From: Phycisphaera mikurensis NBRC 102666
GTDB lineage: Bacteria > Planctomycetota > Phycisphaerae > Phycisphaerales > SM1A02
Length of the DNA stretch: 64,000 nucleotides
Reading direction: 5' to 3'
Assembly: GCA_945878575.1 (NCBI GenBank)
Contig: CAMDUB010000001.1
Span: forward strand, 1-64,000
Below the pieces are notes generated by a model. It had not been told where the DNA came from. It was given only the letters and a program-made list of their open reading frames with translations, and searched no databases. Each line of letters starts with the position of its first letter. Position 1 is the first letter of the stretch. The translations under genes and the position numbers were made by a program. Shown here piece by piece: positions 1 to 64,000 of this stretch.

Positions 1-177
1 CGCGGACGGCTGCGCTCCACAAGGTTCCGCTTAGCCTCGGGCGAATCTGTTCGTCCGGTTGGCACCCACGGGGCGTACGTCCAACTGCCGGACTTCTCAG
101 TTTCACACGCCGCTTACCGAGGATCCCGTGCTCACTGCGGGGGCTCGCACACCGACATCACGTTGACAACCAGGGTT
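1..177. other. gene-free region at window edge
   Basis: I see no convincing gene here. The stretch contains a good stem-loop at 53-93: GTCCGG at 53-58 pairs with CCGGAC at 88-93, and TTGG at 59-62 pairs with CCAA at 81-84. It leads into the structured repeat that starts at 178. Whether it is the 3' part of a gene or RNA beginning outside the window cannot be told. Confidence 0.4.
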
Positions 178-265
178 TGTGGAACACCCCCATCTGGCCG
201 CAGGCGCCGGAGAGGATAGGGCCGCGCTCAGCGGCCATCCTCGTAAGGCGAATGCGGGCCAGTAG
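178..265. repeat. 88-nt structured repeat, copy 1
   Basis: This 88-nt block recurs at 19119-19206 with only three differences. It folds into one long hairpin. CTGGCC at 194-199 pairs with GGCCAG at 257-262, GCA with TGC, GCC at 206-208 with GGC at 247-249, GAGGAT at 212-217 with ATCCTC at 237-242, and GGCCGC at 220-225 with GCGGCC at 231-236, closing a GCTCA loop. T217-A237 is replaced by C-G in the other copy, a compensatory change that supports a real RNA or single-strand DNA structure. It lies 3' of the leftward Nudix gene. A shared 10-mer, GCGTGATGCA (297-306), lies between it and the stop codon. Strand of any transcript is unknown. Confidence 0.8.
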
Positions 266-321
266 GAAATCGTGCAACATCAAAGCCACTACGCAAGCGT
301 GATGCACCACCGCGCGAACCT

Positions 322-855
322 CTAAGCCGGACGGCGCTCTCGCACCTGATGTGTCATGGGCTCGGTGCTGCAGTCAATGTCCACGCTAAAGAACCCGCCC
401 CGGTGCGCGCGCACCAACGGCCACAGGATCTCGCGGTCTGTCACCGGAATCGGTAATCGCTCAACGTCAGCTGCCGCGACCCATTCGAGGCGTCCTTCGT
501 CAAACTCAGACATAGCGATTTCTTCCGCGCGGACATGGCGCGTGCATTCGAACAGGAATATCAGCCAGTGCATCTCGCCTTGGTAAGCACGTTCGCTCAC
601 CATGCCGAACATGCGCATGTCTTCTTCCGGGAGTGCTAAGCCCGTCTCTTCATGAAGTTCGCGGATGGCGCACTCGTGCGGACTCTCGCCTCGGCTAATT
701 TCAAGCTTGCCACCAACCGGGGAGTACATGTCAACGTTCGGCTGCTTCTTGCGATGCAGCATGAGAATGCGACCCTCGGCGTCCCACAGGTAGCAAAGGA
801 CAGCCACTTTGTATGGAAGTGCTGCCGTGTCGTACTGGGCTGCGTGGAGGTTCAA
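322..855 (-). CDS. Nudix hydrolase
   Basis: This is a 177-residue MutT/Nudix-family pyrophosphohydrolase. The Nudix box lies at residues 48-73 (GGK, GES, then RELHEETGL) and supplies the metal-binding glutamates. The gap between GG and GE is about two residues longer than the textbook box. Such enzymes cleave nucleoside diphosphates linked to another moiety. The substrate cannot be told from sequence, and the length leaves room for a single Nudix domain only. Its ATG overlaps the dapA stop as ATGA, so it is probably translationally coupled as the last gene of a leftward pdxJ-dapA-nudix group. The start is fixed by that overlap. Confidence 0.88.
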   Translation of the reverse strand: MNLHAAQYDTAALPYKVAVLCYLWDAEGRILMLHRKKQPNVDMYSPVGGKLEISRGESPHECAIRELHEETGLALPEEDMRMFGMVSERAYQGEMHWLIFLFECTRHVRAEEIAMSEFDEGRLEWVAAADVERLPIPVTDREILWPLVRAHRGGFFSVDIDCSTEPMTHQVRERRPA

Positions 856-1778
856 TGGGCTGCCCCAGCATGCATGTTGATGGTCGCGACGATTCCAGCG
901 TTGGCGACGAGTTCGCGGATGCGCAGCATCGCCTGTGCAGACGCAGGCGCGAGTGGCAATCGAACTGCTCCGGAGTCAAGACCAAGCAGTGAAAGCGCAC
1001 ACTTGACGGGTACTGGATTCACATCGATCGACAAGAGTCCCTTGGAAAGCGGCAGCATGGACATGTGGACTTCCAGGGCCGCGCTGAAGTTGTTGGCGGC
1101 AAGCAGTCGGCACAGTTCGGCAACTCGCGCAGGTACCAAATTACTGACGACGCTGACTACACCTTTGGCGCCGACCGCTGCAAAGCTCGGTGTCAGACTG
1201 TCATCGCCGGAGAGAACAGTGATGTTGCAACGCTGCCGAATTTCACTGGCAGAATCCATCGATCCAGTGGCTTCTTTGATCGCCTGAATGTTGGGATGCT
1301 GAGCCAAGCGTTCAACGGTTTCGGGGGCGATCGCCACTGCGGCGCGGCCAGGGATGTTGTAAAGCATCACCGGCAAGTCACACGAATCGGCCACCGTCAT
1401 GAAGTGGCGGTAGATGCCTTCTTGCGATGGCTTGTTGTAGTAAGGCGTGACTTGTAGACCTGCGTCGGCGCCCAGTTGTCGCGCCAGTTTCTGCAAGTGC
1501 ACTGCGTGTGCAGTGCAGTTGGATCCCGCGCCTGCGATCACCTGCAGACCGGCGGCACGCCCAACGCGTACCGCCATCTCTACGACGCGCGCGTGCTCCT
1601 CTTCAGTCAGCGTTGGACTCTCGCCAGTCGTGCCGCATGGAACAATGCCGGTGACGCCACCCGCTGCTTGACGACGAATGCCTGCCTCAAGCTTTCCAAA
1701 GTCCACCGTGGATCCATCATCCGAAAAAGGCGTGACGATGGCGGTGTAACAGCCGTGGAACGAGATGCGTGAAGTCAT
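852..1778 (-). CDS. dapA: 4-hydroxy-tetrahydrodipicolinate synthase
   Basis: DapA condenses pyruvate with aspartate semialdehyde, the first committed step of the diaminopimelate/lysine pathway, in the cytoplasm. The 308-residue length is slightly above the usual 290-300. Visible signatures are CGTTGESPTLTEEEH near residue 48, the YYNKPSQEG loop with the catalytic tyrosine near 138, and IKEATGS with the Schiff-base lysine near 168. The start follows pdxJ by 5 bp and has no Shine-Dalgarno sequence. A TACACT hexamer sits 7 nt before the ATG, inside the end of pdxJ. The stop overlaps the Nudix start. Confidence 0.95.
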   Translation of the reverse strand: MTSRISFHGCYTAIVTPFSDDGSTVDFGKLEAGIRRQAAGGVTGIVPCGTTGESPTLTEEEHARVVEMAVRVGRAAGLQVIAGAGSNCTAHAVHLQKLARQLGADAGLQVTPYYNKPSQEGIYRHFMTVADSCDLPVMLYNIPGRAAVAIAPETVERLAQHPNIQAIKEATGSMDSASEIRQRCNITVLSGDDSLTPSFAAVGAKGVVSVVSNLVPARVAELCRLLAANNFSAALEVHMSMLPLSKGLLSIDVNPVPVKCALSLLGLDSGAVRLPLAPASAQAMLRIRELVANAGIVATINMHAGAAH

Positions 1779-1783
1779 GCAAA

Positions 1784-2539
1784 TCAGTGTACGGCGGGCG
1801 CGGCAATATCGATACAGGAACGCATGCGTTGCACCGCCGCCCGAATTCCAAGAAACACAGCGCTACTGACGATGGAGTGCCCAATGTGTAATTCGTTCAA
1901 ACCAGGTAAAGCGGCGATCGGTCCAACATTCAGGAAATTCAGGGCGTGCCCTGCGTTGAACTGCATGCCAAGTGACTGAACCATCTCGCCGGCCAATCGC
2001 ACCCTTTCAAGTTCGGCCAGCGCCGCCTGGGAGCGGCAGTCGTCGCCATGGTCATGTACGGCGTGCGCCCATGGCCCAGTGTGCACCTCGCACACGGCAG
2101 CGCCGCAGCGGTGCGCCGCCGCTATCTGCGCAGGGATCGCATCGATGAAGATGCTGGTACGCACTCCGCCGGCTTGGAGCCGCGCGATGACCTCGCGAAC
2201 GCGGGTTTCTTGAGCGATCACATCGAGTCCGCCTTCGGTAGTCACCTCGTGCCGTCCTTCAGGCACCAGCATCGCCATGACGGGACGAATGCGAATCGCG
2301 GTCGCCACCATCTCATCGGTGGCGGCCATCTCGAAATTGAGCAGTCCCGGAAATGCATCCGCGAGCGCTGCAACATCAGCATCTTGAATATGCCGGCGAT
2401 CTTCACGCAAGTGCACGGTGATGCCATGCGCGCCCCCCGCCATCGCCTCATGCGCTGCGGCAATGGGACTCGGCTCATAGGTGCGCCGCGCTTGGCGCAC
2501 CGTGGCCACATGGTCGATGTTGACACAAAGCCTTGCCAT
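1784..2539 (-). CDS. pdxJ: pyridoxine 5'-phosphate synthase
   Basis: PdxJ makes pyridoxine 5'-phosphate from 1-deoxy-xylulose 5-phosphate and 3-amino-2-oxopropyl phosphate, the last de novo step of vitamin B6 synthesis by the DXP-dependent route. The start at 2539 gives MARLCVNIDHVATVRQAR, the conserved amino end of the family, and about 251 residues, the normal length. Other family signatures are ITVHLREDRRHIQDAD and the C-terminal GLNELHIGHSIVS. An in-frame extension upstream to 2674 has no family similarity and was dropped. A TATACT hexamer lies 10 nt before the ATG. The gene is divergent from phoU. Confidence 0.95.
   Translation of the reverse strand: MARLCVNIDHVATVRQARRTYEPSPIAAAHEAMAGGAHGITVHLREDRRHIQDADVAALADAFPGLLNFEMAATDEMVATAIRIRPVMAMLVPEGRHEVTTEGGLDVIAQETRVREVIARLQAGGVRTSIFIDAIPAQIAAAHRCGAAVCEVHTGPWAHAVHDHGDDCRSQAALAELERVRLAGEMVQSLGMQFNAGHALNFLNVGPIAALPGLNELHIGHSIVSSAVFLGIRAAVQRMRSCIDIAAPAVH
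1786..1791 (-). promoter_or_regulatory. -10-like TACACT before dapA
   Basis: TACACT on the minus strand lies 7 nt upstream of the dapA ATG, and no Shine-Dalgarno is visible. It overlaps the last codons of pdxJ, so chance is possible. Confidence 0.4.
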
Positions 2540-2549
2540 TGGGCTCCAC

Positions 2550-2555
2550 AGTATA
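2550..2555 (-). promoter_or_regulatory. -10-like TATACT before pdxJ
   Basis: TATACT on the minus strand lies 10 nt upstream of the pdxJ ATG, so the transcript would have a very short leader or none. It shares the 63-bp divergent region with the phoU signal. Confidence 0.5.
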
Positions 2556-2589
2556 GGAGTGCGCGCGCAATGACATGCGCGGGGCGTTG

Positions 2590-2595
2590 TACGAT
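2590..2595 (+). promoter_or_regulatory. -10-like TACGAT before phoU
   Basis: TACGAT lies 7 nt upstream of the phoU ATG at 2603, with no Shine-Dalgarno sequence between them. The spacing fits a leaderless transcript. Confidence 0.45.
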
Positions 2596-2602
2596 CTCCG
2601 CC

Positions 2603-3283
2603 ATGCATACTTTTCAAGAGCGGCTCACCGCGCTCGAGCACGATATGGTTGAACAAGGCGCGCGTGTCCTGCACCTCTGCACGATGGCGGTGGAGAGTTA
2701 CTTCGACCTTGACCTGGCCAAGGCTTCAGGGATCGAAACGCTCGACACAGAAATCGATCGTATTGACGTAGAGATCGAGAAGCGCTCGGTGCCACTCTTG
2801 GGCATGGGGCAGACCGACGAACACTCCATTCGATCTGTATTGACGATCGTCAAGTGCAACAACGAATACGAGCGAATCGCTGATTGCGGCGTGAACATTG
2901 CCGAACGCGTGCTGGAAGAGCGCACGCGGCAGATGCGTGTTCCGGACACGTTCCGGGTCATGTCCAACAGCGTCATCGGCATGCTGCGGGACACCAACCG
3001 CGCCCTACTCCGTCACGATGCAAACCTTGCTCGTCAGGTTCTCCTCTTTGATGACACGGTGGACCGATTCAAGAAAGAGATTGTGATGAATGCGCAGGAA
3101 CAGGTGGCTGCTGGGCACCTGACTGTTGGATTTGCGTTTGGGCTCATGAGCGTGACCAAGAGTGTTGAGCGCATCGCCGACCATTGCACCAATGTGTGCG
3201 AGCAAGTGATCTACCTGGAGAGCGGACTGATTGTCCGCCATCGACCAGAGGGCTGGAGCGCCCCGATCGAACCAAAGGGATGA
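2603..3283 (+). CDS. phoU: PhoU-family phosphate regulator
   Basis: This 226-residue protein has two copies of the PhoU three-helix repeat (about residues 15-105 and 120-210), each with the acidic metal-binding signature E-x-x-x-D, seen as CNNEYERIADCGVNIAE and SVERIADHCTNVCEQ. PhoU proteins damp phosphate uptake through PstSCAB and PhoR. No pst or phoBR gene is nearby, so its partner is unknown. The start at 2603 gives MHTFQERLTALEHDM, typical of the family; the reading frame stays open upstream but that part overlaps pdxJ on the other strand. The stop overlaps the next start as ATGA. Confidence 0.9.
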   Translation: MHTFQERLTALEHDMVEQGARVLHLCTMAVESYFDLDLAKASGIETLDTEIDRIDVEIEKRSVPLLGMGQTDEHSIRSVLTIVKCNNEYERIADCGVNIAERVLEERTRQMRVPDTFRVMSNSVIGMLRDTNRALLRHDANLARQVLLFDDTVDRFKKEIVMNAQEQVAAGHLTVGFAFGLMSVTKSVERIADHCTNVCEQVIYLESGLIVRHRPEGWSAPIEPKG

Positions 3284-4725
3284 CACTGCGACTTCAACAG
3301 GAACAACGATCGATGCGTACCACACCATCTGCGGCAGAAACGAAACAGCGACTTGAGCGAACCGGTCAGCAGCATCTGCTGGCATTCTGGGATTCGCTTG
3401 ATGAATCACGACGCGAAGCACTGCTCGAATCGATCGTGCAACTTCCTCTTGAGCACCTCGGCTCCATGCTTTCGCAAGCCGCGTCACTGGCACGCCCTGC
3501 GGCCGCTGACATTCGACCGGTGCGCCCCTACTTACGCACTATGGCGGATGCCAGCAAGTATCGCGCCATCGGCGATGACCTGGTAAAGCGCGGCAAGGTT
3601 GCGGCGTTCATCGTTGCCGGCGGTCAAGGCACGCGGCTCGGTTGGCGCGGCCCCAAGGGCACCTACCCAGCAACACCGGTGGCAGGCAAGCCGCTCTTTC
3701 GAGTGTTTGCTGAGCAAATCATGGCCGCCGAGCGCGCGTACGGCGTGCGTATTCCTTGGTTCGTGATGACCAGCGAGGCAAACCACCACGAGACTGAACG
3801 GTTCTTTGATGACAACCGCTGGTTCGGTCGTCCGCGCGGCGACACCATGCTCTTTGCGCAGGGCATGGTTCCGAGTGTCTCGCTCGACGGGCAGGTGCTG
3901 CTTGAGCATGCCTGGCAACCGGCGCTCAATCCGGATGGGCACGGCGGCTCGCTCAAAGCGCTTCGACAAGCGGGCGCGATCGACCACATGCAAGCGTCAG
4001 GTATTGAACATCTCTGCTACTTCCAAGTCGACAACCCCAACGTTCATGTGATTGATCCGCTCTTCCTTGGACTGCATGTGGCGGCGCCGGATTCAAGTGC
4101 TGAGATGAGTTCCAAAAGCGTTCTCAAGCGCGACGTCACTGAGAAAGTGGGCGTCTTTGTCAAGGCGCCTCGCCTCACGGTTCTTGAGTACAGCGATGCA
4201 CCGAAGGAAATTGCCGAAGCGCGCGATGCATCCGGCGAGATCGTGTACGGCGAAGGCTCCATTGCGATCCACATCATCGGTGTTGAGTTCATCCGCAAGC
4301 TCACCGATCATCCGCTTGGCTCCGTGTTGCCGTGGCACCGAGCGATAAAGAAGGTGCCGTTCGTTGACCCGGTCAGTGGCCAACGCACTGAGCCGCTCGA
4401 ACCGAACGCAATCAAGTTGGAGAGCTTCGTATTCGATGCGTTGCATGAGGCAGAGAGCCCGATTGTGTTGCGCACCGACCGCGTTGAGGAATTTGCGCCG
4501 ATTAAGAATGCATCCGGCGAAGACAGCCCAGCGACCAGCAAGGCCATCCAAGTGGAGCGCGCCGTTCGCTGGTTGAAAGAAGCGGGAATTTCCGTGCCAT
4601 GCCACGCCAATGGCCAGCCCGATTGCGTTGTGGAAATCTCACCGCTCACCGCGCGCGGGCCGGAAGACTTGCGGCGCACCATGCAAGGCAAGTCCATTAC
4701 GGCCGGCACGGAAGTACTGCTCTAG
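3280..4725 (+). CDS. UDP-N-acetylglucosamine/UTP-sugar pyrophosphorylase (UDPGP family)
   Basis: This 481-residue protein belongs to the eukaryote-type UAP1/UDPGP family rather than the bacterial GlmU or GalU families. The nucleotide-binding signature GGQGTRLGWRGPKGTYP lies near residue 110. HGGSLKAL, the FQVDNPNVHVIDP segment and the C-terminal NAIKLESFVFDAL also match the family. It would form UDP-GlcNAc or a related UDP-sugar from UTP and sugar-1-phosphate, feeding cell-envelope synthesis. The chosen ATG overlaps the phoU stop; an ATG at 3313 preceded by AGGA is an equally possible start. The sugar specificity is not resolved. Confidence 0.88.
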   Translation: MTLRLQQEQRSMRTTPSAAETKQRLERTGQQHLLAFWDSLDESRREALLESIVQLPLEHLGSMLSQAASLARPAAADIRPVRPYLRTMADASKYRAIGDDLVKRGKVAAFIVAGGQGTRLGWRGPKGTYPATPVAGKPLFRVFAEQIMAAERAYGVRIPWFVMTSEANHHETERFFDDNRWFGRPRGDTMLFAQGMVPSVSLDGQVLLEHAWQPALNPDGHGGSLKALRQAGAIDHMQASGIEHLCYFQVDNPNVHVIDPLFLGLHVAAPDSSAEMSSKSVLKRDVTEKVGVFVKAPRLTVLEYSDAPKEIAEARDASGEIVYGEGSIAIHIIGVEFIRKLTDHPLGSVLPWHRAIKKVPFVDPVSGQRTEPLEPNAIKLESFVFDALHEAESPIVLRTDRVEEFAPIKNASGEDSPATSKAIQVERAVRWLKEAGISVPCHANGQPDCVVEISPLTARGPEDLRRTMQGKSITAGTEVLL

Positions 4726-4783
4726 CACTACTCAGATTTGCAAAGCAGAACACCCCCGCAGTCAATCGCATTCATCGCAGCCC

Positions 4784-6508
4784 TTATCGCGCCTGCGATG
4801 CACGAACGTCCTGCACCACCAGCTGAACGCGGCGCACCCCTCGGTACACCTCAATGGATGGCTTGACGATGAGGTCGATCGGTACTCCTTGGCGCACCAC
4901 ACTTGATCGATCGACGGAGCTCCACCAGATACAGCGTGAGCCGCCCGGCAGAAAGAACTCCACATGATTCTTGGCCGACCCAAACAGGGTCGGAGCCGCC
5001 ACCGGCCTCACGTTGCGAATAAGAAATGCTGGCTCCGGATTCCCACGCCCGAAGGGACGCAGAATTTCCAGCGGCTTTAACTCGGTGGCGGTCATTTCCG
5101 CAGGCTCTGCCTCCGCGTCGTACCGTCGAACTGGCCCAACCGCCCCACCACTGGCAAGTGCCGCACATTCGGAACTCACTCGCCGTGCAAACTCCGCGAC
5201 ATCTTCTGCGCGCACGGTGAGTCCCAAGGCATACGCGTGACCGCCGCCGCGAATCATCAGGTCCGACGCAACTCGCTTCACGGCAGCTAAAATGTCGATT
5301 CCTTCAATACTGCGTCCACTGCCCTTGGCAGTGCCATCGCCACGGAGTGCCATCAGAATGGCCGGCTTGCCGTGCCGTTCGGAAATCTTGGCTGCCACAA
5401 TGCCAACCACGCCCTCGTGCCAGCGCTCATCCGCAAGAACAATGGCGCCTGCATCCGCGATCGCCGGATCCGCATCGATGCGAGCACATGCCTGTTCAAA
5501 GTACGCCCGATCCATCTCGCGACGCTGTTCGTTCAATCCCGCCAACGTCTTCACGATGGTGCGCGCGCGCGCGGGATCATCAGTGATCAACAGTTCAACC
5601 GCTTCCTTGGCGTGCCCCAATCGACCGACAGCATTGAGACGTGGCCCCAGTCGGAAGCCAACATCAGACGCATCCACGCGACGGCCCTTCTCAAGTTCCG
5701 CATCGTCAAGAAGCGCACGCAAACCAGCCACTTCCACTGATTGAATGGTCGCCAATCCACGCGCGACAAAGACGCGGTTCTCATCAACCAGCGGCACCAC
5801 ATCGGCAATGGATCCAACTGCCACCAATGGAATGCACGCCATCAGTGCGTCCTTCAGCACCGCAGCGACGTTCTCGCCGCCACACCACAAGCGCGCGAAT
5901 TCAGATGCCACTTTGAAAGAAACTGCAGCTCCACACAAGTCCACGAACGGCGCTGTTTCACGACCGGGCAACGCCGGATGCGCCGTAGCAATGGCCTCCG
6001 CCGCGCATCCTGGATCGACATGATGGTGATCGGTAATGAGTAACTCAAGTCCAAGCTCGCGCGCACGCTGGGACGGACCAACTGCTGAGGCTCCACAGTC
6101 CACCGTCACAACGGTCTTCACTCCATCAGCCGCGAGCGTTTCCAACGCGGTGTCATTCAAACCATAGCCTTCATCAATACGATCCGGAACGTAGAAGCAC
6201 AGATTGGCGTCGGCGCGGGCGGCCTTGATCACGCGCCATAGGATGGCAGTGGCAGTAATGCCGTCTGCGTCGTAGTCCCCATAAATGGCAACACGCCGAC
6301 CGGCGCGCACTGCTGACTCCAAGCGCTCGGCCACGGCGGTGGCGCCCGGAAGCGTGCGCGCTTGGTGCAGGAGGTTGGCGCGCGGAGTATTCAGTAGCTC
6401 ACGCCCGCGGGGGTCCATGGGATATTCACGAGCGGCCATCACCCGGTCAAGCAGGCTTCCAGACTGGTCTTTTTCGGCCCCCAACCAACGGCTCTCGATC
6501 GCTGTCAT
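4784..6508 (-). CDS. recJ: single-stranded-DNA-specific exonuclease RecJ
   Basis: RecJ digests single-stranded DNA 5' to 3' in recombination and mismatch repair. The 574-residue protein has the DHH phosphoesterase motifs YGDYDADGITATAIL near residue 76, TVDCGAS, and LITDHHH with the catalytic DHH. The DHHA1 signature RGGGHAYALGLT is near residue 415, and a C-terminal OB-like region follows. Its length is typical. The start chosen is the ATG at 6508, with TACCCT 6 nt upstream; a TTG at 6538 with GGGAG before it is an alternative. It is convergent with the pyrophosphorylase gene and divergent from adk. Confidence 0.93.
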   Translation of the reverse strand: MTAIESRWLGAEKDQSGSLLDRVMAAREYPMDPRGRELLNTPRANLLHQARTLPGATAVAERLESAVRAGRRVAIYGDYDADGITATAILWRVIKAARADANLCFYVPDRIDEGYGLNDTALETLAADGVKTVVTVDCGASAVGPSQRARELGLELLITDHHHVDPGCAAEAIATAHPALPGRETAPFVDLCGAAVSFKVASEFARLWCGGENVAAVLKDALMACIPLVAVGSIADVVPLVDENRVFVARGLATIQSVEVAGLRALLDDAELEKGRRVDASDVGFRLGPRLNAVGRLGHAKEAVELLITDDPARARTIVKTLAGLNEQRREMDRAYFEQACARIDADPAIADAGAIVLADERWHEGVVGIVAAKISERHGKPAILMALRGDGTAKGSGRSIEGIDILAAVKRVASDLMIRGGGHAYALGLTVRAEDVAEFARRVSSECAALASGGAVGPVRRYDAEAEPAEMTATELKPLEILRPFGRGNPEPAFLIRNVRPVAAPTLFGSAKNHVEFFLPGGSRCIWWSSVDRSSVVRQGVPIDLIVKPSIEVYRGVRRVQLVVQDVRASQAR

Positions 6509-6514
6509 GTCTGC

Positions 6515-6520
6515 AGGGTA
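6515..6520 (-). promoter_or_regulatory. -10-like TACCCT before recJ
   Basis: TACCCT on the minus strand lies 6 nt upstream of the ATG at 6508. It supports this start over the upstream TTG if recJ is leaderless. Confidence 0.35.
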
Positions 6521-6621
6521 TCGGGTTCGAGCCCGCAAGTACTCCCGAGAACCCGTCGGGAATTTGCCACGAATTTCTGCGCTGTCCCGGCATCACGCAC
6601 CGATACCCCCGCCCCGGGCTG

Positions 6622-6627
6622 TAGTCT
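6622..6627 (+). promoter_or_regulatory. -10-like TAGTCT before adk
   Basis: TAGTCT lies 8 nt upstream of the adk ATG, with no Shine-Dalgarno sequence between. Confidence 0.45.
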
Positions 6628-6635
6628 GAGTTCAT

Positions 6636-7265
6636 ATGGATCGATACAAGACCATCCTGCTCTTCGGGGCACCCGGCGTAGGCAAGGGAACGCAAGGCAA
6701 GATTCTCGGGCATATCCCCGGCTTCTACCACTTGGCCTGCGGCGATGTGTTCCGCTCGCTTGACATGACCAGCGACCTCGGCAAGAAGTTCCTGGAGTGC
6801 AGCTCCCGAGGAGAACTGGTGCCCGATGAACTGACCATTGCCATGTGGAAGCAAAATATCCACGCGCAGACGATCCTGAGTATCTACAAGCCCCAGCAAG
6901 ACCTGTTGGTACTTGATGGCATCCCGCGCAGTGCTGGGCAGGCTGTGGCGCTCGACCCCTACCTGGAAGTGCTGAATGTCATCCATCTGGTGTGCCGTGA
7001 TGTGGACGCCATGATCATGCGTATGCGGCGGCGTGCCCTGAAAGAGAATCGCCTTGATGACGCGGATGAGAAGGTCATTCGTCGCCGCTTTGAGGTGTAC
7101 AAAAACGAGACCGCACCGGTCCTCAATCACTACCCGGCCAGCATCGTTCACGAAGTTGATGCGGTGGGACCCCCCGCGGTGATTCTGCAACGGATCTTGG
7201 ACATCCTTGCTCCAATTCAAGATGGTCATTTCCGGAATCCCCTCGCTGGCGACCCGAAATTATGA
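6636..7265 (+). CDS. adk: adenylate kinase-family nucleoside monophosphate kinase
   Basis: This 209-residue protein has the adenylate kinase P-loop GAPGVGKGTQ at residues 10-19, the NMP-binding region HLACGDVFRS, and the DGIPRSAGQA segment equivalent to DGFPR. The LID is short (MRMRRRALKENRLDDADEK) and has no zinc-binding cysteines. It would catalyse ATP + AMP to 2 ADP in the cytoplasm. The P in place of F in DGIPR and the short LID are slightly off the standard Adk pattern, so another NMP specificity is possible. The gene stands alone and is followed by a clear intrinsic terminator. Confidence 0.85.
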   Translation: MDRYKTILLFGAPGVGKGTQGKILGHIPGFYHLACGDVFRSLDMTSDLGKKFLECSSRGELVPDELTIAMWKQNIHAQTILSIYKPQQDLLVLDGIPRSAGQAVALDPYLEVLNVIHLVCRDVDAMIMRMRRRALKENRLDDADEKVIRRRFEVYKNETAPVLNHYPASIVHEVDAVGPPAVILQRILDILAPIQDGHFRNPLAGDPKL

Positions 7266-7350
7266 ATTGCTAGCATTTGCGGAGCAACATTTGCCCGCGA
7301 TGGAAGCGCTTGTTACTATTTAGTAATTCGTTCATCCAAGCCCCCGGAAG

Positions 7351-7387
7351 CTCGTTGCGTTGACTTTACGGTCCGCAACGAGTTTTT
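7351..7387 (+). terminator. intrinsic terminator after adk
   Basis: CTCGTTGCG at 7351-7359 pairs perfectly with CGCAACGAG at 7374-7382 around a 14-nt loop and is followed by TTTTTATTT. It lies 86 bp after the adk stop and just before the 3' end of the leftward PDZ gene. Confidence 0.85.
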
Positions 7388-7390
7388 ATT

Positions 7391-8566
7391 TCAGCGCGCC
7401 GACTTTGACTGCGGAACGGTGGTGGATTCTGGGCGGAGTTCTTCAGGAATCAGTTCGCGAAAGCGCTCGGCAACTGCCTGAAACCACGCACGTTCATCGT
7501 CGGTGAGACCGGGCGCTCGCGCTGAAGCCTCCAACGAATCAAGCCGGGCGCGGAGCACCGAACGCACGCCTGCACCCAATCCAAGTCCGTCCGGACGGGC
7601 AAGTTGCGCTTGCAATTGAATGATGTCTGGGTGCGAATCAACAGCGATCGATTCACCAGGAACTCGCTCCATACGCATCATCCGCACTGGAGCTGGGAAC
7701 GTTTCCAGCAGCAGTTCCGACATTCGATCACGACCAGCATCAAAGATGGGCGAGTCCATTCCGCCATCGCCAAACTTCTCAAGATCAGCGCGGGAGCCCA
7801 CCTCCATCTCCAATTCGTGCCGGGTCTCCACTGGTCGGCCATCCGGCCCGCCCGCCACGCGTCCAGCAGCATCGCGCTGGCCACGCATGACTACCAATGC
7901 AATGCGATCGCCCGGACGCTTGGTCTGCACAATCGTTGAAAGTTGCTGACTCACCTGGATCGGCTTGCCATCAAGTTCCACAATACGGTCGCCGGCACGC
8001 AGCACCTTCTGTGCAGGCATGTTGGGAATGAGCGCCGTCACGGTCACACCATCAATTTCGCCCATCCGACCACCCGCCATTTGAATTCCCAACGCGCCGC
8101 GCGGCGCATCCTTGATGCGCGCGTATCCAATATCAAGAAGCCGCGCATGGGCTTCATAGGAGAGGCCGCCCGGCGTGCTCAATAGGTGAATCCAAATCTG
8201 TTCGTCTGGCACCTTTGCATCACGGAGTGCGGTGGTGGCTGCATCGCGCTGCGCGAAGTCCGTTGCTCCAAGAGCGCGCACCATGGCAGTGACCGCTGGA
8301 TCTGCAACAACACCGTTCATCCGCGCGGCTGACCATGGTGGCGTCTCACTGACACTTGCCGCACCGCGATCAATTCGGCCGCCACCCAGCGCGATCCCTT
8401 GAAAGTCACCACGCAACTTCATCGGTGGCAGCACACGAGGCAGATCTTGCCCAGGCACTTGCGGAACAATCTGCTGATTTCCGAGCGCGGACGCGACCGC
8501 CATCAACATGGCGATCGCACCACACTTCACAGCGATTCGATGAGCTGGGCGTTCGCTTCGATCCAT
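7391..8566 (-). CDS. exported PDZ-domain protein
   Basis: A 391-residue protein with a basic N-region and hydrophobic core (residues 10-29, ending near ALG) that reads as a Sec signal peptide. One PDZ domain is clear at about residues 155-235: RGALGIQMAGG, then VTALIPNMPAQKVLRAGDRIVELDGKPI. PDZ domains bind protein C-termini. No protease catalytic triad or metal motif is visible, so this is not a complete DegP-type protease. The rest is low in recognisable motifs and ends in a charged tail. It is the last gene of the tpiA-to-PDZ leftward run and overlaps the upstream kinase gene by 40 bp. Confidence 0.8.
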   Translation of the reverse strand: MDRSERPAHRIAVKCGAIAMLMAVASALGNQQIVPQVPGQDLPRVLPPMKLRGDFQGIALGGGRIDRGAASVSETPPWSAARMNGVVADPAVTAMVRALGATDFAQRDAATTALRDAKVPDEQIWIHLLSTPGGLSYEAHARLLDIGYARIKDAPRGALGIQMAGGRMGEIDGVTVTALIPNMPAQKVLRAGDRIVELDGKPIQVSQQLSTIVQTKRPGDRIALVVMRGQRDAAGRVAGGPDGRPVETRHELEMEVGSRADLEKFGDGGMDSPIFDAGRDRMSELLLETFPAPVRMMRMERVPGESIAVDSHPDIIQLQAQLARPDGLGLGAGVRSVLRARLDSLEASARAPGLTDDERAWFQAVAERFRELIPEELRPESTTVPQSKSAR

Positions 8567-9567
8567 GCTGTCTTTCGTTCGATAAAGGCCAAGAACCCAT
8601 CCGCGCGAAGATGCGCGAAACGGCCCGTGCGGGCAATCGGCACGATGCTTTCAAGCGTGCACGACTCAATCATAAGCCAGGGCAGCGCCTTTCGTTCTCT
8701 TTGCTGCAGCATCGCCCCCATGCCATGGCCAATTCCTGAGACCAAGGCCGCCATCCGCTGCAGGTCCAGTTCCGCCCGCCAGCGCTCCGGCGGCACTCCC
8801 GCAATGGGATCATTGCCGAAGTGGACCAATGCATTCGCCGCTTCGCAGGCACGATGATCAAGTCGGGCGCTATCAAAGTCCAACAGTGCGCGCACATTTC
8901 CTGAGTCAAACAGCGCGTTGCCGGGATGCGTGTCCCCGTGCACACACAACCGATCGAAATCATCAAGCCCAACTGATTCCACCCGCGCATAGGCACGCGC
9001 GCCGCGCTCCAGCAGTACATCAGTGCAGGTACGAAGTGCAACTTCGTTGGTATCCGGGTCAGCGCGCATAGCAGCCGCAATGATTGCCGGCGCAGCTCCC
9101 TCAAACGTACCCGCACGGTGATATGAAATCGCAGGCACATGCGGACCCGGAACAAACGAGCGCGAGGACTTCAACATGCTGCCCAGTGCTGCGCCGATGG
9201 CCGCCGCCTCCGCAAGTCGCTGTGTCCAGCGAGTACCGTCAACCCACTCAAACAATTCGTAGGTACCCAACGGACCAACCACGGAGGTGGTACCCATCGG
9301 CGTGCGCACCACACGCGGCACCGGAACGCCGGCATCGGAAAGGTGCAACTGAAATGCATGCAGAAACGACAAGCGATCCGCGCCCCCCATGTCGGCCGCT
9401 CGACGCTTCAACATGAAACGACCGCCGGGTGTTCGCAGACTGCTCTTGGCACTGCTACGAGAGCCACGTCCGATGGGCTCTGCCTCAATCGGACGACGCA
9501 GGCCAAACTGCCGAGAAACTTCACGCACCTCCTCAAGAGAGAGGAGCTCGCGTTGATGAGCTTTCAT
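8527..9567 (-). CDS. APH/CotS-family phosphotransferase
   Basis: A 346-residue protein kinase-like phosphotransferase of the aminoglycoside phosphotransferase superfamily. The catalytic loop CVHGDTHPGNALF is near residue 210, and the metal-binding LLDFDSARLDH follows. An N-lobe lysine appears in GGRFMLKRRA near residue 54. Family members phosphorylate small molecules such as choline, homoserine, aminoglycosides or sugars; spore-coat CotS relatives also match this pattern. The substrate cannot be assigned. Its start overlaps the yicC stop by four bases and its end overlaps the PDZ gene by 40 bp, so the three genes form a tight operon. Resistance is not implied. Confidence 0.8.
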   Translation of the reverse strand: MKAHQRELLSLEEVREVSRQFGLRRPIEAEPIGRGSRSSAKSSLRTPGGRFMLKRRAADMGGADRLSFLHAFQLHLSDAGVPVPRVVRTPMGTTSVVGPLGTYELFEWVDGTRWTQRLAEAAAIGAALGSMLKSSRSFVPGPHVPAISYHRAGTFEGAAPAIIAAAMRADPDTNEVALRTCTDVLLERGARAYARVESVGLDDFDRLCVHGDTHPGNALFDSGNVRALLDFDSARLDHRACEAANALVHFGNDPIAGVPPERWRAELDLQRMAALVSGIGHGMGAMLQQRERKALPWLMIESCTLESIVPIARTGRFAHLRADGFLAFIERKTAWIEANAQLIESL

Positions 9568-10448
9568 TCCGCGTTCTGCGCCTGTTCCTTGATTCGATCA
9601 ATGGCGGTCTTGATTTCCACCACGCGGCGACTGATTTCTACATCACCGCTCTTCGAGGCAATGGTGTTTGCCTCACGCAACATTTCCTGTGCAAGAAAGT
9701 CGAGTGCCCGTCCCGCAGGTTGCGGATTCGCTGGCTCAATGATGGAGCGGAATTGTTCAACGTGTCCACCGAGGCGCGCGATTTCTTCAGCGATGTCGGA
9801 ACGTTCCGCAAAGATGGCTACTTCCTTGATGACATCGGAGTCGCTCACTGTGGAGCCAAGTTCCTTCAGCGCGGCGGCGAGTCGAACCCGGAGCCGATCC
9901 TGGTAACTGGCCACCACTGCCGGCGCGCGCAGGCGCACCGCATCAAGGCGCTCTTGAATCTGTTCCCCAAATTCGCACATCAGTGCACGGAGCGCGTCGC
10001 CTTCCCGTTCACGCATCACCATCAACGCATCGCATGCTTCAGACAAGAGACTCATCACCATCGGACGGGCTGCTTCCGAAACAGCCGCGGATCGGTCATC
10101 GGAAACAACTCCCGGCAATGCCAGCAGGTCGGCAATGCGAATTTCCTGGGAAAGGCCCGCAGGAGCAGCGTTTCGCAACTGTTCCGCATAGGCCTCCAGC
10201 GCCGCCACATTGATGCGCGCCACATTGCGGGTCGCAATTTCAGTCCAGCGAATGGTGATGGTGACGCTACCGCGCGTCAGTCGACGCATGACTACCGACT
10301 CAATGTCTGCCTCAAGCGCTTCGAAGTCCGAAGGCAACCGCATGGACGCCTTGAAGAATCGGTTGTTCACGGAACGAATTTCCACGGAACACCGCGCGCC
10401 ATCCTGCTCGCGTGCGGCAGAGCCGAATCCGGTCATCGATCGAATCAC
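9564..10448 (-). CDS. yicC: YicC/YloC-family endoribonuclease
   Basis: The protein (294 residues) starts MIRSMTGFGSA, the hallmark of the YicC family, and ends with the conserved LDFLAQEMLREANTIASKSGD and EIKTAIDRIKEQAQNAE. YicC homologues are metal-dependent endoribonucleases linked to small-RNA turnover in E. coli. The start codon is GTG. It follows secG by 32 bp and overlaps the next gene by 4 bp, so it sits inside the tpiA-secG-yicC operon. Confidence 0.93.
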   Translation of the reverse strand: MIRSMTGFGSAAREQDGARCSVEIRSVNNRFFKASMRLPSDFEALEADIESVVMRRLTRGSVTITIRWTEIATRNVARINVAALEAYAEQLRNAAPAGLSQEIRIADLLALPGVVSDDRSAAVSEAARPMVMSLLSEACDALMVMREREGDALRALMCEFGEQIQERLDAVRLRAPAVVASYQDRLRVRLAAALKELGSTVSDSDVIKEVAIFAERSDIAEEIARLGGHVEQFRSIIEPANPQPAGRALDFLAQEMLREANTIASKSGDVEISRRVVEIKTAIDRIKEQAQNAE

Positions 10449-10480
10449 TGTGGTGCCTCGCGAATCAGTTCAGGGTGACT

Positions 10481-10954
10481 TCAAGGAGCAGCCGGTGCTG
10501 GTGCAGCGGGTGCTGCAGGAGCCGGAGCGACTGTTGCTGCAGGTGCCGGTGCAGCAGGCGCTGACTCAACCGGTGCTGTTGTTGCAGGCGCAAGTGGAAC
10601 CGTCACCGAAGTGCTGCCCGGATTCGTTGCAGGTACCGGCGTAACGGGAATCGAAACAGGCGCAGTGGCTGCCTGCTCAGCAGCGGGCTGCTCTTCCTTA
10701 CTGCCCTTCTGCAACTTCAGGTCAATGATGTTCAGGGCGATCGCCAAGACCAGGTACAGGCCAAAGGCGGTCACGGTGGCGTAGGTCAATGCGTCACCGG
10801 TGCGACCACCGAAGGCCGTGTCGGTACCGCCGCCACCGCCGCCGAATGCCTGCGCCAGTCCGCCGCCCTGTGGCCGCTGAACCAGAATGATCAGGACGAG
10901 GCAGACTGAGACGACGAGGAAGAGAATGGTGAGGAGCGTGAATGCGACGCCCAT
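10481..10954 (-). CDS. secG: protein translocase subunit SecG with Ala/Pro tail
   Basis: SecG assists protein export through SecYEG in the inner membrane. Two membrane helices are visible, about residues 3-23 and 55-75. Between them lies the signature LVQRPQGGGLAQAFGGGGG, followed by FGGRTGDALTYAT. The gene is next to tpiA, a common bacterial pairing. The ATG at 10954 is preceded by AAGGA at a 9-nt gap, so it is preferred over the upstream GTG. The protein is about 157 residues, nearly twice a normal SecG, because of a 70-residue C-terminal tail that is mostly Ala, Pro, Thr and Val. Confidence 0.9.
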   Translation of the reverse strand: MGVAFTLLTILFLVVSVCLVLIILVQRPQGGGLAQAFGGGGGGTDTAFGGRTGDALTYATVTAFGLYLVLAIALNIIDLKLQKGSKEEQPAAEQAATAPVSIPVTPVPATNPGSTSVTVPLAPATTAPVESAPAAPAPAATVAPAPAAPAAPAPAAP

Positions 10955-10967
10955 AGCGGTTAGTCCT

Positions 10968-11768
10968 TCAGTGCCCACCAGCTGCGGACCATGCCTCCGC
11001 CGCGGCGCGGCAGATCGAAGCGAAGTCCTCAGCCTTCAGGCTGGCACCGCCGATCAGCCCCCCATCGACGTCCGGTTCCGCGAAGATCGCCCGTGCGTTC
11101 TTTGCGTTGACCGAACCGCCATAAATGATGCGGGTCTGCGCGGCGAATCGAGAATCATACAGGTCGGCCAGCACTCCACGGATCGATGCGTGCATCGCCT
11201 GCGCATCTTGGGGTGTGGCGGTCCGACCGGTGCCGATCGCCCACACCGGCTCGTAAGCCACCACTACGCGATCGGCTGTTTCCGCTGTCAGCGTCCCGAA
11301 ACATCCGCGCAATTGCTTCGCTACCACCGCTTCGGCCAAGCCGTCATCGCGCTGCGCGAGGGTTTCACCCACGCACAGGACCGCCTGCAGCCCACTTTCA
11401 AGGGCGATCGCCAGTTTTTGGTGCAGGAATTCGTCGCCCTCCTGAAGCCCGTGCCGGCGCTCGGAGTGTCCAATAATCACAGATCGGCACCCGATGTCAC
11501 AGAGCATGTCGGCACTCACTTGCCCGGTGAAAGCGCCGCTCGCTTCGGCTGCACAGTCCTGACCCCCGAGAAGGATGGGCGAATGGCCGAGGGTTCGTCC
11601 CACGGTGAAGAGGTAGGGAAATGGCGGATAGACGGCGGCATCGATGACGCCTTCAGAGCCCGCGGCCACCAGTGCCGCCATCAGCGCATCGGCCAGCTCA
11701 GCGCCGGACGCAAGGTCAGTATTCATCTTCCAATTGCCACCGACAAAGGGTCTGCGTGAAGCGTGCAT
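10968..11768 (-). CDS. tpiA: triosephosphate isomerase
   Basis: TpiA interconverts dihydroxyacetone phosphate and glyceraldehyde 3-phosphate in glycolysis and gluconeogenesis. All catalytic motifs are present: GNWKMN with the active-site Asn and Lys near residue 11, IIGHSERR with the catalytic His, and YEPVWAIGTG with the catalytic Glu, then YGGSVN and GGASLK for phosphate binding. The length of 266 is slightly above the usual 250. It heads the leftward operon with secG and is divergent from alaS. TAGACT lies 6 nt before the ATG and no Shine-Dalgarno is visible. Confidence 0.97.
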   Translation of the reverse strand: MHASRRPFVGGNWKMNTDLASGAELADALMAALVAAGSEGVIDAAVYPPFPYLFTVGRTLGHSPILLGGQDCAAEASGAFTGQVSADMLCDIGCRSVIIGHSERRHGLQEGDEFLHQKLAIALESGLQAVLCVGETLAQRDDGLAEAVVAKQLRGCFGTLTAETADRVVVAYEPVWAIGTGRTATPQDAQAMHASIRGVLADLYDSRFAAQTRIIYGGSVNAKNARAIFAEPDVDGGLIGGASLKAEDFASICRAAAEAWSAAGGH

Positions 11769-11774
11769 GTGGTC

Positions 11775-11780
11775 AGTCTA
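11775..11780 (-). promoter_or_regulatory. -10-like TAGACT before tpiA
   Basis: TAGACT on the minus strand lies 6 nt upstream of the tpiA ATG, the spacing expected if transcription begins at or next to the start codon. Confidence 0.55.
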
Positions 11781-11842
11781 CGCCCAGGATCCGCCCGCAC
11801 CGCAACACCCCTGTGCGGCACAAATGCTGCAAGCCCCGTCCC

Positions 11843-11848
11843 TACACT
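11843..11848 (+). promoter_or_regulatory. -10-like TACACT before alaS
   Basis: TACACT lies 9 nt upstream of the alaS ATG. It is divergent from the tpiA signal; the two start codons are 89 bp apart. Confidence 0.5.
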
Positions 11849-11857
11849 GCGCCTCCC

Positions 11858-14683
11858 ATGCATACGCCAGCCCGCAATGCCGCCGATGTCCGCCGCGCCT
11901 TCATCGCGTTCTTTCAGGAGAAGGCTGGTCACACCGTTGTGCCATCGAGCCCGGCGATCCCGTTTGAGGATCCCACCCTGCTCTTTACCAACGCGGGGAT
12001 GAATCAATTCAAGGATGTGTTCCTCGGCCAAGGCACGCGCAACTACACGCGCGCTGTGGATACCCAGAAGTGCATTCGCGCTGGCGGCAAGCACAACGAC
12101 CTTGAGGACGTGGGCCGCGATACCTATCACCACACCTTCTTTGAAATGCTCGGCAACTGGTCGTTTGGTGATTACTTCAAGGAAGAGGCAATCAGTTGGG
12201 CCATTGAGCTGCTCACCAAGGTGTACGGACTGGACCCAAATCGACTCTACGCCACGTGGTGTGCTGGCGATCCCAAGCAAGCGGTGGCGCCCGACGATGA
12301 GAGTCGCAACCTGTGGCTGAAGTTTTTGCCCGCGGACCATGTGATCCCTGGCAGCATGAAAGACAATTTCTGGGAGATGGGCGAGACCGGCCCGTGCGGC
12401 CCCTGCACCGAGATTCATTACGACCGCATCGGCGGACGCAACGCGGCACACCTGGTCAACAGCGGCGACCCCGATGTACTTGAAGTGTGGAACTTGGTGT
12501 TCATCCAGTTCAATCGCGAGCCAGGTGGCAAATTGGTGCCGCTTCCGGCGCGCCACGTCGATACCGGCATGGGACTGGAACGATTGGTGAGCGTGCTGCA
12601 GGACAAGCGCAGCAACTACGACACTGATCTGTTCACGCCAATCTTTGATCTCACCGCCAAGATCACCGGTGCCAAGCCGTACGCGGGAACGCTGGAAGGC
12701 GCCGCGGATATCGCCTATCGAGTGATTGCTGACCATGTTCGATGCATTTCCATCGCGGTTGCCGATGGCGCGGCACCCGGCAGTGAAGGGCGCAATTATG
12801 TTTTGCGCCGCATCTTGCGCCGCGCTATTCGCGCTGGGCACCAACACTTGGGCGCGCGCGAACCATTCATGTTCAAGCTGGTCCCAGCGGTCATTGAGAC
12901 GCTCGGCGAAACATTCCCAACGCTGGTGCAGCAAGCCACCAAAGTGGTGCACACCATTCGCGAGGAAGAAATTGCTTTCGGCAAGACACTCGAGCGCGGC
13001 ATTGCGCTGTTCGACGAAGCTGCCAAGCGCGCGGGTGCGGCCAAGTGCATTTCTGCGCAGGACGCGTTCAGTCTGCATGACACCTTCGGCTTCCCTGTTG
13101 ACCTCACCCAAGTGATGGCCGAAGAACGCGGCTTCACTGTTGACGTCGCGGGCTATGAAAAGTTGATGGAAAGCGCACGGGAGCGAAGCCGCGAAGGCGG
13201 AACCAAGGCCGACGGCATGCGCATGCCCCCGCCGGATGTCTTGGAGAAGCTGCGAACCGCGTTACACATTTCCGGAAGCGACGATTCCAGCCGCGACGAC
13301 CCAAAGCCAACCAATACAGATATTGCAGCCATTTGGGATGGCAACGCACTCATCACCAAAGCGGTCGAAGAGCAGCGCGTGGCACTGATCACCCGCAAGA
13401 CTCCGTTTTACGCCGAGGGCGGCGGACAAGTGGGCGATGCTGGGTTGTTTGAAATCTCCTCAGATGCTGGTCGAACCCACCGATTCAAGGTGGAGGACAC
13501 GCAACGTTCCGGTGAGTTTGTCATGCACCTTGGTCGCATCGAACACGGAACGGTCACGGTTGGCGAGCACGCCACACTCACCGTTGAGCGCGGCCGCCGC
13601 GAGCGTATTGCTGCCAATCACACTGGCACCCATCTCATGAATCATGCGCTGCGCGAAGTGCTCGGCGAGGACGTTGAGCAGCGCGGATCACTTGTATCCG
13701 ACGATCGCCTGCGCTTCGATTTCACGCACTCCAAGGCCATGAGTGCTGATGAATTGGCGCGTGTGGAAATGTTGGTGAACGCTGCGATTGCACGCACCAT
13801 GTTGGTGGACGCCGTAGTGGTTCCGCTGGAATTGGCCAAGGGAATCCATGGCGTGCGCGCTGTGTTTGGCGAACGCTATCCCGACCCAGTGCGCGTGGTG
13901 TCGGTGGGCGCCAAGGTCACGGACATGCTTGCGGAGCCCGCAAATCCAAAGTGGCGGGAGTGCTCTGTGGAATTCTGCGGCGGAACGCACACCCGCAGTT
14001 CCGAAGAGGTTCAGCACTTTGCAATTCTGAATGAAGGTGCATCGAGCGCTGGCGTGCGCCGCATCTTTGCGGTCACTGGCACCGCCGCACACGCTGCAGA
14101 AGCAACCGCCACTCACATTGAGCAGCGACTGGCTGCAGCTCGCAAGTTGACAGGCGAGGCGCTTGCCGAAGAGGCCACCGCCATCGCTGGTGCGCTTGCA
14201 GAACTTCCGGTCTCCACCGTGTTCCGCCACCGCATGGAGCCCGCTGTTGCCGAACTACGCGAACGCGCAAAGGAATGGCGTAAAGCGCAAGAAGGTGCTA
14301 ACCGCGATGTCGTGGTTGCGCAGGCTCGCGCGATCGCCGAGGAAATGAGCGGCGCGATGATTGTTGCCAGTATCAATGGTGCCGATCCCGCCGCGTTGCT
14401 TTCAGCACTCAGCGCGGTGCGTGCCAAGCGCCCGGAAAGTGCCATCCTTCTCATGAGTGCCGACGAGGCTGAGGGCAAGGTGGCGATCGCCGCTGACGTC
14501 CCGAAGGCCATGCAAGACAAGGGCCTCAAGGCTGGAGACTGGGTGCGCGCGGCCGCGGAAGCATGCGGCGGCAAGGGCGGCGGCAGACCCGACTTCGCAC
14601 AAGCGGGCGGCAAAGAGCCAGCGCGTCTGCCGGAAGCATTGCGCGCCGCCAAGGCGTTTGCCGGCGCGCGCATTGGTGAGTGA
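11858..14683 (+). CDS. alaS: alanyl-tRNA synthetase
   Basis: AlaS (941 residues) charges tRNA-Ala. The start at 11858 gives MHTPARNAADVRRAFIAFFQEKAGH, which fits the family's amino end. The class II aminoacylation domain shows LLFTNAGMNQFKDVFLG and the Gly-rich ERLVSVLQ. The editing domain carries the zinc ligands HTGTHLMNHALR near residue 588 and CGGTHTRSSEEV near residue 707. The C-terminal oligomerisation part ends KGGGRPDFAQAGG. The length is slightly above the usual 870-880. acs follows after 39 bp, but the acs start has its own -10-like signal. Confidence 0.97.
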   Translation: MHTPARNAADVRRAFIAFFQEKAGHTVVPSSPAIPFEDPTLLFTNAGMNQFKDVFLGQGTRNYTRAVDTQKCIRAGGKHNDLEDVGRDTYHHTFFEMLGNWSFGDYFKEEAISWAIELLTKVYGLDPNRLYATWCAGDPKQAVAPDDESRNLWLKFLPADHVIPGSMKDNFWEMGETGPCGPCTEIHYDRIGGRNAAHLVNSGDPDVLEVWNLVFIQFNREPGGKLVPLPARHVDTGMGLERLVSVLQDKRSNYDTDLFTPIFDLTAKITGAKPYAGTLEGAADIAYRVIADHVRCISIAVADGAAPGSEGRNYVLRRILRRAIRAGHQHLGAREPFMFKLVPAVIETLGETFPTLVQQATKVVHTIREEEIAFGKTLERGIALFDEAAKRAGAAKCISAQDAFSLHDTFGFPVDLTQVMAEERGFTVDVAGYEKLMESARERSREGGTKADGMRMPPPDVLEKLRTALHISGSDDSSRDDPKPTNTDIAAIWDGNALITKAVEEQRVALITRKTPFYAEGGGQVGDAGLFEISSDAGRTHRFKVEDTQRSGEFVMHLGRIEHGTVTVGEHATLTVERGRRERIAANHTGTHLMNHALREVLGEDVEQRGSLVSDDRLRFDFTHSKAMSADELARVEMLVNAAIARTMLVDAVVVPLELAKGIHGVRAVFGERYPDPVRVVSVGAKVTDMLAEPANPKWRECSVEFCGGTHTRSSEEVQHFAILNEGASSAGVRRIFAVTGTAAHAAEATATHIEQRLAAARKLTGEALAEEATAIAGALAELPVSTVFRHRMEPAVAELRERAKEWRKAQEGANRDVVVAQARAIAEEMSGAMIVASINGADPAALLSALSAVRAKRPESAILLMSADEAEGKVAIAADVPKAMQDKGLKAGDWVRAAAEACGGKGGGRPDFAQAGGKEPARLPEALRAAKAFAGARIGE

Positions 14684-14709
14684 TTGTCCAGTCATTTCAC
14701 TGCTAGCGG

Positions 14710-14715
14710 TATCGT
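14710..14715 (+). promoter_or_regulatory. -10-like TATCGT before acs
   Basis: TATCGT lies 7 nt upstream of the acs ATG. It lacks the usual ACT ending seen at other genes here, so it is a weaker case. Confidence 0.3.
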
Positions 14716-14722
14716 CACCGCC

Positions 14723-16714
14723 ATGGCGAGTGATTCATCCATCCAGTCCGTCCAAGCCGAAGGTCGCCTCTTTCCACCGCCTGCAGATTTCGCGGAGCGG
14801 ATGGGAACCGTGCACATCCCCGACATGGACGCATACCGCGCCATGCATGAGCGTTCCATCCGCGATCCGGAGTCATTTTGGGCGGAAGTGGCGCACGATT
14901 TTCATTGGTACAAGCCGTGGACCAAGGTGCTCGAATGGAATCTGCCGGACGCCAAGTGGTTTGTCGGCGGCACCACCAACGCATGCTTCAATTGCGTGGA
15001 TCGCCAAGTAGAGAATGGACACGGCCACGAGTTAGCCATCATTTGGGAGGGAGAGCCGATGTCCGGCCACACTCCCGAAGTGCGGCGCATTACCTACCGG
15101 GAGTTACGCGATGATGTTGCGCGCTGTGCATCCGCACTCGAATCGCTGGGCGTGAAGAAGGGCGATGTGGTCACGTTGTACATGGGCATGGTGCCAGAGT
15201 TAGCGATTGCCGTACTGGCGTGTGCCCGCATCGGCGCACCGCACAGCGTGATCTTCGGCGGATTTGCCGCGCAAGCAATCGTCGATCGCGTGCACGATGC
15301 CGGCAGTACGGTGATCGTCACCTGTGATGGCGCATGGCGGCGCGGATCAGTAGTGCCGCTGAAGGCGAACGTTGATGCGGCATGCGCACAACTTCCCAGC
15401 GTTCGAAAGGTGCTGGTACTCAAGCGGACCAACAATGAAGCGCCGATGCATCCCGAGCGTGATGTGTGGTGGCATGACTTGGTGCCCACGCAACCAACCA
15501 CACGCGCGTGTGAGCCGGTCGATAGTGAGCATCCACTGTTCCTGCTGTACACATCGGGAAGCACTGGCAAGCCCAAGGGAATCTTGCATACCACTGGTGG
15601 ATACATGGTGTTCACCGCTGCCACTGCGCGCTGGACATTCAATTTGGTGCCGGGGCAACAGCAGGTGTATTTCTGCACCGCTGACATCGGCTGGATCACT
15701 GGTCACAGTTACATCGTGTATGGAATGCTGCCGAACCGCGTCCCAACGCTCATGTACGAGGGGGCGCCGAATTTCCCCGCCGAGGATCGATTCTGGGGGA
15801 TCATTGCGCGCCACCAGGTCACGCACTTTTACACAGCACCAACCGCCATTCGCAGCTTCATGCGCTGGGGCGACATGCATCCGGCCAAGCATGATCTTTC
15901 GAGCCTGCGGGTGTTAGGAACCGTTGGCGAACCGATCAATCCAGAGGCATGGATGTGGTACCACCATATCATTGGTGGCGGTCGATGCCCAATTGTCGAC
16001 ACGATGTGGCAAACTGAAACCGGCGGACATGTCATTACTCCACTGCCTGGTGCCACGCCGACCGTGCCAGGAAGTTGCACGATCCCAATGTTCGGAATCG
16101 ATGCCGCCGTCGTTGACGATGCCGGCAATGAGCAAGGCGCTAACTGTGGCGGTTTGCTCGTCATTCGCAAGCCATGGCCGGGCATGTTGCGCGGCGTGAA
16201 TGGCGATCGGCAGCGATTCATCGAAACCTATTGGAGCCGCGTCCCTGGCATGTATCTCGCCGGCGACGGAGCGCGTCGCGATGAGCGCGGATACTTCTGG
16301 ATCATGGGCCGCATTGATGATGTTCTCAACGTCAGTGGGCACCGACTTGGCACCGCCGAGGTAGAGAGTTCCCTGGTGGGCAGTAAGTTGGTGGTGGAAG
16401 CAGCGGTGGTTGGCATGCCGCATGAGATCAAGGGCACCGGCATCACTGCTTTCTGCGTGCTGCATCCGGAACATGCGCACGACGCCAGCGACTCCATGCG
16501 TAAGCGACTCATGGAATTTGTTTCGAAGGACATTGGTCCAATCGCGCGTCCGGATGTGATCCGATTCACCAATGCGCTGCCAAAGACCCGGAGCGGAAAG
16601 ATCATGCGTCGCCTGCTCCGCGATGTTGCTGCCGGAAACGAAATCACGCAAGACACCACCACGCTCGAGGATCTCGGCGTCTTGGCGAAGTTGCGTGAAA
16701 GTGACGGAGAATGA
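14723..16714 (+). CDS. acs: acetyl-CoA synthetase
   Basis: Acs activates acetate to acetyl-CoA through acetyl-AMP. The 663-residue protein has the AMP-binding P-loop YTSGSTGKPKG near residue 275, WQTETGGH near 425, the hinge and A8 region GRIDDVLNVSGHRLGTAEVES near 530, and the C-terminal PKTRSGKIMRRLLR, whose lysine is the residue controlled by reversible acetylation in other bacteria. The length is normal for Acs. The ATG at 14723 was chosen over an upstream TTG. No acetylase or deacetylase gene is visible nearby. Confidence 0.96.
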   Translation: MASDSSIQSVQAEGRLFPPPADFAERMGTVHIPDMDAYRAMHERSIRDPESFWAEVAHDFHWYKPWTKVLEWNLPDAKWFVGGTTNACFNCVDRQVENGHGHELAIIWEGEPMSGHTPEVRRITYRELRDDVARCASALESLGVKKGDVVTLYMGMVPELAIAVLACARIGAPHSVIFGGFAAQAIVDRVHDAGSTVIVTCDGAWRRGSVVPLKANVDAACAQLPSVRKVLVLKRTNNEAPMHPERDVWWHDLVPTQPTTRACEPVDSEHPLFLLYTSGSTGKPKGILHTTGGYMVFTAATARWTFNLVPGQQQVYFCTADIGWITGHSYIVYGMLPNRVPTLMYEGAPNFPAEDRFWGIIARHQVTHFYTAPTAIRSFMRWGDMHPAKHDLSSLRVLGTVGEPINPEAWMWYHHIIGGGRCPIVDTMWQTETGGHVITPLPGATPTVPGSCTIPMFGIDAAVVDDAGNEQGANCGGLLVIRKPWPGMLRGVNGDRQRFIETYWSRVPGMYLAGDGARRDERGYFWIMGRIDDVLNVSGHRLGTAEVESSLVGSKLVVEAAVVGMPHEIKGTGITAFCVLHPEHAHDASDSMRKRLMEFVSKDIGPIARPDVIRFTNALPKTRSGKIMRRLLRDVAAGNEITQDTTTLEDLGVLAKLRESDGE

Positions 16715-16913
16715 ATAGGCACGGCACGGGGACCTGACAAGTAAAAGGGCGCATCAACGCGCTACAAGCCCCTGCTATCGCATGGATTACACAAAAACCT
16801 CACCAGAACTTCGACCCCTTCGCAAATCCCGTGCGTAGGAATTGGTGGGCGTGTGCCTTTCGTGACTGTGATTGATTCAGTTCGAGCATCCTTTACAACA
16901 AGGAAGACCAACG

Positions 16914-18953
16914 ATGAACAGGACATTCTGTGCTGCGGTTGCCTGTGTACTTTCCGCATCGGTCAGCACTTTCGGCGATGCGACATTCTCATTTACCAAC
17001 CAATGGAGCGGTGGCGGCCAAGGCGCTTTCCGCATTAGCAACGGCTCCACCCAAGCGCTGCAAGGGTGGACGCTGGAATTTGACTGGAACGCGGATATTG
17101 GCAATGTGTGGAACGGCGTCATTCAGAGCCATGTGGGCAATCACTACGTGATTGCGCCTGCGGCATACAACGCTGAACTTCCCGCCGGTGGCGTCATCGA
17201 TATCGGCTGTGTAGCTAGCTTTGCCACTGCTGGCCTGCTTCCAACGTCACTGGTGTTCAGTGGTGGAGATAGCGGTGGTGGCGGCGGCGGTGGTGGCGGC
17301 GGTGGTGGCGGCGGTGGCGGAGGCGGACCGGTTCCAACGGTCAGCATTGCCGATGCCTCCGTGACGCTGGCAACCGCTGGCGGTAATGCACCAGCGAATG
17401 GATTCTTGTCTACCGTTGGAAACCAAATTGTTGATTCCAATGGAAACCCGGTGCGCATCTCTGGCGTGAACTGGTTCGGATTTGAAACGTCAAACAAGGT
17501 GTTCCATGGCTTGTGGACACGCGGATACAAGTCCATGTTGGATCAAGTGAAGCAACTTGGTTTCAACACACTTCGCATTCCGTTCTCCAACGAGACCCTC
17601 CGCGCCGGCGCAACGACCAGCAGCATCAACTTTGCGCAGAATCCAGACCTGCAGGGCCTGACGCCGTTGCAGTGCATGGACAAAGTCATTGAGTACTGCG
17701 GCAGGATTGGCCTGCGTGTCATTCTCGATCGGCACTCCGCCAAGGCCGACAACTACCTGAGCGAAGATGTGTGGTTCGTTGCAGGCGACAGTTACCACAC
17801 CGAACAGCGCTGGATTGCTGACTGGGTCATGCTGGCGCAACATTACGCCGGTAATCCAACAGTCATCGGCGCTGATCTGTTCAATGAACCGAAGCGCAGT
17901 GCAACCTGGGGAACCAATGCTCCTCTTACCGACTGGAACAAGGCTGCGGAGCGATGCGGAAATGCAGTGCTTGCTGCAAATCCATCGTGGTTGATTATTG
18001 TTGAGGGCGTTGAGCGCTACAACAATCAAACCACGTGGTGGGGCGGCAATCTGAAAGGTGTCGCCTTTGATCCGGTGGTGTTGAGTGCCAGCAATAAACT
18101 CGTTTACTCGATGCATGAGTATCCGAAGAGCGTCTATGCGCAGACCTGGTTCAACGACCCGACATATCCGAACAACATGGACGACGTTTGGAACGTGCAC
18201 TGGGGCTATATCTTCAAGAACCAGACCGCTCCGCTACTACTTGGTGAATTTGGAAGCAAGTTGGAGTCCACCAGCGACGAGCAATGGCTTGACAAGTTGA
18301 CCGACTACATCGATGGTGACTTGAACCTCGATGGCGTTCGTGATCTGCCTGCCAGCCAACTTGGTATGAGTTGGACATACTGGAGCCTCAATCCGAACAG
18401 TGGCGACACTGGCGGCATTCTCAAGGATGACTGGACCACCGTGGATACTGCCAAGATGGCCTATATCCAAGCAAGCCAGGCACCACTGATTGGCTCCGGA
18501 GCTGCTGCCTCACAGCGAATTGATTTCCCCATCACCCTTTCGGAGGCTGCAACCAGCGCCGTCAGCGTGGCCTGGGGTACCGCCAACGGAACCGCGCTTG
18601 CGGGCATCAATTACCTGTCAGCATCCGGTGTTCTCACCATCCCTGCCGGGCAGCTTCAAGGTCAAGTGTCTGTGGTGGTTCCTGCGCAGGCAGCCACTGG
18701 CACCAAGCAATTCACAGTGCAACTGTCTGCACCGGTGGGCGCCACACTGTTGGATTCGATTGCCACGGGCACCTTGCGCACGGCGTGTGCATCTGACCTG
18801 AATGGCAACGGAATCGTTGACGGCGGAGACTTGGGTCAAATGCTCGGTTCATGGGGTCCATGCTCCGGTTGCAACACTGATCTCGACGGTGATGGTGCCA
18901 CCACGGGCTCAGACCTGGGACTACTCCTTGGTGCATGGGGTTCATGCCCCTAA
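16914..18953 (+). CDS. secreted modular GH5 cellulase (CBM2-like, Calx-beta, dockerin-like)
   Basis: A 679-residue secreted glycoside hydrolase. Its parts in order are: signal peptide 1-23; CBM2-like domain (about 24-118) with exposed tryptophans (QWSGG, LQGWTLEFDWN, GNVWNGV); 18 glycines at 121-138; a strand PTVSIADASV (about 139-150); and a GH5 domain (about 160-525) with VRISGVNWFGFET, acid/base Glu in LFNEPKR and nucleophile Glu in LLGEFGSK. The rest of a Calx-beta domain follows (about 530-620), then two dockerin-like motifs (DLNGNGIVDGGDLGQMLGSWG and TDLDGDGATTGSDLGLL). It probably cleaves beta-1,4-glucan outside the cell. The start has AAGGAAG 8 nt upstream. The catalytic domain appears to be inserted into the Calx-beta domain. 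Confidence 0.9.
   Translation: MNRTFCAAVACVLSASVSTFGDATFSFTNQWSGGGQGAFRISNGSTQALQGWTLEFDWNADIGNVWNGVIQSHVGNHYVIAPAAYNAELPAGGVIDIGCVASFATAGLLPTSLVFSGGDSGGGGGGGGGGGGGGGGGGPVPTVSIADASVTLATAGGNAPANGFLSTVGNQIVDSNGNPVRISGVNWFGFETSNKVFHGLWTRGYKSMLDQVKQLGFNTLRIPFSNETLRAGATTSSINFAQNPDLQGLTPLQCMDKVIEYCGRIGLRVILDRHSAKADNYLSEDVWFVAGDSYHTEQRWIADWVMLAQHYAGNPTVIGADLFNEPKRSATWGTNAPLTDWNKAAERCGNAVLAANPSWLIIVEGVERYNNQTTWWGGNLKGVAFDPVVLSASNKLVYSMHEYPKSVYAQTWFNDPTYPNNMDDVWNVHWGYIFKNQTAPLLLGEFGSKLESTSDEQWLDKLTDYIDGDLNLDGVRDLPASQLGMSWTYWSLNPNSGDTGGILKDDWTTVDTAKMAYIQASQAPLIGSGAAASQRIDFPITLSEAATSAVSVAWGTANGTALAGINYLSASGVLTIPAGQLQGQVSVVVPAQAATGTKQFTVQLSAPVGATLLDSIATGTLRTACASDLNGNGIVDGGDLGQMLGSWGPCSGCNTDLDGDGATTGSDLGLLLGAWGSCP
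17274..17327 (+). repeat. 18-codon polyglycine run
   Basis: Eighteen consecutive GGN codons, mostly alternating GGT and GGC, encode the linker between the CBM2-like and GH5 parts of the cellulase. The DNA is a 9-bp-like microrepeat that could gain or lose whole codons. Confidence 0.85.
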
Positions 18954-18969
18954 CTAAATCGGCGACATA

Positions 18970-19010
18970 CCGCTGTACTGGGAAGGCCATTGCGCCCCCC
19001 AGTACAGCGG
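18970..19010. other. 13-bp perfect inverted repeat after the cellulase gene
   Basis: CCGCTGTACTGGG at 18970-18982 is the exact reverse complement of CCCAGTACAGCGG at 18998-19010, with a 15-nt loop. It starts 17 bp after the cellulase stop. No T-run follows on either strand, so it is not a textbook intrinsic terminator, but it may stop transcription or protect the 3' end. Confidence 0.7.
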
Positions 19011-19034
19011 GCCGGTCGCGATAAATAGGTGCCG

Positions 19035-19069
19035 TTCACCCCTGTCCCCCGTTTCGGGGCGCGGGTGAA
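19035..19069. other. stem-loop in hairpin-rich intergenic region
   Basis: TTCACCC at 19035-19041 pairs with GGGTGAA at 19063-19069, and CCCCG at 19047-19051 with CGGGG at 19055-19059. It is the second of four consecutive hairpins between the cellulase and pseudopilin genes. Confidence 0.55.
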
Positions 19070-19092
19070 GTGCGTTGAGTCGTCCACCGCCT

Positions 19093-19121
19093 ACAGAAGG
19101 CACGTGAACACCACGTTCTGT
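19093..19121. other. stem-loop abutting repeat copy 2
   Basis: ACAGAA at 19093-19098 pairs with TTCTGT at 19116-19121, and CGTG with CACG inside it around an AACAC loop. It overlaps the first bases of the 88-nt repeat. Confidence 0.5.
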
Positions 19122-19206
19122 GGAACACCCCCATCTGGCCGCAGGCGCCGGAGAGGACAGGGCCGCGCTCAGCGGCCGTCCTCGTAAGGCGGATGCGGGC
19201 CAGTAG
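19119..19206. repeat. 88-nt structured repeat, copy 2
   Basis: 85 of 88 bases match copy 1 at 178-265. The same long hairpin forms, with the pair C19158-G19178 replacing T217-A237. The third difference (G19192 for A251) falls in an internal loop. Read on the minus strand, it lies behind the pseudopilin gene, as copy 1 lies behind the Nudix gene. The 10-mer GCGTGATGCA (19211-19220) ends exactly 15 nt before the stop codon in both places, although the distance from the 10-mer to the hairpin is 4 nt here and 31 nt at copy 1. Confidence 0.8.
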
Positions 19207-19235
19207 ACAGGCGTGATGCAAAAGCGCAACCAGTT

Positions 19236-20150
19236 TTACTTGCCGATCCACCACTCGCGCTCCGGCGCCCCATCACACCATCGGGTCATGTCTCGCAGCG
19301 CATCTACTTGCAATAGCTCAACACCACCATCGATCGTCCCAATGACCACCTCGTCACCATGACGCGCGCTCACTGATCCAAAGCTCAATGCATCATTCGG
19401 GTCGTACTCCGCTGCCCATCGAGCCGTCGCCGTATTCAACCACGGTGCGTCAACACGAAAGCAACCCTCGTTGATGAAACCATCGGTGGTTGCCCCCGTG
19501 CGCGCGGATGAAAAGACGATGGTCTGTTGGGGTCGCTTCGCAGCGGAAAGCCGCGTCACACAGTACTTCGCAAATGGATTGGCAACGCCGTTGGCAAGGA
19601 TGGGCTCGCTTGGAAAGCGCGCATCGTCGCCGCCAACAAAGGCACTATTCATTCCAAAGTTCGGATACAGCGACGCAAAGTAGTAGTACTGGTTTCGATC
19701 ACCCGCCTGCAACTTGGCGAGCGTCTCCGCGTTGGCGCCCACATACAGGCGGCGGAAATCGTCATCGAGCCACGGTGCCAGCCGCCACGGAAATCGCTTG
19801 GAAACCTCAATGTCCCCGCCGTACGCGTCGGCAGGAATTGCGTTGCCGTTCTCATCACGCGCCGAGTACCCCGCCTTGTAGCCAGGCAGCACGAACCCGT
19901 TCTGATCCGCCGCATACGAAATCCAGCCCGTCATGACCCCACGCAAGGCGGAGACCTCGCTCATCCGTCCGGCCGCCCGACGGGCGCCAAGTGCGACCGG
20001 AACGATAACTGCCACCAAGACGCCGATAATGGCCAGTACAACCAGAAGTTCTACGAGTGTGAATCCCGCAAATTGCAGCGTTCGAACCGTCTGCGACGAA
20101 CTGGTCGTCCCATTCGCGCGTTTCATGGCATATTGAATGGGCGGCTGCAT
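19236..20150 (-). CDS. pseudopilin-like protein (prepilin N-terminal methylation domain)
   Basis: A roughly 304-residue protein. It begins with a short basic leader and then the type IV prepilin signal GFTLVELLVVLAIIGVLVAVIVPVAL, processed by prepilin peptidase between G and F, with the +5 glutamate present. The rest is a secreted globular domain rich in aromatic residues (NQYYYFASLYPNFGMNSAF) that ends with a DGG-containing strand. Many planctomycetes carry large families of such proteins; their individual roles are unknown. The ATG at 20150 has GGAGG 4 nt upstream; the ATG at 20126 is an alternative. It is divergent from the dockerin-tailed gene, with 34 bp between the starts. Confidence 0.8.
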   Translation of the reverse strand: MQPPIQYAMKRANGTTSSSQTVRTLQFAGFTLVELLVVLAIIGVLVAVIVPVALGARRAAGRMSEVSALRGVMTGWISYAADQNGFVLPGYKAGYSARDENGNAIPADAYGGDIEVSKRFPWRLAPWLDDDFRRLYVGANAETLAKLQAGDRNQYYYFASLYPNFGMNSAFVGGDDARFPSEPILANGVANPFAKYCVTRLSAAKRPQQTIVFSSARTGATTDGFINEGCFRVDAPWLNTATARWAAEYDPNDALSFGSVSARHGDEVVIGTIDGGVELLQVDALRDMTRWCDGAPEREWWIGK

Positions 20151-20184
20151 GCAGCCTCCATAGTATTCGGTTCCCGGTACTGCC

Positions 20185-20238
20185 ATGAACGCCATGACCG
20201 CCATGACCGCCATGAACCTCACGAATCCCATGAACACC
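20185..20238 (+). repeat. 9-bp ATG-containing tandem repeat at a gene start
   Basis: Six degenerate 9-bp units of the type ATGAMCGCC open the dockerin-tailed gene. Five in-frame ATGs at 20185, 20194, 20203, 20212 and 20230 precede the signal peptide. Unit changes would keep the frame but alter the N-terminus. Confidence 0.75.
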
Positions 20239-21258
20239 GTCGCTCGTGCATTTCTTGTTTCAGCCACTATCGCGGCCGCCACTACGGGCGCGCGCGCCGA
20301 GGTGATCAACGCCGTATTTCCAGCACCCACACTCGACCGCTGGATGTACCCGTTCAATTCGACGCCTGGGACGCGACCGGTCATCAGCACCTTCGGCAGC
20401 ACGCCCGGAGCCACGGACTTTGATAGCCGTGATGGGCAAATGCTGGTTGGCTTTAACACCGCTGCGCAGATTCCGATTGCTCAAGGCAGCGGACTGACAG
20501 TCACACGCGCAACGCTTCTTGTGGAAGTCGCGAACGACCTGATCTTCCAATACGACGACACGACCGATCCGTGGCAATGCTTCGTCGCCACCAGCGATCC
20601 AGCGTGGCGTGCCGATGTTGATGTAGGCCAGCCCGTTGAGTGCTTCGGCGTGGGCTTTCGCAATGGATGGTCGCTGCAGACCTTTCAAGAGAACACCTTC
20701 TTTGCGCCATCCGGTACAAACGTCCTGGCTCCCGGAGTTCGCAACGCATTCGCTGCGAGTGTTGATGGGAACGGCGCGCTGATTGACGTCTCACAGAGCC
20801 CCCGACAACGCTTTGATCCAAAGGTATTCGGCACCGGCAAGATTGCTGGTCTTGCCCCGGGTTCGTTAGTTGCCATTGGCTCCACCATGCGCTTCGAACT
20901 TGACGTGTCAGATCCCGGTGTGCAGGCGTATCTGCAAACCGGCATCGATTCCGGTCGGGTGCTCTTGGCACTCGCGAGTTTGACGTTCGTACAGCAACAG
21001 GCCGGGCAATTCCCGGCGTTCATCGCCAAGGAGAATGTGTACGTTCAACTTGGATTAGCGCTGCCAGCACGGCTAGAACTTGATGTCCGAACGGGCAGCA
21101 ACTGTGCGCTCGCTGACATTAATTGCGATGGAAACGTGAACGGATCCGACCTCGGCATCCTGCTCGGAAACTGGGGAAGTCCCGGGCCGGGTGACCTGAA
21201 CGGCAGTGGCATCACCGAAGGCTCCGACCTCGGCATTCTCTTAGGCGAATGGAACTGA
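20185..21258 (+). CDS. secreted protein with dockerin-like C-terminus
   Basis: A 357-residue exported protein of unknown function. After a repeat-coded leader, a hydrophobic stretch VARAFLVSATIAAATTGARA reads as a signal peptide cleaved after ARA. The central 260 residues look like a beta-rich domain; a PEP-CTERM-free, DNRLR-type planctomycete surface protein is possible but unproven. The C-terminus has two Ca-binding dockerin-like motifs (ADINCDGNVNGSDLGILLGNWG approximated by two short segments, and GDLNGSGITEGSDLGILLGEW), matching the cellulase tail. The true start among five ATGs is uncertain; 20230 gives the most ordinary signal peptide. The end overlaps the convergent sigma-4-like gene by 18 bp. 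Confidence 0.75.
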   Translation: MNAMTAMTAMNLTNPMNTVARAFLVSATIAAATTGARAEVINAVFPAPTLDRWMYPFNSTPGTRPVISTFGSTPGATDFDSRDGQMLVGFNTAAQIPIAQGSGLTVTRATLLVEVANDLIFQYDDTTDPWQCFVATSDPAWRADVDVGQPVECFGVGFRNGWSLQTFQENTFFAPSGTNVLAPGVRNAFAASVDGNGALIDVSQSPRQRFDPKVFGTGKIAGLAPGSLVAIGSTMRFELDVSDPGVQAYLQTGIDSGRVLLALASLTFVQQQAGQFPAFIAKENVYVQLGLALPARLELDVRTGSNCALADINCDGNVNGSDLGILLGNWGSPGPGDLNGSGITEGSDLGILLGEWN

Positions 21259-21633
21259 CCGAGACGAGGCACCCGCGTTTGCTGCCTCCACCATTGCTTC
21301 GATGAACAGGCGCTGAGCTGCACGAATGATGCGCTCGGCCGTGTCAATCAAATCACGAACAATGGTCTCGGGAAGGTGCATGCGCGCCGCCACCGCGTTG
21401 GGTGCGAGGCCATCTCGGTGACGGAGCCGCAGAGCCATACGTTGGTGATGAGAAAGTAAATCAAGAACGCGCGATAGAAATTCGTCCTTTGCGTCAATCG
21501 CGTTGCCGGATACATCCGCGACAGCGTGCTTCACACTGGGCCGCTTGCGCGCTCGCCCTGTGCGCGATGACTGCACTGCATGCGCGTTCGAGCTTGTTGC
21601 TACTTCTTCTGGAAATTGAGCGATCTTGACCAT
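21241..21633 (-). CDS. small sigma-70 region 4-like HTH protein
   Basis: A 130-residue protein. The N-terminal third is polar and basic. Residues about 60-115 (FLSRVLDLLSHHQRMALRLRH, then GLAPNAVAARMHLPETIVRDLI) resemble the helix-turn-helix of sigma-70 region 4, with no region 2. It may be a DNA-binding regulator or the remnant of a sigma factor. The ATG at 21633 is preceded by AAAGGAGT at an ideal distance, a strong Shine-Dalgarno; the upstream TTG is rejected. Function is inferred from a weak pattern only. It is convergent with the dockerin-tailed gene. Confidence 0.6.
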   Translation of the reverse strand: MVKIAQFPEEVATSSNAHAVQSSRTGRARKRPSVKHAVADVSGNAIDAKDEFLSRVLDLLSHHQRMALRLRHRDGLAPNAVAARMHLPETIVRDLIDTAERIIRAAQRLFIEAMVEAANAGASSRSVPFA

Positions 21634-21768
21634 GCGTGCACTCCTTTGCAACGCTTCGGCTCAAACAACGAACCTCGATCAGTTGGCTTGTACGTCAACA
21701 TCCTTGTCGACTGCGCTCGGCGAGCACATGGTCCGACGCCAACCGTCGTGTTAAGAGATTACTCAGAT

Positions 21769-22560
21769 TTAGGCCGCTATGGGCATGGATTTCATATGGC
21801 TGACAAGAGAAATCCATGAATCCTGAAATCCCGAGGCCCCAACCAGTGGTCCAACAGCAGACACGATGAGCGGATCAAACTGTGCACCGGACTCGGATTC
21901 CAGTTCCTCATAGGCCTCTGCAAGGCTGATGGCCGGGGAGTAGGCGCGGACCGAAGTCATGGCGTCGAGTGCGTCGGCAACCGCCACAATGCGCGCGTAC
22001 AGCGGAATTGCATGGCCAACGAGGCGGTCCGGGTAGCCAAGGCCGTCCCAGCGCTCATGGTGCCAGCGGGCGGTCGACGCCGCAAACGCCAGGACTGGAA
22101 TCCGGCTCAGGATTGCACCGCCATACACCACGTGTCGACGCATTTCGACGGTTTCACTGGAAGTCAATGGACCATTTTTACTGAGGATTTCGGTAGGAAC
22201 CAAGATCTTGCCAACATCATGCAGGAGCGCAGCGACGCGCAGCGCACGCAGTTCCTTGACACCCATGCCGATCGAAGAACCAAGCATGGTGGACAGAGCC
22301 GAAACGCGCGATGCGTGGCCGGCCTGTGAGGGATCAGCGCGATCAATGCTGTCGACCAGTTCGCCGACCAGGGCGGACATGGCGCCGCACATCGTGGCGT
22401 CTGTTCCCGATGAAGTGCTAGGAAGGTCGCGCGGTTCGGCACGCATCCAGCTCGAAGAAGCGGCTGCGGTGGATGCGCTCAAGGAGGTCCGTTCCTGCAG
22501 CACGGAAATCAGGTTGGCTTCGACAGTTTCGCGACGGGGATGAGGAAGTGAATTGGTCAT
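21769..22560 (-). CDS. HD-GYP domain protein (cyclic-di-GMP phosphodiesterase type)
   Basis: A 263-residue cytoplasmic protein with an HD-GYP domain at about residues 85-250. Visible motifs are GHASRVSALS, ALLHDVGKILVPTEIL with the HD pair, the SRIPVLAFAASTARWHHERWDGLGYP segment in two parts (HHERWDG and GLGYP), and ADALDAMTS. These are the metal ligands and GYP signature of cyclic-di-GMP phosphodiesterases. No receiver, PAS or membrane domain is attached, so the input signal is unknown; the N-terminal 80 residues are Ser/Ala-rich. The start at 22560 has AGGA 8 nt upstream. Confidence 0.88.
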   Translation of the reverse strand: MTNSLPHPRRETVEANLISVLQERTSLSASTAAASSSWMRAEPRDLPSTSSGTDATMCGAMSALVGELVDSIDRADPSQAGHASRVSALSTMLGSSIGMGVKELRALRVAALLHDVGKILVPTEILSKNGPLTSSETVEMRRHVVYGGAILSRIPVLAFAASTARWHHERWDGLGYPDRLVGHAIPLYARIVAVADALDAMTSVRAYSPAISLAEAYEELESESGAQFDPLIVSAVGPLVGASGFQDSWISLVSHMKSMPIAA

Positions 22561-22719
22561 GTGTATGTTCCTGTGGTGCGCGGCAGAATGTCCGCGCTGA
22601 GGGGATCGACAGGAGTGAGGGGGGGCTGAAGCGCAAGGGGGAAAAACCGTCAAAATTCTCCCCTCGTGGCAGCAGTGCCCTTTAAAAACCCAGTTTCAGC
22701 GTCCAGAAGCACTCCGCAC

Positions 22720-22725
22720 TAGACT
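22720..22725 (+). promoter_or_regulatory. -10-like TAGACT before the DUF1015 gene
   Basis: TAGACT lies 11 nt upstream of the ATG at 22737, with no Shine-Dalgarno. The leader would be only a few bases. Confidence 0.45.
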
Positions 22726-22736
22726 TCAAACCCCGA

Positions 22737-23429
22737 ATGCGAATTGCTGCACTCCCGATGTTTCGCCCTCCCAAGGCCCGTGCGGTCGAAGTGGCTTGCG
22801 CCCTCGATACCGCGGGTGACCTGTCGGCACTGCCAGCTACCAATTTCGCGCACGTCTTAGGCGGGACCGCAGGCGGACCTGCCGTGCGAGCGGCGCTGGA
22901 TGCACTGGTCACGCTCGGTGCGTTGGTCGCCGATCCAGAGCCGCGCATGTTTGTCTACCGAGCAGCGCACGGCGGAAAGCGATGGATGGGCTTGGTGTGC
23001 GGTGCGGACACGCGCGACTTGGTGCACCTCTTTCCCAACTCAGCAGCGGATGAAGCGATCTCGGCTGCAGAAGCAGATCTGACGGTGGTTGATGCGCAAC
23101 TCGTGCCCGGGCTCATCTTTATCGACGCATCAGCCGACCTTTCCTACCTCTTCGTGTGCGACACCAACGAGCGCCCTGCTTACCACTTTGTGGCGTCGGA
23201 TGGGGCCACGCACAGTGCGTGGGAAGTACGTCACCCCGATGCGTATCTTCCGGCGCTTGCCGAGTTGGCCGCGGATGAATTGCACGCGGGCGCGGCACAG
23301 GTGATTGCCGCGCATGTGGCCGGACAGATGCCACTGGTGATCCTGACGTCTGATCGGGATGTGGCAACCGCGACCGGCCCACTAGCACCCCGCTGCGGGT
23401 TGTTCGTTTCGCGCCCATCGCAGCGCTGA
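22737..23429 (+). CDS. short DUF1015-like protein
   Basis: A 230-residue protein that resembles DUF1015 (COG4198). It has MFVYRAAHGGKRWMGLVCGAD, which matches the family's FYLYR...GLVA stretch, and YHFVASDGATHSAWEV, which matches its DG-x-H-xx-W segment. Full-length members have about 400 residues and an extra N-terminal and central HHRYE region that is missing here. DUF1015 genes are often found beside serA or serC in other bacteria, and this one is 24 bp upstream of serA, which supports the assignment. The biochemical role is unknown. Confidence 0.6.
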   Translation: MRIAALPMFRPPKARAVEVACALDTAGDLSALPATNFAHVLGGTAGGPAVRAALDALVTLGALVADPEPRMFVYRAAHGGKRWMGLVCGADTRDLVHLFPNSAADEAISAAEADLTVVDAQLVPGLIFIDASADLSYLFVCDTNERPAYHFVASDGATHSAWEVRHPDAYLPALAELAADELHAGAAQVIAAHVAGQMPLVILTSDRDVATATGPLAPRCGLFVSRPSQR

Positions 23430-23441
23430 GCGGCACGGCAC

Positions 23442-23447
23442 TACACT
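23442..23447 (+). promoter_or_regulatory. -10-like TACACT before serA
   Basis: TACACT lies exactly 6 nt upstream of the serA ATG in the short gap after the DUF1015 gene. No Shine-Dalgarno is present, although the gene could otherwise be the second gene of an operon. Confidence 0.55.
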
Positions 23448-23453
23448 AAACGC

Positions 23454-24719
23454 ATGACAGCGTTCGCTACGCCCGGTCCGTCTGCAACCAATCTCGCCGG
23501 ACCTGCCAAGGTTCTCGTATGTGACGCCCTCGCAAAAAGCGGGCTCGATGCACTGCGGGGTCTCGGATGCATGGTCATGAATGACCCAGAACTTGGCGAG
23601 GCCACCTTGGCACGCGCGGTCAAGGACACCGACCCCGACGTGCTGATCACTGGCAACACGCCCATTTCAGCGGAAGTCATTGAAGCTAGCCCGCGACTCG
23701 CAATGATCGTGGTAGCTGGAACCAGTACTGATCATGTGGACATTGCCGCCGCCAGCCGCCGCGGCATCTTTGTGGCGAACTGCCCGGGCCGCAATGCAAC
23801 CGCTGTGGCGGAACTTGCATGGGCGTTGATCTTGGCATGTGACCGACGAATTCCCGAGCAAACCGCCGCACTGCGAGCAGGACATTGGAAGCAGCGCGAA
23901 TTTGCGCAAGCCGTTGGACTGCACGGGCGCACGCTTGGAATTGTTGGACTTGGACAAGTGGGACAGGAAGTGGCACAGATCGGTCGCGCGTTCGGTATGG
24001 ACGTGATCGCTTGGAGCCGAAATCTCACCGAAGAAAAAGCACTCGAACACGGTTGTGGATTCTGCGCCAGTCTCATTAATCTTGCCAAGCTCAGCGATGT
24101 AGTCAGTATCAACGCTGGTGGTGGTGAAGACTCCGACAACTTGATCAACGAGAAGTTCCTTGCCGCATTGAAGCCTGGCGCCATCTTGGTGAATACCAGC
24201 CGAGGCGGGGTGATTGACCAGGCGGCTCTCCGCAACGCGGTGCGTACGCGATCGCTGCGGGCTGGCCTTGATGTCTGGGCCACCGAACCGGAGGGAACTG
24301 ACGATGTCTTTACGGATCCGCTCGCGCAAGAGCCGGGCGTCATTGGAACGCATCACATTGGCGCGCTGACAGAGCAGGCGCAACGCGCTGTTGCCGATGA
24401 AGTAGTTCGTGTCGTTCGCGCGTGGGCAGAGCGCGGCCATGTACCGCACTGCGTCAATCGCGCCGTGGCAACTCCGGCAACCACGCTGCTTGCAGTGCGC
24501 CATGTCAATCGACCGGGCGTCCTTGCCCACGTGTTCGAGACGCTTGGACAGGCGGGGATCAACGTGGAAGAGATGGAAAATATTGTCTACGCCGGCGGCG
24601 AGGCAGGTTTAGCGCGCATCCAATTGGACCGAACTCCAAACGAGACGCAACTTGCTGCGATACGCACCAACCCGAACATCTTGAGCGCAACGCTCAGCAC
24701 GATCACGCGGCGGGCATGA
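23454..24719 (+). CDS. serA: D-3-phosphoglycerate dehydrogenase
   Basis: SerA oxidises 3-phosphoglycerate to 3-phosphohydroxypyruvate, the first step of serine synthesis. The 421-residue protein has the D-2-hydroxyacid dehydrogenase catalytic domain and a Rossmann fold with LGIVGLGQVGQEVAQIG near residue 162. The active-site Arg is in VSINAGGGEDSDN or nearby, Glu in WATEPEG, and His in IGTHHIGALTEQAQ. The C-terminal 75 residues (LLAVRHVNRPGVLAHVFETLGQAGINVEEME) form an ACT domain, suggesting serine feedback. The length and layout match SerA forms with a short ACT tail. Some family members act on other hydroxyacids, so substrate is inferred. Confidence 0.9.
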   Translation: MTAFATPGPSATNLAGPAKVLVCDALAKSGLDALRGLGCMVMNDPELGEATLARAVKDTDPDVLITGNTPISAEVIEASPRLAMIVVAGTSTDHVDIAAASRRGIFVANCPGRNATAVAELAWALILACDRRIPEQTAALRAGHWKQREFAQAVGLHGRTLGIVGLGQVGQEVAQIGRAFGMDVIAWSRNLTEEKALEHGCGFCASLINLAKLSDVVSINAGGGEDSDNLINEKFLAALKPGAILVNTSRGGVIDQAALRNAVRTRSLRAGLDVWATEPEGTDDVFTDPLAQEPGVIGTHHIGALTEQAQRAVADEVVRVVRAWAERGHVPHCVNRAVATPATTLLAVRHVNRPGVLAHVFETLGQAGINVEEMENIVYAGGEAGLARIQLDRTPNETQLAAIRTNPNILSATLSTITRRA

Positions 24720-24744
24720 GCGGTCATGAGTGGTCATGAGCGCG
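24715..24744 (+). repeat. three 10-bp tandem units at serA 3' end
   Basis: CATGAGCGGT, CATGAGTGGT and CATGAGCGCG follow each other directly. The serA stop codon TGA lies in the first unit, so each unit repeats a stop in that register. Confidence 0.6.
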
Positions 24745-24802
24745 TATGTTTCGCGACCCATCGCAGTGATCGGCACGTGCAGTGTTGGTCGGCGCTGTTG
24801 CG

Positions 24803-25291
24803 CTAGACGCCAAGCGCCTTGCGCTTGCCATCGGTAAACACCATGTGGTTGTCGAGGTGCTTGACGTAGATGTCAAGGATTTCACCCAGCGTTACCTTGC
24901 CGCGCTGCGTGTGAATGCCGACACGGGCAAACGCTGCTGGTTCGAGAGTGCGAAGCCAACGCGCCGTGAATCGGCGATTGGCGTCGAACAAATCCAGCAC
25001 TTCATTGGCATCCATGGCTGCGTTGTCAAGGCGCGCGATGAATGCGTTCTCGTCGTAACTCACCAGTAGCGGCATATCTTCAGCGGCAATACGACGCATC
25101 CGGTGACTGGCTGCCTGATCGCTGTCGACCATGTGCACAATGACTTCTTTGATGCTCCACGTTCCGGGTGCCAAGCGAGTGTTCAGTTGCTCCGCGCTCA
25201 GCCCACGGGCGGCGTTTCGCAGCGTGGCTGCCCCGCGCTCGTAGGAGTCAATGGCGGCGGAATATGCGTGCGGCTGTGTCAGCGTGGTCAT
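24803..25291 (-). CDS. DinB-family metal-dependent protein
   Basis: A 162-residue four-helix-bundle protein of the DinB/YfiT type. The three expected metal-ligand histidines appear in VIVHMVDSD (near residue 53) and HLDNHM (near residues 145-149). The N-terminal RGLSAEQLNTRLAPGTWSIKEVI is the family's usual SxxQL...GxWSxxEVlxH motif. DinB-like proteins include thiol transferases and hydrolases; the substrate is unknown. It is convergent with serA. TAGACT lies 6 nt before the ATG. Confidence 0.88.
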   Translation of the reverse strand: MTTLTQPHAYSAAIDSYERGAATLRNAARGLSAEQLNTRLAPGTWSIKEVIVHMVDSDQAASHRMRRIAAEDMPLLVSYDENAFIARLDNAAMDANEVLDLFDANRRFTARWLRTLEPAAFARVGIHTQRGKVTLGEILDIYVKHLDNHMVFTDGKRKALGV

Positions 25292-25297
25292 GCGCCA

Positions 25298-25303
25298 AGT
25301 CTA
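25298..25303 (-). promoter_or_regulatory. -10-like TAGACT before dinB-like gene
   Basis: TAGACT on the minus strand lies 6 nt upstream of the ATG at 25291, without a Shine-Dalgarno. Confidence 0.5.
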
Positions 25304-25340
25304 TGGGCTCAAATGGCGAGATAACGCGCGCGGGATTTCC

Positions 25341-25369
25341 TTGGACATTCCGCCGATTCAACCTATACT
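25341..25369 (+). promoter_or_regulatory. sigma-70-type promoter of tmRNA
   Basis: TTGGAC at 25341-25346 and TATACT at 25364-25369 are separated by 17 bp. The -10 ends 26 bp before the mature tmRNA 5' end, so a short leader would be removed by RNase P. This is the clearest two-part promoter in the window. Confidence 0.75.
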
Positions 25370-25395
25370 GCTGTGTTCTGATTCTTTGACAATTT

Positions 25396-25745
25396 GGGGC
25401 CGTACCGGCATCGACCGGACAGGCAACGCACAGTGTGGCGCGTCGTGGAGCATGCCGGCCACGTTAAAAAGCATGCAAATTCACAACTGCCAATAACACG
25501 CAGTACGCTCTCGCAGCCTAATTAGGCTGTGCAGTGAGTCCCCCCACGCCTGAATAAGGGGGCCGCTGTCAAAAATCAGGCTGGTTCCAATGGGCTGACA
25601 TGCTTCGGCGGAACGAGATGATGCATGTCTTGGTTCGCACACCCCGTTGCGGGGGTCTGTGCGGTCGACAATCAATCCGCAAACACACTCGTAGAGGCAT
25701 TGTGCGGACTGTTTCGGCACAGGGGTTCGACTCCCCTCGGCTCCA
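25396..25745 (+). ncRNA. ssrA: transfer-messenger RNA (tmRNA)
   Basis: tmRNA rescues stalled ribosomes and tags the nascent protein. GGGGCCG at the 5' end pairs with CGGCTCC at 25738-25744 as a tRNA-like acceptor stem with the usual G-U pair. GGGGTTCGACTCCCC is the T-arm, and GGCATCGACCGG near the 5' end is the conserved D-region. The tag frame starts at GCA 25471 and ends at TAA 25519-25521, coding ACKFTTANNTQYALAA. The stop lies in the loop of a CAGCC/GGCTG hairpin, as is usual. The 3' CCA is not encoded (ACTTG follows). A promoter and terminator flank it. The resume codon is inferred. Confidence 0.95.
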
Positions 25746-25794
25746 CTTGATTGCTTGATGGTCGGTCATCTGTGACCGGCATCCATTCGTACCT

Positions 25795-25833
25795 ACCGCG
25801 GTGCTCTTTTATGGGCACCGCGGTGTTGTTTTT
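25795..25833 (+). terminator. intrinsic terminator of tmRNA
   Basis: ACCGCGGTGC at 25795-25804 pairs with GCACCGCGGT at 25815-25824 around a 10-nt loop, followed by GTTGTTTTT. A smaller hairpin (CGGTCA/TGACCG at 25763-25778) comes just before it. Confidence 0.9.
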
Positions 25834-25933
25834 AGAAGAATCGCGTTTGCGACTGCTGCAAATGCGAAGAACTCCGGTAGCACTTGCCGTATCTCTTAGC
25901 GGTGCTTCCATGCAACGCGTGACACATCCTCTC

Positions 25934-26644
25934 ATGACCGCGCCTTCAAACGAATCTCCCGCACCACGCGAAGCCGCCCCGCGCAGCAGCGATGAGGCGG
26001 CCGTTCGCTACTGGGGTGCCATCTACGCGTACATCCGTCAAAGCGGTCGCCGCGATGAAGAGGCCCGTGAACTCACCCAGGGTTTCATTGCGGATGTCCT
26101 GTTAGGCAGAAACCTCTTGGGGCGCCTGGATGAGAAGCGTGGACAGTTCCGCACATTGCTCTTGAGCGCCGTTCGTAATTATCTCGCTGACGTGTATCGA
26201 TTCAATCACGCCGCGCGCCGACATCCAGGTGACGGGCGTGTCATCCGCAGTGATGACCTTGCCAACGATGCCCTGCCCGATCGTCAGAACCCCGCACCCG
26301 AATCCGCGTTCCACCGTGCATGGATCAGCATGCTGATTCGTGATGCTGCTGATGCAATGCGTGCTGAGTGCGTGGCCAACGGCCGGGACATGCAGTGGGA
26401 CATCTTTGAGTCGCGGATCCTGCGACCCATGCTCGAAGGTGCGCCGCCACCTTCCTACGAATCACTCATGGAGCGCTGGAACCTCACCGCGCTCAGTCAA
26501 GTTTCGAACACCATCGTCTCCATGCGCCGCTCATTTGCCGCGCATCTTGTCCAAGGCGTTGGCGCGACAGTGGACACCTCGCCGGCCGGTGCGCGCGGCG
26601 AACTCCGCGAACTGATGTCCCTCTTGGAAGGACGAATCCAATGA
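25934..26644 (+). CDS. ECF-type sigma-70 family sigma factor (planctomycete type)
   Basis: A 236-residue protein. Residues about 18-85 (YWGAIYAYIRQSGRRDEEARELTQGFIADVL, then GQFRTLLLSAVRNYLADVYRF) resemble sigma region 2 of the large planctomycete ECF-like group, whose members read DAEDLTQEFF...GRFRTFLL. A possible region 4 lies near the C-terminus (NLTALSQVSNTIVSMRRSFAAHL). It would direct RNA polymerase to an unknown regulon. The start is uncertain; ATG 25910 is also possible. Its stop overlaps the first unit of a 20-bp tandem repeat that leads into the next gene. Confidence 0.75.
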   Translation: MTAPSNESPAPREAAPRSSDEAAVRYWGAIYAYIRQSGRRDEEARELTQGFIADVLLGRNLLGRLDEKRGQFRTLLLSAVRNYLADVYRFNHAARRHPGDGRVIRSDDLANDALPDRQNPAPESAFHRAWISMLIRDAADAMRAECVANGRDMQWDIFESRILRPMLEGAPPPSYESLMERWNLTALSQVSNTIVSMRRSFAAHLVQGVGATVDTSPAGARGELRELMSLLEGRIQ

Positions 26645-26665
26645 AGGAAGGACGAATCCAATGAC
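26626..26665 (+). repeat. 20-bp tandem duplication at a stop/RBS/start junction
   Basis: Two 20-bp units (26626-26645 and 26646-26665) differ at one base. Each holds GGAAGGA followed by CGAATCCAATGA. Unit 1 contains the sigma-factor stop; unit 2 provides the Shine-Dalgarno and ATG of the next gene. The second unit itself encodes a 7-residue mini-frame MKEGRIQ that ends in TGA overlapping the next ATG. Confidence 0.85.
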
Positions 26666-27110
26666 AAATCCTGTTGATCCAACCACACGCCCTGAGCCAT
26701 TTCAAGACGGATCACTGCGCGACACACTGGCGTGGGTGCTGCACTCACTCGATCAGCCCGCCGTCGCATCGGGTGACTGGATCGCCTATGAGGTCGATGC
26801 CAAGCGCGGAACCGCGGTCGCGCTCCTCACCGATCCAACCACCCCGCTTGCTCGCCTTCGCCGCGCCCGCATCCTTTGGGCTGCGCTGCGCTCCGAAGGT
26901 GAGCGAGCAGAAGATCGATCCATGGGTAGTCGGCTAGCGATCGCGGCTGCGGCAGCTGCGTACCTCTTCCACGGTGAACGCATCTCCAATCACGATGATT
27001 CCGCTCTGCTCACTGCACTTCGTAGCGCTGTCGCTGATGATGCCGTCCCGGCAGAAGTACGACTCATGATGCAGATGGCAGAACGAAAGTTGACCGGCCC
27101 GATCGGTTGA
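26661..27110 (+). CDS. small partner protein of the sigma factor
   Basis: A 149-residue, mostly helical soluble protein of unknown function. Its middle reads LARLRRARILWAALRSEGERAEDRSMGSRLAIAAAAAAYLFHGERIS in short conserved-looking blocks. I recall similar small proteins encoded directly after this type of sigma factor in other planctomycetes, but I cannot verify that here. A role as anti-sigma or modulator is conjecture; no zinc motif or membrane helix typical of ECF anti-sigma factors is visible. It starts 16 bp after the sigma stop with GGAAGGA 8 nt upstream, so the pair is co-transcribed. Confidence 0.6.
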   Translation: MTNPVDPTTRPEPFQDGSLRDTLAWVLHSLDQPAVASGDWIAYEVDAKRGTAVALLTDPTTPLARLRRARILWAALRSEGERAEDRSMGSRLAIAAAAAAYLFHGERISNHDDSALLTALRSAVADDAVPAEVRLMMQMAERKLTGPIG

Positions 27111-27135
27111 CTGCCCCGCGCGGCAGAAGTTGAAA

Positions 27136-28959
27136 TCAACTTGCCGGAACTGCTCTGGGCGCAGCGACCGGAGCCGCGGCCGGAGCAGTGGTGGGCGGCG
27201 GGACTTCTGCCGCACCGTTGGCAGACTCAGGCGCATCCGTTCCCGCTGCAGCCTGCGGTCTGGACACCGTTGGCTGCACTGCGGTGATTGGCTCAATCAT
27301 TCCATCATTGCCAGTTTCTGGAACGACCGCCGGGTCACGCGCGCGTAGATCGTCCCAACGAACGCGTGAGCCACCAACCACGGTGCCGGTCGCAAAGGCG
27401 GCGTCGATCAGCGCTATCTCATAGCCAGAAAGCGCGTTGACCTCACGGGTCTGTGCGTCACCCAGTCTGCTGGCCGCTTCAAGCACATCGATGCTGTTGC
27501 GCAGTCCCACATCAAACTGCCGCTTCTCGGCTTCATAGGTGCGCCCTGCCAGAATCGACTCCAAGCGCGCCGCCAAGATGCGTTGCCAGGTTGTGTCAAT
27601 GGCATCCACAGCATTGAGCACTTCTTGACGAATAGCAAGTGCACGCGCATCCTTCGTGGCCATGCGTTGTACGCGCTGCAGCACCGCGCGCCGCAGCTGG
27701 CTCATACGCGCTTCATTGCCGATGGGGATCTCGGCACGGGCAGCCACCGTGTACTGATCCGCGTCGCCAATATTGCCAAAGCTGTCGGAGAATCCACTGC
27801 CGGCACCGAGCATTTGGTACGAGTAGTCGACCGTAAAGAGTGGCAAAGTCCCATTACGTGCAACTTCGACGTTGGTGGCATCAACCGCCAATTGCAATTC
27901 CAACTCCAACATTTCCATGCGATTGCGCACCGCGCCATCAGCAAGGATATTGGCATCAAGTTGCAAGCCCAGTGGATTTGGCTGCGTTGCCGGAATCAGT
28001 GCACAACCGTCGGACATGGGCATATCCGGGTCATTCATGATGCGCTTCAGATCTCGCTGGCGATTCCGCAGCGCCGCATCAGCAAGGATCAGATTCTCCA
28101 ACGTTGATCCAACGCCACTCTGCGCACGCAAGATTTCCACCAGCGGAGCATCACCGTTGTCCACGCGGCGCTGGGCACGATCGAGCTGTGCGATCGCAAG
28201 GTCATACTGCTGCTTACGAACTTCTAACTCGCGGAAGGTGCGGTACTGATTCCAATAGGCTTTATCCGCGTTGGCGAGAATTCGAATGGCCTCAAGCTTG
28301 GTACGCGAGTCCGTGATTTGACCCTGCAGCTTGGAGACCCGAATGGATGCGGTCGCCACGCCTACGCCAGCATCGCGCAACAGCGGCTGGCTGATGGACA
28401 TGAGTACTCCACCTTGATCCGTCTCAGGACTAAATCCGGAGACCTGTTCGGATTGGGTGTACTGCGGTTGGAATTTCACCAACCCCCCGGTGGCAAGCGG
28501 TACCGCCACACCCATCTTCACCTGGTCAGAGAAGAGACCTTCACTGTTCTGCAACTGTGTCAGCAAATTACTACCGTTACGACTGTAATCGGCGTAGAAG
28601 AGATTGTTGAACTTTGCCTCTTCTTGAGTGATGGTCGTCTTGGCAATATCAGGCGCTATCAACTGCACGCGCAAATCCAGGTTGTTGGCGAGCGCCAACG
28701 CGCGCACTTCGGCGATGGAAATCGTTCGGGTGCGCTCGTAACGCGTTGATCGGAAACTACCCGCGGTTGCCTGCGCCACGGCATCTTCGGCCGGAATCGG
28801 CGGACCGTAGGTCGCTGACGATAGATCCACCGGCTCGATCGCCTTCAGGGCATTGTCAGGTGCAGTGAATGGCGTTTCTTCAGCACGAAACAAATCGTTC
28901 TGGCAGCCAGCGGCCAAAAACGAGAGCGTGGTGAAGATGGCGGGAAGGAATCGACGCAT
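27136..28959 (-). CDS. TolC-family outer-membrane efflux lipoprotein
   Basis: A 607-residue outer membrane efflux protein. The start at 28959 gives MRRFLPAIFTTLSFLAAGC, a lipoprotein signal with lipobox LAAGC (Cys near residue 19). Two TolC-type outer membrane efflux repeats follow, with long coiled coils (ALANNLDLRVQLIAPDIAKT and QLDRAQRRVDNGDAPLVEIL; DVGLRNSIDVLEAASRLGDA). The last 60 residues are Pro/Ala-rich and look disordered. It would be the outer membrane duct for the adaptor/ABC transporter encoded upstream. Its start lies 4 bp after the permease stop, so it is the last gene of the operon. Confidence 0.9.
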   Translation of the reverse strand: MRRFLPAIFTTLSFLAAGCQNDLFRAEETPFTAPDNALKAIEPVDLSSATYGPPIPAEDAVAQATAGSFRSTRYERTRTISIAEVRALALANNLDLRVQLIAPDIAKTTITQEEAKFNNLFYADYSRNGSNLLTQLQNSEGLFSDQVKMGVAVPLATGGLVKFQPQYTQSEQVSGFSPETDQGGVLMSISQPLLRDAGVGVATASIRVSKLQGQITDSRTKLEAIRILANADKAYWNQYRTFRELEVRKQQYDLAIAQLDRAQRRVDNGDAPLVEILRAQSGVGSTLENLILADAALRNRQRDLKRIMNDPDMPMSDGCALIPATQPNPLGLQLDANILADGAVRNRMEMLELELQLAVDATNVEVARNGTLPLFTVDYSYQMLGAGSGFSDSFGNIGDADQYTVAARAEIPIGNEARMSQLRRAVLQRVQRMATKDARALAIRQEVLNAVDAIDTTWQRILAARLESILAGRTYEAEKRQFDVGLRNSIDVLEAASRLGDAQTREVNALSGYEIALIDAAFATGTVVGGSRVRWDDLRARDPAVVPETGNDGMIEPITAVQPTVSRPQAAAGTDAPESANGAAEVPPPTTAPAAAPVAAPRAVPAS

Positions 28960-28963
28960 CGGG

Positions 28964-30265
28964 TCACTCGTGGCGAAGTGCCTCAATGGGGTCAAGCCGC
29001 GAAGCCTTGTACGCAGGGAACATGCCGAATGCAACTCCGACGCCGGCACTGAAGACGATGGACAGGATCACCGCCCATGCCGGTACATCGGCCTGTTCAA
29101 GATTCGCGCCGGGAATGTATGTCAGGCTCACTGCCATCAACTTTCCAATCACCAACCCGGCAATTCCACCAAGCACGGTGAGTGTCACTGCCTCCAACAG
29201 AAATTGCAGCAGGATGGCCGCCGATGTTGCGCCAACAGCTTTGCGCAATCCGATTTCGCGGGTGCGTTCGCTCACGGATACCAACATGATGTTCATGATG
29301 CCGATGCCGCCAACCAACAGCGAGATGCCCACAATTCCTCCGGCGATGGCGGTAACACCCGATGCCAAACTCTTGAATTGGTTGATGTACTGATCCAGTG
29401 CCGCAACACGGAACGTGTCGGGATCGTCTGGCTGCAGACCGCGTTGGCGGCGCATCACGTACTCCACTTCCGCCTTCGCCTCCTCAGCGGTCTCTGGGCT
29501 GGTGGCGATGGCCGCAAACTGCATGAAATACCAGCCATCCAGCAACTTCTCTGCCACACTGAATGGGATGAAGATCTCCGCCTCGCTGGAGTTCATTCCC
29601 AGCATTTTTGCCTGAGTGGTTTCCACCACCCCGACCACCAGGAACCGGCGTCCGCCAAGCAGAATGTGTTCGCCAAGTCCGCCGTTGCCGTCCGTGTCAA
29701 TCTTCAGTTCCGTGACGGCGGCCTCGTTCACCAGCGCTACTTGTCGCGCTGTGTCAATATCGATTTGGCTGAACGGTCGACCGCGCATCACCTTGCGACC
29801 CACGGCGTCGTGCCATGCTGGCCAGATTCCGTTCACGGTCATGCCGTCAATGAGTTCCGTGTCACTCTCAACGCTCATGGGTAAATCAACAATCGGAGAA
29901 ATGCCCTTGATGGAAGGGCACTGATCCATGATTGCCTGCGCTTCGCTGACCTTGAGGCGACACTTCTCCCACGGAAATTTAGCGCGCGGCACGTTGTCGG
30001 GGCGGTTGGGGAACACATACAGCCGAGCTGCACCAACGCTCTCAAATTCGGAAAGCACCTTGGCCTTCAGCCCCGTCAGCGCCGCGATCACCGCCGTCAC
30101 GCTGGCAACACCGACAATGATTCCCAGTGCGGTGAGAAACGATCGCGTCTTGTTCGCCCAGATTTGACTGAGCGCCATGCCGATCGCCTTCAGGAAGAAG
30201 AAGATGGTGAGTCCGCGGCCTTCGCCCTTCGCGCCCTTTCGGGATGGTGCACTTGCGTTGCTCAT
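28964..30265 (-). CDS. MacB-like ABC transporter permease
   Basis: A 433-residue membrane protein with one N-terminal helix (about 43-65), a large MacB-type periplasmic domain, and three C-terminal FtsX helices. These show [35 protein letters not shown], the classic FtsX/MacB signature, in two parts. The mechanotransmission fold of MacB couples ATP use to TolC-linked export of peptides, antibiotics or lipids. Here the ATPase is a separate gene, unlike E. coli MacB. An N-terminal extension is basic and Gly/Ser-rich. Its start overlaps the ATPase stop by four bases. Confidence 0.9.
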
Positions 30266-31038
30266 GCGGCTGCCTCTTCAGCAGCAGCGCGACGGCGTTG
30301 TGTAGCGCGCGCCTCTTCCACGTAGGGGCTCACTTCAAAGTCTTCTTCGGCTGACAAATCACTGAGGATGCGCCCGTCGCGCAGTCGGACCACGCGTTGG
30401 CAATGCGCAGCCACGTCATTTTCGTGGGTGACAATGATGATGGTCTGCCCTTCCCGGTAGATGCGCGTGAACAGTGCCAAGATTTCCGCGGTCGTCGCGG
30501 AATCGAGATTTCCAGTTGGCTCATCGGCCATCAGGATTTTCGGGTTGTTGAGAATCGCACGGGCGATCGCCACGCGCTGCTTCTGTCCGCCGGAGAGTTG
30601 GTTGGGACGGTGATCAACACGGTTACCAAGGCCAACACGCTGCAGCGCGGAGAGCGCGCGTTCACGTCGAGCGCGGAATCCACCAGCGGTGGCGGAATAC
30701 ATCAGTGGAAGTTCCACATTCTCTAAAGCGGTCTGGCGAGCAAGCAACTCAAAGCTCTGAAAGACAAAGCCGATTTCTTCGTTGCGAATGAGCGCCAATT
30801 CATCCGTCTTCATGGCGCTGACCAAGCGCCCTCCGAGCATGTATTCGCCGCTGGTCGGGCGATCGAGGCATCCGAGCATGTTCATCAGTGTGCTCTTACC
30901 CGAGCCAGAGCTACCCATGATGGCCACCATCTCGTTACGGCCAATGTCAAGATCAACCCCGCGAAGCGCGTGAATGGTCTCGACGCCAACGCGATAGACC
31001 TTGGCAATTCCGCGAAGTTGGATGATCGATTCACTCAT
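30262..31038 (-). CDS. ABC transporter ATP-binding protein (MacB/LolD type)
   Basis: A 258-residue ATPase. Walker [16 protein letters not shown] lies near residue 44, the Q-loop in [13 protein letters not shown], the ABC signature [16 protein letters not shown] near 145, Walker [15 protein letters not shown], and the H-loop IIIVTHEND. The sequence fits the MacB/LolD branch that pairs with FtsX permeases. It sits between the adaptor gene (65 bp upstream) and the permease (4-bp overlap). The C-terminus has an Ala/Arg-rich tail of about 20 residues. Confidence 0.93.
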
Positions 31039-31103
31039 GTCTATTCAAATCAAGCGCTTCCGCATGATGGCACGCAGTTCACGGGGGTTACCTGCGTTTC
31101 CGG

Positions 31104-32444
31104 TCAAAATCGCATGCGCATTCCGCGACCACGGCCGCCACCACCACCGCCACCCGAACCGCCGCCTGCCCCACCACCAAAATCTGACTCCTCTGACTTG
31201 ACGGCATCGCCATCCTTCAAGCGCTCCAAGGATTTGTATGGACCAACCACCACAATCTCACCTTCCTTCAATCCATCAACGATGATGGTGTTGGTGAGAT
31301 TGGATGGCCCAGTAGCCACCGGGGTCGCCACTGCTTTGCCGTCAATCACTCGGTACACCATGCTGAGATTTTTTGCGCCAGGAGTGATCAGCGGACTGCT
31401 CTTCAACGCATCCGGCAGGTCTTCAACCTTGCGGTCAATCACGGCTTGGCTAGGAACATTCAGCCCACTGTGGCGAGCGATTGAAATATCAACATTACCG
31501 CCCAGACCACTGAAGATCTGCTCGCCATTCAGATCAAGGAGCACCGCTGTCTTGAAGAATCCAGTGCCATCTTTATCGTTGGTTCGGCTGAGCGCTACTT
31601 CCTCCACGGTGCCGGCAAAGATGCGCTTCTTGTAGCCGTTGATTCGAACTTCACCGGGTTGACTCTTGGCGACACGCGGAATGTCTGACTCACTGACCTT
31701 GGCGGTGAGCTTCATCTTGCTCAAGTCGGAAATGGTGAGAATCTTTGTTCCCGGGTTGTTCATGGTGCCAACCACCACCAGTTCGCCAACCTCGGCGTTG
31801 AGCTGGGTAATGATGCCATCGATCGCCGCGACCACTACCGTCCTCCGGAGCGCCTCGCGCTGCTGGTCAATCTGCGCTTCGGCGGCGGCCAAGCTTTTCT
31901 CCAGTTGAACGATGGTGTTCTTCTGCGCTTGGAATTGCGCGTCGAGATCTGCTGCGCGCGTCACAGAATCTTCATACGCCTGCCGACTGATGTCGCCGGC
32001 ACGAAAGAGCGACTCCTGCCGTTGCGCTGTAGCGCGCGCATTCTCCAGGGTGTTCTGCGTACCGACGATGCGGGATCGCTCCGCTTCCAGGCGGTAGCGC
32101 TCACCATCGCGACGGGCTTCCACACTCTGCAACGCTGCCTTGAGATCGCGATCATCAAGACGCATGATCAGGTCGCCCGCGCGAACGCGCTCACCCTCGC
32201 GGTGCGGCAATTCCACAATGCGCGCCGACACTTCCGCTGACACGTCCACCTTGCGCTTGGGTTCAATGATTCCCGGTGCGGAAACCGTCTCCACCAACAC
32301 CCCCACTGTTGCTGGTTCCATGCGAACCACGGTGGCCTCCGGACCTCCGACGTTTATCCACGCCCAGATGTCCTTTCCAGCGAACAGCGCCACCAATGCA
32401 ACAACCAAGGTGACGGCGATCGAGACAATGAGTGCGGGTCGCAT
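31104..32444 (-). CDS. periplasmic adaptor (HlyD/MacA membrane fusion protein)
   Basis: A 446-residue adaptor with one N-terminal membrane anchor (residues 4-22). A barrel-sandwich half follows (VDVSAEVSARIVELPHREGERVRAGDLIMRLD), then a long coiled coil of about 110 residues, the second lipoyl half (VVVAAIDGIITQLNAEVGELVVVG) and a beta-barrel. The C-terminus is a glycine run ending RGRGMRMRF, unusual for MacA. It would join the inner membrane ABC pump to the TolC duct. It is the first gene of the four-gene efflux operon. Confidence 0.9.
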   Translation of the reverse strand: MRPALIVSIAVTLVVALVALFAGKDIWAWINVGGPEATVVRMEPATVGVLVETVSAPGIIEPKRKVDVSAEVSARIVELPHREGERVRAGDLIMRLDDRDLKAALQSVEARRDGERYRLEAERSRIVGTQNTLENARATAQRQESLFRAGDISRQAYEDSVTRAADLDAQFQAQKNTIVQLEKSLAAAEAQIDQQREALRRTVVVAAIDGIITQLNAEVGELVVVGTMNNPGTKILTISDLSKMKLTAKVSESDIPRVAKSQPGEVRINGYKKRIFAGTVEEVALSRTNDKDGTGFFKTAVLLDLNGEQIFSGLGGNVDISIARHSGLNVPSQAVIDRKVEDLPDALKSSPLITPGAKNLSMVYRVIDGKAVATPVATGPSNLTNTIIVDGLKEGEIVVVGPYKSLERLKDGDAVKSEESDFGGGAGGGSGGGGGGGRGRGMRMRF

Positions 32445-32469
32445 ATCGAGGCTAAATCCTGTGGGGCAG

Positions 32470-32488
32470 CGGAACGAGAGCCGTTCCG
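32470..32488. other. short stem-loop between clpS and adaptor gene
   Basis: CGGAACG at 32470-32476 pairs with CGTTCCG at 32482-32488 around a 5-nt loop. No T-run follows. It may end clpS transcription or sit in the efflux leader; a 7-bp stem can also arise by chance. Confidence 0.35.
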
Positions 32489-32515
32489 GAATACCTCAGA
32501 ATCATACGCCGCGAA

Positions 32516-32866
32516 TTAGGCGGCAGGCTCGATGGTGACGGTCAGTCCGCGCGTCTGAAACTGCTCTTGGATGAGCTCGGCACGCTCGCGATGGGTGACC
32601 ATCAGCAGGGCAACCCCGGACTCATGCGCTTCCACGGTGCGCTCCACGGCATCACTGACGGTGAGCCGCGCAAACTCCACCACCGAGCGAGTGACCAGTG
32701 AAAAGTCGCTGACATCGTCATTGTGAAGAAGTACCGCCCATCCTGGCATCTGCTTGCGCTGTGGAGGAGCAACTTCAGGAAGCAACGCGGTGCCTCCCTC
32801 TGACGACTCTGACGAAGCAACAATCTGACTGCTGAATTGGACGGCGCCGACAAAAGTGGTGAACAT
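32516..32866 (-). CDS. clpS: ClpS adaptor
   Basis: ClpS delivers N-degron proteins to the ClpAP protease. Residues about 40-116 show the family core PGWAVLLHNDDVSDFSLV, then SVVEFARLTVSDAVERTVEAHESG and the C-terminal AELIQEQFQTRGLTVTIEPA. The LHNDD segment contains the residues that bind the N-terminal amino acid. The N-terminal 38 residues are Ser/Glu-rich and not conserved. No clpA or clpP gene is visible nearby. The protein is close to the family's usual 100-120 residues. Confidence 0.88.
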   Translation of the reverse strand: MFTTFVGAVQFSSQIVASSESSEGGTALLPEVAPPQRKQMPGWAVLLHNDDVSDFSLVTRSVVEFARLTVSDAVERTVEAHESGVALLMVTHRERAELIQEQFQTRGLTVTIEPAA

Positions 32867-32940
32867 TACGCAGAATCAAACCGGATACTGCATCTGAAAT
32901 CAAGTGCAAATTTTTGTTATCGGCGGGAATCTTCCCCTAC

Positions 32941-33969
32941 TTACCACTTAAATACCAGCTTGCCAAACTGCTCGCCCGCCTCCAGGCGCGCATACGCCGA
33001 TTCGGCCGCGGCTGGCTCAAAGACCTCATCCACGGTGGCACGGAGCGCCCCGCTTTGCAGCAAGGCAATGACGCTGCGAAACTCATCCATCGAACCCATG
33101 GTGGAACCAATGATGGACAGCTGATTCCAAAAGATGCGAGCAAGATCGGTGGTGCCATCGGCGCCCGTGGTGCATCCGCAGGTGACCAGCGTGCCGCCGC
33201 GAGCGAGACTCTTGATGCATGGCATATGCACGGCCTTGCCGACGCTCTCCGCCACAATGTCAACGCCGCGTCCAGCGGTTGCCTTGCGCACTTCGCGCGA
33301 CCAATCAGTACCGGTGTCGAGCACTGTGAAATTGGCGCCGAGCGTCTTGGCGCGCTCCAGTTTTGCTGCATGACGGCTGGTCACAATCGTGGTGCACCCA
33401 AAGTGTCGCGCAATTCCCAATGCGGCAAGGGCAACGCCGCCACCGATACCGGGAATGAGCACCGTCATACCTGCCTGTAAGCGCGCACGCGTCACCAGCA
33501 TGCGCCATGCCGTGAGGTGCGTGAGTCCGAACGCCGCCGCGTGCACCGGGTCAATGTCGCCGATTTCCAAGACATTGGTCGCCGGAGCAACGAAGTACTC
33601 CGCATGCGTACCGGGGCAATGCTCACCGATCATGAAGATGTCCTCGCCGGACGGAGCGTGTCCCGGGCGCGGCGCCTCGGGGCGCATGACCGCCGCATTG
33701 AGAATCACTCGCTTTCCAACCCATGCCGCATCAACGCCGGAACCCACGGTGTCAACGATGCCAACGCCGTCGGATCCGCCGATGGTCGGCCACTGCACTT
33801 CGATACCTGGCAAGCCGCGGCCAACCCACAGGTCCAGATGATTGAGCGCCGAAGCCTCGGTGCGGATACGCACCTCGCCGGGAGCGGGAGTGCACTCCGA
33901 TCGACCACCTGTAAAGCGGACATTTGGAGCGACGGGGGTACCTTGACGGAGGACTTCAATAGCGCGCAT
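32941..33969 (-). CDS. medium-chain dehydrogenase/reductase (quinone oxidoreductase-like)
   Basis: A 342-residue NAD(P)-dependent MDR oxidoreductase. The N-terminal part has PAPGEVRIRTEASALNHLDLWVGRGLPG, where alcohol dehydrogenases would have a zinc-binding CGTD. The catalytic zinc cysteine is therefore absent, although PTIGGSDGVGIV and GEHCPGTHAEY remain. The Rossmann motif TVLIPGIGGGVALAALG (near residue 170) binds the cofactor. It is probably a zinc-independent enone or quinone reductase; the substrate is unknown. TACACT lies 8 nt before the ATG. Confidence 0.85.
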   Translation of the reverse strand: MRAIEVLRQGTPVAPNVRFTGGRSECTPAPGEVRIRTEASALNHLDLWVGRGLPGIEVQWPTIGGSDGVGIVDTVGSGVDAAWVGKRVILNAAVMRPEAPRPGHAPSGEDIFMIGEHCPGTHAEYFVAPATNVLEIGDIDPVHAAAFGLTHLTAWRMLVTRARLQAGMTVLIPGIGGGVALAALGIARHFGCTTIVTSRHAAKLERAKTLGANFTVLDTGTDWSREVRKATAGRGVDIVAESVGKAVHMPCIKSLARGGTLVTCGCTTGADGTTDLARIFWNQLSIIGSTMGSMDEFRSVIALLQSGALRATVDEVFEPAAAESAYARLEAGEQFGKLVFKW

Positions 33970-33977
33970 GAGGGTCG

Positions 33978-33983
33978 AGTGTA
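33978..33983 (-). promoter_or_regulatory. -10-like TACACT before the MDR gene
   Basis: TACACT on the minus strand lies 8 nt upstream of the ATG at 33969, with no Shine-Dalgarno. Confidence 0.5.
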
Positions 33984-34019
33984 GGACGCGCGGAACTACG
34001 ATGCACGAGAGGAAACCCC

Positions 34020-36560
34020 ATGAAATTCACCGACCTTCCCACCTGCCCCCGCTTTCTTTCCTGCGCCGCCACCATCATGGCAATCGCTTGTGCGCGGATG
34101 ACACATGCCGCGCCGCAGCAACAGCAAATGGCCGATCGCGCTCGGCAGGTCGCTGAGCAAATGGCGCTATGCCCCATCAAGGCAATGCCCGCATCACTTG
34201 ACGCTGGATTTGTTGCGCCACAGACCGATGTGAAGTTTGAAGCAATACTTCTGAATACTCTTGATCGTCCGGTGAAGTGTGTTCGCAGTGCGCCCAGTTG
34301 CACGTGCACCACCGTCGACATGCTCGGAAAGGAAATACCCGCGGGCGGCACACTCAAGGTTCCGCTCTCCATGCGAACCAGCGGCGCGACTGGTGAAAAG
34401 TCTGCGCAAGTAGTGCTGATGTTTGATGGCGTACCCGGACTCGTGGAACTGAGCATCAAAGCGGAAGTGACTTATCCGGTTCGCGGAATTCAGATGAGCG
34501 TTGGCGCTGATGGCAAGCAGCGTCGTGATCCATTCATCAATGCGTTTGACAACAAGGCAAATGTCACCGGCGAAATTACTGTGGAGTCGATTGATGGAAA
34601 GTCGTTTCGCATCATGTCGGTCGGTGGCGCAGCGCCAGCATTTGTTGACTACAACCCAACCGAGCAAGGACCGCGCGAGAGCTACCGCGTCCGCTACGAC
34701 TTCTCCAGCCTGCCCTGCGAGCGCGTTCCAAAGTACCTGGTGATTGAAACTGATCGAGCTGATGCGCGTCTGATTGACATGCGTGTTCGTCATGAATGCA
34801 CGAAAATAAGCGCAAATTTTGGCTTCGCTCAGTACCGTGAGAACGTGGGCATCCTGGCGCCCGGTGCAACCAAAGTCATTGAAGTTGAAATCAAACACGC
34901 GAACGGAGTGCGCATTGATTCGGTAACAAGTACTGATCCGCGTGTTGATGCAAAGTTGTTGGACCAGAAATCCGGCGCTGAAGACGGGCTCATGGTGCGG
35001 GTGGCTGTCACTGCTCGTGCAGACTCCGCAGGTATGGTCTTGGCCCCACTTCGTTTCGTTGGCGTTGGCCCGGATCCGAAGAAGCCCGTACCGGCCGGGC
35101 AGCCAGTGGCGACTACTCCGCGCGAGTCAGACTTTCTCATCTATCTCAAGATTGAAGCGCCAGTTCCGCAGTTGCAAGCCAAGCCAGTCACAGACGCAAC
35201 GCCGAAGGAAATTCCCGCTGCAGTGCGAGCGGTGGTGCTTGCGCCCGCATCCATTCCGGCTGATGCGCGCGTCAATGCCGAAAAAATCACCACGCTTGGT
35301 ACACCCAACGTTCCCTCACGCGTCATCCAACCGCTGCCGGTGATTCTGCGAATAGCGGATCGCGCCGAAGACGTGCCGATGGACGCGGCACGGTTCGCTG
35401 CAGCAAAGGCGGCGGTCAGCAAAGGTCTTGCGTTCATGCGCTCCACTCAGGGTCCGAACGGCGGGTGGATGGAAGACACCTCTGCGAAAGCGACTGATCA
35501 AAGCAAGCCGTCAACCGCTGTTCCAAACGCAGTGACGGCACTGGCACTGAAGGCGTTCGCACAGGCTGGATTCCCTGCAAAAACTGACACAAACGCGCGT
35601 AAAGCCCTGGCGTTTGTCACTGCCGGAACGCAGGTGGCGGGTGCATTTCAGCCGGACCTCGGCGGCGGATTGGCAAACTATGTGGCCAGCATGGTTCTCA
35701 TGGGCCTTGCCGCGCAACAAGATCCCGCGCTCGCCATGGAGATGGAAACTGTACGAACGTGGCTTGTGAAAAATCAGTGGGACCAGTCCCAAGGGATCAG
35801 CCCGAATGCAGACTGGTTTGGTGGTGCGGGATACGGAAGTCACGGACGTCCCGACCTATCCAATACGCAACTGATGCTTGATGCATTGCACGATGCCGGT
35901 GTGTCGACCGATGACCCCGCCGTGCAACGCGCCTTGGTGTTCGTGCAACGCACTCAGAATGTCAAGAGCAACGACGCATCATGGGCGCAACACGGGAACG
36001 GTGATGGAGGCTTCGCTTATACGGCTGCCAATGGCGGCGAGAGTTTCGCAAGTGAAGTGGCAGGCGAGGGTCGATACGGGGAGAAGATGCCGCCGGAGAC
36101 GCGTGCGCTTCGTAGTTACGGAAGCATGACCTACGCTGGGTTTAAGAGCCTGTTGTATGCCGGACTTGCTCCGAATGATCCGCGCGTCATCGCCGCCTTC
36201 GATTGGATTCGATCGCACTGGACATTCACAGAGAATCCCGGACTCGGTTCACAGGGTCTCTACTACTACCTGCACGCCGCTGCGCGCGCACTCAACGCAT
36301 CAGGAGCGATTAGCGTGACGGTGATCAGCGATGCTGCCCAGGCGAGCATGCCAGAAAAAGCCTCCGAAACATCCGGGAAAGGCAGCGGTGCTCGCAATTG
36401 GCGCAATGACATGACCGATGCCCTACTGGCCTCGCAACGCGCCGATGGCAGTTGGGTCAACAGCGCCGATCGCTGGCAAGAGGGCCAACCGGACCTGGTC
36501 ACGGTGTACGCATTGTTGGCGCTTGAAGAAGTTCTCAAGCCGGTGACGCAGTCGCAGTAA
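34020..36560 (+). CDS. exported DUF1573 / prenyltransferase-cyclase-like repeat protein
   Basis: An 846-residue exported protein. A signal peptide covers about residues 1-31 (ends THAAP). A DUF1573/ASH-like Ig domain (about 55-150) holds RSAPSCTCTTVDMLGKEIPAGGT in its usual Cys-x-Cys context. A second beta-rich region and a Pro/Ala linker lead to about residue 455. The rest shows alpha/alpha-barrel repeats like squalene-hopene cyclases: GLAFMRSTQGPNGGWMED, NGDGGFAY, SQRADGSWVNS. Catalytic DXDD is not seen, so it is probably a non-enzymatic binding scaffold. GAGGAAA before the ATG is a good RBS. The end overlaps ctaA by 26 bp. Confidence 0.75.
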   Translation: MKFTDLPTCPRFLSCAATIMAIACARMTHAAPQQQQMADRARQVAEQMALCPIKAMPASLDAGFVAPQTDVKFEAILLNTLDRPVKCVRSAPSCTCTTVDMLGKEIPAGGTLKVPLSMRTSGATGEKSAQVVLMFDGVPGLVELSIKAEVTYPVRGIQMSVGADGKQRRDPFINAFDNKANVTGEITVESIDGKSFRIMSVGGAAPAFVDYNPTEQGPRESYRVRYDFSSLPCERVPKYLVIETDRADARLIDMRVRHECTKISANFGFAQYRENVGILAPGATKVIEVEIKHANGVRIDSVTSTDPRVDAKLLDQKSGAEDGLMVRVAVTARADSAGMVLAPLRFVGVGPDPKKPVPAGQPVATTPRESDFLIYLKIEAPVPQLQAKPVTDATPKEIPAAVRAVVLAPASIPADARVNAEKITTLGTPNVPSRVIQPLPVILRIADRAEDVPMDAARFAAAKAAVSKGLAFMRSTQGPNGGWMEDTSAKATDQSKPSTAVPNAVTALALKAFAQAGFPAKTDTNARKALAFVTAGTQVAGAFQPDLGGGLANYVASMVLMGLAAQQDPALAMEMETVRTWLVKNQWDQSQGISPNADWFGGAGYGSHGRPDLSNTQLMLDALHDAGVSTDDPAVQRALVFVQRTQNVKSNDASWAQHGNGDGGFAYTAANGGESFASEVAGEGRYGEKMPPETRALRSYGSMTYAGFKSLLYAGLAPNDPRVIAAFDWIRSHWTFTENPGLGSQGLYYYLHAAARALNASGAISVTVISDAAQASMPEKASETSGKGSGARNWRNDMTDALLASQRADGSWVNSADRWQEGQPDLVTVYALLALEEVLKPVTQSQ

Positions 36561-37995
36561 ATGTTCGTCGTGCCAGTACCGCCATGGTGGCAACCTCGGC
36601 AATGAGAACAGCGCCCAATGCTTGGTGCGCGGTGGTTGCTGCTACTTCCCAGACAGGAACCATCTCACCCCTGCGCAGCAATACGGCCGCAAGAGCCGCA
36701 ATGCCGAGGGCAACCTGCAGTCCCACCGTGTGCATTGCTGCCTTGCCCACACGCCGCAACGGCGGAGCTTCAACGGTGCGGCCGCAGCGAATGGCTGCCA
36801 CAAGCACCAGTACGAAGGCGATCACTGCCATGGTCACATGACCATGCAGCGCCCACTTAGGAAGTTGAGCACCTTCTTCACCAGTCGGAGGTATCTGTAG
36901 GTGCCGCATGGCAGCTCCGAGAAAGAGTTGCATTGTGATGGCCACGAATGCCAATCCCGTCAGCAGCCTCATGGTGCTCGCGCCGGGCACTGCCACGCGC
37001 ACTCGCTCCCATGCACTACTGACCGCAAACGCCGACACCAATGCCAATGCAAAGACAAGCTGACCAAGCATGCCATGCGCAATGGCGAGCGTGGTGCTCG
37101 GGGACAGATCCACCGCATCCATGCTCGAAGTCACTGTGCCAGTCACGCGCAAACCGCCCAAGATTCCTTGGCAGATCACTAACGTCAACAGAATGGTCAC
37201 TGCCGTACGGGCAAACTTGCTCGCACCGCTGCGCCAGACCGTGGTGGCGTACGCAAGCACGGTAGCTCCAACGAGCATTCCAAAGAGACGGTGCGCGTGC
37301 TCATAGAAGATGCCGCCCTTCATTTCACTGACGGGATAGAGCAGCATGTTGTGACCGAAACTGTTCGGCCAGTCCGGCACCGCTAGCCCGGCTTCGTAGC
37401 CGGTGACGAGCCCACCAATCACAATCATCACCAGAATGTTGGCGGTGGCAACCATGCCCATGAGCGTGACGGGCGACGGTAGCCGCCGCGCCGATGGCCG
37501 AGCACTGCCGATCCGCTCGCCGATCGAACCAAGCAGCGCGCTCGCGGCAAAGAGGCCGACGACGTAGGCGACGGGCCGGACGGGTGATCCGCCCTGCTCA
37601 TCGCGCAGAAAGGCGCCGACCACCATGAGGTTAATGGTGGCTGACACCAAACCAACCGACAGACCGCTGGCCTGGCCAGGCGCGAATCGTCCGGCAAGAA
37701 ATCCACCAAACAACACACACGCCAGCGCGCCCACAAATAATGCCTCGCCCGCCACAAATCCGGGCTGCAGTAGAGCCAGGTAACTCAGCGTCCACATGGC
37801 AACCGTCACCACAAATCCAATGGCCAAGTTCATCGGCCGGACCCAACGCGACCACCCAATCACAAATCCACTGCCGACGACCATCAATAAAATTAACGCG
37901 GAAATGCCTAGCGGCGCCGCCGGCGCGGGCGTGGCCACCGGGGTGGACGTCAGGGCGGCAGCGGCGGAATCCTGAATCGCAATCAGCATGTGCAT
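36535..37995 (-). CDS. ctaA: heme A synthase (CtaA/Cox15 family)
   Basis: CtaA oxidises heme O to heme A for the aa3-type oxidase. The roughly 486-residue protein has eight predicted helices of the family with the paired heme histidines: YEHAHRLFGMLVG (near 233), AIAHGMLGQLVFA (near 312), ALHGHVTMAVIA (near 385) and TAHQALGAVL (near 467). VPDWPNSFG is a family signature. An N-terminal segment of about 150 residues adds four more hydrophobic helices, so the protein is longer than usual. ATG 37995 has GGAG 8 nt upstream. It is divergent from ctaB with only 29 bp between the starts. Confidence 0.9.
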   Translation of the reverse strand: MHMLIAIQDSAAAALTSTPVATPAPAAPLGISALILLMVVGSGFVIGWSRWVRPMNLAIGFVVTVAMWTLSYLALLQPGFVAGEALFVGALACVLFGGFLAGRFAPGQASGLSVGLVSATINLMVVGAFLRDEQGGSPVRPVAYVVGLFAASALLGSIGERIGSARPSARRLPSPVTLMGMVATANILVMIVIGGLVTGYEAGLAVPDWPNSFGHNMLLYPVSEMKGGIFYEHAHRLFGMLVGATVLAYATTVWRSGASKFARTAVTILLTLVICQGILGGLRVTGTVTSSMDAVDLSPSTTLAIAHGMLGQLVFALALVSAFAVSSAWERVRVAVPGASTMRLLTGLAFVAITMQLFLGAAMRHLQIPPTGEEGAQLPKWALHGHVTMAVIAFVLVLVAAIRCGRTVEAPPLRRVGKAAMHTVGLQVALGIAALAAVLLRRGEMVPVWEVAATTAHQALGAVLIAEVATMAVLARRTFTATASPA

Positions 37996-38024
37996 CGGCA
38001 AGGCTCCATGGAGGGGGGATACCT

Positions 38025-39074
38025 ATGCTATTCATCTCGACCCCCCGCGGATCGAATCCGATGCCCGCATCAATCACTCCAGCACCCGTTCCCGCCACGC
38101 CGGGAAATCCGCCGCCCGCGACTATGGGAATCGAAGTTATCAATACCGAGCTAACACCCAGCCATGCGGTGATTTGGAGCCAGTTGTCAAAGGCGCGGCT
38201 CAGCCTGCTGGTGCTGCTCACTGCTGCGGTCGGTTTCGTGGTGGCGCCGACGGATCCACAGGGATGGTGGATGCGCCTCCTGTGGACGTGCATCGGCACC
38301 GCGATGGCCGCGGCCAGCGCCGCCATGCTCAACCAAGTTGCCGAAATGCGTCGCGACGGGCTGATGCGCAGGACCGCCAATCGACCGTTGCCCGCTGGTC
38401 ATGCGCGCCGAACCACCGTGTTCGCAGTTGCAGTGCTGCTTGGATATGCGGGGTGCACGGTGCTCGCCATGGGCACCACCCTGATGGCGGCCACGTTCGC
38501 TGGCGTAAACATTCTGCTCTATGTGTTGCTGTACACACCGCTCAAGCCGCGGACGACTCTCAATACATTGGTGGGTGCCGTCACCGGAGCGATTCCACCA
38601 GTGATTGGCTGGACGGCCGCGACCGGAAGTATTGCGCCCGGAGCGTGGGCACTCTTTGCCATTCTTTTCGTTTGGCAGATTCCACATTTCTTGGCCCTCG
38701 CGTGGCTGTACCGCGCGGACTACACGGCGGGTGGGTTCGTGATGTTGCCTTCGCGTGATCCGGATGGCACTGCGACTGGCCAAGCGTGCCTCCTCTCCAG
38801 TTTGATGTTGGTACCGGTATCACTCCTCGGCACCATGTCCGGCATTGCTGGCTTTGGCTACGCAGCAGTGGCCTTCGCCGCTGGTCTTTGGCTTTCGTGG
38901 CTTTCGCTGCGTTTCCTGCTTGAAAGGAGCGATGCGCGCGCCCGGCGTCTGTTCTTGGCAAGCCTGATCTACTTGCCAGTCGTCATGGGCGCCCTGGTCA
39001 TTGATCGCGGCAGCGTAGTGACCACTGCAACGCCCGTCGACGGAGCAGTCATTCTTGAGGTACCCGCACAGTGA
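38025..39074 (+). CDS. ctaB: protoheme IX farnesyltransferase (heme O synthase)
   Basis: CtaB adds the farnesyl tail to heme B, making heme O, the substrate of CtaA. The 349-residue UbiA-family protein has the metal-diphosphate motif region LNQVAEMRRDGLMRRTANRPLPAG (split here as LNQVAEMRRDGLM and RTANRPLPAG) and the second loop YTPLKPRTTLN, with GAIPPVIGW after it, plus about eight helices. The start has GGAGGGGGG upstream. The stop overlaps the DUF3179 gene by four bases. Together with CtaA it serves the caa3 oxidase encoded nearby. Confidence 0.93.
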   Translation: MLFISTPRGSNPMPASITPAPVPATPGNPPPATMGIEVINTELTPSHAVIWSQLSKARLSLLVLLTAAVGFVVAPTDPQGWWMRLLWTCIGTAMAAASAAMLNQVAEMRRDGLMRRTANRPLPAGHARRTTVFAVAVLLGYAGCTVLAMGTTLMAATFAGVNILLYVLLYTPLKPRTTLNTLVGAVTGAIPPVIGWTAATGSIAPGAWALFAILFVWQIPHFLALAWLYRADYTAGGFVMLPSRDPDGTATGQACLLSSLMLVPVSLLGTMSGIAGFGYAAVAFAAGLWLSWLSLRFLLERSDARARRLFLASLIYLPVVMGALVIDRGSVVTTATPVDGAVILEVPAQ

Positions 39075-40207
39075 GCGATCCGCATCCACTGGGATTCCCA
39101 ACACTCACCCTGCGCGGCGGTGGTTGGATTCTGTTGGCGTTGCTTGCCATCAGTGGCGGATTCTTGGCGTGGGCGCTGAGCGGTGTGTTCACTGGTGACC
39201 GTCCAATCGGAAGCGGTAACGATCCCTCGGTGTACGGATTCACACTGGAGCCACTGCGCGCCGATCGCGGCGTTCTGGTGGGAAGCGGAAGCCCGCGTGA
39301 CTTTCTGCCATCATTAGACGCACCCGCCGTGATGCGTAGTGCGGACATGTTGCGATGGAATGCAGAGCATCGAACCAAATACGTGGTGAGTAATGACCGT
39401 GTGGCCGGCGTAGTGGTGAATGGCGAGGCCCGCGCGTATCCACTGGCTGTACTCAACGCCCATGAAGTGATCAATGACACACTCGGTGGCGTTCCCATTG
39501 CCGTGAGTTACAGTCCGCTCACCGACAGTCTGGTGGTATTTGACCGGCGCGTCGATGGTCAAGAGCGGACCTTTCATGTCAGCGGACTGCTCTACAACAG
39601 CAACTTGGTGATGTACGACCGCGTGGCGGGCGTCGGCGAGCACACTCTGCCCAGTGCAGACCGAACCGAGGCCTCACTGTGGAGTCAACTTGGCATGCGC
39701 GCGATCGCCGGCCCCGCTGCAGCACATGACGCACGACTCCTCCCGCTTCCTGATGTGAACATCACGTCCTGGCGCATGTGGACGGCGGTTTGGCCGGACA
39801 CTACGGTGATCATGGGCGATCCCGCACAGTCGAGTCGATACAAAGAATTCAGCTATGCGCGTTACTACCTCTCGCCCCGCGTTGACTTTCCGGTGAGCGG
39901 CTTAGTTGCTGCTGTCCGCGAACCGACCAGCGCGGCGGTGGCGATGGCGGAGGCAGCAAAGGGCGACCCGCGATCGCGGAAGACCGCCGTCATTGAAGTA
40001 CGCGAAGGCGACGCGCGAGTGGTGTACTCACTGGCCGAGTTAGCCACCAAGGCCGGCGACTCCGGTCGAGTGGCGTTCGAAGTGGGTGGACGGCAGTTTG
40101 AGGCCACTGTGCAGCCGTCACCACTTGCAGCGCTCGTGCGTGCAACCGACGGCAAGCCTGCAGTAGTGATCCCACAACTCTGGTTTGCGCACGAAGCGAA
40201 GTGGTAG
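39071..40207 (+). CDS. membrane-anchored DUF3179 protein
   Basis: A 378-residue protein with one N-terminal membrane helix (residues 18-40) and a DUF3179 domain outside the membrane. The family signature appears as VAVSYSPLTDSLVVFDRRV and VSGLLYNSNLVMYDR (near residues 142-185), with ARAYPLAVLNAHEVIND before it. In the usual family motif the first segment holds a CPLC-type cysteine pair; here it is SPLTDS, so those cysteines are gone. Function is unknown. The four-base overlap with ctaB suggests a link to heme or oxidase assembly, which is inference. Confidence 0.82.
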   Translation: MSDPHPLGFPTLTLRGGGWILLALLAISGGFLAWALSGVFTGDRPIGSGNDPSVYGFTLEPLRADRGVLVGSGSPRDFLPSLDAPAVMRSADMLRWNAEHRTKYVVSNDRVAGVVVNGEARAYPLAVLNAHEVINDTLGGVPIAVSYSPLTDSLVVFDRRVDGQERTFHVSGLLYNSNLVMYDRVAGVGEHTLPSADRTEASLWSQLGMRAIAGPAAAHDARLLPLPDVNITSWRMWTAVWPDTTVIMGDPAQSSRYKEFSYARYYLSPRVDFPVSGLVAAVREPTSAAVAMAEAAKGDPRSRKTAVIEVREGDARVVYSLAELATKAGDSGRVAFEVGGRQFEATVQPSPLAALVRATDGKPAVVIPQLWFAHEAKW

Positions 40208-40217
40208 CACCCGCTCA

Positions 40218-40835
40218 TTACGTCAGTGCTGAACAAATCCACAGCGTTGCATACAGCACCATCCAAATGACATCCAGGGCATGCCAATACATGGCACAGA
40301 GCACTACACCGGTGTAGTCGCTTGGCGTGTACTGCCCTTCCCTGCTGCGGCGAAACACGTACACCATGGGCGGGAGTCCGCCGATGACATGCAGTGCATG
40401 CACTCCGGTGAGCACATAAAAGGTCCATGCATACAAGCCACTTTCGATGGTGACGTGGCGAGTCCACAATTCGTTCCATGCCAAGGCCTGCACGGCAAGG
40501 AACAGGAGCGCTAGGCCAAGAGTGGCGCCCATGGCGTACACCAATTGCGTCTGCTGACCAAGGCGGGCGGCTCGCACGGCCAGTTGCATGCTCCAGCTAG
40601 AAATCAGCAGTACGGCACTGGAAAGAAGCAGCGCCGCCGGCAGCCCTGGGGTTCCTTCCGGCATCCATTCGCGCCCGGGCGGTTGATCAAAGCGCACCAC
40701 CACGTACCCAAGGATGCACGCCACGAAGATCATCGCCACCACGGCAATGAACACCCACATGCCAAAGACCCCCGCAACGCCGCGCTCTTGCGCACTGTCG
40801 AAGGGGTCAATGAAGTTTGCGGTCTTGATAGACAT
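40218..40835 (-). CDS. second heme-copper oxidase subunit III-like protein
   Basis: A 205-residue membrane protein with five predicted helices of the COX3 type. FGMWVFIAVVAMIFVA opens the core, and GLYAWTFYVLTGVHALHVIGG, then DYTGVVLCAMYWHALDVIWMVLYATLW, matches the helix pair that ends subunit III. It differs from ctaE in the same operon and lacks ctaE's large insert. It is the last gene of the leftward respiratory operon, 39 bp after the subunit IV gene. ATG 40835 has AAGG 6 nt upstream. It may be an alternative or additional subunit III. Confidence 0.85.
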   Translation of the reverse strand: MSIKTANFIDPFDSAQERGVAGVFGMWVFIAVVAMIFVACILGYVVVRFDQPPGREWMPEGTPGLPAALLLSSAVLLISSWSMQLAVRAARLGQQTQLVYAMGATLGLALLFLAVQALAWNELWTRHVTIESGLYAWTFYVLTGVHALHVIGGLPPMVYVFRRSREGQYTPSDYTGVVLCAMYWHALDVIWMVLYATLWICSALT

Positions 40836-40874
40836 CACGCACCTTGGCAGCGAATCTGCGCCGCGACGGGCGCG

Positions 40875-41333
40875 TCAGTTCGTATCGCCAACACCACCGT
40901 TGGTGGAGCGAAACTGGGCAACCGGCGCGCCGGGCGCGTTCGCCTGCATGACTGTCTCCGCTTCCGGCGGGTTGCCGTTGAACATGGTGGCCGAGTTCTG
41001 ATGAACATCCATGGCTGAGAAAGCCAACATGATGCCCACAAAGACGATCGACCCAATCAGTACCAGCAGATTGAACGGCCGGTCCCAACGCAAGTGCATG
41101 AAGATCAGTGCCACGATGGTGGCTTTGACCACCGCGATGGCAAGAGCAAGCGCCAGGTTTGCCTCGCCGAGATCGATGTAGCGCACAGCGACCGTGATCA
41201 CCGTGAGAACGAGCAGCGCTGCGCCCGCACCAACGAGGTACTTAATGGGAACGACATGCCCAACTTCGGGGTGAACTTCGCCAGCATGTGAACCAGCATG
41301 CGCGCCAGCAGAATGTGAGACTTGGTGTGCCAT
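40875..41333 (-). CDS. ctaF: cytochrome c oxidase subunit IV family protein
   Basis: A 152-residue protein with three membrane helices (about 28-50, 58-80 and 88-108). The helix pair NLALALAIAVVKATIVALIFMHLRWDRPFNLLVL is the mark of the prokaryotic subunit IV (CtaF/CyoD-like) family. The N-terminal 25 residues are rich in His (MAHQVSHSAGAHAGSHAGE), and the C-terminus ends in a soluble polar tail. It stabilises subunits I and III in caa3 oxidases. It lies 18 bp after ctaE. Confidence 0.88.
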   Translation of the reverse strand: MAHQVSHSAGAHAGSHAGEVHPEVGHVVPIKYLVGAGAALLVLTVITVAVRYIDLGEANLALALAIAVVKATIVALIFMHLRWDRPFNLLVLIGSIVFVGIMLAFSAMDVHQNSATMFNGNPPEAETVMQANAPGAPVAQFRSTNGGVGDTN

Positions 41334-41351
41334 AGATGTATTCCGTCCAAC

Positions 41352-42320
41352 TCAGTGGATGAGATAGAAGAGCGGGAAGAGGAAGATCCAGATCAAGTCG
41401 ACGATGTGCCAGTACAGGCCACCAGTATCAACTGCCGTGAAATTCTTGCTTGAGAAGTCACCACGCACTGCACGCCAAGTGAGCCAGGCGATGATGCCCA
41501 TGCCTGCCACGACGTGAATACCGTGCAGGCCGGTCATGCAGTAGTAAATAGCGAAGAAGAGGTGCGTGTTCGGCGGAAGCTTGGTGTCTTCCAAGTGCGT
41601 TCCGGGATGCGCCTCTTCCAACTTGCCAGGGGCTGGGGCAGCGGCTTGCTCAGGCGCAGGCGTGCCATTGGCTCGGGCCATGCCGCTTGGACCAACCGAA
41701 GCAGACTTCACCGCGGATACATCCACGGCAGGCTTGGCAGCGAGGTCCGGGATAGCAAACAGTGTTGGATCCTTCACCACAATCGCTGTCGCAGCCACCG
41801 GAGCGGTCTTCAATGCCATCGCTTCAGCGTGACCTTCCGCATCATGCGGAGGCACATAGAAGGAAGATCCCCATACGAGGTTGTCATGGAACTTGTGGGT
41901 GTACTCAAAGTACTTAATCACTAGGAAGCCAATGGCGCCCATGAATGTAAGCACGAGGCACACGATCAACCCACCGCGACGATTGGTTTGCGCACAGCGA
42001 ACCGCCAGTGCCATGGTCAAGCTCGAGAGAATCAGCACGCAGGTGTTGATTCCACCCATGATGGTGTCGAGGTAATGGCTGGCGTAACTGAACACCTCTG
42101 GATTGCGCATGCGCAAGATGGCATAGGCCACAAACAGGCCACCAAAGAAGAGGATTTCTGTAGCGAGGAACAGCCAGATGCCCAACTTGGCACTATCGAA
42201 CTGCTGCGCCATGCTGTCAAAGTGGTGGGCCACATGCGGATCGTGACCGTGGGCATGGTCATCATGGCCGTGCGCTTGGTCAGCGTGGGTGGTGTGGGTG
42301 TTTGCGATGGTCTGACTCAC
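41352..42320 (-). CDS. ctaE: cytochrome c oxidase subunit III with Ala/Pro-rich insert
   Basis: CtaE (322 residues) has the subunit III helices: LGIWLFLATEILFFGGLFVAYA, then MGGINTCVLILSSLTMALAV, and at the end YYCMTGLHGIHVVAGMG and WHIVDLIWIFLFPLFYLIH. Between residues about 160 and 245 a stretch of roughly 85 residues rich in Ala, Pro, Val and Glu interrupts the usual fold after KFHDNLVWGSSFY. The N-terminus is very His-rich (HADQAHGHDDHAHGHDPH). The core is clearly a normal subunit III. It lies between ctaD (48 bp) and the subunit IV gene. Confidence 0.93.
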   Translation of the reverse strand: MSQTIANTHTTHADQAHGHDDHAHGHDPHVAHHFDSMAQQFDSAKLGIWLFLATEILFFGGLFVAYAILRMRNPEVFSYASHYLDTIMGGINTCVLILSSLTMALAVRCAQTNRRGGLIVCLVLTFMGAIGFLVIKYFEYTHKFHDNLVWGSSFYVPPHDAEGHAEAMALKTAPVAATAIVVKDPTLFAIPDLAAKPAVDVSAVKSASVGPSGMARANGTPAPEQAAAPAPGKLEEAHPGTHLEDTKLPPNTHLFFAIYYCMTGLHGIHVVAGMGIIAWLTWRAVRGDFSSKNFTAVDTGGLYWHIVDLIWIFLFPLFYLIH

Positions 42321-42367
42321 ATGATGCTCCGAGGGAGTTCGATGAAGACGTGGGGCGATGCCCCCAG

Positions 42368-44098
<1,731 letters not shown>

Positions 44099-44144
44099 GG
44101 TTAGAACTTCCTGTGCTAGTTGAGTACGAGCGCTTGTTGGCGCG

Positions 44145-45314
44145 TCACTTCTTCATGCCGGTTGCGGGGTCAAATTCGGCCTTGAGTTTGCCAGTCTTTG
44201 TATCGAACTTTTCGAGTTGCTGCATGTAGCCCAGCACTGCATCGATGGCCTTGTCATTCAACTGGCCTTTGAAGGACGGCATGACATTGCCGTAGGTGGG
44301 CACGACATACTTGCCAGGCACCAAAATGGACGTACGAATGTAGTCCTCCCAGGTCCCGTATTCCTTGCCATCGCCCACGATTGGATACGCCTTGACGCGC
44401 TCAATAATGCCCTTCCACGATGGCCCAATGCCCACGGTGCCATCAAGTGAGTGGCACTGCTGGCAGCGAGCAAAGATCTTCGGGCCGGCCTTGAAGTACA
44501 GCTCTTCTTCCGGAATCTTGTCCATCCACTGGCTCTGATCGGTCATCCACTGACCAAAGGAAGCCTCGTCAAGAACATAGACGTAGCGATTCATTTTGGA
44601 GTGGCCGGTGCCACAGTATTCGGTGCAGAACAGCGTGTGCGCTTGCGCGTCATCTTCTGGTCCAGAGACGACCTTCGCATTTGGATCGCGCGGCGTCTTG
44701 CCGGGCTGGCCGGTCGGGAAGTCGCACTGGAACCACGCGTAGGTGTAGCGACCCGGAACGATGTCGCGCTTCACACGGAAGTCTGGAATGTAAAGCGAGT
44801 GCAGGACATCACTCGAGCGCAGTACCAACCGAACGGGGCGACCCGCTGGGATGTACAGGTCGTCGCTCACTGCACCATTTGGGTACTGGAAGCTCCATGC
44901 CCACTTCTGCGCGGTGACCTTGATATCAAACGCATTCTTCGGTGCGGTGTAGATGTCCAGGTAACTGCGGAAACCAACCACAAAGATGCCGATCACAATG
45001 ATGGTTGGAATGACCGACCAAGTGATCTCCAACGGCGTGTTGTGGGTGGGGTAATCGGTACGAAACTTATCGCCAGTGCGGTGGCGATACTTGACCACAA
45101 ACCACACCATCAGTACGACCACCAGTGCAAAGAACACGTAGCAAATCCAATTGATCACATCCAAGGTGTGATCAACGCCCTGCGAGATGGTGGATGCACC
45201 AACGGGCATCCAGAAGGTCGGCGGGGTTGGCTCCGCGGCGCCTGTCTGCGCGAAGGCCGCAAGCGCGGATATCTGCGAGGCGGTGTGAGCGAGAATCTGA
45301 TGGGTCATGGACAT
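44145..45314 (-). CDS. ctaC: cytochrome c oxidase subunit II with fused cytochrome c (caa3)
   Basis: A 389-residue subunit II with a signal/anchor and a second helix at about 50-73. The CuA site is complete: [18 protein letters not shown] gives the first His, and [12 protein letters not shown] the two Cys, the second His and Met (near residues 222-233). A cytochrome c domain follows, with CQQCH near 291 and a candidate axial Met in NVMPSFKG. This fusion defines caa3 oxidases. It accepts electrons from ActE or soluble cytochrome c and passes them to subunit I. The gene lies 39 bp after the SCO gene. Confidence 0.96.
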
Positions 45315-45353
45315 AATTGTTCGTCTCTATCGGGAAAACGTGCGTGGAGCGCG

Positions 45354-46235
45354 TTAGAGGTGCGCGACTCCGGGTTGTGCGTTGCTCGGTGGCGCCAAGC
45401 GGCGCGCCTGCGACTCTTGCCACCAGAACCAGCCAAGTCCACCGCCCAGTAGCAGCAGCGTGACAGCGCCACCAACTTGCATGACGCGCATCGCCAGGAC
45501 GACATAGCCGCCTGCTTGTGCGTCATAGATGTGGCACCAAAGAATGATGCGATCGAGGGTGGTTCCAATCTTGCCTTGCGAAGCCTCTAAGAGCGCCATA
45601 CGCACGGTGGACTGTTCATACTTCACGCCGTACAGAACGCGGCTCAGGCGACCATCGGGAGTAATGATGAACACGGCGGCCGCGTGCGAATATTCGCCGT
45701 CGGGCTGCATGCGATATTCGAATCCAACTGCTTCGGTGAGTGCATGAATGGCAGGCTCTTCACCAGTCAGGAAGTGCCAACCAGCAGCGGTCTGCGCGCG
45801 GCCGTACTCAGCCACATAGCCAGCCTTCTTGCCGGCGGCCAACTCTGGGCCTTCCTTGGGATTCACAGACAGCGAGATGATGTCGTACTGCTTTCCAACA
45901 GTCCAATCCATGTCTTGAATGCCGCGCAGCAGCGCATTCATCACCAAGCTGCAGAGCATGGGGCACTTCATGTACCCAATCTGCAAGATGGCTGGTCGAT
46001 CCTTTGGAAGCACATCGCGCAGGGTCACTAGTTTGCCGTGATCGTCACGGAACGTTGCATCAAGCGGCAGTTGCGAATCCAACTTGTCGATGATGGTCAC
46101 ACCAGCGAGTTCTGGAATCGCATCCACCGTTGGCGCGGGCTCTTGATAAGCGCCACCAACCGACACCTGTGCAGCGACCGACGCGGTAGCGGCGAATGCA
46201 GTGAGTGCGGCGAGGATGGTTCGAGTCAACGTCAT
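45354..46235 (-). CDS. SCO1/SenC-family copper chaperone
   Basis: A 293-residue exported protein that helps load copper into CuA of subunit II. A signal peptide covers residues 1-24. The thioredoxin-like domain has the copper-binding CPMLC near residue 94 (GYMKCPMLCSLVMNAL), LSVNPKEG, and a His in PDGEYSHAAAVFIITPDGRL. A C-terminal helix (about 250-275) anchors it, which is less common. The start at 46235 gives the signal peptide directly; longer upstream frames are rich in Leu/Arg and unlikely. It sits between the act and cta gene groups. Confidence 0.9.
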   Translation of the reverse strand: MTLTRTILAALTAFAATASVAAQVSVGGAYQEPAPTVDAIPELAGVTIIDKLDSQLPLDATFRDDHGKLVTLRDVLPKDRPAILQIGYMKCPMLCSLVMNALLRGIQDMDWTVGKQYDIISLSVNPKEGPELAAGKKAGYVAEYGRAQTAAGWHFLTGEEPAIHALTEAVGFEYRMQPDGEYSHAAAVFIITPDGRLSRVLYGVKYEQSTVRMALLEASQGKIGTTLDRIILWCHIYDAQAGGYVVLAMRVMQVGGAVTLLLLGGGLGWFWWQESQARRLAPPSNAQPGVAHL

Positions 46236-46257
46236 AGTCTCTAACAGTAGGCAGCAA

Positions 46258-46734
46258 TTACTTCTGAGCAGGGGCAGCATTTGCTGGGGCGATAACCGGA
46301 ACTGCAACAGCAGCCGGCTTCGGGGCCGGAGCAGCCGTGGCAGGCGCTGACGCAGCAGCACGGGGCTTGCCGGCCGATGCCGGCGGCACGGTCAGCGCTG
46401 CATTCTGCGAAACCATCTTGATGGCCTCCGCCACGGGAATCCGCTGGCGTTCAACCGGCTTGCCGGCAATGTCCAAGGAGTAGCTACCCGAGGAGCCCAG
46501 CAGTTCCATCTGCTTCAGTTTCAAGTCTTCCAGGGCGGCGTACTGCGGCTCAATGACCTTGAGGTCCACCTCGGTCTGTTCCGTCTGGAAGTACATCACG
46601 CTGAGCGCAATGACAACGGCGGTCAAGATGATGATGCCAATCAGAGAGACCAACCAAGTCTGCCCTGCCTCCGGATCGTCCCAGAGGACGCCAGTGGATG
46701 TTTCAAATTCGTTGTTTTGTGATGCAGTAGACAT
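46258..46734 (-). CDS. small membrane protein in the act-cta operon
   Basis: A 158-residue protein not assigned to a named family. Residues 27-50 form one membrane helix (TWLVSLIGIIILTAVVIALSVMYF). A soluble part with YSLDIAGKPVERQRIPVAEAIKMVSQ follows, then a 50-residue Ala/Pro/Lys-rich tail that looks disordered. It sits 20 bp after actF and 22 bp before the SCO gene, where small single-helix proteins occur in other alternative complex III operons (ActG-like by position only). A structural or assembly role in the respiratory complex is inference. Confidence 0.65.
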   Translation of the reverse strand: MSTASQNNEFETSTGVLWDDPEAGQTWLVSLIGIIILTAVVIALSVMYFQTEQTEVDLKVIEPQYAALEDLKLKQMELLGSSGSYSLDIAGKPVERQRIPVAEAIKMVSQNAALTVPPASAGKPRAAASAPATAAPAPKPAAVAVPVIAPANAAPAQK

Positions 46735-46754
46735 GAGTGTGTTCCGTCAGGTGA

Positions 46755-48056
46755 TCACATGTTCTGGAAGGCAAGGCTTTCGCCGAGCGAAGGATCGCGC
46801 GATGCAAGCAGTGACTTGCCCATGAGTGAACGCATAGTCATGGAAAGCACCAGGCAGAACATGCCCAGGGTCAGTCCAAGGAGGGTGGGATCGAACAGGT
46901 GCGGCGAATCGCTGGCATGCGCGGCCGCAAACTCTGAGTAACGCGCAAAGTCGCCAACATCATGCGGGACATGCGGCACAATCAGATAGACCAAATCGAC
47001 GAAGCCAAAGACCAGCATCCATACGCAGCCGATGGCGAGCGTGGTCGGCCAGCGCTTGGGCCAGCGCGAAATCAGCAACACGAACGGAATCAGGAAATGC
47101 CCAAAGAGCAGTGCCCAACTCAGCCACAGCCAGCCGCCCACTTGTCGTGAGAGGTACCACGCCGTCTCTTCCGGCAGGTTGCCGTACCAGATCAACATGA
47201 ATTGACTGAACGCGATGTATGCCCAGAAGACCATGCCAAACGCAAAGAGCAACTTGCCAAGGTCTTGATAGTGCTCAGGAGTAATGATGCCCTTCAACTG
47301 ACCGTCGCGCTGCAAACGCAAGCACAGAAGGGTCATTGCGCTGAACCCGCAAGTGGCGCACACGGCAAAGAAGTACACACCGAACATGGTGCTAAACCAG
47401 ACCGGGGAGAGACTCATCATCCAATCAACAGAGGCAAAGGTGATCGAGAATCCGAACAAGATCATTGCCGGTCCAGACCACTTTCGATTGGCGGCGCTGA
47501 TGGACGGATCGCCGGTACGGTCTTGGCGCAAACTTGAAGACCACAGGTAATGGGAAATGCCTCCCCAGATCACAAAGTACATCGCCGCGCGAATGAAGAA
47601 GAATTTCTGATTCAAGAACCCAGCCTTGTTGCCAACCAGTTCCGCATCGGCGGGAGAGACTTTCGCCATCTCCGCAAGGTCAGCCCACGGGAACAGTTCA
47701 AAGAGTCGACCCGTCCAACCCATCCATACGATCGGCAGGAACAGAATCCACATCCAGCGCAGGTTCTGCATGAGTGCTTCCGCGGGGCGGCGCACCACCA
47801 CACTCCAGCCAGCGCGAGTGAGGTGCTGAACGATGACAAAGAACAGCGCGCCCAGGCAGATCGCCAAGACAAACATCATGGCTACTACATAGGCACGTGC
47901 AAACTGCTGGGTGTCGCCAGAGCGGTAGCCGGTCCATGCGCCGATGCCGATCAGCAATGCCGCGGCAAGACCAAGGTTGCGCGCATGCGCACCTAAGCCA
48001 GATCCGGTCAAATTGCCGGCGGAGAGATCGGGAGTATTCGAGTGGTCGTGAGCCAT
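46755..48056 (-). CDS. actF: alternative complex III subunit ActF
   Basis: ActF (433 residues) is one of two quinol-binding NrfD-like membrane subunits of alternative complex III. About ten helices are visible, with conserved segments WIFFLPIVWMGWTG-like near residue 115 (read MWILFLPIVWMGWTG), FFIRAAMYFVIWGGISHY, and YIAFSQFMLIWYGNLPEETAWY near 285. The start at 48056 gives MAHDHSNTPDLSAGN. It follows actE by 29 bp. It resembles ActC but lacks ActC's longer loops. Confidence 0.92.
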   Translation of the reverse strand: MAHDHSNTPDLSAGNLTGSGLGAHARNLGLAAALLIGIGAWTGYRSGDTQQFARAYVVAMMFVLAICLGALFFVIVQHLTRAGWSVVVRRPAEALMQNLRWMWILFLPIVWMGWTGRLFELFPWADLAEMAKVSPADAELVGNKAGFLNQKFFFIRAAMYFVIWGGISHYLWSSSLRQDRTGDPSISAANRKWSGPAMILFGFSITFASVDWMMSLSPVWFSTMFGVYFFAVCATCGFSAMTLLCLRLQRDGQLKGIITPEHYQDLGKLLFAFGMVFWAYIAFSQFMLIWYGNLPEETAWYLSRQVGGWLWLSWALLFGHFLIPFVLLISRWPKRWPTTLAIGCVWMLVFGFVDLVYLIVPHVPHDVGDFARYSEFAAAHASDSPHLFDPTLLGLTLGMFCLVLSMTMRSLMGKSLLASRDPSLGESLAFQNM

Positions 48057-48085
48057 ATCTTTGGTTCTTTCCAGTGATTCCGTAC

Positions 48086-48760
48086 TCAGTTGGATGCGCC
48101 AGCGACTTTCGCGCCAGCCGATCCCGCGTCTTGGCTGAACTGAAGCGCCTTCACATATGCAACGATCGCCCATCGATCAGGCACACTGATCTGCGAGCCG
48201 TAGCCGGCCATGTTGCGAATGCCGTGGGTGACAGTGTTGAAGAGCTGACCCATGGGCTGATTGCGTGTGGTGTCGTCGTGCAAGCTCTTGGCGGCAACCC
48301 ACTGCGTACCGTTTACTGGCCCGTTGGCATTGGCAACCAGTTCCATGGCACGCTGATTCACAGCGCCATCGCCGAAGCCGGCATAACCGTGGCACGCAGA
48401 GCAGTAGATATTGAAGCGCTGCTGACCGCGGTTGAGGGTCGTCTCATCAAGCGAAATCGACGTTGGCAACGTGGTGGCCCATTGACCATTCACAACACCT
48501 TCGTAGAGGTGCGTATCCACGTACGACTCGCCGCGAGCAACCGCACCCTGCACCAGTGGGCGCATGGCGCGCTGGTCAGCAAAGAGCGGATTTGGCGCCT
48601 GGGTCTTGTACTTCGGTTGCAGGTCCATGTCCCAGAAAATATGGATGGGAGCATTCGGGCTCGGCGTAGCACGCATACGTGCGAACACCAGCGGCGGAAT
48701 CAGCGCGAAGCAGCCACCAATCATGAGGACATAGATGATGATGCGGGGAATCTTTGGCAT
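48086..48760 (-). CDS. actE: alternative complex III monoheme cytochrome ActE
   Basis: ActE (224 residues) is an exported cytochrome c with a lipoprotein-like or signal N-terminus (residues 5-27, with GGCFAL). The single heme motif CSACH is near residue 123, followed by GYAGFGDG. A Met-containing loop (PMGQLFNTVTHGIRNMAGYGSQI) probably gives the axial ligand. ActE likely delivers electrons to the caa3 oxidase. GGAGG lies 6 nt before the ATG, and only 1 bp separates it from actD. Confidence 0.93.
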   Translation of the reverse strand: MPKIPRIIIYVLMIGGCFALIPPLVFARMRATPSPNAPIHIFWDMDLQPKYKTQAPNPLFADQRAMRPLVQGAVARGESYVDTHLYEGVVNGQWATTLPTSISLDETTLNRGQQRFNIYCSACHGYAGFGDGAVNQRAMELVANANGPVNGTQWVAAKSLHDDTTRNQPMGQLFNTVTHGIRNMAGYGSQISVPDRWAIVAYVKALQFSQDAGSAGAKVAGASN

Positions 48761-48761
48761 G

Positions 48762-49376
48762 TCAGTCCTCCACCACGGCTTCGACAGCGGCTGCGCCGCA
48801 TGCCTTGAGATCGGCCTCGGTCTTACTGCGGTAGAAGCGCGGGTCGCGCGCCTCGATCGAGATGAAGAACCGGTCATCCGATGCGCGACGGAAACGGTCG
48901 CACGTGAACAGTGGGTTGTGCAGCCTTGGCAGACCGTTCATCAAGAACATCAGTCCCACGCAACTCAGGGCGGAGAACAGAATGGTGAGTTCAAACATCA
49001 CCGGCACGAATGCCGGAATGCTGAGCGCCGGCTTGCCACTGATCAGGAACGGGTAGCCCGTCACCCACACCAAGGCCCAGATGGTGAAATTGAACGAGTT
49101 GGTGAAGAGCTGAAGCGCCAAACCAGTGGTGCAGCCAGCTGCTCCGGCAACAAACACCAAGACTGGCAAGATGGTGCGCTGAATGCCCATCGCCTTGTCC
49201 AATCCGTGCACCGGGAACGGTGTGTGGCAATCCCAGTAGCGATAGCCCTTGTCGCGGATCTTCTCTGCAGCGGCAACAATCTGCGCAGGATTCTCAAACT
49301 CCGCCACCAAGCCGTACAAACGCGCTGATGTGGCGGTGCTGGATGGTGCGCTTGTCTGTGTAGTCAATGTGGTCAC
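48762..49376 (-). CDS. actD: alternative complex III subunit ActD (DUF3341)
   Basis: ActD (204 residues) is the DUF3341 membrane subunit. The family's amino end [45 protein letters not shown] is recognisable in short blocks. Two helices follow (about 68-90 and 105-125), with the segment [22 protein letters not shown]. Its start is a GTG whose last bases overlap the actC stop (GTGA), with AAGGAGA 8 nt upstream; longer in-frame upstream sequence overlaps actC and was dropped. The role is structural. Confidence 0.93.
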
Positions 49377-50836
49377 GAGTTGTCTCCTTGAGCGGAGTGC
49401 GCGGCGGCAGGGTTCGAGCCCGCTCCGTGTGATTGATGCCAGCCTTCCCAATGTGGGTCGGCCTGCGGCATGACGCCCTTCACTTCAGCGATAGCGATCA
49501 TCGGCAAGAATCGGCAGAACAGAAGGAACAGCACACCAAAGAGGCCGAACGCCCCAAGCATGGTGCCGATGTCAACCCAGGTAGGAACGAATCGATCCCA
49601 ACTGGAAGGCAAGAAGTCATTGGCGAGACTGGTGACGATGATCACGAAACGCTCAAACCACATGCCCACGTTCACAAACAGGCTGAGGATGAACATCAGC
49701 GGAATGCTGGTGCGTACCTTCTTGAACCAGAAGAGCTGCGGAGTGATGACGTTGCAACTCACCATGATCCAATACGCCCAGGCGTACTGACCGAAGGCGC
49801 GGTTCATGAATGCAAACTTTTCGTACAGCGCGCCGGAGTACCAGGCGATGAAGAATTCCATCCCGTACGCATAGCCAACCATGCATCCGGTCACCAAGAT
49901 GACCTTGTTCATGTTGTCCAAGTGGCGCAGCGTGATCAAGTTCTTCAGTCCGAACAACTCGCGCGCCGGCACCGCCAAGGTCACCACCATGGCAAAGCCA
50001 CTGAAGATGGCGCCGGCAACAAAGTACGGCGGGAAGATGGTGGTGTGCCAGCCCGGAAGCTGACTGGTGGCAAAGTCAAAGGACACCACGCTGTGCACCG
50101 AAAGCACTAGCGGAGTGGAGAGTGCTGCAAGCAGCAAGTACGCACGCTCGTAGCGGTGCCAATGGCGATTGGAGCCGCGCCATCCGAGCGAGAACAGCCC
50201 GTACGCCATCTGCTGAACCTTGCCCTTGGCGCGATCGCGCATGGTGGCCAAGTCCGGCACCAGGCCGACATACCAGAAGAGCAGGGAAACCGTGAAATAG
50301 GTGCTCACTGCAAACACGTCCCACAGGAGCGGGCTGCGGAACTGCGGCCACATAGCCATTTGATTTGGGATCGGAAACAGCCAGTACGCCAACCACACGC
50401 GACCAACGTGAATACCGGGAAACAGTCCGGCGCAGATCACCGCGAAGATGGTCATCGCCTCTGCAAATCGGTTGATGCCGGTGCGCCACTTCTGTCGGAA
50501 CAAGAACAGGATGGCGCTGATCAGCGTTCCTGCGTGACCGATACCGACCCAGAACACGAAGTTGGTGATGTCAAAGGCCCACATCACCGGGTTGTTGAGA
50601 CCCCAGACGCCGACGCCCGTGAAGATCAGATAGTGGACCACGAATCCAAGGTTCATCACCAGCAGCATGCTGATGCCAAACATGATGTACCACGCCATTG
50701 GAGGCTTGCGCGTCTCATTGGGGCGGCAGATCGTGTTGGTGACTTGGTGGAAATCAGTGTGCCCAAGAACCAGCGCGGCGCGCTTTCCTGGGACATCCCC
50801 GGTGTTATCGATGTCGTGGGCTGGAATGGTGCTCAT
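49373..50836 (-). CDS. actC: alternative complex III subunit ActC
   Basis: ActC (487 residues) is an NrfD/PsrC-like membrane protein with about ten helices and a quinol site. It shows [37 protein letters not shown] in parts and [13 protein letters not shown], followed by [25 protein letters not shown], all typical of this family. The C-terminus is cytoplasmic, polar and His-containing. The start overlaps the actB stop by four bases. It couples electron flow from quinol to the ActB clusters and may take part in proton movement. Confidence 0.93.
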
Positions 50837-53800
50837 GCCTTGCCTCCCTGAGGAACAGTGACAGCGGGTGCGGCAGCGTGACCTGCGTGATCATGCCCGT
50901 GATCGTGCCCGTGATCATGACCACTGTGGTCGATGGACGGATTGTCGACGCGAGCCAGATACTTGAGACGTGGCTTGGTGTTGAGTTCGCCCAGCAAGTC
51001 ATAACTACGCTTGGAGCGCTGCAGTTGCAGGACATCGCTTCCAGCAACATTCAGGTCACCAAACACGATCGCGCCGGTTGGGCACGCCTGCTGGCAAGCG
51101 GTCTGCACGGTGCCGTCGGCGATGGAACTCGCCGCGCTGCCCGAATCGATTCCGCCATCGCGAACCCACTTGTTCTTGGAAGAAATCTTCGCCTGCTGAA
51201 TGCGCTGCGTGCAGAACGAGCACTTCTCCATGACGCCTCGCATGCGCACGGTGACCTCGGGGTTGAACTGCATCTTGGTCATATCAGCCGGACCATCCTT
51301 GAGGTAGTACTCAGGCTTGGTCATCAAGATGCCGCCCTCGCGCACCGGATCGCGGCGCTGGTAATCAAAGAAGTTGAATCGACGCACCTTGTACGGGCAG
51401 TTGTTGCTGCAGTAGCGCGTACCGATGCAGCGGTTGTAGACCATGTTGTTCAGGCCATCCATGTCATGGACGGTGGCTGCAACCGGGCACACCTGCTCGC
51501 ACGGGGCATTCTCACAGTGCACGCACGTCACTGGCTGCACGCGGTACGCATCAGGCTTCGCTGCAGTGCCGCCCTTGAAGTAACGGTCAATGCGAATCCA
51601 GTGCATCTCGCGACCGCGAGCCACTTGATCCTTACCAACGATCGGAATGTTGTTCTCTGCCTGGCATGCCACCACGCAGGCACTGCAACCAGTGCACGAG
51701 GCGAGGTCAATGGTCATCGCCCAGCGATACTTGGCGCCATCAAGGTTTGACTCCTCCCACATGGAGAGGCGGTGCGCCACGTGGGACGCATGCTTCGCAA
51801 AGTCGGGGTGTTCCTTGTAGTGCTCAAGCGATGCTTCACGAATCAGGGTTGGCAGACGCTCCTGAATGGAGTCGAGCGGAACCGACTCAATCGCTGCATC
51901 AGCAGTGCCGTGATCCTGAGTGTGCGCAAATGCGTAGGCGCCCTGCGCGGTGTTTGCGCTGGCCTTGACGCCCACGGCAAGCCATGGTGCGTTCAGCGTG
52001 CGCAGTGCGGATGCTGCAAATCCAGAATCAGCTGCGATGCCGCCCGCTGCTTCACCGCGGCCGTAGCCAACAGCGAGTCCAAGGGTGTCATCCGCCATAC
52101 CGGGCACGATCCACGCTGCTGCATTGCCAGCAGCCGGAGCGCCAGCGACGTTCAAGGAAACCATGTCGCCGTTCTTCACGCCCAGCTTTGCAGCCGTTGC
52201 GCCAGACATCAACAACGCATTGTCCCAAGTGATCTTGGTGATGACGTCGGGCAGCTCTTGCAACCAACCAATGTTGGCGAAACGACCGTCGAACATCTTG
52301 CCGTCAACGAAGAATGCCAGTTCGAATCCATCGCTCTCGGTGCGAGCATCAATCCACGCGGCCATTGCCTTGGCGGCAAGCGCCGGTTCCGGAGTGGCTT
52401 CGCGACTCTTGGCGGTATCGGGGCAGACACCCGTGTCTAAGTTGCTGCGGAACGCGCGTTCAAAGTCTGCACCGGACTTGCCGGATACTGCCATGTGCGT
52501 GCGTCGCACCAGGTCCATTCCGGTGCGAACCTCATCGCCCGTGATTGCAGCGCAAAGCTCGATCGCACTGCGACCACCGTCTGCTGGATCAAGGAGCGCC
52601 GCAATGAGCGGCTGCGCCAGACCGATGGTGCCGTCGGCGGCACGTGTATCGCCCCAGCTCTCCAGGAAGTGCGTCATCGGAACGTGCCAAGTGCATCCGG
52701 CCGCGCGCGATGTTTCATCCACGCGGTACGCCAAGTGCACAACGTTCTTCGCCTTGGCCATCGCGGTCGCAAAGCCAAGATCAACTGGTGCATCAAAGAC
52801 CGGGTTAGCACCCATCACCACCAGCGTGTCGACGGTACCGGCATTGAGCGCGGTCACCACCTTCTTGATTCCGACGCTGCACATCTGCGCATCGGTAGCG
52901 CTGGTATCAACGGTCATTCCGTAGGCGCCAAGTTTGCCATTGATGGCGGCCGCAAGCGCATGCGTCACCGCAGGCTGACGCGGACCAGCAACCACCAAGG
53001 CCTTGCGACCAGCCTTCTTGAGGTCAGTCACCAACGCATCGACCACTTCTTGATCATGCTCGCCGAGCTTCGGCGCAAACGCGGCCATCTGCCGCGCACT
53101 TTCCACGCCGACGCGGTCAGCGACTGCTGCTGCAAACGCTGCCACTTGCGAAGGTCGCATGGCGATGCGCTGATCAGCGTTCATGCCCGTCAGTGTCAGG
53201 AGGCCTTCCACTTGATAGACGCGGCTCATGGACGCGGCAGCGGGATCCTTGGAAACCAAGGCGCCGTTTTCGCGCTTCACCAGCGAGCGACCCGCGGCCC
53301 AGGCGCGTGCATTGGCGACGCTGTGCAGATCCTCATGGAGGAAATCGCAATCAAGACTGAGAATCACATCTGCTTGATCAAACTTTGGGTGTACGCGACG
53401 CGACGAACCAAACGCCGCGGCAGTGCCAGCGAGCGATGCATCATCATTCACTGCGCACCATGATGCCCACGTGGCTTTGGGGAACGCCTTCAAGAGGCGG
53501 GCCTGCATGTCCAGCTGCGTTGGGGACGAAGTGGGCTCTGCAAGCACCACGAGTCCAGCGCCGCCATCCTTCTTCCATTCCGCGCGACGCACATCAATCC
53601 AAGCGTCAAGCGCACCAGCCGTGGAGTCCTTGCCGCCTTGCAATGCAATGCGACTGCGATCCGTGTCGTACAGCTCAAGCACGCGTGCTTGGGTCATGGA
53701 GTTGGAGGGACCAACTTGCGGAGCACCGCGCTTGGCGAATTCTGCAGGATCAATGGCCGCAGCACCACCAGCGAGCGGCGACGATGGATGCATCGGATTG

Positions 53801-54213
53801 CCGTCGAGCTTGATGGGACGTCCGTCATAGCTGGTTGCCAACACACCGAATCCAACGCCACCAAGTTCAAAACTGGTGGCAAAGGTGACCGGAACTCCAG
53901 GAGTGCGATTCGCTGGGCGCGAGGCATACTCCGCGAACTTCGTCTCGGGCAAACGGCGGCAGCCAGTCGCTGCAAGACCTGCGAGTGCAAACGATGCTCC
54001 CATCACCTTGATGAAGGTGCGGCGATCGTCATCCGATGCCTCACTTGCACCGGGCTGGAATTCATTGTGCATGTAGGCACGGAACTCTGGCGAATCGGAG
54101 AGCTGCTCGATGGAGCGCCAGTAGACGGAGCGGCGCGCAGGACCGCCTGTCTGCGGAGCTTCAGCTGCGGCGTTGGTGGGTTCTGCGGGACCGTGGTTGC
54201 AACCGTCATGCAT
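50833..54213 (-). CDS. actB: alternative complex III iron-sulfur subunit ActB
   Basis: ActB (1126 residues) fuses a molybdopterin-oxidoreductase-like N-terminal part, without the cofactor in known complexes, to a ferredoxin-like C-terminal part. [13 protein letters not shown] near residue 63 is a Tat-type signal. Cluster cysteines are in [14 protein letters not shown] (near 850), [26 protein letters not shown] and CSFCTQRI with CQQACP, which suit three 4Fe-4S and one 3Fe-4S cluster. The tail ends in repeated HDHG ([17 protein letters not shown]). It links ActC quinol oxidation to ActA and ActE hemes. The gene follows actA by 42 bp. Confidence 0.95.
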
Positions 54214-54255
54214 GTGTTCTGTTCCCTGTGTCGGGGTCGTCCGTCGCCGATCGCT

Positions 54256-54906
54256 TTAGCGGTGGCAAGTCGAGCAATAATCGTTGGGGTGAATGTCGTT
54301 CTTCTTGATCAACTCAAGTCGCTCGTCCTTGGTCCACGTGTCTGTTGGCTTCCAAAGAGCAAAGACTTCTTCGGGCGGACGCACGTGATCGACCGGGTTA
54401 CGGTGGCAATCCAAGCACCATCCCATGGCGAGCGGCTGCGCGCGATGCACTACTTCCATCTGGTCAACGCGGCCGTGACACTCCACGCAACTCACTCCAC
54501 GCGTGACATGCGCGGCGTGATTGAAATAGGCGTAATCACCCAGCTTGTGGACCTTGATCCATTCGATGGGCATACCCGTCTCGTAACTCTCACGCACCTT
54601 GACAAGGCGCGGACTGTCCTTATGAATCTGCGTGTGGCAATTCATGCAGGTCTGGGTCGGCGGCACGGCGGCGTGCGATGCCGTCTCGACGGTGTTGTGG
54701 CAATACCGGCAATCGAGACCAAGCTTGCCAACGTGCAGCGCGTGGCTATACGGCACTGGTTGCTCGGGTTGATATTGGCCGTCGAGTGTCTTTGGACTAA
54801 ATCCATAAGCAACCAACAGCGAAACGTAGAGAGGAGCGATCGCGCCCACAATCAATACGAATGGAAGCAGCGCGTTCGACCAGCGGGGAAACAGGAATCG
54901 GCTCAT
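54256..54906 (-). CDS. actA: alternative complex III pentaheme cytochrome ActA
   Basis: ActA (216 residues) is an exported or anchored multiheme cytochrome. A hydrophobic segment covers residues 11-35. Five CXXCH motifs are present: CRYCH, CMNCH, CVECH, CLDCH and CSTCH (the last at the very C-terminus). This count matches the pentaheme ActA of known alternative complex III. It is the first gene of the leftward respiratory operon, and a palindrome lies 56-81 bp upstream of its start. Confidence 0.95.
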   Translation of the reverse strand: MSRFLFPRWSNALLPFVLIVGAIAPLYVSLLVAYGFSPKTLDGQYQPEQPVPYSHALHVGKLGLDCRYCHNTVETASHAAVPPTQTCMNCHTQIHKDSPRLVKVRESYETGMPIEWIKVHKLGDYAYFNHAAHVTRGVSCVECHGRVDQMEVVHRAQPLAMGWCLDCHRNPVDHVRPPEEVFALWKPTDTWTKDERLELIKKNDIHPNDYCSTCHR

Positions 54907-54961
54907 CTATTCAGATCCGTGGCGGGTGTCCTGGCAGGCGTCACACGGGGCAACGCCAAAG

Positions 54962-54987
54962 GACATTGTGCATTTTTTCACAATGTC
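54962..54987. promoter_or_regulatory. CRP/FNR-like palindromic operator upstream of actA
   Basis: GACATTGTG at 54962-54970 and CACAATGTC at 54979-54987 form a perfect 9+9-bp inverted repeat with an 8-bp spacer. Within it, TGTGC-N6-TCACA resembles the CRP consensus TGTGA-N6-TCACA. It is centred about 68 bp upstream of the actA start codon. A regulator of the CRP/FNR superfamily, responding to oxygen, NO or carbon, is a reasonable inference. tatD starts 195 bp away on the other side and is a less likely target. Confidence 0.6.
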
Positions 54988-55181
54988 TAATCCTCTATGG
55001 TATGGGCGCAACCTTCACGTGGTCAAGAAAGGTATCGACGCGCGGTGCTACCCTTGGAACGAATGTAAGGACTGGCCTCCAATGCGGATAAATGCTCCCT
55101 GAATGGCCGATCTAAGTGCACTAAATCGATGTTATTATTGGACACTTTGGCGCGCTCGCGCTGCCTCCTCCTCCCCTCCCC

Positions 55182-56006
55182 GTGATCGATACCCACTGCC
55201 ATCTTCTGTACGACGGAATTCATGAGCGCCTCGAGCGGGTGCTCGCGGAGGCGCGCACGGCTGGCGTCAGTGGTTTCGTCACCATCGCCACTACCACCAG
55301 CGATGCCGTCCGCGGCGCAGCCCTTGCCGGTGCGCACCACGATGTCTGGTGCACTTCGGGAATTCATCCGCTCCATGCTGCCGATCCAATTTCGTGGGAG
55401 GACATGCATCGCGCAGCGCAACATCCCAAGTGCGTGGCGTGGGGCGAGCTTGGTCTGGACAATCATTACGCGGATCCACCCGCCGCGCTGCAAACCAGTG
55501 TTCTTGAGGAACAACTCACTCGTATTGCTGCATGGCGTAACGAAGGACTCATCAAGCCGATCGTGATTCACTGCCGCCGTGCAGTGCCGCAGTTACTGCC
55601 GATCCTGCGCGCGAGCGGCTTACCTGCGGACCGCTTCGTGTTTCATTGCTTCACGGAGACTGCTGATGATGCCCGTGCGGTTCTTGACTTTGGAGCGTGG
55701 ATCAGTTTCACCGGCGTGGTTACCTTTCGCAGCGCTCCGGAAGTAGCGGCCGCTGCCAAGCTGGTCCCCGATGACCGGATCATGTGCGAAACCGATGCGC
55801 CGTTTCTTTCACCCGAACCGGTGCGTGGCGCGCGGCCGTGCGTTCCCGCCTATGTGATGCACACTGGGTTATTCCTGGCGGCGCTGCGCGGAACTTCGTT
55901 TGATGCCTTTGAACGCACCGTAGACGCCAATGCACGGCGTTTTTTCAGCCTTCCTGAGAGCGTTGGCCGTGCCGCTATCACTGACAGCGCATCACGACTA
56001 GCCTGA
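55182..56006 (+). CDS. tatD: TatD-family metal-dependent DNase
   Basis: A 274-residue TIM-barrel hydrolase of the TatD family, cytoplasmic, with 3'-5' exonuclease activity in studied members. Metal ligands are all visible: DTHCHL at residues 3-8, Glu in WGELGLDNHY near 88, His in VIHCRRA near 128, His in FHCFTE near 153, and Asp in CETDAPFL near 204. The start codon is GTG and has no Shine-Dalgarno. tatC follows after 11 bp, a common genomic neighbour. The 275 bp before it hold the actA-side palindrome and no other gene. Confidence 0.92.
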   Translation: MIDTHCHLLYDGIHERLERVLAEARTAGVSGFVTIATTTSDAVRGAALAGAHHDVWCTSGIHPLHAADPISWEDMHRAAQHPKCVAWGELGLDNHYADPPAALQTSVLEEQLTRIAAWRNEGLIKPIVIHCRRAVPQLLPILRASGLPADRFVFHCFTETADDARAVLDFGAWISFTGVVTFRSAPEVAAAAKLVPDDRIMCETDAPFLSPEPVRGARPCVPAYVMHTGLFLAALRGTSFDAFERTVDANARRFFSLPESVGRAAITDSASRLA

Positions 56007-56017
56007 TCAGCCGCCTC

Positions 56018-57088
56018 ATGCCACTTGATCAAGACCAAGAATCCAATGACGGCCTGCTGAGCAGCTTCATGTCGCTCGGTGGTCATCTTGATGAATTGCG
56101 CAGTCGCCTCATCAAGGCCGCCATCGTGCCATTGGTATTGGGATGCGGACTCTTTGCTGCCGGCACCTATGTTCGCGGATTCTTGGTGCAGCCCCTGATG
56201 GATGCATTGGCCGAACAGGGACAGCCAACCAACCTGCAAGTACTGAGCCCCACCGAGACGCTGATGGTGGATCTTCAGATTGCCATTTGGGCATCGATCA
56301 TGCTTTCGACGCCGTGGATTCTGTACCAACTGTGGAAGTTTGTTTCACCCGGTCTGTACGCGCACGAACGCCGCTACGCGCAATTCTTGATTCCGCTCTC
56401 CGCCATCTTGGTAGCGGTTGGTCTCACTAGTTTGTATCTGGCAATGCCGTACATGCTGTCGCTCCTCATCAGTTTCGGTGTGGAGGAGCCGCGCACGATC
56501 GCGCCGCCACCATCGGCACTGGTGGAAGGGACGCCGCGCATTCCGGTGCTTGAGACTGATCCAACCAGTGCCAACGCGGGCGAGGTGTGGATGCTGAAGA
56601 AAGATTCGCAGCTGTACATTGCTCTTGATACCGCTCGTGCCGACGGGCGACTGGAAGTGCGCACCATTCCAACACGCACCACCGGCAATCTCACGCAGCA
56701 GTACCGACTGGAAGAATTCATCAATTTCCTGTTGTTCTTTGCGGCAGCCATCGCTTTGGCGTTCCAAATGCCCGTGGTAGTTCTGCTGCTTGGATGGGTA
56801 GGGGTTCTGAACACCAAGAAGCTTCGCAAGTACCGCCGCCATGCGCTGTTTGTGTGCGCCATCTTGGCTGCGGTGATTTCACCAACCGTGGACATGTTCA
56901 CCATGGTTGGGCTGATGGTTCCACTGTATTTGCTCTATGAACTCGGCATCATCTTGCTGGTGGTTGCTCCAACGCAAGCGGTCGCCGAAGGTGGCATCAT
57001 GCGCAACGCCTTGGGCACCATGATTGGTCGCCCCAAGTACAAGGCCAAGAAGACCGACGGCGATGAAGGCGATGAGGAAGGCGGATGA
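56018..57088 (+). CDS. tatC: Sec-independent translocase subunit TatC with long periplasmic loop
   Basis: TatC binds twin-arginine signal peptides in the inner membrane and exports folded proteins such as ActB. The 356-residue protein has the family start MSLGGHLDELRSRLIKAAI and six helices. FQMPVVVLLLGWVGVLNTKKLRKYRRHALFVCAILAAVISP is typical near residue 250. Between helices 3 and 4 about 85 residues rich in Pro, Thr and Ala form an extra periplasmic loop. A charged tail KKTDGDEGDEEGG ends it. The stop overlaps tadA by four bases. No tatA is visible nearby. Confidence 0.95.
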   Translation: MPLDQDQESNDGLLSSFMSLGGHLDELRSRLIKAAIVPLVLGCGLFAAGTYVRGFLVQPLMDALAEQGQPTNLQVLSPTETLMVDLQIAIWASIMLSTPWILYQLWKFVSPGLYAHERRYAQFLIPLSAILVAVGLTSLYLAMPYMLSLLISFGVEEPRTIAPPPSALVEGTPRIPVLETDPTSANAGEVWMLKKDSQLYIALDTARADGRLEVRTIPTRTTGNLTQQYRLEEFINFLLFFAAAIALAFQMPVVVLLLGWVGVLNTKKLRKYRRHALFVCAILAAVISPTVDMFTMVGLMVPLYLLYELGIILLVVAPTQAVAEGGIMRNALGTMIGRPKYKAKKTDGDEGDEEGG

Positions 57089-57678
57089 GTCGGTACCGGC
57101 GCGGCGGCAGTGCGCTGCTACGCATGGCTGGCCCACGCGCGCTTCGTTCCGGTGCTCGCGCCAATGACGTTGGCATGATGTTGCGTGCCATGACCTTGGC
57201 GCGCAACGCTTCGCAACGCGGTGAGGTGCCGGTGGGCGCGGTGGTCTATCACGGACGCACCGTGGTGACTGAGCACGCCAATGATCGCGAAGTCACTGGC
57301 GATCCAACGGGTCATGCTGAACTGGTTGCCATGCGCGAGGCTGGGCGCGCGCGTGGAGCGTGGCGACTTTCCGACTGTTCACTGGCGGTGACGCTGGAAC
57401 CGTGCGCCATGTGCGCGGGAGCGATTGTGAACGCACGCATTGGGCGCGTGTTCTTTGGAGCCCATGACCCCAAGGCTGGCGCGTGCGGGAGTTTGTGGAG
57501 CATTCCGGCCGACGGTCGCCTCAACCACCGACCGCCAATTGTTGCTGGAATCCTTGCCAAGACCTGCGGGCGGCAATTGACTTCGTTCTTCGCGCGCCGC
57601 CGTCAGGAACGCAACGCGTCGCGCGATGCATCAACAAAGCCGTCACCAAGAATCTCGCGCAACACCACGGTTGCGTAA
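57085..57678 (+). CDS. tadA: tRNA-specific adenosine deaminase
   Basis: TadA converts A34 to inosine in tRNA-Arg. The 197-residue protein has the cytidine deaminase zinc motif: HAELVAMREAG with catalytic Glu (near residue 72) and PCAMCAGAI with the two Cys (near 101). The core DVGMMLRAMTLARNASQRGEVPVGAVV opens the fold. An N-terminal 25 residues and a basic C-terminal 30 residues lie outside the core. The last 76 bp overlap the 3' end of truD on the other strand. Its start overlaps tatC. Confidence 0.9.
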   Translation: MSRYRRGGSALLRMAGPRALRSGARANDVGMMLRAMTLARNASQRGEVPVGAVVYHGRTVVTEHANDREVTGDPTGHAELVAMREAGRARGAWRLSDCSLAVTLEPCAMCAGAIVNARIGRVFFGAHDPKAGACGSLWSIPADGRLNHRPPIVAGILAKTCGRQLTSFFARRRQERNASRDASTKPSPRISRNTTVA

Positions 57679-58922
57679 GCACCGGGCGGCAAATCAAACG
57701 CCACGCGCACGTAGGGTCCGTGATCATCGAAGCCTGATTCAATTTCAGGGTTTGCCACTTTGATGCGCAACGGCCGACGGTCACCTGCCGGGCGCCGACC
57801 GGCTTCTTCAAAGCGCGCTGGATCGCCAGCAAACGCCACGATCGCGGCGCGCTCTCGTTCCGCGACCGCGCCCGCACTCTGCAGCGAATCAGGACCAGGA
57901 AGCGGACCAGTAGCAGAAATTTCAAATCGAGCGGCGCGCGCGGCGAGGGACTCTTCACCAATCACCGTGCAGTCTTCTTCGCTGACGATGAACTTGGCGC
58001 CATTGCCATGCTTGCACGCCACATCGCCCTGCTCCACTGTGCCGAATGTTCCCGCAAGGATCCGCTCATCAAGCACGCGATTGAACACTGCTGACTGCCA
58101 CGCGTCCGTCCAGATTTCTTGGATCGGTCGCGGCACCGCTCGAACCGCTGTCCGCGCGTCGGTACCACGCATGAGGGAGCGGGTGGCGGTGCGCTCAGCG
58201 TCAAGGCCGCGCGGCCACAGTCCAGCCGCTTCGGCGAATCGACCTGCATCGACTGCCTCGCGCGCGGCTCGTTCTGATTCTGGAAACGGGCTGCCCTTGG
58301 TGGAAATGAGTTCACCCAACACCTCAGCGTGTCGCGAACTCAGCAGCAATGCGCCCAGAATGTGGTTGTTGTTGCGCATGCCAAAGCGCTGCGGTCCAAA
58401 GTGATTGGGGACCCCTAATGCCTCTAACTCACGCAATGCTCGCCATACTGGCGGCGCTCGGAATGGCTCAATGCCACGGATACGAATGGAGAATCGATTT
58501 CCTGCCAAGTGCCCGCGGCGAAGTTTGTTGGAATGCCACGTGGACCACAACACTTGCACACGCTCATCAGTGATGGCGCGCATCTCCGGCTTGCGCGGCA
58601 AGTGGATACTGACGGTCTGACTCGTCACCGCTACGCGATCCTTCATGCCCGCGGTGCCGATGGCTTCGGTACCAACGTCAAAGTGCTTGCACAGCAGGTC
58701 AACCATCTCATGATGGGTCATCCCCTCTTTGACGATGCGCAAGTACAGGTGCTCGCCCTCGCCACACGGGTCGTAGAGCTGCAGTTCTTCGACAAGAAAG
58801 TCACCGGTGCGCTCCTTGATGCGCGCGCCGTCAATATCGGCAAGCTGCACCAAGCGCTGCGCCGAAAGCGGCGATGGCAGGAGGAGCGCAGGTGCGCAGA
58901 GGCGTTGATCGGTGTCAGTCAC
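57603..58922 (-). CDS. truD: tRNA pseudouridine synthase TruD
   Basis: TruD makes pseudouridine 13 in tRNA-Glu. The 439-residue protein has the family motif GTAGMKDRVAVTSQ, with the catalytic Asp near residue 95, KERTGDFLVEEL at the start, RGHLAGNRFSIRIRG, and NHFGPQRFG near 188. It is longer than E. coli TruD (349) and close to archaeal-type members. The start overlaps the HAD gene stop by four bases. Its C-terminal 25 codons overlap tadA. Confidence 0.93.
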   Translation of the reverse strand: MTDTDQRLCAPALLLPSPLSAQRLVQLADIDGARIKERTGDFLVEELQLYDPCGEGEHLYLRIVKEGMTHHEMVDLLCKHFDVGTEAIGTAGMKDRVAVTSQTVSIHLPRKPEMRAITDERVQVLWSTWHSNKLRRGHLAGNRFSIRIRGIEPFRAPPVWRALRELEALGVPNHFGPQRFGMRNNNHILGALLLSSRHAEVLGELISTKGSPFPESERAAREAVDAGRFAEAAGLWPRGLDAERTATRSLMRGTDARTAVRAVPRPIQEIWTDAWQSAVFNRVLDERILAGTFGTVEQGDVACKHGNGAKFIVSEEDCTVIGEESLAARAARFEISATGPLPGPDSLQSAGAVAERERAAIVAFAGDPARFEEAGRRPAGDRRPLRIKVANPEIESGFDDHGPYVRVAFDLPPGAYATVVLREILGDGFVDASRDALRS

Positions 58923-59545
58923 GCCAACGCTCCGTGCGCGCGCAGGCCAGCCAACACCTGTGCGGCCGTGTCCCCGGTGTGATCAATGTGCACGGCGTTC
59001 CACCCACACGCACGCGCTGCGCTGATGTTTTCCGCCAGATCATCAAAGAACACAATCTCCTGCGGCGCAAATCCAGTGGCTGCCTCAAAGGCGCGGTAGA
59101 TGCGCTGGTCCGGCTTCACAAGACCCATGACGTGGCTGGCGTGGCGCACCTGAATGCGGCGAAACGCCTCGCTGGAATCCAGGTGTTCCCAATGGTGTGC
59201 GTTGGTATTCGAGAGGCAGGCGGTGCGCATTCCCGCGTGATGGATGCGGTCAATCACGCTTGTCATCCCTGGATAATCGCCCAATATCCAAGCGGTATGT
59301 ACGGCGCGAACCTCGTCAGCACTGTGATCAGTGAGCAATTGGGCAAGCCCGACAAAGTAATCCTCGGACTCAATCTCACCGCACTGATGCGCGCGCAGCA
59401 GTTCTGATTTGCGAGGCGAATCAAGGCGCGCCTCGGCCTGCGGAATATGCGTGATGCCTGCAGCGCTGCACGCTTCCTGCCAGGTTCGACAAATGCGTAC
59501 CACTACGCCGCCAAGATCAAACACTGCGACGTTCGGAATACTCAC
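58919..59545 (-). CDS. HAD-superfamily hydrolase
   Basis: A 208-residue HAD hydrolase, subfamily IA. The nucleophile motif is FDLGGVVVRI near residue 9 (Asp10), motif II is in TACLSNTNAHHW, and motif IV is IVFFDDLAENISAARACGW near 168. A small helical cap lies between motif I and II. Family members are phosphatases for small metabolites; the substrate cannot be assigned. The start overlaps the bifunctional nuclease stop, and the stop overlaps truD, both by four bases. Confidence 0.88.
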   Translation of the reverse strand: MSIPNVAVFDLGGVVVRICRTWQEACSAAGITHIPQAEARLDSPRKSELLRAHQCGEIESEDYFVGLAQLLTDHSADEVRAVHTAWILGDYPGMTSVIDRIHHAGMRTACLSNTNAHHWEHLDSSEAFRRIQVRHASHVMGLVKPDQRIYRAFEAATGFAPQEIVFFDDLAENISAARACGWNAVHIDHTGDTAAQVLAGLRAHGALA

Positions 59546-60012
59546 GAATCGCTCTCGTCTTCGGTGTATTCGTCGTCATCATCGGCTTCGACCGATGGCG
59601 CGGGTTCAATGAGTGCCTCTGCCGATGCTTCCTCCAATACATGTTCGTCCACCAGCATCGGCACGCCATCGGCCACGCCAAGCGCAATGGCATCGGAGGG
59701 GCGCGAGTCCACCTGAATGATCTCGCCGTCTCGCTCAATCATCAGCTTGGCAAAGAATGTGCCGTGATCCAGGTCATGAATATGAATCGCTTTGATCGTT
59801 CCCCCGAGCGCACGAATGGTTTCCGCAAGCAAATCATGCGTCTGCGGTCGCGAAATCTGCTCGCCCTTGATGCGACGATCAATAGCAAACGCCTCGGTTA
59901 ATCCAATCACAATCGGGAACTTGCGGGTGCCACCGGTCTCCGTGAGTTCAATCACCTGCATATCCGCCATCTCGCGGATCAGAATGCGAGAAAGATGCAT
60001 GGGAACCATCAT
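59542..60012 (-). CDS. bifunctional nuclease family protein (DUF151)
   Basis: A 156-residue protein of the BFN/DUF151 family. Conserved parts are RKFPIVIGLTEAFAIDRRIKG, RPQTHDLL, and the key DSRPSDAIALGVADGVPMLVDEHVLEEA near residue 104. Plant relatives have RNase and DNase activity; the bacterial role is unclear. The C-terminal 25 residues are mostly Glu and Asp, an acidic tail. It heads the group with HAD and truD. TAGAAT lies 9 nt before the first ATG. Confidence 0.88.
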   Translation of the reverse strand: MMVPMHLSRILIREMADMQVIELTETGGTRKFPIVIGLTEAFAIDRRIKGEQISRPQTHDLLAETIRALGGTIKAIHIHDLDHGTFFAKLMIERDGEIIQVDSRPSDAIALGVADGVPMLVDEHVLEEASAEALIEPAPSVEADDDDEYTEDESDS

Positions 60013-60021
60013 GGTGCACTG

Positions 60022-60027
60022 ATTCTA
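60022..60027 (-). promoter_or_regulatory. -10-like TAGAAT before the DUF151 gene
   Basis: TAGAAT on the minus strand lies 9 nt upstream of the ATG at 60012, without a Shine-Dalgarno. Confidence 0.4.
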
Positions 60028-60131
60028 GGCAAGCTCAGGGCGCTTCCGGAGTGTGGTTCGCCACGGCTCCCCCAACAGCGCCGTCGTATGAGAGGCATGG
60101 CTGCTGCCGCCGATAGTGGCACGATTGCTAT

Positions 60132-60602
60132 TTACCCGCGCTCGGCGGCGCGGAACAACTGCAGCAACTGCAACGGATCCGCGGCGGCGTACACCTGTTC
60201 GCGGAACGCCGGATTGGTCATCAACCGTGAAATCCGCCCGAGTGCCTGAATGTGGTCGCTGGTGCGCTCTGGTGGCGAAACCAACAGCACCACCAACCGG
60301 ACTGGCTTGCGGTCGATGGAGTCGTAGTCAATCGGAGTTGCCAGGCGGCCAACCGCTAGGCACAAGCCGTGCGCAGCGGCCGTCTTGCCGTGCGGAATGG
60401 CAAGGCCTTCGCCGATTCCGGTGGAGCGCTGTTGCTCCCGCTCCCAGACCGCCTTCTTTACGGCGTTGGCATCAGAAATACGCCCAGTCAGCGACAGCGC
60501 ATCAACAAGCGCATCGATGGCTTCTCGTTTGGTATGAGCGACGAGTGGAACGACCACGCATTGCGGGTCAAGAATCTCGGTAACGGTCATCGGCGCTGGC
60601 AT
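60132..60602 (-). CDS. PTS IIA-like protein (PtsN/fructose type)
   Basis: A 156-residue phosphotransferase EIIA domain. The phosphorylated histidine is in GLAIPHGKTAAAHG near residue 65, in the LPH/IPH motif typical of EIIA-Fru and EIIA-Ntr. The REQQRSTGIGEG segment before it also fits. No IIB, IIC, HPr or rpoN gene is nearby, so it is more likely a regulatory EIIA-Ntr type than part of a sugar transporter. ATG 60602 has GGAG 6 nt upstream; ATG 60590 is an alternative. Confidence 0.88.
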   Translation of the reverse strand: MPAPMTVTEILDPQCVVVPLVAHTKREAIDALVDALSLTGRISDANAVKKAVWEREQQRSTGIGEGLAIPHGKTAAAHGLCLAVGRLATPIDYDSIDRKPVRLVVLLVSPPERTSDHIQALGRISRLMTNPAFREQVYAAADPLQLLQLFRAAERG

Positions 60603-60702
60603 GCAGGACTCCGCGGTAGATCCGAACTGGCGAATCGGAAAATCATACCAATGCTCGGCGCACATATTGCACGCCGGCGCGTTGTCTCGGTTCGATATCG
60701 GT

Positions 60703-62124
60703 TCAGGCTGGCGAAATCAGCGCGCCAAAGCCACCGTCCGCGTACGCCGAATCTGGCTCCCCGGGCATGCCACGAGGCTCACGAACCTCGGTTCGGGCAA
60801 CCCGGCGACCAATCCGACCGGCCGCCCACTGCGCCTGAGCAAGGTTTTCCGGCGGCTCGAGGCTGCAAGTGCTGTACAGCACCGAACCGTTGGGCGTGAG
60901 GAACGGGCGATGCTCTTCCACGATGTCGCGCTGGACCGCCGTGATGGAATCGAGCCGCGCCCGATTGAATCGGTACTTTGCTTCCGGCCGGCGCGACAAG
61001 ACGCCGGTATTTGAACACGGCACATCGAGCACCAAGAGGTCAACTTGGCCAACAATCCGGCGCAAGCCCTCGGGCGTCGTCACCTTCACCTGTGGATGAT
61101 CAACAAACGCGAGCGCAAGTGCACGCAAGCGCGCACCATCCACATCGGTGGCAACAATTTCTGCGGTCGGATGCAACGCAGCCAATTGCCGCGTCTTGGT
61201 TCCACGCCCAGCACACGCATCAAGAATCAGTTTCGGGCGCAGACTGTCGGCAAGCCGCATCGGTTGCGCACTGGCGGAGTCCTGCACACGCGCTTCCGGA
61301 TAAGCGGTGAGCAGCGCGATGAGCGACGAATGATCACCGTTCCATACGAATGAACCGGGATCGCTGTGCGGAGTGAGGTTCGATGTGAACGGCGCATCCG
61401 GCAGCAGTGCTTGCTCCGGAACACCAGAGATCACCGTGGGCGCTGGGCGCAGCGAATGCACCGCGCGACTAAAAGCAAGATCCTGTCCAGCGGAATTGAT
61501 CCAGTGCAGCAACAGATCCTCGCCAACGCTCGCTGCTTCGGCCACGCGCAAGACGCGATCATCAGAGAACACTGGCCGCTTCAAGCGCATGGCACGACCA
61601 TCAGCAAGCGGCACCAGATCACGTCGGTCGCGCCACACACGCGGAGCGGCGTCGGCGCCTTCCACGAAATCACCACGTAAGTCAATCATCTTGCGCAGCA
61701 CTGCATTGACGAAACCTGCCGCGCCGCGATGGCCCTTGCCCTTGGACCACTCCACGGTGTCATCAACCACGGCGTGATCGGCGACGTTGCCAAACAAGAA
61801 CAGCTGCGCACCGGCGGCAAGCAATGCGGCCTGTACGCGCGAGTCCACGTTCTCCCAGCGTCGATCAATGCATGCGCGCGCAATGGCGGTGAGCGTCATC
61901 CACCGATGCGCCACGGTGTGTTCAATGGCGCGTGCCAACGAAACATCACGAGCATCAAGAGCGATGCCGTCGGCCGTGGGCGCAACGCCCATGTCAACAA
62001 ACTCAAGATCAGGAAAGCGACCCGCCTGCCGCGCGAGACGGTCAAGGGCCGCGACGCGGGCAGGCGATGGTGCTGACATTCGTGGGGTATTCGTGACGGA
62101 TGTGCTTTCGGCGGGAACGGTCAC
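60703..62124 (-). CDS. rsmB: 16S rRNA m5C methyltransferase RsmB
   Basis: RsmB methylates C967 of 16S rRNA. The 473-residue protein has a NusB-like helical N-terminal domain (about 20-150, ending KGHRGAAGFVNAVLRKM). A SAM-dependent methyltransferase domain follows with LDACAGRGTKTRQLAAL near 290. The two catalytic cysteines are in VPCSNTGVLSRRP (near 376) and STCSLEPPEN (near 427). The start is a GTG with GGAG 7 nt upstream; the ATG at 62079 is an alternative. The gene lies 13 bp after metK. Confidence 0.93.
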   Translation of the reverse strand: MTVPAESTSVTNTPRMSAPSPARVAALDRLARQAGRFPDLEFVDMGVAPTADGIALDARDVSLARAIEHTVAHRWMTLTAIARACIDRRWENVDSRVQAALLAAGAQLFLFGNVADHAVVDDTVEWSKGKGHRGAAGFVNAVLRKMIDLRGDFVEGADAAPRVWRDRRDLVPLADGRAMRLKRPVFSDDRVLRVAEAASVGEDLLLHWINSAGQDLAFSRAVHSLRPAPTVISGVPEQALLPDAPFTSNLTPHSDPGSFVWNGDHSSLIALLTAYPEARVQDSASAQPMRLADSLRPKLILDACAGRGTKTRQLAALHPTAEIVATDVDGARLRALALAFVDHPQVKVTTPEGLRRIVGQVDLLVLDVPCSNTGVLSRRPEAKYRFNRARLDSITAVQRDIVEEHRPFLTPNGSVLYSTCSLEPPENLAQAQWAAGRIGRRVARTEVREPRGMPGEPDSAYADGGFGALISPA

Positions 62125-62137
62125 TCAGAAGCTCCAG

Positions 62138-63481
62138 TCATGCCATGGCCAGGTGGCGCTTGGCCTTGGAACTGGTCTTGGCATTGGACTTGGAGGTCGC
62201 CTTGGAGGTCGCCTTGGAGGTCGTCTTGGAACTCGCCTTGCCAGCCGCACCGCCCGACTTCTTCGCGGGCTTCGGCTCAACCACTGCATGCGGAGCGTTG
62301 ATCACGCCCGCCTTCTCAGCGGCCTTGCGGAGCGAAGCGGCCTTGTCGGTCTTCTCCCAACTGAAGGTGCCAACGCCACACTCGCCCGGGCGGCGACCGA
62401 AGTGGCCGTGCGTAGCAGTGGCGTGATAAATCGGCTTGCGCAAATCAAGCGACTTGATGATGCCCTTCGGCGTGAGCTCAAACTGACGCTGCACTTCTTC
62501 GGCCAACCATTCATCCGAAACCGTGCCGGTGCCTTGCGTATCCACCAACACACTGGTTGGCTTGGCCACGCCAATGGCGTAACTCAGCTGCACTTCGCAA
62601 ACCTCTGCGAGGCCGGAAGCGGCGATGTTCTTGGCAATGTATCGAGCCATGTACGCAGCGCTGCGATCGACCTTGGACGGATCCTTACCGCTGAATGCGC
62701 CGCCACCGTGACGACCACGACCACCGTAGGTGTCCACGATGATCTTGCGACCAGTGAGGCCGCAATCGCCGTGTGGGCCACCAATTTCAAACTGCCCGGT
62801 TGGATTGACGTGAATGATGATTTGATTGTTCCACCACTTGCCAAGCACTGGCTTGATGATGTGCTTGATGACCTCGGCCTTGAGCTTCTTCTGGCCAGCA
62901 ACGCCGTTCCACATCGGGGCATGCTGCGTGGAAAGCACCACCGTATCAATGCGCGTTGGCTTGAGGCCAACGTAGGCAACCGTGACTTGGCTCTTGGCAT
63001 CGGGGCGAAGGCCCTTGATGATGTTCTTCTCACGAACCAAGGCTTGACGCTTCACCAGTTCGTGGGAAATGGCGATCGGCAGCGGCATGAATTCCGGAGT
63101 CTCTTTGCAAGCAAATCCGAACATCATGCCTTGGTCGCCGGCGCCTTCGCGGTCAACACCCATGGCAATGTCCGCGCTCTGCTTGCCGAGCACCACACTG
63201 ACGCCGCAACTCTTGTAATCAAAGCCCTTGTCTCCACTGTCATAGCCAGCCTTACGGACTGCTTCGCGCACGATGTCAGGAATGTTGACAACGGCGTTGG
63301 TGGTTACTTCACCAGCGATCACTGCCAATCCCGTGGTCACCAGGGTCTCACATGCCACGCGGCTCTCCGGATGCTGTGCGAGCATCGCGTCGAGGATTGC
63401 ATCGCTGATCTGGTCAGCAAGCTTGTCGGGGTGGCCCATCGAGACGGATTCGCTGGTGAACAGGTAACGCTTGTCAGACAT
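62138..63481 (-). CDS. metK: S-adenosylmethionine synthetase with histone-like tail
   Basis: MetK makes SAM from methionine and ATP. The 447-residue protein starts [20 protein letters not shown]. It has [19 protein letters not shown], the phosphate loop [28 protein letters not shown] in short blocks, and ends its core with [10 protein letters not shown]. Normal MetK has about 385-400 residues; here about 40 more follow, made of Lys, Ala, Ser and Thr ([14 protein letters not shown]). That tail resembles histone H1-like low-complexity ends. GGAG lies 5 nt before the ATG, and the 250-bp upstream region could form a structured leader. Confidence 0.95.
62189..62224 (-). repeat. three 12-bp units coding the metK tail
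   Basis: Three near-identical 12-bp units (CTTGGAGGTCGC on the plus strand) encode the repeated ATSK steps of the MetK C-terminal tail. The units keep frame, so copy number may vary between strains. Confidence 0.75.
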
Positions 63482-63532
63482 GTCGGCTCCAGTGCTGGGA
63501 GAAATGTGCGTTCGAGACGGTGATCAATCCGA

Positions 63533-63552
63533 CCATCCGGATACTCGGATGG
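63533..63552 (-). other. stem-loop in metK upstream region
   Basis: CCATCCG and CGGATGG form a 7-bp stem with a 6-nt loop (63533-63552), about 52 nt before the metK start. It may be part of the metK leader. Confidence 0.35.
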
Positions 63553-63596
63553 ATCAGCCTCATGCTATCGGTCGCGCGTGTTCGCCGCAAATATGG

Positions 63597-63639
63597 CGCC
63601 TGACGACAAGTTCCCGGACTTTCACGAAAGACTCAGGCG
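63597..63639 (-). other. candidate structured leader element upstream of metK
   Basis: CGCCTGA at 63597-63603 pairs with TCAGGCG at 63633-63639, enclosing a small CTTT/AAAG hairpin. Together with the stem-loop at 63533-63552 it would give the metK leader two helices. I do not recognise a known SAM riboswitch class. The 251-bp gap between metK and the last gene is long for this window. Confidence 0.35.
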
Positions 63640-63732
63640 ATTTTCATGGCACCGGAGCGCTCACACCTTACTGTTGAGCAGGTTCGGAATTTCCCGACCG
63701 CCCGACTGCCGGGGCGCGTATTGATTCTTCAG

Positions 63733-64000
63733 ATGACGTTACTCACGTACCCACTCTTCTCTTGCGCCGCGCTTGCCGCGGTCATGGTTGTTGCGCCAAC
63801 AATGGGCGCTGCGCCGCCGGTGTTGGCAACAGCGCCAGCGCTTGCAGTCGGTGCCGCGGACGAATGGGTGTGGGCCGCGGATCGCACGGGTGGATGGTCG
63901 AGCGATCATGTCATGGTGAAACTCGTGGCCGGTGCGCGCATCACCATTGACGTCAACCATGTGGTGACGGTTACGCAACCCAACGGACTCCGCGATGCCA
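63733..64000 (+). CDS. start of a secreted protein, cut by the window edge
   Basis: An open frame begins at ATG 63733 and runs off the end of the window with no stop (89 codons seen). The first 30 residues ([20 protein letters not shown], then [12 protein letters not shown]) read as a signal peptide. The next part includes [22 protein letters not shown] and [14 protein letters not shown]. The VMVKL-VAGA pattern recalls the N-terminal propeptide of subtilisin-like proteases (V-I-V-K-L-x-x-G), but too little is visible to name a family. No Shine-Dalgarno is clear. Confidence 0.6.

Follow-up and report, generated by a model that had tools for sequence, protein, structure and literature searches.

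A 71-nt hairpin of Phycisphaera mikurensis NBRC 102666 as a probable module of a genus-specific, BOX/BIME-like mosaic interspersed repeat

Known small interspersed repeats and the anatomy of the mosaic

Small interspersed repeats are known mostly from enterobacteria, pseudomonads and pneumococci. The BOX element of Streptococcus pneumoniae has the organization boxA-boxB(n)-boxC, and the element described here resembles it in being modular, folded, dispersed and lineage-specific with one module that is variable in number; both are also over-represented between convergent genes (PMC3049150). The overall order of the mosaic is D-(A)-C-A(1-4)-B(n), and the variable copy number that makes BOX a composite is found here in D-C-A(1-4)-B(n). 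Nevertheless, the modules differ from those of BOX. They are GC-rich and include a hairpin of 71 nt and a three-way junction of 155 nt, and one end equals the repeat of a RAYT transposon; homology to boxA, boxB or boxC is unlikely as judged from the source organism and the base composition rather than from an alignment.

REPs are defined by GTAG or CGTC tags; REP and BIME elements are, like the hairpins of the mosaic, extragenic palindromes which are clustered and show concerted variation, and RAYT genes are present in the genus studied here (PMC3733652). On the contrary, the mosaic has head-to-tail copies only, whereas BIME units alternate in orientation. A third comparison concerns the terminal inverted repeats (TIRs) of TIR-flanked RAYT genes, the TIRYTs (PMC3733652). 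Module D belongs to these TIRs and likewise occurs dispersed, away from the transposase gene, but in the mosaic it is single, stands at one end only and is joined to C, A, and B. With MITEs in general the mosaic shares that it is short, non-coding, folded and repeated and that one end, the 34-bp D, is common to an autonomous transposon; unlike MITEs it has no paired terminal inverted repeats at its two ends, and no target duplication was seen. The mosaic is a separate family of small mosaic interspersed repeats, for which an open-access library gave no earlier description.

The window, that is the whole stretch of 64,000 nucleotides from the start of contig CAMDUB010000001.1, contains two copies (Table 1). 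The initial annotation had reported two 88-nt copies (178–265 and 19119–19206) which are identical at 85 of 88 positions, and this is correct; both are on the + strand, and the differing positions are T217/C19158, A237/G19178, and A251/G19192. Also the compensatory change which had been read from them is true, as T217-A237 is replaced by C19158-G19178 in paired columns of the hairpin, within the apical helix. Of the two strands of each 88-nt copy, the + strand folds with a z-score of about −4.7 and the − strand with one of −3. However, the natural boundaries are not those of the 88-nt copies. The conserved unit is the 71-nt hairpin (module A), and the 16 nt preceding it belong to a linker which is variable in other copies.

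Table 1. Modules of the mosaic and neighbouring genes in the window.
Feature	Positions	Strand	Basis
Module C (three-way junction), 5′ side cut by the contig end	1–152	+	22 matches in own genome, genus-wide matches, 15 covarying pairs
C-A linker, differs among copies	153–193	+	Comparison of copies
Module A, 71-nt hairpin, first window copy, core of the finding	194–264	+	
Module B tail, two degenerate repeats including GCGTGATGCA	265–306	+	
Nudix gene, reads toward the element, stop 57 nt from A	322–855	−	PF00293, E 7.7e-19
GH5 cellulase with CBM2, left of the second copy, reads toward it	16914–18953	+	PF00150, PF00553, gene call
Module D, identical over most of 34 bp to the RAYT transposon TIR of congeners	19023–19056	+	
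Module C outer edges, middle missing, then linker	19057–19134	+	Comparison with intact D-C-A copies
Module A, second window copy	19135–19205	+	
Module B tail, one unit including GCGTGATGCA	19206–19220	+	
Pseudopilin-like gene, reads toward the element, stop 30 nt from A	19236–20081	−	PF07963 N_methyl, E 3e-6

Module A has the sequence CTGGCC..CGCCGGAG, followed by the apical stem, and then ..AAGGCG..GGGCCAGTA. On its 3′ side follows module B with one to four degenerate repeats of 27–31 nt, which in the species of the window read approximately CCAGTACGNAANCGTGATGCANCAACGC and of which the 10-mer GCGTGATGCA is a part. Module C comprises about 155 nt and lies 5′ of many A copies; nucleotides 1–177 of the window have 22 matching places in the own genome, mostly 93–100% identical. 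Module D is the 34-bp sequence AAATAGGTGCCGTTCACCMCTGTCCCYATTTTCG and starts the mosaic at its 5′ side in 25 of the 49 sites with enough upstream sequence. It is always forward and always 5′, usually 62–80 nt away from C or A (35–39 or 91 nt at four sites), and a second, reverse D was found at none of the examined sites within 500 nt downstream. The ∼77 sites examined all show the order (A) C A (A..) with A and C pointing the same way, and clustered A copies all have the same orientation.

Folding and distribution of modules A and C

The hairpin of module A has 25 pairs with internal loops over its 71 nt. Across 43 distinct sequences, which cover the versions of genome G005 with an almost wholly different apical stem, 96.3% of the cells are paired, and both sides are changed in seven pairs, of which six lie in the apical helix. 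Shuffles and slid alignments served as controls for the covariation: slid alignments pair at 26–50%, and the covariation score was reached by no shuffle. Module C folds, on the basis of 16 sequences, into a three-way junction of 50 pairs, of which 15 are changed on both sides. Neither module was matched by the Rfam covariance models at E up to 1; the sole match in the window is a full-length tmRNA gene (25396–25748). An intrinsic terminator was rejected in a weak test, as a hairpin with a T-run was found at 0 sites in window positions 1–400 and 18900–19350.

The element is not confined to the two copies of the initial annotation. The own genome, a draft of 2.79 Mb in 162 contigs with 86% completeness, contains 32 strong copies of A with E-values from 1e-20 to 1e-50, which excludes a chance match; they occur on either strand, both dispersed and in small clusters. 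With a covariance model of the 71-nt core, 6–51 copies each were found in 8 of the 14 genomes of the genus, and with stricter filters none in ∼140 other genomes of the family. Named relatives are MAGs of Planctomycetota/Phycisphaerales from freshwater, with Lake Pavin and Lake Baikal among the sources. C or A stands at many contig ends of genome G000 (15 contigs). As the repeat breaks the assembly at contig ends, the copy numbers are underestimates. Carriage by phages or plasmids was rejected, as the A pattern had no match in IMG/VR and the composite none in plasmid and phage collections.

The initial annotation had asked whether further copies exist, whether their helices hold and whether a known RNA family matches. 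Further copies do exist, the helices are kept and the Rfam families, 6S, SRP and RNase P RNA among them, gave no match. With many dispersed copies, compensatory changes and an intergenic position at gene ends, the class which it proposed, a mobile or recruited structured element of the REP/MITE-like or 3′-UTR type, is right, but it missed the larger mosaic which starts upstream and includes window positions 1–152. For its other suggestion, a small RNA family, a scan limited to the sigma-70 consensus gave no promoter-like site in support, and a promoter-driven small RNA was rejected on this weak test.

The tails of the mosaic are species-specific even at the same orthologous site, being of the GCGTTGTTGCATCACGC type in G000 and of the GGTTTGCAAACCGGCG type in G009. 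Therefore, the dispersed copies evolve in concert and are homogenised within each species.

Module C has a wider distribution than A and was found in 12 of the 14 genomes of the genus and, at low scores, in two genomes from a second genus of the family. One might thus ask whether C is a multi-copy structured non-coding RNA gene family to which A is an appendage. The three-way junction with its 15 covarying pairs, the highly conserved loops and the wider distribution argue for it. On the other hand, the sigma-70 consensus scan found no promoter-like site for C, Rfam has no match, and the copies are near-identical within a genome and usually lie between convergent genes, so that we consider an RNA gene family quite improbable. 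Where a lineage has no A, the place behind C is taken by other long palindromes of the GGTGGCCTCA..GAGCGACTGAGGCCACC or GCGGCATGCCTCGC type (seven loci), as if the second module behind C were exchangeable; one locus of G001 was left out of this comparison. It is conceivable, albeit improbable, that C is a functional structured RNA or a single-stranded DNA handle, a new three-way-junction element which would recruit a resident RAYT-type nuclease and carry an exchangeable hairpin cargo to stop codons. If so, the cargo would be A here and unrelated palindromes in other lineages, and each lineage would have its own interchangeable 3′-end modules.

Placement of the mosaic at gene ends

The elements are intergenic and mostly found at gene ends. 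When both neighbours are known (neighbouring genes were called with a Viterbi caller), 22 of 44 sites are convergent in comparison to 33 of 196 background intergenic regions, with an odds ratio of ∼5 and a p of ∼1e-5 which is optimistic, as the sites are drawn from related genomes. Divergent are 5 of the 44 sites and 50 of the 196 background regions. Of 67 genes on the B side, 51 are read toward the element. A similar dockerin-like repeat (GDLDGDG..DLGLLLG.WG) terminates two of the neighbouring genes, namely the GH5 cellulase gene left of the second copy, where it lies in window positions 18800–18953, and a gene next to a copy of C.

Hairpin A is separated from the stop codon by 20–182 nt, and the last GCGTGATGCA-like motif by 5–136 nt (25 sites). 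The 10-mer had been noted to end 15 nt before the stop codon in both window copies. This is correct for these two copies but not as a general rule, and because the distance spans 5–136 nt over the 25 sites, the identical spacing is due to chance.

The enrichment between convergent genes and the orientation of the B-side genes would also be expected if the host had recruited the element as a 3′-UTR module. In this case selection would keep the hairpin because it ends the transcripts of convergent genes in both directions or stabilises their mRNAs, and the spread of the hairpin would be secondary. The preservation of the helices by compensatory changes, the retention of some sites over long times, and the more stable consensus fold of both A and C on the − strand, which is the sense strand for most B-side genes, point in the same direction. 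Nevertheless, a U-tract or a terminator match is absent, A is missing at the same genes in congeners, and single-base changes in A yield wobble and C.A about equally on both strands (hand count). In addition, BOX and RUP repeats are likewise biased toward convergent genes although no host role is known for them (PMC3049150). Thus, we regard the 3′-UTR module as unlikely.

The history of the element can be followed at orthologous sites. At the pseudopilin site A is present in G000 (one copy), G002, G007 (one copy), and G009 (two copies); the contig of G003 breaks off within the first bases of A, and in the outgroup G005 the gap measures 72 nt and contains an ordinary hairpin, with several changes lying between. 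At the Nudix site of G007 and G009 half an A remains, and its TGA is used as stop codon. Insertion or excision of a whole unit with target duplication was not caught in these comparisons. A few sites are common to A-bearing species and distant congeners, and the elements have diverged there, which suggests old insertions rather than current mobility, or favoured sites. At three orthologous convergent sites without A (in G004, G005, and G012) long palindromes, for example, ATCCGTACCCGGTTACGTATGCACCAATT..AATTGGTGCATACGTAACCGGGTACGGAT, reach from the TAA of one gene to the TTA of the other. By hand count, D follows a rightward gene in 16 cases, and in ∼12 of these the stop codon of the gene and the first six bases of D overlap; this overlap could explain the position at gene ends without any selected function.

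Palindromes just behind stop codons which are sometimes arrayed also bring to mind the attC sites of integrons. However, the copies of A stand in tandem without a gene between them and the sites are dispersed, the ends of A are CTGGCC/GGCCAGTA and not GTTRRRY/RYYYAAC, and in no A-bearing genome did an integron integrase score above the cut-off, the matches there being sub-threshold tyrosine recombinases. An attC identity of A is therefore so improbable that we disregard it. A full integron integrase is encoded only in G004, a genome without A (contig C93, 4346–5284; TIGR02249, 357 bits).

The RAYT transposon end and the proposed mode of spread

Module D matches the 32–34-bp terminal inverted repeat of an 837-bp element which is present in G002, G007, and G011 and encodes a RAYT-type Y1 transposase (PF01797). 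RAYT genes are found in 9 of the 14 congeners, whereas the own genome, which is 86% complete, has no PF01797 gene. The 837-bp transposon lies, at three loci of these genomes, between convergent genes and exactly at the TAA stop (CTC TAA ATAGG). A second RAYT element with different ends (TGTCCGGGGTATCCCTGCACCTATTTAT) is situated directly behind the TAA stop of another gene (two loci, in G007 and G009).

The presence of RAYT genes and the palindromic, dispersed and extragenic nature of A could indicate that A is a classical RAYT-mobilised REP of the GTAG/CGTC type. However, neither tag is present at the 5′ foot of A on either strand; the foot reads GTAC or CTAC on the − strand and CCAGTAC on the + strand in most copies. 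With 71 nt and 25 pairs A also exceeds the stem of 5–13 bp and the unit of 20–40 bp of such REPs, and among the matches listed the RAYT genes are flanked by D-like repeats and not by A. The identity as a classical REP was therefore rejected, and we hold it to be very doubtful.

Instead, we suggest, with somewhat better than even confidence, that the element belongs, as one module, to a mosaic interspersed repeat, genus-specific, BOX/BIME-like and non-autonomous, which was probably spread by RAYT/HUH activity and is tolerated, perhaps used, at transcript ends. The match of D to the transposon TIR is the strongest hint to how the mosaic may have spread. Because the 5′ end of the mosaic is the terminal repeat of a RAYT transposon, it is probable that the mosaic was spread in trans by a RAYT (Y1/HUH) transposase, and A and C might have been folded in single-stranded DNA during this process. 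HUH enzymes acting on single-stranded, hairpin-bearing DNA are established for IS200/IS605 relatives (PMC6006769). Tandem expansion and gene conversion would then keep the copies alike. The copies would survive mostly between convergent genes because promoters are undisturbed there. Against this reading stands that half of the sites have no D and none has a second D; therefore, the mosaic is not a plain two-ended MITE of the RAYT transposon. The missing PF01797 gene of the own genome and the sites shared with distant congeners also speak against it.

Where copies are transcribed, they would form strong hairpins just past the stop codons and could shield mRNA 3′ ends or limit read-through. Such roles have been proposed for REP and BIME elements. 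A role at transcript ends is, in our interpretation, a possible by-product of the spread.

The mosaic adds a well-resolved case from the Planctomycetota to the small interspersed repeats and ties a mosaic repeat to a Y1 transposase through the terminal repeat of the latter. For two folded modules which are not in Rfam covariance models have been gained. The repeats break metagenome assemblies at contig ends. Finally, the homogenisation within species together with the differing tails at orthologous sites makes gene conversion versus turnover testable in this genus.
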